Shown piece after piece: positions 1-33,335 of a stretch of DNA of 33,335 nt. The notes beneath the pieces are model-generated. The model did not search any database. It had not been told where the DNA came from and worked only from the letters and a program-made list of their open reading frames with translations. This DNA is from Myxococcota bacterium. GTDB lineage: Bacteria; Myxococcota_A; UBA9160; SZUA-336. The translations under genes and the position numbers were made by a program. The stretch spans positions 1 to 33,335 of the forward strand of contig DATKAO010000180.1 of the NCBI GenBank assembly GCA_035498015.1, given 5' to 3'. Within the stretch, counting starts at the first letter, position 1. Each line of letters begins with the position of its first letter.

Positions 1-1
1 G

Positions 2-1182
<1,181 letters not shown>

Positions 1183-1186
<4 letters not shown>

Positions 1187-2259
1187 ACGTCCTCTTCCTG
1201 TCCGAGGGCGGCCAGGTCGGCGGCGCGGAGGCGGACATCCTGCGCCTGGCCGAGGAGCTGCGCGCGCGCGGTCACGGGGCCGTGGTCGGCGCGTTCGGCG
1301 CGCCCTTCCTGCGCGAGGCGCATGCGCACGGGCACCCGACGCTGTCGGTGCCGCGCGGCGTGCGCTACTGGGCGGGCATGCGCGCGATCGCGCGCGCCGT
1401 CCACGAGCACGCGATCGACGTGGTGAACGCCCAGTCGCTGCGCATGACGTCGCTCGCGGGCACGGCGCGCGCGCTGCGCATGTTCCGGGCCGGGCTCGTG
1501 ACCACGATCCACAACGTGGCCGACCGCGCGAACGACCGCTTCACCAAGCCGATCCTCTTGCGCCTGCCCGACGCGCTGGTGTTCGTCTCGCGCTTCGAGC
1601 GCGCGCGGCTGGGCGAGCTGTGGGGCGGCGAGCGCGGCGAGGTGATCTACTCCGGCGTCGACCTGCCGCTGCCGGGCAGCCTCGAGCCGCTCGACCTCGC
1701 GACACTGCACGGTGTACCCCGCGACGCGCGCGTGCTCGGCTTCGTGGGCCGGCTCTCGCCCGAGAAAGCGGTGGGCGACGCGATCGCGGCCCTGCCGCGC
1801 CTGCCCGACGACGTGGTGCTGTGCATCGTGGGCGAAGGCCCGGAAGAAGGCGCGCTGCGCGCCGAGACCCGCCGGCGCAACCTGGAGAAGCGCGTGGTGT
1901 TCACGGGCTTCTCGCGCGAAGTGAGTCGCTACATGGCGAGCTTCGTGGGGCTGGTCCTGCCCTCGCGGCGCGAGGCGCTGCCGGTCGTGCTGCGCGAGGC
2001 GGCGGCGATCGGGCTGCCGGTGGTCGCCGCCGACGTGGGCGGCGTGCGCGAGATCGTGGTGCCGCGCGAGACCGGGCTGCTCTACCCGTCGGGCGACGTC
2101 GACGGCCTGGTGCGCGCGATCCGTTCCCTGCTCGACGATCCCTCGCGCGCCGCCACCATGGGCTGCGCGGCGCGCGAGCGGGTGTCCCGCATGTTCGACC
2201 CCAAGCAGTGGGTCGACGAGACCGAGGCGCTGTTCACGCGCGTGGCGAGAGGCGACTGA
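1183..2259 (+). CDS. GT4-family glycosyltransferase, probable CTG start
   Basis: Retaining GT-B glycosyltransferase that moves a sugar from a nucleotide donor to a glycan or lipid acceptor at the cytoplasmic face of the membrane. The C-terminal half has the GT4 donor-site features: FVGRLSPEKAVGDAI, then IVGEGPEEGALR, and the E-x7-E motif in REALPVVLREAAAIGLPVVA. The first ATG/GTG/TTG start in frame (GTG 1282) would remove the first beta strand. The 33 codons upstream encode NVLFLSEGGQVGGAEADIL, the usual GT4 N-terminus including the GGAE loop. The only codon that starts this neatly is CTG 1183-1185, which overlaps the previous gene's stop as CTGA, with GGGG at 1171-1174. This gives 358 residues. 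The next gene starts 1 nt after the stop. Acceptor and sugar are unknown. Confidence 0.88.
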
Positions 2260-2260
2260 C

Positions 2261-3121
2261 GTGGAATACCAGGAGATCCAGTACGAAGTGTCCGAGCGCG
2301 TGCTCACGCTCACGCTCCACCGGCCCGACAAGCTGAACGCCTTCACGGCGCGCATGCTGTCCGAGCTGCTCGACGCGTTCGACCGCGCCGACGCCGACGA
2401 CGACGTGCGAGCGGTGATCGTGACCGGCTCGGGGCGCGCGTTCTGCGCGGGCGCCGACCTGTCGAGCGGCTCCGGCACGTTCGACCAGCGCGCGGGCGCG
2501 CAGAACGTGGGCATCGAGGCGCGCCGCGACGGCGGCGGGCGACTCACGCTGCGCATCTACGAGTGCAAGAAGCCGGTGATCGCGGCGATCAACGGCCCGG
2601 CGGTCGGGGTGGGAGTCACCATGACCCTGCCCATGGACGTGCGTCTGGCCTCGACCGAGGCGCGCTTCGGCTTCGTGTTCGCGCGCCGCGGCATCTGCCT
2701 GGAGGCGGCCTCGAGCTGGTTCCTGCCGCGCGTGGTCGGAGTGTCTCGCGCGCTCGAGTGGACCTACACCGGCCGGGTGTTCCCGGCGACCGAAGCGCTC
2801 GAGGGCGGCCTGGTGCGCAGCCTGCACGCGCCCGCCGAGCTCGTGCCCGCAGCGCGCGCGCTGGCGCGCGAGATCGCCGACAACACCTCGGCCATCTCGG
2901 TGGCGATGACCCGCCAGCTGGTGTGGAAGATGCTGGGCGCCGACCACCCGATGGAGGCGCACAAGCTCGACTCACGCGCCATCACGGCGCTGGGCCAGAG
3001 CGCCGATGCGCACGAGGGCGTCGGCGCGTTCCTCGCCAAACGCAAGGCCGAGTTCAAGCAGCGCCCCAGCCGCGAGATGCCCGCCTTCTTCCCCTGGTGG
3101 CGCGAGCGCCCGTTCGAGTGA
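2261..3121 (+). CDS. Enoyl-CoA hydratase/isomerase (crotonase) family protein
   Basis: A 286-residue crotonase-fold enzyme acting on an acyl-CoA thioester, most simply hydrating a 2-enoyl-CoA in beta-oxidation. The HRPDKLNAFTARM start, the first oxyanion-hole segment FCAGADLSSG and the second NGPAVGVGV are all visible. The segment FVFARRGICLEAASSWFLPR sits where the catalytic acids of hydratases lie. I cannot assign each acid with certainty, and isomerase or hydrolase activity remains possible. The GTG start lies 1 nt after the glycosyltransferase stop. The stop TGA overlaps the next gene's GTG as GTGA. The gene is thus enclosed by coupled junctions in a run that mixes acyl-CoA and glycan functions. 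Confidence 0.9.
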   Translation: MEYQEIQYEVSERVLTLTLHRPDKLNAFTARMLSELLDAFDRADADDDVRAVIVTGSGRAFCAGADLSSGSGTFDQRAGAQNVGIEARRDGGGRLTLRIYECKKPVIAAINGPAVGVGVTMTLPMDVRLASTEARFGFVFARRGICLEAASSWFLPRVVGVSRALEWTYTGRVFPATEALEGGLVRSLHAPAELVPAARALAREIADNTSAISVAMTRQLVWKMLGADHPMEAHKLDSRAITALGQSADAHEGVGAFLAKRKAEFKQRPSREMPAFFPWWRERPFE

Positions 3122-4221
3122 TCGCGCGCCGGCTCGCGCTCGCCGCGATCTGGCTCGCCGTCGCGCTGTTCGCGGGCGAGCTCGGGCTGCGCGCCTGCGC
3201 GCCGCAGGACCTGCAGCGCGACATCCCGGACCTGTGGGTCAAGGACCCGGCGCTCGGCTGGCGCCACCACCCCAACGAGCGCGGCATCGCGAACACGGGC
3301 GAGCGCGACGTGGAGATCTGCACCAACGGCGCCGGCGATCGCGTGGACTGCCGGAACCCGCCGCGCACGAGCTGCGCGGGCCGGGTGCTGTGGCTCGGTG
3401 ACTTCGAGGCGCTCTCGATCCCGTTCCCCGAGACACCCTGGGCGCTGCTCGACGCCGACACCGGCGCGTGTACCGACGCCGCGGGCGTGAGCTCCTACTA
3501 CATGGGCCAGTACGTGGCCGCGGCGCGCGAGCGCTTGAACGCGCCGGGCGCGCACTGGGACGTGGTCACGCTGGCGGTCTACGTCGGCAACGACTACACG
3601 ACCACGCCCGAGTCCGTGCCGCCGCCGCAAGACGTGCAGCGCCGGCCGTGGCGCCTGTTCCCCGCGGGTCTCTCGCTGCAGGCGATCTGGGACTGGGCCT
3701 ACCCGATGAACTCCTGGCTCGAGTCACGCTCGCACTTGTACGTGGCCACCCGCTCCGCGATCCGGCGCGCGCTCGACCGCGGCGATGTCGGCATCTACGG
3801 CGTGCCCGAGACCCTGCGCAAGTCGAAGCTCACCCCCGCGCTGCTCGACGGCACGGCGCGTGGCATCGCGCTGGTGGCGCAGGAGGCGCACGCGCACGGC
3901 GCGCGCTTCCTGGTGGTCGTGCACCCGCACCGCGCGCAGGTGCTCGACCCCGACGGCGCCGAGATCGCGCGCGCGCTGCCCGCGCTGGCGAGTGACCTGG
4001 ACATGAACGCGGCCTCGGAGGAGCTCATGTCGCGGCTCGGGAGCGTGCCCGAGGTCGACCGCGCGATCGACCTGTTGCCCGTGTTCCGCGCGCACGCCGC
4101 CCCGGGTCTGTGGGAGCCCGAGGACCAGCACCTGTCGGCCGCGGCGTACAGGCTGTGGGCCGAGACGGTGAGCGGCCCGCTGCGCGAGTTGCTCGCGGAA
4201 GGGCCGCCGCCCGCGCGCTAG
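3118..4221 (+). CDS. Membrane-anchored SGNH-like protein lacking the catalytic serine
   Basis: A 367-residue protein with an N-terminal hydrophobic segment (about residues 2-22) serving as signal or anchor, so the rest should be periplasmic. The layout matches SGNH/GDSL-fold proteins of exopolysaccharide loci: a short N-terminal region (DPALGWRHHPNERG), then RVLWLGDFEAL where block I normally reads GDS, then YVGNDY (block III, N158), then EDQHLS near the C-terminus (block V, H338). The nucleophile position is Phe96, so ordinary esterase or acetyltransferase chemistry should be lost. Block V reads D-x-H instead of the usual D-x-x-H. The GTG start overlaps the crotonase stop (GTGA). The stop TAG (4219-4221) shares CTAG with the convergent GST. 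It could be an inactive scaffold or glycan binder, or use other residues. The fold call rests on motifs by eye. Confidence 0.75.
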   Translation: MIARRLALAAIWLAVALFAGELGLRACAPQDLQRDIPDLWVKDPALGWRHHPNERGIANTGERDVEICTNGAGDRVDCRNPPRTSCAGRVLWLGDFEALSIPFPETPWALLDADTGACTDAAGVSSYYMGQYVAAARERLNAPGAHWDVVTLAVYVGNDYTTTPESVPPPQDVQRRPWRLFPAGLSLQAIWDWAYPMNSWLESRSHLYVATRSAIRRALDRGDVGIYGVPETLRKSKLTPALLDGTARGIALVAQEAHAHGARFLVVVHPHRAQVLDPDGAEIARALPALASDLDMNAASEELMSRLGSVPEVDRAIDLLPVFRAHAAPGLWEPEDQHLSAAAYRLWAETVSGPLRELLAEGPPPAR

Positions 4222-4826
4222 GCCTTCGCGGAGGGCCGGCTCGACACGTCCCGGTGCCAGCGGTTCACGTTGGCGAGCTCCGGCGGCACGCGGATCTGCG
4301 CGGCGCGGCCGAAGTCGATCGCGCACAGCGCGGTGATGTCGGCGACGGTGAACTGGTCGCCCGCCACGAACTTGCGCGTGGCGAGCTGCCCGTCGAGCCA
4401 CGCGATGCGGTCCAGCGCATTGTGTCTGCACACCTCGCCGTACTCGGGTGACTGCTTGATGCGGCCCTTGAAGAACTCGTGTGTGTTCTGGAAGCAGCCG
4501 GTCACCAGGTTGAACAGCCCGAGCTCCATGCGCCGCTGCCACATCTCGACCTTGGCGCGCTGGGCCGCCCCCTCCCCGAACAGCGCGGGCTTGGGCTGCA
4601 GCTCCTCGAAGTAGCGGCAGATCGCGATCGACTCGGCCAGGTAGCTGCCGTCGTCGAGCTCGAGCACGGGCAAACCGCCGAACGGGTTCTTGGCGAGAAA
4701 CTCGGGCTGGCGATTCACTGCCTTGCCGATGTCGACCTGCTCGGTCGGGACGGTGATTCCCTTCTCGGCCAGGAAGATGCGCACGCGGCGCGGATTGGGC
4801 GCCAGGGCGCTGTCGTAGAGCTTCAT
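4218..4826 (-). CDS. Glutathione S-transferase family protein
   Basis: A cytosolic thioredoxin-fold GST of 202 residues. The N-terminal domain runs LYDSALAPNPRRVRIFLAEK with the cis-proline segment GGLPVLELDDG and the glutathione-gamma-glutamyl contact ESIAICRYFEE. The C-terminal helical domain carries FVAGDQFTVADI, the usual N-capping box of helix 6. The substrate is not predictable; reductive dehalogenation, isomerisation and detoxification all occur in this family. The ATG at 4826 has GGGAGG (plus-strand 4838-4843) 11 nt upstream and a TAGGAT -10-like box beyond it, so this gene appears to have a normal leader, unlike several neighbours. Its stop shares CTAG with the SGNH-like gene. The divergent FkbM gene starts only 44 bp away. 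Confidence 0.9.
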   Translation of the reverse strand: MKLYDSALAPNPRRVRIFLAEKGITVPTEQVDIGKAVNRQPEFLAKNPFGGLPVLELDDGSYLAESIAICRYFEELQPKPALFGEGAAQRAKVEMWQRRMELGLFNLVTGCFQNTHEFFKGRIKQSPEYGEVCRHNALDRIAWLDGQLATRKFVAGDQFTVADITALCAIDFGRAAQIRVPPELANVNRWHRDVSSRPSAKA

Positions 4827-4853
4827 GGTCCGGCTTGCCTCCCGTTCGGCGCG

Positions 4854-4859
4854 ATCCTA
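4854..4859 (-). promoter_or_regulatory. Candidate -10 element for the GST gene
   Basis: On the minus strand this reads TAGGAT, followed by a leader of about 27 nt with GGGAGG before the ATG at 4826. The divergent FkbM promoter would use the overlapping bases 4858-4863. No good -35 is visible. Confidence 0.35.
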
Positions 4860-4870
4860 TCCGTTCTGCG

Positions 4871-5632
4871 ATGAATTTGCTGCGTGCGCTGCGCTACGCG
4901 CGCTACTACCGCAACTGGCGCGAGCTCGAGCAGGCGCGCGCGGCGGGCCGCAAGCCGGCGCGCGCGGTGCTGCGCGACGGCACGTCGTTCGAGGCGCCGG
5001 CGGGAGTGAACCCGCTGCGCGTACTGACTCCCGTGTTCCACAAGCGCGTGTACACGCCGCCGGGCTTCGAGATCGGCGCCGACGACACGGTGGTCGACGT
5101 GGGGGCGAACATCGGCGCGTTCGCGGTCTACGCCGCGCAGCGGACGCGCGGCCGGGTGCTGGCGATCGAGCCGCACCCCGAGAATGCCGAGCACCTGCGG
5201 CTCAACCTGCGCGCCAATCACTGTCAGCGCGCCGAGGTCGCGGAGTGCGCCATCTCGGACGCGCCGGGCACGCTGCCGCTGTTCATCGGCAAGAGCGGCA
5301 CGACTCACCAGCTCACGCCGCTCGGCAAGGACGCCGGCGCGGGTGAGTCGGTCGACGTGCGCGTCGCGACCTTCGCGCAGGTGCTGGCCGAACACGGCTT
5401 CGAGCGGGTCGACTTCCTGAAGCTCGACTGCGAGGGCGCGGAGGGAGTCATCCTGCCGGCGCTGCCCGTCGCTCTGATGGCCGCGATTCGCACGATCGCG
5501 CTGGAGTTCCACGACGACGCCTCGGTGCTCGCGCACGACGCGCTCGCGAAGCTGCTCGAGCAGAAGGGCTTCCGAGTTGCACTCGATTGGGACGGGCGCT
5601 CCGCGAACGGCATGCTGTTTGCCCGCCGCTAG
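4871..5632 (+). CDS. FkbM-family methyltransferase
   Basis: A 253-residue SAM-dependent methyltransferase of the FkbM family, which usually O-methylates sugars or polyketides. Motif I is VVDVGANIGAFAVYAA, followed by the acidic ribose-binding end of beta 2 in VLAIEPHPENAEHL. The family signature FLKLDCEGAEGVIL comes next, then a C-terminal strand. ATG 4871 is chosen over TTG 4835: the upstream residues look like translated spacer, and the ATG begins a plausible basic helix. There is no Shine-Dalgarno sequence. TATCCG at 4858-4863 ends 7 nt before the ATG, so the mRNA may be leaderless, though the hexamer is a poor -10. A GT2 glycosyltransferase follows 16 nt downstream, which fits methylation of a surface glycan. 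Confidence 0.9.
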   Translation: MNLLRALRYARYYRNWRELEQARAAGRKPARAVLRDGTSFEAPAGVNPLRVLTPVFHKRVYTPPGFEIGADDTVVDVGANIGAFAVYAAQRTRGRVLAIEPHPENAEHLRLNLRANHCQRAEVAECAISDAPGTLPLFIGKSGTTHQLTPLGKDAGAGESVDVRVATFAQVLAEHGFERVDFLKLDCEGAEGVILPALPVALMAAIRTIALEFHDDASVLAHDALAKLLEQKGFRVALDWDGRSANGMLFARR

Positions 5633-5635
5633 GCG

Positions 5636-5641
5636 TATCAT
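5636..5641 (+). promoter_or_regulatory. -10-like TATCAT placed for a leaderless GT2 mRNA
   Basis: TATCAT (5 of 6 to TATAAT) lies between the FkbM stop and the GT2 start and ends exactly 7 nt before GTG 5649. The 7 nt between are all C/G pyrimidine-rich, with no Shine-Dalgarno sequence. Transcription would begin at or next to the start codon. Confidence 0.5.
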
Positions 5642-5648
5642 CCCGCCC

Positions 5649-6476
5649 GTGAAAATCCGCGCGAGCGTCATCCTGGCGACTTACGACCAGCCGCGGCTGC
5701 TCGACCTGGCGCTCGCCGGTTACTCGGGCCAGAGCACGCGTGACTTCGAGATCGTGGTCGCGGACGACGGCTCCGGCCCCGAGACGCGGCGGGTGGTGGA
5801 CTGCTGGGCGCGCCGGCTGCCGGTGCAGCTCCGGCACGTCTGGCAGCCGCACCTCGGCTTCTGGAAGTCGGCCGCCGTGAACCGCGGGGTGCTGCACAGC
5901 CGCGGGCCGCTCCTGGTGTTCTCGGACGGCGACTGCGTGCCCTCGCGCAGCTTCGTGGCGGAGCATCTCGAGGCGGCTGGACCGGCGAGCTTCGCGGTCG
6001 GCGGTCACGTGCGGCTGTCCGAGGCCGACAGCCGGCGAGTGACTCGCGAGCGGATCGCGTCGGGCGCGCTCGAGAGCGAGCTGCCGCTGGCCGAGCGCGC
6101 GGGTCTGTGGTGGACGCACTGCAAGAGCCTGGCGTACATCGCGGCGCGCCGGCCGCACAAGCCGCGCCTGCTCGGGCTCAACTTCTCGGTCGACCGCGCG
6201 AGCTTCTTCGCGGTGAACGGCTTCGACCTCACCTACCGCAACAGCGCAAAGGACGATTCCGACCTGCGCAACCGGCTGTTGCTCGCGGGCGTGAGGCCGG
6301 TGTCGCTCTGGCACCGCGCGCGCGTGCTGCACCTGTACCACCCGCCGCACGTCGAGCGCACGCTGTGGCGCGAGGCGGCCGCCTACTACCGCCGCGCCGA
6401 CCTGGCCGCGGAAGCGCCGTACGGTCTGCGCGAGCTGGCCGCCGAGCTGCGCGACCGGCGGCTCACGGGAACGTGA
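5649..6476 (+). CDS. GT2-family glycosyltransferase with galactosyltransferase-type C-terminus
   Basis: A GT-A fold inverting glycosyltransferase of 275 residues. It shows SVILATYDQPRLLDLAL at the N-terminus, then VVADDGSG (nucleotide binding), VFSDGDCVPS (the D-x-D metal site), and NFSVDRASFFAVNGFD, typical of the Glyco_transf_7C region. KDDSDLRNRLLLAG holds the likely catalytic acid. The frame is open upstream to 5577, but those codons lie inside the FkbM gene, and GTG 5649 begins directly with the first beta strand. No Shine-Dalgarno sequence precedes it, while TATCAT ends 7 nt upstream. The stop lies inside the 3' end of the convergent fdhD gene (14-nt overlap). The likely role is in surface polysaccharide or glycolipid assembly; donor and acceptor are unknown. 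Confidence 0.9.
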   Translation: MKIRASVILATYDQPRLLDLALAGYSGQSTRDFEIVVADDGSGPETRRVVDCWARRLPVQLRHVWQPHLGFWKSAAVNRGVLHSRGPLLVFSDGDCVPSRSFVAEHLEAAGPASFAVGGHVRLSEADSRRVTRERIASGALESELPLAERAGLWWTHCKSLAYIAARRPHKPRLLGLNFSVDRASFFAVNGFDLTYRNSAKDDSDLRNRLLLAGVRPVSLWHRARVLHLYHPPHVERTLWREAAAYYRRADLAAEAPYGLRELAAELRDRRLTGT

Positions 6477-7272
6477 CCCGCTCCGCGCCCGCGTAGAGCG
6501 CGAGTGACTCGCCGCGCACGAAGGCGGCGAGCGTCATGCCGTTCTCGCGCGCCAGCTCGACCGCGAGGCTGGTCGAGCCCGACACCGCGGCCAGGATGGG
6601 GATCCCGGCCACGAGCGCCTTCTGCGCGATCTCGAAGCCCGCGCGCCCGCTGATCGCGAGCACGGTCCCGTGCAGCGGCAGCCGGCCTTCGAGCGCCGCC
6701 CAGCCCACGACCTTGTCCACCGCGTTGTGGCGGCCCACGTCCTCGCGCGCGCACCAGAGCGCGCCGTCGGGGCCGAACAGCGCCGCGGCGTGCAGCGCGC
6801 CGGTCGCGCGGAACAAAGGCTGCGCGGCGCGCAGCCGTTCGGGCAGCGCCAGGAGCGTGCCGGCCGAGACACGCGTCGCGTCGCCGTGCAGCGCGGGCGC
6901 GCGCGTGCGCAGTGTCTCGAGCGTGGCCTTGCCGCACAGCCCGCACGCCGACGAGGCCACGAAGGCGCGCGGCTCGGGCCGCACGATGCCCCGCGCGCCC
7001 GGCTCGGCCCGTGCGTCGACCGTGTTTCCCTCGGAGTCACAGTGCGCGATCGAGGCGATCGCGCCGAAGTCGCGCGCCACGCCCTCGCTGACCAGGAAGC
7101 CGGCGGCGAGCTCCACGTCGTGGCCCGGCGTGCGCATGGTGATCGCGAGCGGCTCCCCGTCGAGCCGGATCTCGAGCGGCTCCTCGACCACCAGAGACTC
7201 GACGCGCGCCTCGCACGCCGCGCCGCGCAGCCCGAGCGCGTCGATCTGGACCGTTCCCGGCCTGCTCGCCAT
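6463..7272 (-). CDS. fdhD: Formate dehydrogenase accessory sulfurtransferase FdhD
   Basis: FdhD passes sulfur from the cysteine desulfurase IscS to the bis-MGD molybdenum or tungsten cofactor of formate dehydrogenases, a step needed for their activity. The 269-residue protein has the conserved C-x-x-C pair (C110, C113) in SSACGLCGKATLE, plus RTPGHDVELAAGFLVSEG and EDVGRHNAVDKVVGW, all family signatures. ATG 7272 is chosen because the frame, though open further upstream, there runs through the exported-protein gene in another frame. That neighbour is on the same strand with a 23-nt gap. No formate dehydrogenase or cofactor gene is in the window, so the client enzyme must be encoded elsewhere. 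The 3' end overlaps the GT2 gene by 14 nt. Confidence 0.95.
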   Translation of the reverse strand: MASRPGTVQIDALGLRGAACEARVESLVVEEPLEIRLDGEPLAITMRTPGHDVELAAGFLVSEGVARDFGAIASIAHCDSEGNTVDARAEPGARGIVRPEPRAFVASSACGLCGKATLETLRTRAPALHGDATRVSAGTLLALPERLRAAQPLFRATGALHAAALFGPDGALWCAREDVGRHNAVDKVVGWAALEGRLPLHGTVLAISGRAGFEIAQKALVAGIPILAAVSGSTSLAVELARENGMTLAAFVRGESLALYAGAERVTFP

Positions 7273-7295
7273 GGCCCAGCCTAACCGATCGCGAC

Positions 7296-7859
7296 TCACT
7301 GTGCGGGGGCGTCGCCCTCGCGCACCAGCGGCCCGAGCACGCGGATGCGCTCGTCGCGCGTGAAGCCTGCCACGGCAGCTGCCGCGCTGCCGGCGCCGGC
7401 CATGCGCACGGCGAACAGGGCCGGGCCCGCGAACGCGTCCTCCAGGCCCAGCCGCAGCGCGCCGAGCCCCGTGAGCGCCGTGTCGAGCCGCCCGGCGCCG
7501 AAGGCGTTGTCGAGATACGCCTCGCGCGGCTCGGGCAGGCGCTCGACGTCCTCCGCGCGCAGGCCCTCGAGCGCGCCGGTCGACAGCTGCGAGACTCCCA
7601 GCGCCGTGCGCCGGACCGCGCCGCTCACCAGCCCGAACAGCACCGGCTCGGTGAAACGGTTCGCGTCGGCCAGCGCGAGCGTGTCGCCCAGGAAGCCCAC
7701 GGCCGAGGCAGTCACCAGGCCGGCCGCGCCCAGCGCGTCGCCGGTGACACGGAACGGCGTCGCCAGAAGCGCCCGCAGGGCGCCCCCCGGGTCGGGCCCC
7801 GCGTGCGCCTGCGGCGCGAGCGCCAGCAGGCAGGCCACGAGTGCCGGTCCCCCCTTCAT
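7296..7859 (-). CDS. Exported protein of unknown function
   Basis: I do not recognise this 187-residue protein with confidence. It begins with a clear signal peptide (MKGGPALVACLLALAPQAHA, cleavage after AHA near residue 20). The mature part has two Gly/Ala-rich amphipathic or weakly hydrophobic stretches (about residues 42-60 and 70-90), then a polar segment RAEDVERLPEPREAYLDN and a second hydrophobic region. The pattern recalls small outer-membrane-associated proteins of the TIGR04073 type, but the match is weak. The gene lies directly upstream of fdhD (23 nt), so the two may be co-transcribed. On the minus strand TATCGA ends 7 nt before the ATG (plus-strand 7867-7872), another possible leaderless start. 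The divergent SRPBCC gene begins only 35 bp away. Confidence 0.7.
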   Translation of the reverse strand: MKGGPALVACLLALAPQAHAGPDPGGALRALLATPFRVTGDALGAAGLVTASAVGFLGDTLALADANRFTEPVLFGLVSGAVRRTALGVSQLSTGALEGLRAEDVERLPEPREAYLDNAFGAGRLDTALTGLGALRLGLEDAFAGPALFAVRMAGAGSAAAAVAGFTRDERIRVLGPLVREGDAPAQ

Positions 7860-7880
7860 CGCGGTCTCGATACCGCACGC

Positions 7881-7886
7881 TAGGAT
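7881..7886 (+). promoter_or_regulatory. -10-like TAGGAT placed for a leaderless SRPBCC mRNA
   Basis: TAGGAT ends 8 nt before ATG 7895, with no purine-rich ribosome site between. The whole intergenic region is 35 bp and must also serve the divergent exported-protein gene. Confidence 0.45.
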
Positions 7887-7894
7887 GGCCGTCC

Positions 7895-8323
7895 ATGCAG
7901 ATCGAGCTCACACAGCACGTGGCTGCGCCGCCGGACCGCGTCTTCGCCGTCTACACCGACCACGCGGGCTGGGAGCGCTGGGCCGGAGTCAAAGAGGTCG
8001 TGCTGCGCCAGAAGGGTGACCCGCCGCCGAACGGGCTGGGTGCGATCCGAGTGATTCGCGCGCGCGGCATGGCGATCGAGGAGGAGGTCACCGGCTTCGA
8101 TCCACCCCGTCGCATGACCTACCGGCTGGTGGCCGGCGCGCCCGTGCGCGACCACGAGGGTGTCGTGCGCTTCGAGCCCGACGGCGCCGGGACGCGCGTG
8201 ACCTGGAACGTGCGCTTCCGTCCGCTCGTGCCCGGCACCGGCTGGCTGCTGCGGCGCGTGCTCGAGGGCGGCCTGCGCGACGTTCTCGCCAGGCTCGCCC
8301 GTAAGCTCGAGTCCAAGGACTAA
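7895..8323 (+). CDS. SRPBCC-family (START-like) protein
   Basis: A 142-residue protein of the Bet v1/START-like superfamily, which forms a deep hydrophobic cavity for lipids, polyketides or aromatic ligands. The N-terminal strand IELTQHVAAPPDRVFAVYTD followed by HAGWERWAG is the usual opening of this fold. The middle reads RMTYRLVAGAPVRDHEGVVRF, and RVTWNVRFRPL precedes the long C-terminal helix. ATG 7895 is chosen over an earlier in-frame start at 7841 because the extra 18 residues have no family counterpart and lie in the promoter region. TAGGAT ends 8 nt upstream. No catalytic residue can be named. It could be a ligand carrier or a polyketide cyclase-like protein. It converges on plsB across a 149-bp spacer. 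Confidence 0.85.
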   Translation: MQIELTQHVAAPPDRVFAVYTDHAGWERWAGVKEVVLRQKGDPPPNGLGAIRVIRARGMAIEEEVTGFDPPRRMTYRLVAGAPVRDHEGVVRFEPDGAGTRVTWNVRFRPLVPGTGWLLRRVLEGGLRDVLARLARKLESKD

Positions 8324-8342
8324 AGTCCGACCCGAAGCTGCC

Positions 8343-8441
8343 GATCAATGACATGAAATTGCGGCCCGCCAGCCAGCAATTGAACGATCAGGGGATGGCG
8401 GGGGCGCAGGTGCCAGGAACTTGGGGGGGATCCGGTGCCAG
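8343..8441. repeat. Inverted repeat and short direct repeats between convergent genes
   Basis: In the 149-bp spacer between the SRPBCC and plsB stops, AATTGC (8357-8362) faces GCAATT (8376-8381), and an outer GATC pair (8343-8346, 8386-8389) extends the dyad imperfectly. Further on, GGTGCCAG occurs twice, 25 bp apart (8409-8416 and 8434-8441), around a run of G. The dyad could be a bidirectional terminator, but no T-tract follows it. The GGTGCCAG pair looks like the remnant of a dispersed intergenic repeat. No function is established. Confidence 0.35.
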
Positions 8442-8472
8442 CGCTCCCGCCTTCTTTGTCTCCGCCGTCCGC

Positions 8473-10827
8473 TCAGTCGCGCGCCAGCCGGATCAGGAGC
8501 TCCATGTCGCGGGCCAGTGACTCGAGCTTGTCGGCGTTGCCCGGGCGGTAGCCGGCCGGCGTCTGCTCGGCCACGCCCAGGTTCTCGAGCAGGCGCAGCG
8601 CGTTTCCGAAGTTCGTGTTCGAGAACAGCTCTTCGGACTGGACCCGGTCCTGGAGCAGGAGCTGGCGGCCGATCTCGTGGCAGCGCCGCACCACGCCGGC
8701 CGAGGGCGTCGCGCCCTCTGCGGGCAGGCGGCGCAGGGTCTCGGTCACGACCCAGTAGCTCTCGAGGAAGTCGAGCAGGATGCGGGGCCGCGCGGCGAGC
8801 AAGGGCGGCAGGCCGGCAGCGCGCTCGCGCCCGAGCAGCGCGGACTCGCGCTCGATCTCGCGCACGAAGGCGTCGCGCTCCGCGAAGAAGAACTCGAACT
8901 TGAGCAGCTCGCGCAAGCGGAGAGCGAAGCCGCGCATGTCGCGGTCGGGCGCGGTCGGCGCGGCGCGCATGGCCAGATCGGCGATCGCGCGGTTCACCAG
9001 GAAGTGGATCGCGGTGTTGCGGTAGTACGAGGCCGCGTGGCGGCCGTCGTCGGCGACGTGGTACACGGGCTCGACGCCGCCGTCGTAGCGCTCGATGACT
9101 CCCGAGGCCGAGAGCGTGCGGTCCGCGGTCTCGACCACCGCGCGCGCGCCCGCGGCCACCTCGGCGGTCATGCCGATGCCGCGCTCGCGCGCGTAGTCGA
9201 TGAGCCTGCCGGCCTGGGTCTCGAACTCGCTCTGGCTGAGCGCGCGGCGGCCCGCGCCCACCAGCACCGAGCACGCCACCGAGGCGGGAGTCAGGGGAGT
9301 CACGGCGTTGATCGCGTTCGAGATGCGGAACGCGAGCTTCTCGACCACCAGCTTCTCGTCGGTGGTGCGGTCGAGATACTCGCGCAGCGAGATCGGCTCG
9401 GCGAAGCGCATGTGGACCTTGCCCAGCTTGCGCGCGCGCGCCGCGCGGATCTGGCGCACCAGGAACCAGAAGCTCTCGGCCTGCTTCGAATCGCCCAGGT
9501 TCTGGCGCACGTATTCCGCCAGCTCGAGGATCTGGTCGTAGGCGATCGCGACCGGCACGAACAGCACCTCGCCGATGTCGTGCCGGCGCGCGCCATCGAC
9601 CACGTAGTTCAGGATCCCGTAGCGCGGCGGCAGGAGCTTGCCCGTGCGCGAGCGCGTGCCCTCGATGAAGAACTCCTGGTGGAAGCGGTGCTGCACCAGA
9701 GAGTTGATGAACGCGCGCAGTGACTCCTTGTAGATCGGGTCGTCGGAGAAGCTGCGGCGCAGGAAGTAGGCGCCGGTGCCGGGCAGGATCCGGCTCATGG
9801 GGAAGAACGACATGTTGATGCCCGCAGCGGTGTGCGGCGGCGGGAAACCCGACGTGAACAAGAGCGAGTACAGCGCCAGGTGGTCGAAGTTCGACTTGTG
9901 CGAGGGCACGAACACCAGCGGCGCCCGGCGGCCCAGCTCGCGCAGCTTGTCGAGCTCGCCTTCGGCCACGTCGATCTCGGGGTCGTAGGCCAGCGAGACG
10001 ATCCAGCGCGTGAAGCGCCGGAACACCTCCATGGCGAACAGATTGTGACTCGTGCCGAGCTCGCGCAGCGCGCGCTCCGAGCGGTCGAGTGACTCGCCGC
10101 GCGTGAGCCCCGCGGTCGCGCCCGTGGCGGCGATGCGGTCCTGGAACGCCGGCTCGGCGATGATCTGCTCGACCAAGAGCCGCGGCACCTTGTAGCGGTC
10201 GCCGAACACCTGGCGCTGGGCCAGCGAGAGCGCCTTCACCGCCTGCACGCGCACGAAGGCCGAGAGCGCGAGCTTGTCGCCGTGGGCGTGTGACTGGCTC
10301 TCGAGCGCGCTGCGCGTGCCCGGGAGCCCCACCACCACGCGCGCGTAGCCGCGCCGGAAGAGCCTGAGCCAGCGCGTCCACTCCGGCGGGTCGTAGGGGT
10401 TGCCGAAGGGCAGGTTCCAGAGCGAGGGCGGGCGCTCGATCGGCCCCCACAGCACCTCGACGGGCACCAGGTCGGCCTCGACCCCGGCCTTCTGGGCGAA
10501 CGCCAGCAGGCGCGCCAGGCGGTCCGAGTCGCTGCGCGGCGGCGAGACCGGCACCAGCACCGGGTCGCCGGCCAGGAAGGCGCGCTCCAGATCCGCGGGC
10601 GCGACACCACCCTGTGTCGCCGGCACCCAGCGCGGGGTAGGCAGGCCGGCGCGCGCCAGGCTCGCCAGCAACACGCGCAGGTCGAGGCCCGACTCGAGCG
10701 GCGCGAGATAGATGCGGACCCGTCCGGCGGGGGCGGGCTCGGGGCGGGCGCCGCCGGCGTGAACGAGCGGCACGGCGAACAGACCGTTCGCACGAGGGGC
10801 CGGGCGCAGCCGAACCAGGTCCGACAC
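8473..10827 (-). CDS. plsB: Glycerol-3-phosphate 1-O-acyltransferase PlsB
   Basis: Membrane-associated enzyme that acylates the sn-1 position of glycerol-3-phosphate from acyl-CoA or acyl-ACP, the first step of phospholipid synthesis. At 784 residues it is close to the 807 of E. coli PlsB. The acyltransferase motifs appear in order: FVPSHKSNFDHL with the H-x4-D pair H310/D315, GAYFLRRSF, then FFIEGTRSRTGK (about 386-397), and VPVAIAYD (about 424-431). A long N-terminal region and a C-terminal helical region complete the family layout. The frame is open to ATG 10899, but GTG 10827 is preferred. TATCGT on the minus strand ends 6 nt before it, and the 24 extra residues look like translated spacer that would overlap the kinase region. 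No partner gene such as plsC lies nearby. Confidence 0.92.
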   Translation of the reverse strand: MSDLVRLRPAPRANGLFAVPLVHAGGARPEPAPAGRVRIYLAPLESGLDLRVLLASLARAGLPTPRWVPATQGGVAPADLERAFLAGDPVLVPVSPPRSDSDRLARLLAFAQKAGVEADLVPVEVLWGPIERPPSLWNLPFGNPYDPPEWTRWLRLFRRGYARVVVGLPGTRSALESQSHAHGDKLALSAFVRVQAVKALSLAQRQVFGDRYKVPRLLVEQIIAEPAFQDRIAATGATAGLTRGESLDRSERALRELGTSHNLFAMEVFRRFTRWIVSLAYDPEIDVAEGELDKLRELGRRAPLVFVPSHKSNFDHLALYSLLFTSGFPPPHTAAGINMSFFPMSRILPGTGAYFLRRSFSDDPIYKESLRAFINSLVQHRFHQEFFIEGTRSRTGKLLPPRYGILNYVVDGARRHDIGEVLFVPVAIAYDQILELAEYVRQNLGDSKQAESFWFLVRQIRAARARKLGKVHMRFAEPISLREYLDRTTDEKLVVEKLAFRISNAINAVTPLTPASVACSVLVGAGRRALSQSEFETQAGRLIDYARERGIGMTAEVAAGARAVVETADRTLSASGVIERYDGGVEPVYHVADDGRHAASYYRNTAIHFLVNRAIADLAMRAAPTAPDRDMRGFALRLRELLKFEFFFAERDAFVREIERESALLGRERAAGLPPLLAARPRILLDFLESYWVVTETLRRLPAEGATPSAGVVRRCHEIGRQLLLQDRVQSEELFSNTNFGNALRLLENLGVAEQTPAGYRPGNADKLESLARDMELLIRLARD

Positions 10828-10833
10828 GCCGCC

Positions 10834-10839
10834 ACGATA
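10834..10839 (-). promoter_or_regulatory. -10-like TATCGT placed for a leaderless plsB mRNA
   Basis: Read on the minus strand, TATCGT ends 6 nt before GTG 10827, with only GGCGGC between. It supports this start over the upstream ATG 10899. Confidence 0.45.
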
Positions 10840-10967
10840 CCGCGAAGCGCTCGGGCCCGACAGCGGCGCGAGTGACGCGCCGCGGCGCACGAGTCGCATT
10901 CATCGCCGCGCGCCGCGCTCCGATAGTTCCCTCTGGAGTGGCGCGACCAAGCGAGGAGCCCCTGCGC

Positions 10968-12944
10968 GTGCGCAGTACCCCCAGACTGAGTGTTCGGGCC
11001 ACCCTCGTGGTCGCGGCGATCACGCCGGTCGCGCTGTTCATGCTGGGCACCGGCGCCGTGCTCTACAAGGTCGCGCGCACTCAGCTCGAGCGCGGCGTGC
11101 ACGCCAAGCTCGACACGATCGCGGCGTTTCTCACTCAGTCGGCGCGCGCCGGCCTGGAGAGCGACTCGCCGGCCGCGGTCCGCGAGTCAGTCCTGTCGGC
11201 GCTGGCCGACCGCGACGTGGTGCACGTATCGGTCTACGACCGCAAGGGCCAGTTACTGGCGTCGGAGGGCGACCCGTCGATCGCGCCGCTCTTCCCCGAA
11301 GAGCGCTTGAACTTCCCCGACGACCGCCGCCAGCGCGGGCTGAGCAAGAGCCTGCAGGAGCTGCTGGTGCCGGTGCACTACCCGGGTCCGCAGGCGGTCA
11401 CGATGCGCCCCGACGGGCTGATCCGGATCGTGATCTCGACCTCGCGCAGCATGGCCGAGTACCGCGAGCTCCTGGCCTCGAGCTCGGTGGTGCTGGCCGC
11501 CGCGCTGGTCGTGGGCATCGGCATCGCGGTGGCGCTGTGGCAGAACCTGCTGCGCGGCATTCACTTGCTGGGCGCGACCGTGAAGCGGGTCGGCGCCGGC
11601 GACCTGGGCGCGCAGGTGCCCGAGCTGGGCGTGGGGGAGCTCGGCGAGCTGGGCCGCTCGTTCAACGACATGACCCGCCAGCTCTCGCGCGTGCACGGCG
11701 AGCTCGAGACGCACCGGGCCACGCTCGAGCAGAAGGTCGCCGAGCGCACGATCGAGCTCGAGGCGGCGCGCAACGAGGCGCAGCGCGCCAACCAGTCGAA
11801 GAGCGCGTTCCTCGCCAACATGAGTCACGAGATCCGCACGCCCATGACCGCGATCCTCGGCTACGCGGACCTCCTGCTCGACGACGAGATGCAGCTCGGC
11901 GAGGAGGCGCGCCGGCTGCTCGAGATCGTGCGCCGCAACGGCGGGCACCTGCTCGACGTGCTGAACGACATCCTCGACCTGTCGAAGATCGAGGCGAACC
12001 GGGTCGAGGTCGAGCTGATCCCGATGAGCGTGGTGCACATCGTCTCGGAGATCGCGTCGCTCATGCGCGTGCGCGCCGATGAGAAGGGCATCGCGCTGGA
12101 AGTCGCCTTCGACTCACCCGTGCCCTCGCAGGTGCTCTCCGACCCGACGCGCGTGCGCCAGGGCGTGGTGAACCTGCTGGGCAACGCGATCAAGTTCACC
12201 GAGCGCGGCTTCGTGCGCCTGCGCGTGACCTACGACCCCGCGACCGAGATGGCGCGCATCGAGGTGAAGGACACCGGCATCGGCATAGCGCCCGAGAAGC
12301 GCGAGTCACTCTTCCGCGCCTTCGAGCAGGCCGACAGCTCGATCACGCGCCGCTTCGGCGGCACCGGCCTGGGGCTCGCGATCACCAAGCGCATTGCCGT
12401 GCTGCTGGGCGGTGACTGCACGGTGGAGAGCGAGGCGGGCGCGGGCAGCACGTTCACGCTCACCGTGCGCGCCCAGCCGACGCCGGGCTCGCGCATGCTG
12501 CAGGTGGTCGGCGAGGCCGAGCTGCACGGCGACACGCGCCGGCCGTCGGGCGCGGCGGAGCCGATCCAGGCGCGCATCCTCCTGGCCGAGGACGGCCCCG
12601 ACAACCAGCGCCTGATCTCGATGATGCTGCGCAAGGCGGGCGCCGAGGTGGTGGTGGTCGAGAACGGCCAGATGGCGCTCGAGCGCACCGAGATCGAGAC
12701 CTTCGACCTGGTGCTCATGGACATGGCCATGCCGGTCATGGACGGCTACACCGCGGCGCGTAACCTGCGCGCGCGCGGCAACCGCGTGCCGATCGTGGCG
12801 CTCACGGCGCACGCGCTGGCCGGCGAGCGCGAGAAGTGTCTCGCGGCGGGCTGCAACGCCTATCTCACCAAGCCGATCGACCGCTACGACCTGCTGGCGT
12901 CGATCCGGGCGCTGCTCGACGCGCGCGCGAAGCAGGCCGACTAG
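10968..12944 (+). CDS. Hybrid sensor histidine kinase with C-terminal receiver
   Basis: A 658-residue membrane sensor kinase. Two transmembrane helices (about residues 9-31 and 172-192) flank a periplasmic sensor domain of about 140 residues. This is followed by a HAMP linker (GATVKRVGAGDLGAQVPELG), a coiled-coil stretch, and HisKA with the phospho-acceptor His287 in MSHEIRTPMTAILG. The ATPase domain has the N box NLLGNAIKFTERG, the G1 box DTGIGIAP and the G2 box GGTGLGLAI. The receiver shows LLAED, the phospho-acceptor D585 in LVLMDMAMPVMDG, and the LTKPI lysine. GTG 10968 is chosen over earlier in-frame starts because GAGGAG lies 9 nt upstream and the first TM helix begins shortly after. 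No response regulator or Hpt gene is adjacent. The stop shares CTAG with the flippase gene. The stimulus is unknown. Confidence 0.93.
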   Translation: MRSTPRLSVRATLVVAAITPVALFMLGTGAVLYKVARTQLERGVHAKLDTIAAFLTQSARAGLESDSPAAVRESVLSALADRDVVHVSVYDRKGQLLASEGDPSIAPLFPEERLNFPDDRRQRGLSKSLQELLVPVHYPGPQAVTMRPDGLIRIVISTSRSMAEYRELLASSSVVLAAALVVGIGIAVALWQNLLRGIHLLGATVKRVGAGDLGAQVPELGVGELGELGRSFNDMTRQLSRVHGELETHRATLEQKVAERTIELEAARNEAQRANQSKSAFLANMSHEIRTPMTAILGYADLLLDDEMQLGEEARRLLEIVRRNGGHLLDVLNDILDLSKIEANRVEVELIPMSVVHIVSEIASLMRVRADEKGIALEVAFDSPVPSQVLSDPTRVRQGVVNLLGNAIKFTERGFVRLRVTYDPATEMARIEVKDTGIGIAPEKRESLFRAFEQADSSITRRFGGTGLGLAITKRIAVLLGGDCTVESEAGAGSTFTLTVRAQPTPGSRMLQVVGEAELHGDTRRPSGAAEPIQARILLAEDGPDNQRLISMMLRKAGAEVVVVENGQMALERTEIETFDLVLMDMAMPVMDGYTAARNLRARGNRVPIVALTAHALAGEREKCLAAGCNAYLTKPIDRYDLLASIRALLDARAKQAD

Positions 12945-14227
12945 CGCAGCCGCGAGCGGATGCGCGCGAAGTCGGCGCCGCGCATGAGCAGCGTGTCGCG
13001 CACGCGCTGGCCCGACTCCGAGCTGAAGTACCAGACCGTGGCGACCGCCTCGAGCGTGGTCGAGCACAGGCCGGCCGTGGCCGCGCCCAGGATGCCCGCG
13101 CGCGGGATCAGCACCAGGTTCAAGCCCACGTTCGCGCCGAGCGCCAGCGCGCCGATGCCCCACAGTGCGCGCGGCCGTCCCACGGCCGCGAAGTAGCGCT
13201 GCAAGAGCCGCGACACCGTCACCGCGGTGAGTCCCGGCAGGAGGATCAGGAACGGAGTCACTGCCGGCGCGTAGCGGGCGCCGAACAGGAGCGGGATCGC
13301 GAGCGCGCCCACCGCCGCCAGCCCCAGCGCGATCGCCAGCATGACCAGCGCCGAGGTCCGCACGACCGCGGCCGTGAACTCCGCGGCCTCGCGCGCGCTC
13401 ACGCCCGAGAGCTCCGGCAGGAGCGCAGTGCCGATCGCCCCGGGCACGAGCCGCAGCGGCGAGATCACCGATACCGCGGTCGCGTAGAGCGCCACGTCGA
13501 AGCTCGGCGTGCCCAGCGCCCCGAGCAGCAGCACGTCGGCGCGCTCGTGCAGCTGGATCAGGAGATACTGGAAGTACATCGCGCCGCCGAAGGCGATGCT
13601 GGCCGCCGCCTCGTGCAGGTCGAGCCGCCACTCGAAGCCCGCGAGCGCCGCCACGCGCGCGCCGAAGTAGGCCACGAGGAAGACCTGCACCAGACACCAC
13701 GAGCTGAGCGCCGCCTCGAGCGCGCCGCCCGCGAGCGGCAGGGCGATCAAGAGCCCGCCCAGGATCGCGGCCGACTGCAAGAGCCCGAACTGGTTGTGCA
13801 GGTCGAAGCGGTCGAGCGCGCGCGCGACGCCGCGCAGCAAGTCACCCAGCACGAGCAGCGGCCCGGTCGCGGCCGCGAGCCAGAACGCCTTCGGCGAGGC
13901 GCCGCCCAGAAACTGGTGCGACAGTGGCTCGCGGAACGCCACACACAGCGCGAACGCCCCCAGCGCGACCGCGCCGTTCGCGAACAGGCCCGTGGCGAAG
14001 GCGCGCCGCGGCGGCACGCCGTGACCGCGCACCCGGTAGATCACCGCGTCGCCCCAGCCGAGCTGGGTCAGCAGGTAGAACACGAACGAGAAGTTCGTGA
14101 GCTCCGCGTACAGGCCGCGGTCCGGCACCGACAGCCAGCGCGCCACCACCACGTTGGTGACCACGCTGATCGGGAGCGCGATCGCGCTGGTCGCGAACAC
14201 CGAGGCCGCGTTCCGGAAGAACCCCAC
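12941..14227 (-). CDS. Polysaccharide flippase-like membrane protein (MOP superfamily)
   Basis: A 428-residue polytopic protein with about 11-12 hydrophobic helices, resembling Wzx/MATE-type flippases that move lipid-linked sugars across the inner membrane. Characteristic are the opening NAASVFATSAIALPISVVTN followed by VVVARWLSVPDRGLYAEL, the central LHERADVLLLGALGTPSFDVALY, and GLNLVLIPRAGILGAATA near the C-terminus. In this fold that last region is a conserved helix hairpin after the second lobe. The start is GTG 14227. No strong Shine-Dalgarno sequence is near it, though GGAG lies about 13 nt upstream. The 100-bp divergent region toward the methyltransferase gene contains that gene's promoter. 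Its stop shares CTAG with the kinase gene. No polymerase or initiating transferase is nearby, so it may act with unlinked genes. Confidence 0.85.
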   Translation of the reverse strand: MGFFRNAASVFATSAIALPISVVTNVVVARWLSVPDRGLYAELTNFSFVFYLLTQLGWGDAVIYRVRGHGVPPRRAFATGLFANGAVALGAFALCVAFREPLSHQFLGGASPKAFWLAAATGPLLVLGDLLRGVARALDRFDLHNQFGLLQSAAILGGLLIALPLAGGALEAALSSWCLVQVFLVAYFGARVAALAGFEWRLDLHEAAASIAFGGAMYFQYLLIQLHERADVLLLGALGTPSFDVALYATAVSVISPLRLVPGAIGTALLPELSGVSAREAAEFTAAVVRTSALVMLAIALGLAAVGALAIPLLFGARYAPAVTPFLILLPGLTAVTVSRLLQRYFAAVGRPRALWGIGALALGANVGLNLVLIPRAGILGAATAGLCSTTLEAVATVWYFSSESGQRVRDTLLMRGADFARIRSRLR

Positions 14228-14270
14228 GGGCTAGTGGGTCTCCAAGAAGCGCCGCGCCTGCAAGGGGACC

Positions 14271-14299
14271 TTGCCGGACCGCCCCCGCGCCGGGAGAAT
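14271..14299 (+). promoter_or_regulatory. Candidate sigma-70 promoter for the small methyltransferase gene
   Basis: TTGCCG (14271-14276) and GAGAAT (14294-14299) are separated by 17 nt, each matching 4 of 6 consensus bases. A short leader with GAGGGGAA follows before ATG 14328, so this gene has a normal ribosome site. Confidence 0.45.
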
Positions 14300-14327
14300 C
14301 AGCACCGATCGCGGCGAGGGGAACGGC

Positions 14328-14984
14328 ATGGACGTCGCGCGAATGGCGGTGGGGCTGCTGCGCAGCGTGTGGCGCACTCAGGACCAGGCCGGCCTGATCC
14401 GCCGCCTGCTCGCCGACGTCAAGCCTGCGACTCAGCGGCCCGTGGTGTTCGTCGAGACGGGCTGCGGTCTCTCGACCCTGGCGCTGCTCCAGGTCGCCGA
14501 GCGGGTGGGCGCCGAGCTCTACTCCTGCGAGCTCGACCCGGAGCGCATCGCCGCGCTGTGCAGCCGGGTGCCCGACCTGTCGCGGCGCGTGCACTTTCTC
14601 GAAGGCGACAGCCTGGCGAGCCTGGCGCGCATCGCCGCGCGCCACGAGGCGATCGACTTCGCGCTGTTCGACTCCGCGCCTTCGGCGACCCACACGCTGC
14701 TCGAGTTCCAGGCGCTCGAGCCGCGGCTCGGGGCGGGCGCGCGCATCGCGCTCGACGAGGCCGCGCTGCCGGGCGCGCGGCTGCTCCTGGGCCCATGCCG
14801 GAAGGGCAAGCTCCTCGTGCCGTATCTCCTGGCCTCGCCGGTCTGGCGCGTGAGCGCGCACCCGCGCACCAGTGAGTCGATGGTCTCGGCGCTGTACGAC
14901 CGCGTGGGCGCGCGCGCGGACGCCGACTACGAGGACCCCGACTACGTGGCCGCGCTCGAGCGCGGGCTCGCGCCCGTGCGCTAG
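14328..14984 (+). CDS. Class I SAM-dependent methyltransferase-like protein
   Basis: A 218-residue Rossmann-fold protein. VVFVETGCGLSTLALLQVAE is the SAM-binding glycine-rich strand-loop, ELYSCELDPERIAAL gives the acidic end of beta 2, and VHFLEGDSLASL the acidic base contact. FALFDSAPSATHTLLEF and GARIALDEA correspond to strands 4 and 5. The layout resembles Methyltransf_24-type enzymes. The target is not predictable, but neighbours (flippase, GT-C-like protein) suggest glycan decoration. ATG 14328 is chosen over TTG 14271 because GAGGGGAA sits just upstream and TTG 14271 coincides with a likely -35 box. The stop TAG shares CTAG with the convergent membrane protein gene. Confidence 0.85.
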   Translation: MDVARMAVGLLRSVWRTQDQAGLIRRLLADVKPATQRPVVFVETGCGLSTLALLQVAERVGAELYSCELDPERIAALCSRVPDLSRRVHFLEGDSLASLARIAARHEAIDFALFDSAPSATHTLLEFQALEPRLGAGARIALDEAALPGARLLLGPCRKGKLLVPYLLASPVWRVSAHPRTSESMVSALYDRVGARADADYEDPDYVAALERGLAPVR

Positions 14985-16606
14985 GGCGTCTCGTCGGGGG
15001 CGATCTTCCAGATCACCAGATGGTCCTCGTGCTCGAGGTAGTCCCGGTAGCGCGAGCCGCGGTAGACCTCCTGGTCGCGCCGCACCACCAGGTCACTCGT
15101 GTGACCGCCCTCGAAGTGACACGGATAGCGCAGCACGAAGCGGTCGTAGAAGCCCTCGTTCAAGCCCTGCACCGAGTGCTGCACCAGATAGGCCACGTGG
15201 TGGCGGTCGAGATACTGCTGGAGCTCGCCCCGACACAGCGTCTCCTGGAACTGGAAGCTGCTCACTACGCCATCGAGGTTCACCACGCCGCGCTCCGAGA
15301 AGTAGCTGAACGCGCCGCTGTCCTTCATGGCGAACAAGGCGTCCTTCGGCAGCGTCTTGGCCGCCCACTCACCCGCCTCGCGCGTCGCGCCCGTGAAGGC
15401 CAGGTGCAGGCGCGAGATCGACGCGTACTGGCTCACGATCAGCACCCACGCGACCAGGCCGAGCCCCGCCCGCAGCGCGATCTCCGGCAGGAGGTCCTGG
15501 AGGCGGCGCGCGATCACCCCCGCCGCGACCGCGCCGACCGGCATGAACAGCACGTAGTGCCAGGCGAACACCGCCCAGCGCATGAACCACATGGCGTGAA
15601 GCGCCTGGAGGGAGAGCCCAGCCACGAGCGGCACCAGCAGGCGTCCCAGGCGCCGCTCCGACGGCCGCGCCAGCGCCAGTCCGGCCCCGGCCGCGCCGAG
15701 CGTCAAGAGCGCGAGCCAGGGCAGCCCCACGTTCGCGCGCACGAACTCCGGGTTCGAGAAGCTCGTCTTGAGCGACCCGCTGATCGGCACCAGGTGCCCG
15801 AAGCGCTCGAAGTTCCAGAGCAGGTACGGGACCAGCATCAGCACGGCGGGGCCGAACAGCACGGCGGACTTCCGGGCCGTCCGCGAGATCCGCGCCACCA
15901 AAGAAGCCGGCCCCGCGAGGAGTCCGAGCAGGAGTGCGTTCCCGGCCAGCGCCACCGCGACGAAGACCGCGTCGAGCCGCGCCAGAAGCAGGAGCCCCAG
16001 CCAGACCCCCGCGCGCAGGTCGCGCAGCCGAGGCTCCGGGCGTTCCAGCGCGCCGCCCGCGAACAGCTCCCGGACGAGCAGCAGGAACACCAAGAGGACG
16101 AGCGCCGCCTCCATGCCCGACACCAGCACGTTCAGGAACGGCGGCACGAGCAACACGGCCGTGCCGAAGCACGCCGGCCGGAAGCCGCAGGTCGTGCGCA
16201 GCAGGTCGAAGAGCAGACCGCCGGAGACGCAGGTCAAGAGCACCACGAAGACCTGGGCCAGCCCCAGCAACACGTGGGTGTCGCCAGAGCACAGCCACGC
16301 GACGGGCACGAGCAGCCACATCCAGAGCGGCTGGAAGCCGTTGGTGAGCGAGATTCCGTCGACGGTGAATCCGCGACCCGCCGCGACATTGCGGGCGATT
16401 ACGAGATAGTAGTACGCATCGTCCTCGAAACGCGGCCAGGCGGAGGCAGTGCCCCGCGCCAGCCAGGCGGAGACCCACAAGGCCAGGCATGCCCCAGCGA
16501 CCCCCACAGCACCCCACAGCACGAAGCTCCGAGCCCGCAGCGCGGGCGCGGCCGACTTGCGCTTGGCTGCTCTTCCGGAACGCTGCGGTTTGGCCTGCAT
16601 TTCCAT
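14981..16606 (-). CDS. GT-C-like membrane glycosyltransferase (GT39/ArnT-like)
   Basis: A 541-residue polytopic inner-membrane protein with about ten hydrophobic helices and a soluble C-terminal domain. After the first helix comes RFEDDAYYYLVIARNVAAG, then GISLTNGFQPLWMWLL. An acidic pair in the first periplasmic loop followed by NGFxPLW is typical of GT-C transferases that use polyprenyl-phosphate sugars. The C-terminal 170 residues (VAYLVQHSVQGLNEG and on) are soluble and probably periplasmic. ATG 16606 is chosen; the frame is open much further, but upstream residues are polar and lie inside the divergent gene. A second ATG lies two codons on. TAAGAT on the minus strand (16698-16703) is a possible -10. 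The + strand gene starts 19 bp away. The sugar and acceptor are unknown. Confidence 0.83.
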   Translation of the reverse strand: MEMQAKPQRSGRAAKRKSAAPALRARSFVLWGAVGVAGACLALWVSAWLARGTASAWPRFEDDAYYYLVIARNVAAGRGFTVDGISLTNGFQPLWMWLLVPVAWLCSGDTHVLLGLAQVFVVLLTCVSGGLLFDLLRTTCGFRPACFGTAVLLVPPFLNVLVSGMEAALVLLVFLLLVRELFAGGALERPEPRLRDLRAGVWLGLLLLARLDAVFVAVALAGNALLLGLLAGPASLVARISRTARKSAVLFGPAVLMLVPYLLWNFERFGHLVPISGSLKTSFSNPEFVRANVGLPWLALLTLGAAGAGLALARPSERRLGRLLVPLVAGLSLQALHAMWFMRWAVFAWHYVLFMPVGAVAAGVIARRLQDLLPEIALRAGLGLVAWVLIVSQYASISRLHLAFTGATREAGEWAAKTLPKDALFAMKDSGAFSYFSERGVVNLDGVVSSFQFQETLCRGELQQYLDRHHVAYLVQHSVQGLNEGFYDRFVLRYPCHFEGGHTSDLVVRRDQEVYRGSRYRDYLEHEDHLVIWKIAPDETP

Positions 16607-16625
16607 GTGGGGTGGTCGCGAGGCA

Positions 16626-18617
16626 GTGCGAAGTGAGCCGCCTTTGAGCTCGACCGCCCGGCCCCGGAGCTCGCTGCGCGTGACTGCGGCGTGGGGGATC
16701 TTACTCGCCGGCTGCGCCGCCGTGCTGACTCTGGTGGATACGCTCTTGATTGCGCGCACCACGGGTCTCTTCACCGGCGGCTTCCTGGTCGAGGGCGCCC
16801 GGCGCACGCCGGCCCAGATCGCCGCGTTCCTGCTGGATTCGCTCGCCCTGGACGCGACGCTGGTGCTGGGCGCATGGCTCGTCGCCCTGCCGCTCCTGCG
16901 TCGCACGCGGCTCCTGGGCCTGCAGAGACTCGCGGTGGCCGCGCTGGCGGTGCTGGTGCCGGCCTTCGGCTTCCTCTACGTGCGCTACCGCCTGTTCCTC
17001 TACCTGGGCAAGATCCTCGATCCCGGGCTGTGGCTGGCGCTGGCGGGCGGGTCGCCGCTCGAGTGGATCGCGCAGGGCGAGGCGCAGATCACGCCGGTGG
17101 CGTTGGCGATCGGCGCGGTCGCGCTGTCGGGAGCGCTGGGCGTGCGCGTGCTGCGGCCGCTCGCGTGGCGCGCCGAGCCACGCGGTGGCTGGGAGGTCCC
17201 GGCCGCGCTGACGCTCGCGGCGGGCTTCCTGTGCGCGTCGGGTCTCTCGATCGCGGTGCTCTCGAGTGAGTGCGCGCACGGCGGCACCAGCTGCGATGCG
17301 CTCGAGAGCAAGGCGTCGGGCGCTGTCCTGTTGCCGCTCTTCCAGCGCGCGACCGACTTCGACTTCGACGGCTACGGCATGTTCGCCCCGCTGGCCGACC
17401 CCGCGCCCTTCGACGCCACCAGGCACCCGTACGCGCTCGACCTGCCCGGCGACGGCATCGACCAGAACGGGCTGGCGGGCGACCACCCGGCCGACTACCG
17501 GCGTCCGCCGGACGGCTTCGTCGACCGGCCCGTCTTCCGCCGCAAGCCGAGCCTCTTGATCGTGTTTCTCGAGGGCGTGCGCGCGGACGTGGTCGGCGCG
17601 CAGCTCGCCGGCAAGCCCGTGACTCCCTTCCTCGAGAGACTCTCGGCCGAAGGCGCGCGCTCCGAGCGCTTCTACGCCAACTCGCCCTACACGGCGCGCT
17701 CGCGCGGGCAGCTCGTGGGCGGGAGACTCGCGCCCTATCCGGGCCAGTCGACGCTGGTCGACGACTTCCACGCCAACGGCTACGAGGTGGCCTGGATCTC
17801 GGGGCAGGACGAGTCCTTCGGCTCCGACGAGAGCAAGATGCTGGGCCTGGAGCGCGTCGACTCGTACTTCGACGCGCGCAGCGACGCCGCGCACTCGGTG
17901 GCGCGCTACGGCACGACCGGCAGCTTGATGCTCTCGTGGAAGCGCGTGAACGCCGAGGTCGAGTCGTATCTCGGCCGCCGCACCGGCGATCGCCCGCTGT
18001 TGCTCTACGTGAACTACGGAGACACCCACTTCCCGTACGACCACCGCGAGCTCGACGACGTGCTGGGCGTGCCGCGCCTGGGCGTGCGGCAGATCCGGCC
18101 CGACGACCCGGCCGGCGTGTACGCCACCTACGCCAACGCCACGGCGAACGTCGACCGCGCGCTCGAGCGGCTGGTGGCGCTGTGGCGCGCGCACGCCGGA
18201 CCCGACGCCGCGGTGCTCGTGACCTCGGACCACGGCGAGGCGCTGTTCGAGAGCGGCGCGCTCGGTCACGGCCTGTCGCTCGACGCGACACAGACGCGTG
18301 TACCCCTGGTGGTGGTCGGGCTGGGCGGCGACTGGCCCGAGCCGGCGGCCATCAGTGACCTGCGCGGCGAGCTCCAGCGCGCGCTCGCCAGCAACGGCGC
18401 CACGCGCCCCCGCTTCGTTCCCGAGCCCGGGCGGCGCGTGCTGCAGTACATGGCGCTGGTCGAACGGCCGCGGCTTTTGTGTCTGCGCGGCCTCGACACG
18501 GAGCTGCGCTACGACACCACCGACCCCCCGCCCCCCGAGAGCGAGGACTTCCGCCAGATGGTCTGGTGGTGGGAGAGCCTGCAGCTAGAGCGGGCGCGCG
18601 CGGCGCGCGTCGAGTAG
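16626..18617 (+). CDS. Membrane-bound sulfatase-like hydrolase/transferase (alkaline phosphatase superfamily)
   Basis: A protein of about 663 residues with four or five N-terminal transmembrane helices and a periplasmic alkaline-phosphatase-superfamily domain, the layout of LtaS- and EptA-type phospho-group transferases. LIVFLEGVRADVVG is the first metal-binding strand, with Glu316 where most members have Asp. SPYTARSRGQL places Thr356 at the nucleophile position, as in phosphoglycerol and phosphoethanolamine transferases rather than formylglycine sulfatases. LLYVNYGDTHFPYDH and VLVTSDHGEALF (D535, H536) complete the metal site. A calcium-like motif DFDFDGYG precedes the domain. The likely role is adding or removing a phospho-group on a surface glycan or lipid. 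The start is uncertain: GTG 16626 and GTG 16680 both precede the first helix. The 3' end overlaps the convergent SGNH gene by 33 nt. Confidence 0.83.
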   Translation: MRSEPPLSSTARPRSSLRVTAAWGILLAGCAAVLTLVDTLLIARTTGLFTGGFLVEGARRTPAQIAAFLLDSLALDATLVLGAWLVALPLLRRTRLLGLQRLAVAALAVLVPAFGFLYVRYRLFLYLGKILDPGLWLALAGGSPLEWIAQGEAQITPVALAIGAVALSGALGVRVLRPLAWRAEPRGGWEVPAALTLAAGFLCASGLSIAVLSSECAHGGTSCDALESKASGAVLLPLFQRATDFDFDGYGMFAPLADPAPFDATRHPYALDLPGDGIDQNGLAGDHPADYRRPPDGFVDRPVFRRKPSLLIVFLEGVRADVVGAQLAGKPVTPFLERLSAEGARSERFYANSPYTARSRGQLVGGRLAPYPGQSTLVDDFHANGYEVAWISGQDESFGSDESKMLGLERVDSYFDARSDAAHSVARYGTTGSLMLSWKRVNAEVESYLGRRTGDRPLLLYVNYGDTHFPYDHRELDDVLGVPRLGVRQIRPDDPAGVYATYANATANVDRALERLVALWRAHAGPDAAVLVTSDHGEALFESGALGHGLSLDATQTRVPLVVVGLGGDWPEPAAISDLRGELQRALASNGATRPRFVPEPGRRVLQYMALVERPRLLCLRGLDTELRYDTTDPPPPESEDFRQMVWWWESLQLERARAARVE

Positions 18618-19478
18618 CTCGCGCAGGCGCGGGCCGAGCCGCGACCAGACGCGCTGCGCCACGGCCGCGTGACCCGCGGGCGAGAGGTGTACGTCGTCGA
18701 CGAAGTCCGAAGGTCCGAGCTCGCTGCGCACGTCGATCGGGTCGGGAAACAGCGCTTCGTAGGGGCCCCAGTAGCTCGGCTTGGGCTCCTGCGTCGGACG
18801 CGACTCCACGAACACCGCCAGGAACGGCGTGGCCGGGAAGCGCGCCAAGACGCCGCGCACGGCGTCCACGTTCGCCTGCAGTGACTCGTTGGTGAGCGGC
18901 AGGCCGGGGATGCGCTGGGCGCGCAGCTTGAGCAAGAGCGTGCCCAGCCGCAGCGCGGGCGCGCGGTCGACGATGCCGACCTTGTCCATGGTGGCGAACG
19001 GCCGGCGCAGGTCGATCGCGGGGAACACGGGCAGGACCAGGTCGGCGTCGAGCGTGCCGTGCGCGTCGAGCCAGGCGACCCAGTTCTGCGGCGACCAGCC
19101 CGGCGCGGACACGTTCACGGCCTCGAGCTCGAGGCCTTCGTTGGCGGCCAGTGCTTCGACGCGGCGGCAGAAGAGCTCGTACTCGTGCACGCGCCCGCCG
19201 CCGTAGGTGACCGAGTCACCGGCGAAGATCACGCGCAGGAGGCCGGGCGGCTTGGGGTTGCGCAGCTCGGGGCCGCGCAGCCCGAGCGAGTTGATCGCGA
19301 TCACGTCGCCCCAGGTCGAGATGCGCTGCGACGGCCGCATGAGATAGCCGAAGCGCGGATCGGCCTGGTAGGTCATGACCTCGCCGAAGCCGAAGATGCG
19401 CAGCGCCGCCTCGGCCGACCCGAGCACGAGAAACAGACTCGCCGCCGCCAGTCCCAGCCGCGCGGCGAGCCGGCTCAC
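18585..19478 (-). CDS. Membrane-anchored SGNH/GDSL hydrolase-like protein with altered block III
   Basis: A 297-residue protein with an N-terminal signal or anchor helix (about residues 8-26) and a periplasmic SGNH domain. The pre-domain INSLGLRGPEL is typical of the exopolysaccharide-associated branch. Block I is intact (FAGDSVTYGGG, Ser89), block II reads SAPGWSPQNW, and block V is FVDDVHLSPAGH with a good D-x-x-H. Block III reads FPAID where GxND is expected, so the oxyanion-hole Asn is Ile155. A lipase-like or O-acetyl-ester role is possible but may be impaired. GTG 19478 overlaps the thioesterase stop (GTGA), so translation is probably coupled. It is the third gene of the rmlA operon and overlaps the convergent sulfatase-like gene by 33 nt. 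Confidence 0.82.
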   Translation of the reverse strand: MSRLAARLGLAAASLFLVLGSAEAALRIFGFGEVMTYQADPRFGYLMRPSQRISTWGDVIAINSLGLRGPELRNPKPPGLLRVIFAGDSVTYGGGRVHEYELFCRRVEALAANEGLELEAVNVSAPGWSPQNWVAWLDAHGTLDADLVLPVFPAIDLRRPFATMDKVGIVDRAPALRLGTLLLKLRAQRIPGLPLTNESLQANVDAVRGVLARFPATPFLAVFVESRPTQEPKPSYWGPYEALFPDPIDVRSELGPSDFVDDVHLSPAGHAAVAQRVWSRLGPRLRELLDARRARPL

Positions 19479-19885
19479 GGCTCTTGCGCGAAGCGCGCGC
19501 GCAGCGCCTCGGGAATGCGCGCCGGCTTGAGCGTCTTCGCGTCGACGTAGGCCCAGATCGACACCGCCTCGACCAGGAGCGCACCGTCGCAGGCGCGCGT
19601 GAAACGCGAGCGCCGATCGCTCTTCGCGCCGGTCATGGCGTGGACCCAGGTCTCCTCGACGATCTCCTCGCCGGGCAGGGCGGGGCGGCGGTAGTCGAGC
19701 TCGTGCCGGCGCACGATCCACAGCGCGCCCTGGCCGCGCAGCGCGTCGAGACCCGAGCCGTGCAGCGACGCGTGCGCCACCGCGAGCTCCGCCACGAAGT
19801 GCACCCAGCGCACGTTGTTCACGTGACCCAGCTCGTCGACGTCGTCGGGGCGAATCACGCGCGTGCGGCGGAAGATCTCGGTCAT
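19475..19885 (-). CDS. Hotdog-fold acyl-CoA thioesterase (4HBT family)
   Basis: A 136-residue single-hotdog protein likely to hydrolyse an acyl-CoA or acyl-ACP thioester. The signature DDVDELGHVNNVRWVHFVAE matches the D-x-x-GHVNN-x-x-Y/W-x-x-x-x-E helix of 4-hydroxybenzoyl-CoA and YbgC-like thioesterases, with the catalytic Asp at DELGH. Strands follow in HELDYRRPALPGEEIV and TRACDGALLVEAVSIWAYVD. It starts at ATG 19885, 11 nt after the rmlA stop, and its own stop overlaps the SGNH start. The operon context, a sugar-nucleotide enzyme on one side and a periplasmic ester-type protein on the other, suggests a job beyond general fatty acid turnover, but that is inference. Confidence 0.9.
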   Translation of the reverse strand: MTEIFRRTRVIRPDDVDELGHVNNVRWVHFVAELAVAHASLHGSGLDALRGQGALWIVRRHELDYRRPALPGEEIVEETWVHAMTGAKSDRRSRFTRACDGALLVEAVSIWAYVDAKTLKPARIPEALRARFAQEP

Positions 19886-19896
19886 GCCGGGTTCGC

Positions 19897-20760
19897 TCAG
19901 GGCTCTTGCAACAGCGCCGCGCAGTAGTCGCGGTAGGGCGACGCCGGCATGGCGCGCAGCGTGCGCTCGAGGCCGGCGGCGTCGAGGAAGCCGCGCCGGA
20001 AGGCGACCTCCTCGAGACAGGCGATCTTGAGCCCCTGGCGCTGCTCGATCGTGGCGATGAAGTTCGCGGCCTCGAGCAGGCTCTCGTGCGTGCCCGTGTC
20101 GAGCCAGGCGATGCCGCGCCCCAGCCGCACCGCGCGCAGCTCGCCGCTCTCGAGATAGCCGCGGTTCAGGTCGGTGATCTCGAGCTCGCCCCGCGGCGAC
20201 GGGCGCAGTGACTTCGTGCGCTCGACCACGCTCTCGTCGTACAGGTAGATCCCGGGCACCGCCAGGTTCGAGCGCGGCTGCTTGGGCTTCTCGACCAGTG
20301 ACACGACCTTGCCGGCCTCGTCGAACTCGACCACGCCGTAGCGCTGCGGGTCGCGCACCGGATAGCCGAAGATCACCGCGCCGGAGCGGAACTCGCGCAC
20401 GATCTCGTCCAGGCGCATGCGGCCGTAGAACAGGTTGTCACCCAGGATCAGCGCCACGCGACTGCCGGCGATGAAGCGCTCGCCCACCAGAAACGCCTGC
20501 GCGATGCCCTTGGGCTCGGGCTGCACGGCGTAGGAGATCGAGATACCCCAGGCCGAGCCGTCGCCGAGCAGAGACTGGAAGCGCGGCACGTCTTGGGGGG
20601 TCGAGATCAACAGGATCTCGCGGATGTCCGCCAGCATGAGCGTCGCCAGCGGGTAGAAGATCATCGGCTTGTCGTAGACCGGCTGCAGCTGCTTGCTCGC
20701 GACTTGCGTGATCGGATGCAGCCGCGTGCCCGCGCCGCCGGCGAGAACGATTCCCTTCAT
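19897..20760 (-). CDS. rmlA: Glucose-1-phosphate thymidylyltransferase
   Basis: Condenses glucose-1-phosphate with dTTP to dTDP-glucose, the entry to dTDP-L-rhamnose and other deoxysugars. At 287 residues it has the usual size. IVLAGGAGTRLHPIT is the nucleotide-binding loop, KQLQPVYDKPMIFYPL follows, and LILGDNLFYG carries the metal-binding Asp. EKPKQPRSNLAVPGIYLYD and RGIAWLDTGTHESLLEA are strong RmlA signatures. ATG 20760 is preferred over an upstream start at 20811, with GAGGAG (plus-strand 20765-20770) just before it. TACCCT on the minus strand (plus-strand 20782-20787) is a candidate -10. The rmlB, rmlC and rmlD genes are absent from the window, so the pathway must continue elsewhere. 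Confidence 0.96.
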   Translation of the reverse strand: MKGIVLAGGAGTRLHPITQVASKQLQPVYDKPMIFYPLATLMLADIREILLISTPQDVPRFQSLLGDGSAWGISISYAVQPEPKGIAQAFLVGERFIAGSRVALILGDNLFYGRMRLDEIVREFRSGAVIFGYPVRDPQRYGVVEFDEAGKVVSLVEKPKQPRSNLAVPGIYLYDESVVERTKSLRPSPRGELEITDLNRGYLESGELRAVRLGRGIAWLDTGTHESLLEAANFIATIEQRQGLKIACLEEVAFRRGFLDAAGLERTLRAMPASPYRDYCAALLQEP

Positions 20761-20813
20761 GGGTCTCCTCGAGGTGCGCGTAGGGTACCAGAGCGGCCCC
20801 TCCGCTCCCATGA

Positions 20814-20819
20814 TAGGTT
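20814..20819 (+). promoter_or_regulatory. Extended -10-like TGATAGGTT placed for a leaderless mRNA
   Basis: TAGGTT preceded by TGA (20811-20813, an extended TGn element) ends 6 nt before GTG 20826. The 6 nt between are all G or C, with no ribosome site. The 65-bp region also holds the rmlA promoter in the other direction. Confidence 0.45.
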
Positions 20820-20825
20820 GCGCGC

Positions 20826-21809
20826 GTGAATCGGCGTGTCTGGCTGCTCGTCGTCGCGGCGTCGCTCCTGTGCGGACTCTTCACGACTTATGAGCACGTG
20901 ATCGCCTGCAGCATGGCCTATTTCGCCCCGGGCGCCGAGCAGCAGCGCCTGTACCTGGCCATGCTCGACGGCAGCGCGGGCAGCCCGCTGCAGTACCGCG
21001 TGCTGCCCGCGGGGCTCGAGTGGCTGTTCGTGCGCGCGAGCGGCGCGGCGGGCCTGCCGAATCACTTCGCGGTGGCGGTGATCGCGCTGCGCGCGCTGGG
21101 AGACACCACGGCCTTCGTGCTGGCGTGGGCCTACTTCCGCAAGCTCGGTCTCTCGCTGCCGAACGCGTTCATCGGCATCAGTCTCCTGGCCTGGGGCATG
21201 AGTTACAGTCATCACAACACCGACCTGCGCTTCGACTCGTATCTCGACCTGGTGTTCTATCTCGGCGCGGCGCTGTGTCTGCTCCACGGCCGCGCCCCGT
21301 GGGTCCTGCCGCTCATGCTGCTCGCGGCGCTGAACCGCGAGACCAGCGGGCTGATCCCGTTCCTGGTGCTGGCGCATGCCGGGGCCGGCGGGCCGATCCC
21401 GCGCCGCGCGTTCGCCCTGGCCGCGGGCGCGCTCGCGATCTGGCTCGCGGTGTTCGCGGGGCTGCGCTGGGCGTTCCCGCCCCAGCGGCTGATCGTGCCC
21501 GAAGGCGTGACGGGGCTCGGCTGGCCCATGCTCGCCTACAACGCGGGCCGGCTGCTCACCCCGATCCAGCTGTTCGCGGTGCTGGGCTTCGTGCCGCTGC
21601 TCGCGCTCGCCGGCTGGCGCCACTGGCCGCCCGTGCTGCGCGCGTTCGCCTGGGCGCTCGTGCCCGCGTGGCTCGTGATCCACGCCTTCGCGGCGGTGGT
21701 CGCGGAGGCGCGGCTCTTCCTGGTGCCGCAGGCGCTCGTGTTCGTGCCGGGCGCGCTGTTCCTGGCGCAGGCTAGCGGCGGCGCAGCTTGTCGATCTCGT
21801 CCGGAGTGA
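20826..21809 (+). CDS. Polytopic membrane protein, possibly GT-C-like
   Basis: A 327-residue integral membrane protein with about eight hydrophobic helices and an N-terminal signal anchor (RRVWLLVVAASLLCGLF). I cannot assign a function with confidence. DLRFDSYLDLVFYLG and LLAALNRETSGLIPFLVLAH resemble loops of bacterial GT-C-like membrane proteins with an LNRET motif, but no clear acidic catalytic pair follows the first helix. The start is GTG 20826, with an extended -10 ending 6 nt upstream. The last 12 or so codons (after LFLAQA) run into the 3' end of the convergent CoA transferase gene, a 38-nt overlap. The hydrophilic tail [11 protein letters not shown] may be a recent extension after loss of an earlier stop. 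The divergent neighbour is rmlA. Confidence 0.8.
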   Translation: MNRRVWLLVVAASLLCGLFTTYEHVIACSMAYFAPGAEQQRLYLAMLDGSAGSPLQYRVLPAGLEWLFVRASGAAGLPNHFAVAVIALRALGDTTAFVLAWAYFRKLGLSLPNAFIGISLLAWGMSYSHHNTDLRFDSYLDLVFYLGAALCLLHGRAPWVLPLMLLAALNRETSGLIPFLVLAHAGAGGPIPRRAFALAAGALAIWLAVFAGLRWAFPPQRLIVPEGVTGLGWPMLAYNAGRLLTPIQLFAVLGFVPLLALAGWRHWPPVLRAFAWALVPAWLVIHAFAAVVAEARLFLVPQALVFVPGALFLAQASGGAACRSRPE

Positions 21810-22971
21810 GTCCCGCGCGCCGCAGCACGGCCTCGGTGTCTGCGCCGAGCTCGGGCGCGGGCCGGCTCGCGGGCATGGCGTGGGCCGACATCTTGAACGG
21901 CGGACCCACGCTCTTGAACTTGCCGAGCTTGGGGTGGTCGACGCTCGAGAAGTAGCCCATCGCGGCCACCTGCGGGTCGTCGATCAGCTCGTGCATGCGC
22001 CGCACCGGCGACCAGATCAGCGGGTGACGCCGCAGCTCGGTCTCCCACTCGGCCAGGGTGCGCGTCGCGAACGCGGCGTCGAGCCGTTCGACCAGCGCGC
22101 GCGAGTTCCGGTAGCGCGCGACCGGGTCGGCGAAGCGCGGGTCCTCGACGAGTGACTCGAGCTCGATCGCCGCGCACAGCTTGGGCCAGTAACGCTGTGA
22201 GTCGACCATGACCAGCATGAGCCAGCGGTCGTCGGCCGTGCGGTAGGAGTTCCACATCGGGTTGCGCGGCGCGGCGCGGTCGTGCATGGGCGGGCTCTGG
22301 CCCGTGGCCAACACGTTCGCGAAGTCGTTGCCGGCGATGTAGAGGCCGATCTGCAGCAGCGACACCTCGATCGCCTGGCCCTCGCCCGTCCGGTCGCGCA
22401 CGCGCAGCGCCGCCAGGATGCCGGCCACGAGTGACACGCCCGCGGCATGGTCGCCGACGCCCGGGCGCAGGAACGCGGGAATGGCCTCGGGCGCGCGGAA
22501 CATGTCCATCATGCCGGTGCGCGCCCAGTAGGCCGTGTAGTCGAACGCCGGCGCGTCGGCCTCCTCGCCGCGCACGCCGTAGCCGTTCAGCGTGGCGTGG
22601 ATGAGCTTCGGGAACTTCGCGCGCAGGGACTCGGCGTCGAGCCGGTACTTGCGCTGCCGCCCGGGCAAGAGGTTCGTGAGCACCACGTCGGCGCCGGCGA
22701 TCACCCGCTCGAGCGCGGCCAGCGCCTCGGGCTTCTGCAGGTCGAGCGCGAGCGAGCGCTTTCCGCGGTTGTCCATCTCGAAGGGCGGCGCGCCGTCGAA
22801 GTCGGTCTTGTAGCCGCCCATGTGGGGCTTGGTGTGGCGGTAGAGCTCGCCCTCGGGCACCTCGACCTTCACGACCTCGGCGCCCAGGTCCGCGAGCAGG
22901 GCCCCACCCGACGGCGCGGCGACGAAGCTGGCGACCTCGATGACCCGGATCCCCTCGAGCGGCGCAACCAT
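21772..22971 (-). CDS. CaiB/BaiF-family (class III) CoA transferase
   Basis: A 399-residue enzyme that moves CoA between acyl groups through an aspartyl-CoA thioester. The N-terminus [20 protein letters not shown] and [16 protein letters not shown] are classic. The catalytic Asp is D174 in [16 protein letters not shown], followed by [14 protein letters not shown] and [20 protein letters not shown] 22971 is supported by GGAGGA (plus-strand 22981-22986) about 10 nt upstream; an in-frame ATG at 22995 lies upstream of that ribosome site. The donor and acceptor acids are unknown, but the four acyl-CoA dehydrogenases in the window make a catabolic role plausible. Divergent from rpmG with 39 bp between starts and overlapping -10 candidates. 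Confidence 0.93.
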
Positions 22972-22995
22972 GAAAAGCGGTCCTCCGGGACGCAT

Positions 22996-23003
22996 GCTAT
23001 AAC
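22996..23003. promoter_or_regulatory. Overlapping divergent -10 elements for rpmG and the CoA transferase gene
   Basis: On the plus strand TGC (22995-22997) followed by TATAAC (22998-23003) forms an extended -10 that ends 7 nt before the rpmG ATG. On the minus strand the same bases read TATAGC (plus-strand 22996-23001), suitably placed for the CoA transferase leader carrying GGAGGA. Only one polymerase could occupy the site at a time. Confidence 0.5.
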
Positions 23004-23010
23004 GCCGCGC

Positions 23011-23181
23011 ATGGCGAAGAAGGGCGCGCGCGAAAAGATCAAGCTCGAGTCGACGGCGGGGACCGGTTTCTTCTACACGACCCGGAAGAACAAGCAGAAC
23101 ACCCCCGACAAGCTCGAGGTGAAGAAGTACGACCCCGTCGTGCGCAAGCACGTCGTGTTCAAAGAGGCCAAGCTCAAGTAG
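23011..23181 (+). CDS. rpmG: 50S ribosomal protein L33
   Basis: A 56-residue ribosomal protein of the large subunit. The sequence follows E. coli L33 along its whole length ([43 protein letters not shown]). It is the zinc-free form: the two C-x-x-C pairs of zinc-binding L33 are absent. The frame is open far upstream, but only ATG 23011 gives the conserved MAKK start. No Shine-Dalgarno sequence lies before it. An extended -10 (TGC-TATAAC) ends 7 nt upstream, so the transcript is probably leaderless. It is not accompanied by secE, nusG, tRNA-Trp or rpmB, its usual neighbours in many bacteria. An acyl-CoA dehydrogenase gene follows 28 nt downstream with its own -10-like box. Confidence 0.96.
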
Positions 23182-23196
23182 GCACGGCCCTGGGGC

Positions 23197-23202
23197 TAGA
23201 AT
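23197..23202 (+). promoter_or_regulatory. -10-like TAGAAT placed for a leaderless acyl-CoA dehydrogenase mRNA
   Basis: TAGAAT (5 of 6 to TATAAT) lies in the 28-bp gap after rpmG and ends 7 nt before ATG 23210. The 7 nt between are C/G only, without a ribosome site. Confidence 0.5.
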
Positions 23203-23209
23203 CGCCCCG

Positions 23210-24376
23210 ATGAACTTCGAACCGGACGCCGACTACCAGGGCATCACGGCCGAAGCCGCCAAGCTCGCCGCGCGCTTCGACGACGACTACTGGCTGCTTC
23301 ACGACGAGAAGAAGCAGTTCCCCTGGGAGTTCTACAACGCCTTCGCCGAGGCCGGCTGGGTCGGCGTGCTCGTGCCCGAGAAGTACGGCGGGGCGGGGCT
23401 CGGAGTGACTCACGCGGGCGCGCTGTTGCGCGCCGTGGCGGGCAGCGCGGGCGCGATGAACGCGGCGTCGACCATGCACCTGTCGATCTTCGGCATGGGG
23501 CCGGTCATCCACCACGGCTCCGAGGCGATGAAGGAGAAGTATCTCCCGCCCACGGCGACCGGGAAGCTGCACGTCTCGTTCGGAGTCACCGAGGACGACG
23601 CCGGCACCGACACCTCGCGCATCCGCACGTTCGCGCGCCGCGACGGCGAAGGCTGGGTCGTGAACGGCAAGAAGGTCTGGAACACCAAGGCCCAGCAGGC
23701 GCAGAAGATCCTGTTGCTGGCGCGCACCACGCCCCGCGAGGAGTGCGCGCGGCGGCTCGACGGCATGACGCTGTTCCTCGCGGACCTCGACCCCAAGCAC
23801 GTCGAGATCCGCGAGATCCCCAAGCTCGGCCGCAATGCCGTGAACTCGAACGAGGTGTTCATCCACGACCTGCCCGTGTCGAACGCCGACGTGGTGGGCG
23901 AGGTCGGGCGCGGCTTCTACTGCCTGCTCGACGGCATCAACCCGGAGCGGATCGTGATCTCCGCCGAGGCGGTCGGCATCGGCTTCCGGGCGCTCGAGCG
24001 GGCGGTGGCCTACGCGCGCGAGCGCATCGTGTTCGATCGGCCGATCGGCCAGAACCAGGCGATCGCCCACCCGCTCGCCGACTCGTACAGCGAGCTCGTG
24101 GCGGCGGAGCTCTTGTGGCAGAAGGCCGCGTGGACCTACGACCGGGGCGAGCCGGCCGGCCCGCTCGCCAACATGGCGAAGGTCCGCTGCGCGGACGCCT
24201 CCTTCCGGGCCTGCGACCGGGCGCTGCAGACGCTGGGCGGCTTCGGCTACGCGCGGGAATTCCACGTCGAGCGCTACTGGCGCGAGGCCCGGCTGATGCG
24301 GCTGGCGCCGATCTCCCAGGAGATGGCGCTGAACTTCGTGGCGGAGCACGTGCTGGACCTGCCTCGCTCGTATTGA
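23210..24376 (+). CDS. Acyl-CoA dehydrogenase (APISQEM-type C-terminus)
   Basis: A 388-residue FAD flavoenzyme that oxidises an acyl-CoA to the 2-enoyl form. LVPEKYGGAGLGVTHAG, FGVTEDDAGTDTSRI (flavin contact), WVVNGKKVWNTKAQQAQ, IVFDRPIGQNQAIAHPLADS and QTLGGFGYAREFHVERYWRE are all standard. The C-terminus LAPISQEMALNFVAEHVLDL belongs to a branch in which the usual IYEGT catalytic loop is replaced. The Glu in SQEM sits near where the base would be, but I cannot confirm it. ATG 23210 lacks a Shine-Dalgarno sequence and has TAGAAT 7 nt upstream. It is followed after 161 bp by the haem A synthesis operon, which has its own promoter. Confidence 0.92.
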   Translation: MNFEPDADYQGITAEAAKLAARFDDDYWLLHDEKKQFPWEFYNAFAEAGWVGVLVPEKYGGAGLGVTHAGALLRAVAGSAGAMNAASTMHLSIFGMGPVIHHGSEAMKEKYLPPTATGKLHVSFGVTEDDAGTDTSRIRTFARRDGEGWVVNGKKVWNTKAQQAQKILLLARTTPREECARRLDGMTLFLADLDPKHVEIREIPKLGRNAVNSNEVFIHDLPVSNADVVGEVGRGFYCLLDGINPERIVISAEAVGIGFRALERAVAYARERIVFDRPIGQNQAIAHPLADSYSELVAAELLWQKAAWTYDRGEPAGPLANMAKVRCADASFRACDRALQTLGGFGYAREFHVERYWREARLMRLAPISQEMALNFVAEHVLDLPRSY

Positions 24377-24424
24377 AGGAGCCGCAGCCGAAGGTTGCAG
24401 GCGCGCTTGCCGCCCCCCGCGCGC

Positions 24425-24454
24425 TTGACCCCTTCCGGACCGCGCCAGTACCCT
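24425..24454 (+). promoter_or_regulatory. Candidate sigma-70 promoter of the ctaA-ctaB operon
   Basis: TTGACC (24425-24430, 5 of 6 to TTGACA) and TACCCT (24449-24454) are 18 nt apart in the 161-bp gap before ctaA. The predicted leader is about 75 nt and contains GAAAGGGA shortly before the GTG. Nothing else is seen in this gap. Confidence 0.55.
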
Positions 24455-24537
24455 CCGCGCCGTCCGTTGCGGCCTGCTGGGGGCGCGCCGCCTTCTCCTC
24501 CGTGCGTTCGCGCCCTCGAGAAAGGGACCGGACCGAA

Positions 24538-25479
24538 GTGACTTCCCTCCCCGAAGACCGCCGGGTGGCGCTGCGCGCCGGCCGGGCCGCCGCCGTGCTG
24601 GCGGGGGCCGCCTGGCTCTTGATCGTGATCGGCGCGCTCGTGCGCGCGCACGGGGCGGGTCTCTCGTGCCCGGACTGGCCGCTGTGTCACGGACGGCTCG
24701 TGCCCGATTTCGACGCGCGCATCGCGCTCGAGTGGGGTCACCGGCTGTTCGCGGGGACCTTGGGCTTCGGCGTGGCCGGCGTGGCGCTCGCGCTCTTGCG
24801 CCGGCGCGCGCTGCGGGCGCGCTTCGCGCGCTCGCTCGCGGCGATCTTCGCGCTGCTCGGCACGCAGATCGTGCTGGGCGGACTCACCGTGCTGCTCGGG
24901 CTCGCGCCCTGGACGGTGACTGCGCACCTCGTGACCGGGAATCTGTTTGCGCTCGCGCTCGCCTGGCTGGCGCGCGACCTGCTCGACGCCGCGCGCGAGA
25001 CGCCGCGCCCGCGCGCGAGTCTCTCGCCCTCGAGCGCGCGGCTGGTCTGGCTGACCGGCGCGCTCGTGGCGCTGCAGGTCGTGCTGGGCGGGCTCGTGTC
25101 GAGTCACTATGCGGGCCTGGCGTGCGCGACCTTCCCGCTGTGCAACGGCGACTCGCTCGCGCCCACGCTCAGCGGCCCGGTCGGGCTGCACGTGCTGCAC
25201 CGCACGAACGCCTACGCGCTGGCCGCGGCCTACCTGGCGCTGGCCTGGCGCACGCCGGGGCTGGCGCGCGAGGGCGTGGCCCTGGTGTTCACGCAGATCA
25301 TCGTGGGCGCGGCGAACGTGCTCCTGCGGCTGCCGGTCGAGGTGACCGCGCTCCACTCGGCGTTGGCGGCCGGGATCGTGCTCACCACCGGCCTGCTCGC
25401 GCGCGACGCGCTGCACGCGCGGGTCGCCCCCAAGGGAGCCGGCGCTGCGGAGCGCGGGCTGGTGGGAGCGGCGCGATGA
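24538..25479 (+). CDS. ctaA: Haem A synthase (COX15/CtaA)
   Basis: Oxidises the C8 methyl of haem O to a formyl group, giving haem A for cytochrome aa3-type terminal oxidases. The 313-residue protein has eight hydrophobic helices in two similar halves. Probable haem-ligand His residues occur in EWGHRLFAG and TAHLVTGN of the first half, and in LHRTNAYAL and TALHSALAAG of the second. Cys pairs are visible in SCPDWPLCHG and ACATFPLCNG. GTG 24538 precedes a basic stretch and helix 1; the frame is open upstream only through spacer and the dehydrogenase gene. The stop overlaps the ctaB start (ATGA). Its presence implies aerobic respiration with a haem A oxidase encoded elsewhere. Confidence 0.94.
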   Translation: MTSLPEDRRVALRAGRAAAVLAGAAWLLIVIGALVRAHGAGLSCPDWPLCHGRLVPDFDARIALEWGHRLFAGTLGFGVAGVALALLRRRALRARFARSLAAIFALLGTQIVLGGLTVLLGLAPWTVTAHLVTGNLFALALAWLARDLLDAARETPRPRASLSPSSARLVWLTGALVALQVVLGGLVSSHYAGLACATFPLCNGDSLAPTLSGPVGLHVLHRTNAYALAAAYLALAWRTPGLAREGVALVFTQIIVGAANVLLRLPVEVTALHSALAAGIVLTTGLLARDALHARVAPKGAGAAERGLVGAAR

Positions 25480-26336
25480 ACGCGTATCTCGCGCTGACCA
25501 AGCCCCGCCTGCTGCCGCTCGTCTTGTTCTCGGGCCTGCCCGCGCTGGTGCTGGCCGAAGGTCACTGGCCGTCGCTCGGGCTCGCGGCCTGGACGCTCCT
25601 CGGCACGGCGCTGGCGGCGGGCGCGGCGAACGCGCTCAACAGCTATCTCGAGCGCGACCTCGACGCGCGCATGCTGCGCACGCGCACGCGGCCGCTGCCG
25701 GCGGGCGTGCTGCGGCCCGAGCGCGCGCTCGCGCTCGGCTTGGTTCTGTCGGTGCTCGGCACCGGCGTGTTGTGGCTCGCGGCGGGCCCCGCGCCCGCGG
25801 GCATCGCGCTGGCCGCGATCCTCTTCTACGTGTTCGTGTACACGCTGTGGCTCAAGCCGCGCACGCCGTTCGCGGTGGTCGCGGGCGGTGTCTCGGGCGC
25901 GATCGCGCCGCTCATCGCCGACGCCGCCGCCGACGGCCGGATCTCGCTCGCCGGCTGGATCCTGTTCGCCATCATCTTCCTGTGGCAGCCGCCGCACTTC
26001 TACGCGATCGCCATGAACCACCGCGCCGACTACCAGCGCGCGGGCTTCCCGATGCTGTTCGACCGCATCGGCGACCGGGCGACCTGCCAGCGCAGCCTGC
26101 TCTGGATCCTGTCACTCCTGCCTGTGACTCTCGCGCCCGTGTGGCTGGGCATGCTCGGCTGGGGCTACGGCGCAGTGACTCTGGGGCTCTGGGCCTGGTT
26201 CTTCGCGGCGGCCGTCGGGCTGCTGCGCCGGCAGGACGCGCCAGCGGCGAAGAAGACCTTCCGCGTGTCGCTCGTGTATCTCATGGGCACGTTCCTGGCG
26301 ATGCTCGTCGACCTCGCGCTGCGGAGCGCCGCATGA
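25476..26336 (+). CDS. ctaB: Protohaem IX farnesyltransferase (haem O synthase, COX10/CtaB)
   Basis: UbiA-family prenyltransferase that attaches farnesyl to haem B to make haem O, the substrate of the ctaA product encoded just upstream. At 286 residues, with about eight helices, it has the usual size. NSYLERDLDARMLRTRTRPL is the first Asp-rich metal-diphosphate motif, and HRADYQRAGFPML is the second. LWQPPHFYAIAMNHR precedes it, as expected. ATG 25476 overlaps the ctaA stop, and the ctaB stop overlaps the next gene's ATG, both as ATGA. GGGAG sits about 8 nt before the start. Strong co-translation is expected. Confidence 0.95.
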   Translation: MNAYLALTKPRLLPLVLFSGLPALVLAEGHWPSLGLAAWTLLGTALAAGAANALNSYLERDLDARMLRTRTRPLPAGVLRPERALALGLVLSVLGTGVLWLAAGPAPAGIALAAILFYVFVYTLWLKPRTPFAVVAGGVSGAIAPLIADAAADGRISLAGWILFAIIFLWQPPHFYAIAMNHRADYQRAGFPMLFDRIGDRATCQRSLLWILSLLPVTLAPVWLGMLGWGYGAVTLGLWAWFFAAAVGLLRRQDAPAAKKTFRVSLVYLMGTFLAMLVDLALRSAA

Positions 26337-26791
26337 GTCGCGTCTGGTCCGTCCTCGTGCTGGCGGCGCTCGTCGCTGCGTGCGGGGGCGGGGAGAAGAA
26401 GAGCGAGCCCGCGGCGCCGCCCTCCACGTCGCTCGAGACCGGCACGCCGGCCACGCCCACCGCGCCGCCGCCGGCCGCGCCGGTGCCCTCGGGCAACCTG
26501 CGCGGCGACGCCGAAGCCGGTAAGGCCCTGTACGCGCAGTACTGCGCCACCTGTCACGGTGCGGGCGGCAAGGGCGACGGTCCGGTCGCGGCCACGCTCA
26601 ACCCCAAGCCCGCGAATCACACCGACCACGTGTTCATGGCGGGACTCAGCGACCAGCACCTCTACCAGGTGATCTCGAAGGGCGGCGCCTCGGTCGGAAA
26701 GTCGCCGATGATGGCGCCCTGGGGCGGGGTGATCAACGATCAGGGCATCAAGGACCTGATCGCCTTCCTGCGCCAGCTCTCCAACACCTGA
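26333..26791 (+). CDS. Lipoprotein monohaem cytochrome c
   Basis: A 152-residue c-type cytochrome. The signal sequence ends in a lipobox (ALVAAC, Cys17), so the mature protein is probably a lipid-anchored periplasmic electron carrier. After a Pro/Ala/Thr-rich linker (about residues 25-55) comes a class I cytochrome domain with CATCHG (C71, C74, H75) and a distal Met in SPMMAPWGG (126 or 127). Helices GDAEAGKALYAQY and IKDLIAFLRQL frame the fold. It overlaps ctaB by 4 nt, so it is made with the haem A enzymes. It may feed electrons to a terminal oxidase, or bind haem during assembly. No oxidase subunit is in the window. Confidence 0.9.
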   Translation: MSRVWSVLVLAALVAACGGGEKKSEPAAPPSTSLETGTPATPTAPPPAAPVPSGNLRGDAEAGKALYAQYCATCHGAGGKGDGPVAATLNPKPANHTDHVFMAGLSDQHLYQVISKGGASVGKSPMMAPWGGVINDQGIKDLIAFLRQLSNT

Positions 26792-26798
26792 GGGGGTC

Positions 26799-27233
26799 AT
26801 GGCGCGCAGGCGATTCGCGGCGCTCCTCCTGGTCGTGACCGCCGGCCTGGCTGGCTGCCTGCCGATCCCGCACACGGTGCGGGTCACGGGACGAGTGAGT
26901 GGCACGGTGACTCGCAACGAGAAGCCCGTGGCCGGCGCGCGCGTGATGGTGGCGGCCGATCCGTCGTGCATTGCGCCGGTACGTGAAGCGGTCACGAAGG
27001 AGGACGGCGCCTTCGACCTCGCACCCTTCCACAAGTGGGTGCCGATCATCGACCTGGCCTATGGAGGTGAGTCCAACCTCCCGGAATCCGTCTGCGTCGA
27101 GACACCCGAAGAGGGCCGGCGCGCCGGCTATTCGCGCGGCGGCAGCACCACGCCCGAGGACATCGTGTTGCGCTGCGAGCTCACGGTGCCGCCCAAGGGT
27201 AAGAGCGGCTGCATCGTGGTCTCGGGGCAGTGA
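26799..27233 (+). CDS. Lipoprotein with a carboxypeptidase-regulatory-like domain
   Basis: A 144-residue predicted lipoprotein: MARRRFAALLLVVTAGLAGC gives a twin-basic start, a hydrophobic stretch and a lipobox (LAGC). The mature part reads TGRVSGTVTRNEKPVAGARV, then TKEDGAFDLAPF, the beta-sandwich pattern of CarboxypepD_reg-like domains, which bind sugars or act as structural modules. Three further Cys residues in the mature protein could form disulfides. It starts 7 nt after the cytochrome c stop with GGGGG directly upstream, so it belongs to the haem A operon. I know of no role for such a protein in oxidase assembly, so the link is only by position. Confidence 0.75.
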   Translation: MARRRFAALLLVVTAGLAGCLPIPHTVRVTGRVSGTVTRNEKPVAGARVMVAADPSCIAPVREAVTKEDGAFDLAPFHKWVPIIDLAYGGESNLPESVCVETPEEGRRAGYSRGGSTTPEDIVLRCELTVPPKGKSGCIVVSGQ

Positions 27234-27246
27234 CCGTGCGCAGCCG

Positions 27247-27274
27247 CTGAAAGCCCCGCCCGAGAGCGTATGAT
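27247..27274 (+). promoter_or_regulatory. Promoter-like CTGAAA/TATGAT placed for a leaderless DUF2252 mRNA
   Basis: TATGAT (27269-27274, 5 of 6) ends 8 nt before ATG 27283. CTGAAA (27247-27252, 4 of 6 to TTGACA) lies 16 nt upstream of it. There is no ribosome site between the -10 and the ATG. This is the best -35/-10 pair among the putative leaderless starts. Confidence 0.5.
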
Positions 27275-27282
27275 GGCGCCGG

Positions 27283-28674
27283 ATGGTGACTCGCCGCGCG
27301 GTATCGAAGAGGGCGCATCCACCTCGCCCGTCGCCCGCCGAGCTCTACGCGCAGGGCAAGAGCCTGCGCGACAAGTGCGCGCGCGGCGCGCACGCGCACT
27401 GGAAGCCCGGCTCGCGGCGGGCGAGCCCGCTCGACCTGCAGCGGCTCTCGAACGCGGGCCGGATCGAGAGCCTCGTGCCGATCCGCAACGGCCGGATGCT
27501 CAAGAGCCCGTTCTCGTTCTATCGCGGCGCTGCGCTCAACATGGCGCTCGACCTGGCGCGCTCGCCGCGCACGGGACTGCGCGTGCAGGCCTGCGGCGAC
27601 GCGCACCTCTTGAACTTCGGGGGCTTCGCCACGCCGGAGCGGCGCGTGATCTTCGACATCAACGACCTGGACGAGACACTTCCCGCGCCTTGGGAGTGGG
27701 ACGTCAAGCGCCTGGCCGCGAGCTTCGTGCTGGCCAGCCGCAGCAACGGCTTCACCGACCGCCGCGCGCGCGAGGCGGTGCGCGCCTGTGTCCGCTCCTA
27801 TCGCGAGCGCATGCTCGAGTACGGCGAGATGCGCTCACTCGACGTCTGGTACTCGCGCATCGACCTCAGGGACGTGATCGTCGACCTCGACGACAGCGAA
27901 GCGCGCCGGCGCATCGAGAAGAGACTGGCCGAAGCGCGTGCGCGCGACGTCGTCGAGCACGACTTCCCGAAGCTCGCCGCCATGCGCGGCCAGCGGCCGG
28001 TGATTCGCGACAACCCGCCCCTGGTCTACCACCCGCAGGGCGCAGAGGAGCTGCTGGGCCGCGCGCACGCCGCCTTCCACGCCTACCGCGACTCGCTACA
28101 GGACGATCGCCGCGTGCTGCTCGACCGCTACGAGCTCGCCGACATCGCCGTGAAGGTGGTCGGCGTCGGCAGCGTGGGCACGCTGTGCGCGGTGTTGCTC
28201 ATGATGGCGCGCAAGGACGACCCTCTGTTCCTGCAGGTGAAGGAGGCGCGCGCATCGGTGCTGGAGCGCGCGGCCGGAAAGAGCCGCTACGAGAATCACG
28301 GCCAGCGCGTGGTGTGCGGCTACCGGCTGATGCAAGCGGCGAGTGACATCTTCCTGGGCTGGACGGTGGGCATGGAAGGCCGGCACTTCTACGTGCGACA
28401 GCTGCGCGACGCGAAGATCAGCCCGTACGTCGAGCTGTTCACCCCGGTCACGCTCGTCCAGTACGCGAACCTGTGCGGCTGGGCGCTGGCGCACGCGCAC
28501 GCGCGCTCTGGCGAGCCGGCGGCGATCGCGGGCTACCTGGGGCACAAGGACCAGTTCGACCGCGCGATCGCGAAGTTCGCGATCGCCTATGCGGACCAGA
28601 CCGAGCGCGACCACGAAGAGCTGCGCAAGGCCGCGCAGGCGGGGCTGCTCGACGTGGAGATCGAGGGAGAGTGA
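27283..28674 (+). CDS. DUF2252-family protein, kinase-like motifs
   Basis: A 463-residue member of DUF2252, a family of unknown function. Signature segments are SPFSFYRGAALNMALDL, then QACGDAHLLNFGGFATPER, VIFDINDLDETLPAPWEWDV, and later DPLFLQVKEARASVLE. The GDAHLLN and FDINDLDE pair resembles the catalytic loop and metal Asp of aminoglycoside-phosphotransferase-like kinases (HGD-x-H-x-x-N, then D-x-D), so a small-molecule kinase is a reasonable guess, not a known fact. ATG 27283 is chosen; GTG 27286 directly follows. TATGAT ends 8 nt upstream, without a Shine-Dalgarno sequence. A GST gene follows after 3 nt, so the two are surely co-transcribed. Confidence 0.88.
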   Translation: MVTRRAVSKRAHPPRPSPAELYAQGKSLRDKCARGAHAHWKPGSRRASPLDLQRLSNAGRIESLVPIRNGRMLKSPFSFYRGAALNMALDLARSPRTGLRVQACGDAHLLNFGGFATPERRVIFDINDLDETLPAPWEWDVKRLAASFVLASRSNGFTDRRAREAVRACVRSYRERMLEYGEMRSLDVWYSRIDLRDVIVDLDDSEARRRIEKRLAEARARDVVEHDFPKLAAMRGQRPVIRDNPPLVYHPQGAEELLGRAHAAFHAYRDSLQDDRRVLLDRYELADIAVKVVGVGSVGTLCAVLLMMARKDDPLFLQVKEARASVLERAAGKSRYENHGQRVVCGYRLMQAASDIFLGWTVGMEGRHFYVRQLRDAKISPYVELFTPVTLVQYANLCGWALAHAHARSGEPAAIAGYLGHKDQFDRAIAKFAIAYADQTERDHEELRKAAQAGLLDVEIEGE

Positions 28675-28677
28675 GTC

Positions 28678-29442
28678 GTGGGCTTCGTGCTGTACCACTC
28701 GTTCTATTCCACCTGCAGCCAGAAGGTGCGCATCGCGCTGGCCGAGAAGGCCGTCGACTGGCAGTCGCGTGTGATCGACTTCGCGCGCCAGGAGCAGCTC
28801 GCGCCGGAGTATCTCGAGCTCAATCCCAACGGCGTGGTGCCCACGCTCGTGCACGACGGCCAGCCGGTCGTCGACTCGTCGTGCATCCTCGAGTATCTCG
28901 ACGAGGTGGTGCCCGAGCCTGCGCTCTCGCCGCCCACGGCGCTGGGCCGCGCGCGCATGCGCGCCTGGCTGCGCTACTTCGAGGAAGTGCCGACCGCGGC
29001 CGTGCGCGTGCCGTCGTTCCAAACCACCTTCCTGCCCATCCTGCGCAAGCTGCAGAGCGCCGCCCAATTCGACGCCGCCGGCGAGCAGCGCCCGATCCGC
29101 AAGGGCTTCTACCGCAAGATGAACTCGGGCCGCGGCTTCTCGCAGGAGGAGCTCGACAGCTCGCGCGAGCAGCTCGAGCAGACCGTCGCGCGCATCGACG
29201 CCGCGCTCGAGCGCGGCCCCTGGCTGCTCGGCGAGCAGTTCACGCTGGCCGAGTGCTGCGTCGCGCCGCTCGTCGACCGCATGGACGACCTCGGCATGCA
29301 GTCACTCTGGTCGGCCCGCCCGCGCTTCGCCGACTGGCTCGCGCGCCTGCGCGCACGCCCGTCCTTCACGAAGGCCTTCGAGCTCGGGTCGCGCCTGTCG
29401 GAGCGACCCGAGTTCGCGAGCGTCCTGCCGAGCCGAACGTAG
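28678..29442 (+). CDS. Glutathione S-transferase family protein
   Basis: A 254-residue GST, longer than the other one in this window. HSFYSTCSQKVRIALAEKAV has a Ser-Thr-Cys-Ser stretch at the active-site loop, so either Cys or Ser may be the catalytic residue. NPNGVVPTLVHDGQPVVDSS holds the cis-Pro and the glutathione contact (DSSCILEYLDE). The C-terminal domain has WLLGEQFTLAECCVAPLVDR, the helix-6 box. An insertion of roughly 40 residues before the C-terminal helices is unlike small bacterial GSTs. GTG 28678 lies 3 nt after the DUF2252 stop, with GAGGGAGAG upstream. The stop TAG is part of an ACGTAG word that recurs at the end of each downstream repeat unit, so the repeats begin right at the gene end. 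Confidence 0.9.
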   Translation: MGFVLYHSFYSTCSQKVRIALAEKAVDWQSRVIDFARQEQLAPEYLELNPNGVVPTLVHDGQPVVDSSCILEYLDEVVPEPALSPPTALGRARMRAWLRYFEEVPTAAVRVPSFQTTFLPILRKLQSAAQFDAAGEQRPIRKGFYRKMNSGRGFSQEELDSSREQLEQTVARIDAALERGPWLLGEQFTLAECCVAPLVDRMDDLGMQSLWSARPRFADWLARLRARPSFTKAFELGSRLSERPEFASVLPSRT

Positions 29443-29450
29443 CCGGTTTA

Positions 29451-29620
29451 GCCGATCAGGAAGGCCGGTCCGCGGCCGCCCGCGGCCGGCCGTGCAAGCG
29501 CCGAAGGCGCGCGCAGTGAGCCGCGAGCGAACGTAGCCGATCAGGAAGGCCGGTCCGCGGCCGCCCGCGGCCGGCCGTGCAAGCGCCGCAGGCGCGCGCA
29601 GTGAGCCGCAGGCGAACGTA
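29451..29620. repeat. Two tandem 85-bp direct repeats with internal hairpins
   Basis: Unit 1 is 29451-29535 and unit 2 is 29536-29620. They differ at only three positions (29504/29589, 29525/29610, 29526/29611). Each has a long GC hairpin (unit 1: 29463-29475 pairing with 29480-29491, one bulged T) and a short one (GCGCC 29498-29502 with GGCGC 29506-29510, 3-nt loop). The word CGAACGTA closes both units and also occurs at the GST stop (29434-29441). A degenerate third start (GTCAATTAGG, 29621-29630) runs into the end of the next gene. It lies between convergent stops, so a termination or mRNA-stabilising role is plausible. No open frame here looks like a real protein. Confidence 0.9.
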
Positions 29621-29625
29621 GTCAA

Positions 29626-30804
29626 TTAGGACAGCTCGGCTGCCGAGTAGCCCAGGATGTCGCGGGCGATGATCAGCCGCTGGATCTGGCCCGTGCCCTC
29701 GTAGATGTCGGTGATGCGGCAGTCGCGGAACCACTTCTCGAGCAGGTGGTCGCACGAGATGCCGGCCGAGCCGAGCAGCGCGAGACAGCGCTGGGTCGCG
29801 GTGCGCGCGATCTCGCCGCCCTTGGCCTTGGAGATCGACGCCTCCAGGTTGTTCGGCTTGGCCTCGCCCGAGAGCCAGACCGCGTGCAGCACGTCGAGCA
29901 TGGCGGCCTCGATGTCGGCCTCGATCTCGACGAGCTCCTGCTGCGCGGCCGAGCGGCCGTGCACGCCGGCGTTCCAGTCGACCTCCACGCCTTCCGCGGC
30001 CAGCGCGTCGCGCGTGAAGTCGAGCGCGGCCTGCGCGATGCCCAGGCCGATCGCGGCCACGGCGGGGCGAGTCATGTTGAAGGTCTTCATGACGCCCTTG
30101 AAGCCGCCGGCGCCCTCCTTGGGGATCGACTCGTCGCCGCCCAGCAGGTGGTCGCGCGGGATGCGGCAGCTCGAGAACACGTAGGCCGCGGTGTCGTCGG
30201 CCCGGATGCCGAGCTTCTTCTCCTTGTGAGTCACCTCGAAGCCCGGCGTGCCCTTCATGACAATGAAGCTCTTGATGCCGGCGCGGCCCGCGGCCTTATC
30301 GATCGTGGCCCACACCACCACGCCCTCGGCGCGGCAGCCCGTGGTCACGAAGATCTTCTCGCCGTTCAGCACCCACTCGTTGGTGTTCTTGTCCAGCACC
30401 GCCGAGGTCTGCACCGCCTTCGAGTCACTGCCGCAGCCCGGCTCGGTGATCGCCATGGCCAGCGTCTTCGAGCCCCAGCGCTGGTTCTGCTCGGGCGTGC
30501 CCGACGCGCGCAGCGCCGCATTGCCCAGGCCCCCGGTGCCGCGCCGCATGCGCACGGTGTAGTCGCCCCAGGTCTGGCCCGCGGTGACCAGCATGCTCAT
30601 CACGCCCATCGACGAGTCGAGCTCGTCGCGCTTGGCCAGCAGCGCGAACGGGTTCTTGAAGTCCTTGGCCTCCTGGAGCGTGTCGGGGGCGAACTCCTCC
30701 TCGTGGTCGTCGTAGTAGCGGGCGTACTTGCGGCACACGAGCGCCTCTTCGCGCACGGCCGCCAGGACTTTCTCGTCTTTCTCGGAGAGGGTGAAGTCGA
30801 TCAT
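29626..30804 (-). CDS. Acyl-CoA dehydrogenase (YEGT-type)
   Basis: A 392-residue acyl-CoA dehydrogenase. LAMAITEPGCGSDSKAVQTS is the flavin-binding segment, and WVLNGEKIFVTTGCRAEGVV follows. The C-terminal RITDIYEGTGQIQRLIIARD contains the classic catalytic Glu of YEGT, so this copy looks fully equipped. The segment between (EKKLGIRADDTAAYVFSSCR) has the Arg often seen in medium- and short-chain enzymes. The start ATG 30804 lies 19 nt after the stop of the upstream acyl-CoA dehydrogenase on the same strand. Both sit downstream of an HxlR-type regulator, which suggests one regulated transcript, perhaps producing a heteromeric dehydrogenase. The stop TAA abuts the tandem repeats. Confidence 0.94.
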   Translation of the reverse strand: MIDFTLSEKDEKVLAAVREEALVCRKYARYYDDHEEEFAPDTLQEAKDFKNPFALLAKRDELDSSMGVMSMLVTAGQTWGDYTVRMRRGTGGLGNAALRASGTPEQNQRWGSKTLAMAITEPGCGSDSKAVQTSAVLDKNTNEWVLNGEKIFVTTGCRAEGVVVWATIDKAAGRAGIKSFIVMKGTPGFEVTHKEKKLGIRADDTAAYVFSSCRIPRDHLLGGDESIPKEGAGGFKGVMKTFNMTRPAVAAIGLGIAQAALDFTRDALAAEGVEVDWNAGVHGRSAAQQELVEIEADIEAAMLDVLHAVWLSGEAKPNNLEASISKAKGGEIARTATQRCLALLGSAGISCDHLLEKWFRDCRITDIYEGTGQIQRLIIARDILGYSAAELS

Positions 30805-30823
30805 GGCTTTGTAACTCCCTGGC

Positions 30824-31933
30824 TCAGACGGCGCCGACGCTCTCGAGGACCGTGAGCGCGCGCGCGTTGCGGTACCACATCTCCACCGGGTACTCGCGGA
30901 TGTAACCGTGACCGCCGAACACCTGGAGGCCGTTGTCGGCGATCTTCATGACTTCGCGGTTCGCGTAGCAAAGCGCGAGCGTCGCGGCGCGGCTCGCGTC
31001 CTTGCCGTGCTCGAGCAGGCTCGCGGCCTTCCACACCAGGTGGCGCAGCGAGCTCACCTCGATCTGCATCTCGGCCAGCATGAAGGCGATGGTCTGCTTC
31101 TGCGCGATCGGCTGGCCGAACGCGACGCGCTCCTTGGCGTAGGGCAGGGCGAGCTCGTACACGCCGCGCGCCAGGCCGAGTGACAGCGCCGCGCTCGCGG
31201 TGCGCAGCATGGCGAGCAGACGCGCGCCGTCGATGCCGCGGTCGCCGCCGAGCCGCGCCGAGGCCGGCACCTCGACCCGCTCGAGCTCGAGCGAGTAGCG
31301 CGGGAGACACTGGAAGCCGAGCGTGCGCTCCGGCTCCGCCGAGACCGTGAGGCCCTTGGCGCCGCGCGGCACGATGAAGGCCTCGAGCCCGGCTACGCCG
31401 TCGCGCGCGCCGCGCGCCACGACCAAGAGGTGACTCGCGTTCGCGGCCATCGGCACCAGGCGCTTCTTGCCCGAGAGCGAGAATCCCGAGCCCTTGGCCT
31501 CGGCCACGGTGCGCAGGTTGGTCACGTCGAAGCTGAAGGTCGGCTCGAGGATTGCGAGCGAGGCCGCGTGGAAGTCGGACTTGGTGAACAGCGGCAGGAG
31601 CTCCGCCTTCTGCTCGTCGGTGCCGAAGTCGAGCAGCGGCTGCACGAACAGACCCGGAGTCATGGCGGCGGCGGCCAGCGGCACGTCGCCCCAGGCCAGC
31701 TCTTCGAGTACGAGGGCGTTCGTCACGGGTGACCGGCCGATGCCACCTCCGCCGTACGACTCGGGAATGCCGCCCGCCACGAGCCCGAGCTCCCAGCTCT
31801 TCTGCAGCACGTCGTCGGGCAGGGCGCGTTTCTCGTCGCACTCACGCGCGCGCTCGCGCAGCTCGGTCTGCGCGAACTCGTGCACCGTCTGCTGGATGAG
31901 CTCCTGCTCCTCCGTGGGCCCGAATGAGATCAT
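30824..31933 (-). CDS. Acyl-CoA dehydrogenase, divergent catalytic loop
   Basis: A 369-residue acyl-CoA dehydrogenase-family protein. PTEEQELIQQTVHEFAQTEL, GIPESYGGGGIGRSPV and LVLEELAWGDVPLAAAAMTP form the N-terminal domain. ERVAFGQPIAQKQTIAFMLA and QVFGGHGYIREYPVEMWYRN form the C-terminal domain. Where TEPxxGSD is expected, the sequence reads LEPTFSFDVTNLR, and where IYEGT is expected it reads VLESV, ending three residues later. It therefore resembles the small, degenerate partner subunits of alpha2beta2 acyl-CoA dehydrogenases (FadE pairs of mycobacterial sterol catabolism). The start ATG overlaps the regulator's stop (ATGA), and the companion enzyme follows 19 nt on. A heteromer with that partner is my inference. 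Confidence 0.9.
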   Translation of the reverse strand: MISFGPTEEQELIQQTVHEFAQTELRERARECDEKRALPDDVLQKSWELGLVAGGIPESYGGGGIGRSPVTNALVLEELAWGDVPLAAAAMTPGLFVQPLLDFGTDEQKAELLPLFTKSDFHAASLAILEPTFSFDVTNLRTVAEAKGSGFSLSGKKRLVPMAANASHLLVVARGARDGVAGLEAFIVPRGAKGLTVSAEPERTLGFQCLPRYSLELERVEVPASARLGGDRGIDGARLLAMLRTASAALSLGLARGVYELALPYAKERVAFGQPIAQKQTIAFMLAEMQIEVSSLRHLVWKAASLLEHGKDASRAATLALCYANREVMKIADNGLQVFGGHGYIREYPVEMWYRNARALTVLESVGAV

Positions 31934-32679
31934 TTCGCGTCTCCTCGTTCTTTTCTCTTCGGCGAATAAGGCTGGTGGAAGTACCAGGCGATCGAGCCGC
32001 CCCGGCCGTCCTTCTGGAGCTTCCCCTCGGCGACCGCCTCGCGGTCGTCCATGAGTCCAATGGCCAACAGCGTCCAGTCACGCGCGTCGGCCGTGTACCG
32101 CACGTCGGCGCGCTCGGCGAAGCCCTCGCGCACCCGGCAGTCACCGTCGTCGATGTCGATCACCCAGACACCGCCGCCCTTGCCTGTGAGTCGCAGCTCG
32201 TAGGTGATGCGCACGCCCGCCGTGCGCTCGTCGCGCAGCAGGAAGGGCAGGGCCTCGACCACCGAGGCGGCCGTGGTCTCCTTGAACGGTCCGGCCGCGC
32301 GCATGATGTGCCGCACCCACCAGAGCGCGATCTCGCGCACCGCGGGCTCGAGCGTGCGGCCCAGGTCGGTGAGCCCGTACAGCGAGCGCCCACCCGCCGG
32401 CACCGTCTCGACCAGCCGGTTCGCGACCATCTGGCGCAAGCGCGCCGACAGGATGCGCGGCGCGATGCCCGTGCGGCTGCGCAGCTCCTGGAAGCCCCGC
32501 GGCCGGCCCAGGAGGTGCCGTACGAGCACCAGCGTCCAGCGGTCCCCGATCAGGTCGAGGCTGCGGTGGACGGGATCGAAAACGGGACCGCCTTCGGCGA
32601 GCCCATCCGCGGCCACGCGCAGCCCGGCCTCGCGGCGCGGCCGTACCCGTCGGGATCGTGGAGGGGTGGTCGGAGGCAT
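31930..32679 (-). CDS. HxlR-family regulator with a C-terminal SCP2-like domain
   Basis: A 249-residue two-domain transcription factor. After a basic N-terminal tail comes a winged helix: FDPVHRSLDLIGDRWTLVLV, GRPRGFQELRSRTGIAPRIL, then SARLRQMVANRLVETV and the wing GGRSLYGLTDLGRTL, matching HxlR. The redox Cys of the YodB type is absent. The C-terminal 100 residues (about 150-249) read LRLTGKGGGVWVIDIDDGDC, then ERADVRYTADARDWTLLAIG, the pattern of SCP2 sterol-carrier-like domains. The ligand may thus be a lipid, sterol or acyl-CoA. ATG 32679 is chosen over TTG 32709; a later start is possible. It is the first gene of an operon with two acyl-CoA dehydrogenases (ATGA overlap), which are probably its targets. 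The SCP2 call is by pattern only. Confidence 0.85.
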   Translation of the reverse strand: MPPTTPPRSRRVRPRREAGLRVAADGLAEGGPVFDPVHRSLDLIGDRWTLVLVRHLLGRPRGFQELRSRTGIAPRILSARLRQMVANRLVETVPAGGRSLYGLTDLGRTLEPAVREIALWWVRHIMRAAGPFKETTAASVVEALPFLLRDERTAGVRITYELRLTGKGGGVWVIDIDDGDCRVREGFAERADVRYTADARDWTLLAIGLMDDREAVAEGKLQKDGRGGSIAWYFHQPYSPKRKERGDAK

Positions 32680-32691
32680 AGCTCGCAGGAG

Positions 32692-32728
32692 AACATGACA
32701 GAACCGCAATCAGTATTCAAGGGGTACT
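32692..32728 (-). promoter_or_regulatory. Candidate promoter and operator of the regulator operon
   Basis: This short AT-rich patch covers the end of the exported-protein gene and the 37-bp gap. On the minus strand TTGAAT (plus-strand 32715-32720) is a fair -35, and CATGTT 17 nt on (32692-32697) a weak -10. An interrupted dyad AGTA-N9-TACT (32712-32728) covers the -35 and could be a site for the regulator itself. This is a guess from position and symmetry. Confidence 0.25.
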
Positions 32729-33250
32729 ATTCTGTGCGGGTGGCGGCTGGTAGATCTCGCGCAGGCCGGGCTCGTCCTCGCGCAGGAGCTTCAGGCACTC
32801 GGCCTTGGACTTGGCGAGGCGCGCTTCGTTCACCTTCTTCACGCTCGCGATCTTGGCGTGCAGCTCGGCCAGAGCGCTGTCGAGTGTCTCGTGGCCGCCC
32901 GCCTCGGCAGTGCCGTAGCAGATGGCCTTTGCCGGCCACTGGTCCAGGAACACGTCGAACACGTCCCTAGCGTTCGGGATCAATGCACGGCTCACCGCGA
33001 GTCCGAGCTCTTCCGACGACGCGCCGTCGGTACCTTGGTGGAGCGCTACGGCGGCGAGCAGCCAGTCGCGGTTGCCCGACGCGATGTGCTCCATCAGCGG
33101 ACTCCAGGACTCGCTGTCGTAGAGCTCGTGCACGACGGGCGCGGCGCCTCGCGCCCCGATCTCGGCCAGAAGCGCTGCCGGACGGTCGGCCCACGCAACG
33201 GGGCCGGCGCCGAGAGTCACGAACAGAAGCCACAGCCCGCTCTTGCGCAC
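32717..33250 (-). CDS. Small exported protein of unknown function
   Basis: I do not recognise this protein. With GTG 33250 as start it has 177 residues: a signal peptide with basic n-region (VRKSGLWLLFVTLGAGPVAWA, cleavage after AWA) followed by a helical, Ala/Glu/Lys-rich domain. Features are ELYDSESWSPLMEHIASGN, AICYGTAEAGGHETLDSALA (one Cys) and a C-terminal LAKSKAECLKLLREDEPGLR (second Cys), so one disulfide could form. In-frame ATG codons at 33316 and 33322 would extend the tail by 22-24 residues, but they overlap the start of the + strand gene at 33315 and spoil the signal peptide, so I prefer GTG. The regulator gene begins 37 bp downstream of its stop. Function unknown. Confidence 0.65.
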   Translation of the reverse strand: MRKSGLWLLFVTLGAGPVAWADRPAALLAEIGARGAAPVVHELYDSESWSPLMEHIASGNRDWLLAAVALHQGTDGASSEELGLAVSRALIPNARDVFDVFLDQWPAKAICYGTAEAGGHETLDSALAELHAKIASVKKVNEARLAKSKAECLKLLREDEPGLREIYQPPPAQNSTP

Positions 33251-33276
33251 GACCCGTGGACGGATAGCGCATCGGA

Positions 33277-33306
33277 TAAGATGGGCCGCACGAACCACGC
33301 TTGGAG
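33277..33306 (+). promoter_or_regulatory. Candidate -10 and ribosome site for the gene at the right edge
   Basis: TAAGAT (33277-33282) is a possible -10, and GGAG (33303-33306) lies 8 nt before ATG 33315. The leader would be about 25 nt, so this gene appears to use ordinary initiation. Confidence 0.4.
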
Positions 33307-33314
33307 AATTCGAC

Positions 33315-33335
33315 ATGCGCATCGGACTGATGCTG
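33315..33335 (+). CDS. Start of a + strand gene cut by the window edge
   Basis: Only seven codons are visible, MRIGLML, preceded by GGAG at a good distance. Such an opening is common in LLM-class F420- or flavin-dependent oxidoreductases, but seven residues cannot prove it. The existence of a gene is supported by the ribosome site, the upstream TAAGAT and the divergent arrangement. Confidence 0.45.

Follow-up and report, generated by a model that had tools for sequence, protein, structure and literature searches.

An HxlR-SCP2 regulator and two paired acyl-CoA dehydrogenases look like a self-controlled lipid-oxidation unit in a Myxococcota bacterium

We analyzed a 33,335-nucleotide stretch of Myxococcota DNA (the window), in which a regulator gene and two acyl-CoA dehydrogenase (ACAD) genes form a trio that looks like a self-controlled lipid-oxidation unit and is probably not specific to sterols. 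We consider it fairly probable that the regulator is a dedicated, autoregulating repressor that controls one heterotetrameric ACAD through a three-gene operon and is released by a lipid. The HxlR domain, probably dimeric, would bind AGTATC-N5-GATACT over the operon's own promoter and shut the operon. A lipid ligand, either a fatty acid or an acyl-CoA and perhaps the enzyme's substrate, would enter the SCP2 pocket and release the regulator. Both ACAD genes would then be expressed to give an obligate α2β2 enzyme that has two active sites. In each, the flavin site, the substrate pocket, and the catalytic Glu would come from the 392-aa subunit, and the 369-aa subunit would contribute nothing but the side that binds the ADP half of FAD.

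Locus and gene order

The trio lies on the minus strand at 29626-32679, and all three genes are where a preliminary description of this DNA had placed them.

31930-32679, minus strand: HxlR-SCP2 regulator, 249 aa (Pfam, AlphaFold/VIA-align, orthologues)
30824-31933, minus strand: P0002, β-type ACAD subunit, 369 aa (Pfam, motif alignment)
29626-30804, minus strand: P0003, α-type catalytic ACAD subunit, 392 aa (Pfam, motif alignment)
32712-32728, no strand: dyad AGTA-N9-TACT, putative operator (pattern search, 64 upstream regions)

The ATGA described at the first junction is present in the window, a 4-nt overlap of the regulator stop with the start of P0002. Strong matches to the regulator occur in 67 of 146 relative genomes, and in 59 of these 67 the catalytic subunit lies 1.1-1.3 kb downstream; for seven of the remaining eight, the sequence ends at a contig edge. 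The linked loci number 60, from 59 relatives and the window; motifs were counted in 21 of them, and a second regulator fragment at a contig end in one genome (G004; 55 residues, 61% identity) was left out of the counts. The ACAD genes are adjacent and co-directional in all 21 loci (the window and 20 others), with a β-α gap of 10-78 nt, and the regulator overlaps the first ACAD gene by 4 nt in 16. This kept order bears out the proposal of a single operon.

Complementary half-sites in the ACAD pair

All motifs named in the preliminary description were found: LEPTFSFD and VLESV in P0002, and TEPGCGSD and YEGT in P0003. In P0002, the subunit's own flavin site is degenerate, the partner-facing FAD half-site is kept (R269, F272, Q280, and QVFGGHG at 337-343), and the C-terminal tail past E364 is missing. 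P0003 keeps ITEPGCGSD, GEKIFVTTG, and DIYEGTGQIQ and is without RxxFG and QxxGGxG.

The same split recurs throughout the 21 loci. Every β subunit retains R269, F272, Q280, and QxxGGxG and has lost the flavin-site Thr. Every α subunit retains the flavin motif and EGT and has lost the Gln and Phe of the partner half-site; the Arg and the second Gly are each lost in 20, the single exceptions being the Arg in L069 and the second Gly in L067. The first dehydrogenase had been described as degenerate in both its flavin and its catalytic motif. The flavin part of that claim stands, whereas the Glu of VLESV occupies the aligned position of the catalytic Glu in YEGT and is retained (Glu in 17 loci, Asp in 4), with a Thr two places beyond it in 8 of 21. 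What all 21 lack is the tail: each protein stops about five residues beyond this position.

These complementary half-sites support the idea of a heteromeric ACAD with one impaired subunit and follow the α2β2 scheme of FadE pairs in mycobacteria. On motif evidence, P0002 and P0003 would assemble as an α2β2 tetramer, and two enzymes that form only homotetramers appear unlikely. Our background on α2β2 ACADs was drawn from excerpts of PMC11153573, PMC6678751, PMC12502768, and PMC11980559. A division of labor between subunits is reported for ChsE4-ChsE5 in the excerpted text of PMC11153573; as in the trio, one subunit carries the flavin site and catalytic Glu and the other the ADP side of FAD. Apart from two blemishes, we also observed the same motif split in 13 ACAD pairs outside the trio.

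The regulator and its candidate operator

Pfam places an HxlR domain at regulator residues 43-127 (49.4 bits; cut-off 20.8) and an SCP2 domain at 150-224 (32.2 bits; cut-off 21.3). The AlphaFold model has a mean pLDDT of 72.1, with low confidence at residues 1-44, 128-134, and 240-249. Its residues 122-235 resemble the SCP2 domain of alkylsulfatase 2yhe_A (Z 14.8, rmsd 1.7, 101 residues), and 135-228 resemble the SCP2 protein 3bn8_B (Z 12.5, rmsd 1.9, 91 residues). At the N-terminal end, residues 40-131 match HxlR 7bze (Z 12.8, rmsd 3.3, 91 residues), with MarR proteins scoring similarly. Both profile and model thus agree with the proposed HxlR-SCP2 fusion, including the fold of its C-terminal domain. 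From the fold alone, a role of the SCP2 domain as a lipid sensor is plausible.

The DUF24 regulators YodB and HypR share the HxlR fold with this protein, which adds the SCP2 domain. The window regulator has a single Cys, at 181. The alignment position that we take to be the redox sensor Cys of DUF24 regulators is Asp in 18 of 21 trio regulators and Cys in 3, unlike in DUF24 thiol sensors. We therefore rejected YodB/HypR-type thiol sensing as the main mode, and a ligand sensor fits better.

HxlR-SCP2-like regulators from Actinobacteria, Deinococcus, and Methylobacterium can be aligned over both domains at 26-35% identity. In the three such regions read, no annotated ACAD lay within 5 kb of the regulator, so an SCP2 domain need not signify lipid catabolism. 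We found no study of the HxlR-SCP2 architecture, or of SCP2 fused to a DNA-binding domain as a lipid sensor, in our searches of open-licence literature. The trio offers a test of lipid sensing by SCP2 domains that are joined to DNA-binding domains.

The dyad, AGTATTCAAGGGGTACT, spans 32712-32728 and takes the form AGTATC-N5-GATACT. From 100 shuffles of the window, no AGTA-N9-TACT was expected in it. The pattern has one match in the organism's own 4,524,131-base genome, which is the window site. A reversed control pattern gives four matches in the same genome, so that a single match is not surprising as a count; what matters is the lack of another exact site.

For a wider survey, 66 upstream regions were taken, and 64 remained once two that lacked an anchor (G012 and G018) were dropped; two regulators cut by contig ends (G055 and G044) were not included, and start sites were set by alignment with the window regulator. 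AGTA-N9-TACT lies upstream of the regulator in 46 of the 64 (mean 0.02 genomes and at most 1 in 200 shuffles). The spacing is fixed: N3-N8, N10-N12, and N14 never occur, N13 occurs six times, and N15 twice. Scored against AGTATN7ATACT, the 18 regions lacking the exact dyad include 11 with one mismatch and 4 with two of ten, among the latter G007, whose shuffles match equally well. G006 and G083 have three and four mismatches, respectively, and neither beats its shuffles; the upstream sequence available for G047 was 54 nt. This conservation upholds the earlier suggestion that the dyad is the likely, still putative, operator of the regulator.

AGTATN7ATACT has 61 sites in 52 of the 90 class genomes. 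Among the matches listed, 13 sites lie off the operon, equal to the 13 of the reversed control, and the dyad mostly occurs once per genome where present. With no second exact site in its own genome and off-operon sites at the control level among the matches listed, a wider regulon was rejected.

A TTGNH motif starts 14 nt ahead of 25 of the 46 dyads (TTGAC in 16) and is absent from this usual position for the other 21. In 26 of 46, the dyad is separated by 6 or 7 nt from a following ATG or GTG that is in frame and open. In an example promoter, TTGACA-17-TAGATA, the dyad covers the -10 box. The arrangement differs in the window's own family, in which the dyad sits at -35 rather than -10: the right half of the window dyad reads TTGAAT on the minus strand, a possible -35 box that a weak -10 box follows after 17 nt. 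The promoter reading is weakest in this family because of the position of the dyad and the poor -10 of the window.

These positions bear on whether the regulator represses. It could instead be an activator or not respond to lipids, its SCP2 domain serving dimerization, protein contacts, or the sensing of a small hydrophobic drug or aromatic compound. PDB entries name HxlR itself an activator, and HxlR-SCP2-like regulators adjoin DHFR-family and VOC genes in Deinococcus and Methylobacterium. We nonetheless consider this alternative unlikely: the dyad lies over the -10 box and spacer, a repressor position, in about half of the dyad-bearing genomes, and the regulator heads an operon whose next two genes both encode ACADs. 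That the dyad is the site of an unrelated regulator or a promoter element, with the HxlR-SCP2 protein acting elsewhere, seems very unlikely. A promoter hexamer does coincide with the right half of the dyad, and some of the dyad's conservation is therefore that of the promoter. Against this stand the 17-bp palindrome, its fixed N9 spacing, and its mostly single occurrence per genome. In addition, excerpts of PMC8063818 give the site of the DUF24 regulator YodB, a relative of HxlR, as TACT-N7-AGTA, which has the same half-site as the dyad in the opposite order and with N7 in place of N9.

We favor a regulator that would bind the dyad, repress rather than activate, and, judging from the modeled SCP2 fold, may respond to a lipid. 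We put forward a narrower version tentatively: a class-wide switch in which an HxlR repressor with an SCP2 effector domain controls only its own operon, through one palindrome per genome, so that the acyl-CoA that the heterotetramer oxidizes is itself the inducer. If so, winged-helix proteins fused to SCP2 would form a family of repressors, not yet described, that respond to lipids. Most heterotetrameric ACADs have been interpreted as sterol enzymes; the trio is one with an apparent dedicated regulator and a single putative operator, and its inducer should therefore be findable by screening for lipids that release one 17-bp site.

Sterols, FadE24-FadE23, and the candidate substrate

Excerpts of PMC11153573 and PMC6678751 give the breakdown of steroid side chains as the best-known setting of α2β2 ACADs. 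The trio might be a sense-and-degrade operon for a sterol or steroid-CoA, in which SCP2 would bind a sterol-like ligand and a sterol side chain would be the target of the ACAD pair, a reading that we find distinctly improbable. The organism's own genome has many adjacent ACAD pairs and an HsaA match (483.7 bits; NCBI cut-off 450) that adjoins an extradiol dioxygenase. The HsaA match suggests that the organism carries out seco-steroid or aromatic chemistry of some kind, with nothing tying it to the trio. The P0002 model, although poor (mean pLDDT 59.8), resembles the steroid-ACAD chains 6wy8_A (Z 25.1) and 4x28_C; its PDB matches are ACADs generally, and these chains are tied with many homotetrameric ones.

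Other observations argue against a sterol substrate. Within the class, HsaA does not track the regulator: it exceeds the cut-off in 12 of the 68 genomes that have the regulator and in 4 of the 22 that lack it (Fisher p = 1.0; best 12 candidates per genome scored in most genomes), and in G064, one of those four, the α subunit lies near a contig end, so the regulator may have been lost to assembly. The HsaC match is below its cut-off (264.9 of 450), and a scan of 19 window proteins turned up no sterol gene. The HsaA and HsaC profiles and the neighbors gave no support to a steroid unit, and the sterol-like substrate proposed at the outset is disfavored. ChsE4-ChsE5 and ChsE1-ChsE2 (FadE26-27 and FadE28-29) have known steroid substrates, whereas none is indicated for the trio.

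The outside pairs that can be tied to named genes instead resemble the FadE24-FadE23 (Rv3139-Rv3140) type of Mycobacteriales, a tie made by gene order rather than direct sequence comparison. Both they and the trio have β then α and the same motif split. P0003 resembles the α subunits of this type from Nocardia, Rhodococcus, and Tsukamurella (51.4, 50.5, and 46.8% identity, respectively, over 80-84% of the length), and P0002 matches the gene preceding each of them at 37-38%. In an unrooted tree, a branch with 100/100 support separates the trio α subunits from those of all other pairs, and the trio β subunits have support of only 61/81; neither set includes a mycobacterial FadE sequence.

Excerpts of PMC11980559 describe FadE24-FadE23 as involved in fatty-acid recycling and repressed by cholesterol, which further disfavors a sterol-like substrate for the trio, and place the pair under SigE control. 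The same excerpts assign the FadE23-FadE24 complex a catalytic activity other than acyl-CoA dehydrogenation; if this held for the trio too, the enzyme part of our explanation would change. As a guess, the substrate is a bulky or branched acyl-CoA from the cell's own lipids.

Unlike the trio, the Rhodococcus DN22 pair has no regulator gene directly beside it, and the Tsukamurella pair is followed by genes for a histidine kinase and a response regulator; a gene for a helix-turn-helix protein lies about 3.6 kb away. The stretches fetched around the 20 other loci (14-20 kb) and the window contained mostly housekeeping genes and no pathway clue to the substrate; neighbors included ndk (12 loci), ftsZ (10), and ftsA (9). 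A quinone oxidoreductase gene, absent from the window, lies in the stretch around the trio in 12 of the 21 and recalls fadB4 of the fadE24-fadE23-fadB4 cluster in excerpts of PMC2834668. An enoyl-CoA hydratase query found a match at E 1e-20 in 16 of 21 loci, the window included; hydratases are common.

An HxlR-SCP2 regulator leads a conserved gene trio

The window is the complete contig C180 (33,335 bases) of a 4.52-Mb assembly in 257 contigs that is 95% complete. The only close named matches among the best 80 loci in a one-per-species genome scan were "Deltaproteobacteria bacterium" CSMAG_998 and bin407. Three genes make up the unit under study, a trio of one regulator and two acyl-CoA dehydrogenases (ACADs):

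31930-32679, minus strand: regulator gene, 249 aa
30824-31933, minus strand: ACAD gene P0002 (beta-type subunit), 369 aa
29626-30804, minus strand: ACAD gene P0003 (alpha-type catalytic subunit), 392 aa

The regulator and P0002 genes share an ATGA overlap, and 19 nt separate P0002 from P0003. Between the ends of the catalytic ACAD gene and a GST gene, a very GC-rich 85-nt unit occurs twice head-to-tail (29449-29618), its copies 96% identical.

The HxlR-SCP2 fusion proposed in the preliminary description is real, as Pfam, structure prediction with VIA-align, and Foldseek agree. Pfam places HxlR at residues 43-127 and SCP2 at 150-224, each above its curated cut-off. The AlphaFold model, based on 12 sequences, averages pLDDT 72.1, with low-confidence stretches at 1-44, 128-134, and 240-249; it shows a winged helix followed by a five-stranded domain with helices. 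VIA-align matched the C-terminal part to two SCP2 structures: residues 122-235 fit the domain in alkylsulfatase Pisa1 (Z 14.8, rmsd 1.7, 101 residues), and residues 135-228 fit a protein from an archaeon (Z 12.5, rmsd 1.9, 91 residues). The predicted C-terminal domain thus folds like SCP2. Residues 40-131 match Bacillus HxlR 7bze (Z 12.8, rmsd 3.3, 91 residues), with which MarR proteins tie.

Relatives aligning across both domains occur in Actinobacteria, Deinococcus, and Methylobacterium, and the fusion is thus not unique; no annotated ACAD gene was found within 5 kb on each side of three of them. Two such regulators, on Deinococcus and Methylobacterium plasmids (loci L273 and L275), both adjoin dihydrofolate-reductase-family and VOC genes, a separate recurring context.

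Strong regulator matches (at least 76 bits) were detected in 67 relatives and the window's own genome among 147 genomes searched, the latter included; the next matches, at most 72 bits, belong to short fragments or to further proteins of HxlR or HxlR-SCP2 type. The proposed check on gene order bore out the trio: in 59 of the 67 relatives, a catalytic-subunit orthologue (cut by a contig end in a few) lies 1126-1346 nt downstream on the same contig and strand, which is room for one ACAD gene. Seven of the eight relatives lacking this linkage carry the regulator at most 1.2 kb from the contig end facing the ACAD genes. Genome G084 has the regulator and no catalytic-subunit match at E 1e-60 among the best 12 of 42 candidates scored. 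All 21 loci read (the window and 20 others) contain the complete trio, 16 of them with the 4-nt regulator/ACAD overlap.

Complementary FAD half-sites in the two dehydrogenases

In ACAD dimers of the MCAD family, both subunits grip each FAD: one contributes the flavin-side motifs, its partner the Arg/Phe/Gln helix and QxxGGxG turn. P0002-type subunits from all 21 aligned loci have lost the Thr and Ser of TEPGxGSD (the latter being Phe in 18) and the Thr of the W-x-T strand (Pro in 16), and their chains stop shortly beyond the aligned catalytic Glu. They invariably retain R269, F272, Q280, and QxxGGxG, with the Gly following F272 kept in only 8. P0003-type subunits show the opposite pattern: TEPGCGSD, GEKIFVTTG, and DIYEGTG are retained in 21/21 loci, and in the partner-side set the Gln is always lost and the Phe always replaced by Tyr or Trp. 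The partner-side Arg and the second Gly are each lost in 20/21, persisting in L069 and L067, respectively.

The VLESV motif of P0002, earlier described as degenerate, in fact supplies the aligned catalytic Glu (retained in 17 of 21 loci and replaced by Asp in 4, with Thr two places on in 8); this Glu lacks a flavin site to act with. Because the motif losses are complementary, one working site per heterodimer is possible, and neither protein alone should hold FAD properly. On these alignments, P0002 and P0003 very probably form an alpha2beta2 ACAD. The same division of labor is reported for ChsE4-ChsE5, in which alpha carries the catalytic Glu and holds the isoalloxazine, and beta contacts the ADP-ribose (PMC11153573).

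A conserved dyad over the putative regulator promoter

The dyad AGTA-N9-TACT (32712-32728), previously noted as a possible operator, proved strongly conserved, occurring in 46 of 64 upstream regions of regulator orthologues versus an average of 0.02 genomes (largest 1) for shuffled regions. Other spacings in the same regions gave no occurrences for N3-N8, N10-N12, and N14, six for N13, and two for N15. The extended consensus is AGTATC-N5-GATACT (T at position 4 in 43/46, C at 5 in 40/46, G at 11 in 28/46). Fifteen of the 18 regions without the exact dyad hold a near match, with one (11) or two (4) mismatches of ten, that of G007 being equaled by shuffles; G006 has three mismatches, G083 four, and G047 offers only 54 nt to search.

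TTGNH starts exactly 14 nt ahead of the dyad in 25/46 regions (TTGAC in 16), and in 26/46 an open in-frame start codon (ATG or GTG) first occurs 6 or 7 nt past it. These elements would form a sigma-70-like promoter, e.g., TTGACA-17-TAGATA, with the -10 within the right half of the dyad and little or no leader. Start codons 6-7 nt past a -10-bearing dyad, as in G013, G026, and G057 among others, suggest leaderless transcripts. In the window's family, the TTGAAT of the right half instead seems to serve as the -35; the window's hexamer 17 nt on, CATGTT, is poor.

The pattern occurs once in the window's own genome. Lying over a core promoter, mostly once per genome, ahead of a gene for a DNA-binding protein, the dyad resembles an autorepressor operator. 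We infer that the regulator binds it and regard it as, with high probability, the regulator's operator; repression is likely rather than activation, and we lean slightly toward a lipid or acyl-CoA as effector. The site reported for the DUF24 regulator YodB, TACT-N7-AGTA (PMC8063818), has the same half-sites in reversed order. Individually, the parts are of known kinds; their combination, in which one heterotetrameric ACAD would have its own dedicated HxlR-SCP2 regulator acting at a single operator site, did not come up in searches of open-licence papers.

A 201-aa ORF upstream of the regulator on the same strand (32717-33322) has its stop within the dyad and matches nothing in Pfam or NCBIfam at E 0.1.

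Kinship and possible substrates of the dehydrogenase pair

ACAD pairs are common in the window's genome, which has 54 PF00441 matches (53 above cut-off); at about 14 places in its 4.5 Mb, ACAD genes stand side by side and co-directional in groups of at least two. Several of these clusters show a similar motif split; the closest pair, on contig C108, matches at 50% over P0003 residues 65-391 and 48% for P0002. Six pairs in the same order come from outside the class: those of Nocardia, Rhodococcus DN22, Tsukamurella, and an Acinetobacter record, and one from each of two genomes lying farther away within the phylum. Taking them together with seven paralogues from the class, the split is maintained apart from two irregularities: the G131 beta subunit retains TEPTAGFD, and the G099 alpha subunit retains GGxG, with Gln replaced by Glu.

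Shortly ahead of the pair in Tsukamurella and Rhodococcus is a gene for a hisN-type phosphatase, much as impC precedes fadE24-fadE23 in the M. tuberculosis order impC(Rv3137)-pflA-fadE24-fadE23-fadB4 (PMC2834668); the hisN-type gene may be the impC equivalent. In unrooted trees, a 100/100 branch sets the trio alpha subunits apart, and a weak 61/81 branch does so for the beta subunits. The trio pair appears to be kin to FadE24-FadE23-like pairs, not necessarily a member of that group.

The sterol-like substrate suggested in the preliminary description found no backing. HsaA scored above cut-off in 12 of the 68 class genomes that have the regulator and in 4 of the 22 that lack it (odds ratio 0.96, p = 1.0), and the 19 window proteins scanned include no sterol gene; a sterol substrate is unlikely. 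A core role is suggested by the wide presence of the regulator in the class (68/90 genomes, many of them incomplete) and by the company of ndk (12/21), ftsZ (10/21), and ftsA (9/21) in about half of the loci, e.g., L074, within one fetched stretch of up to 20 kb; this company is absent from the six loci of the window's family. Our guess would be that acyl chains made by the cell itself, branched or bulky in some other way, are turned over.

Elsewhere in the same genome (contig C195, L263, 9202-13855), an HsaA-type monooxygenase above the NCBI cut-off adjoins an extradiol dioxygenase under the HsaC cut-off, followed by an LLM-class oxidoreductase (above cut-off); a TetR-like regulator (under cut-offs) lies one gene further. 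This grouping may point to ring cleavage of seco-steroids or aromatics.
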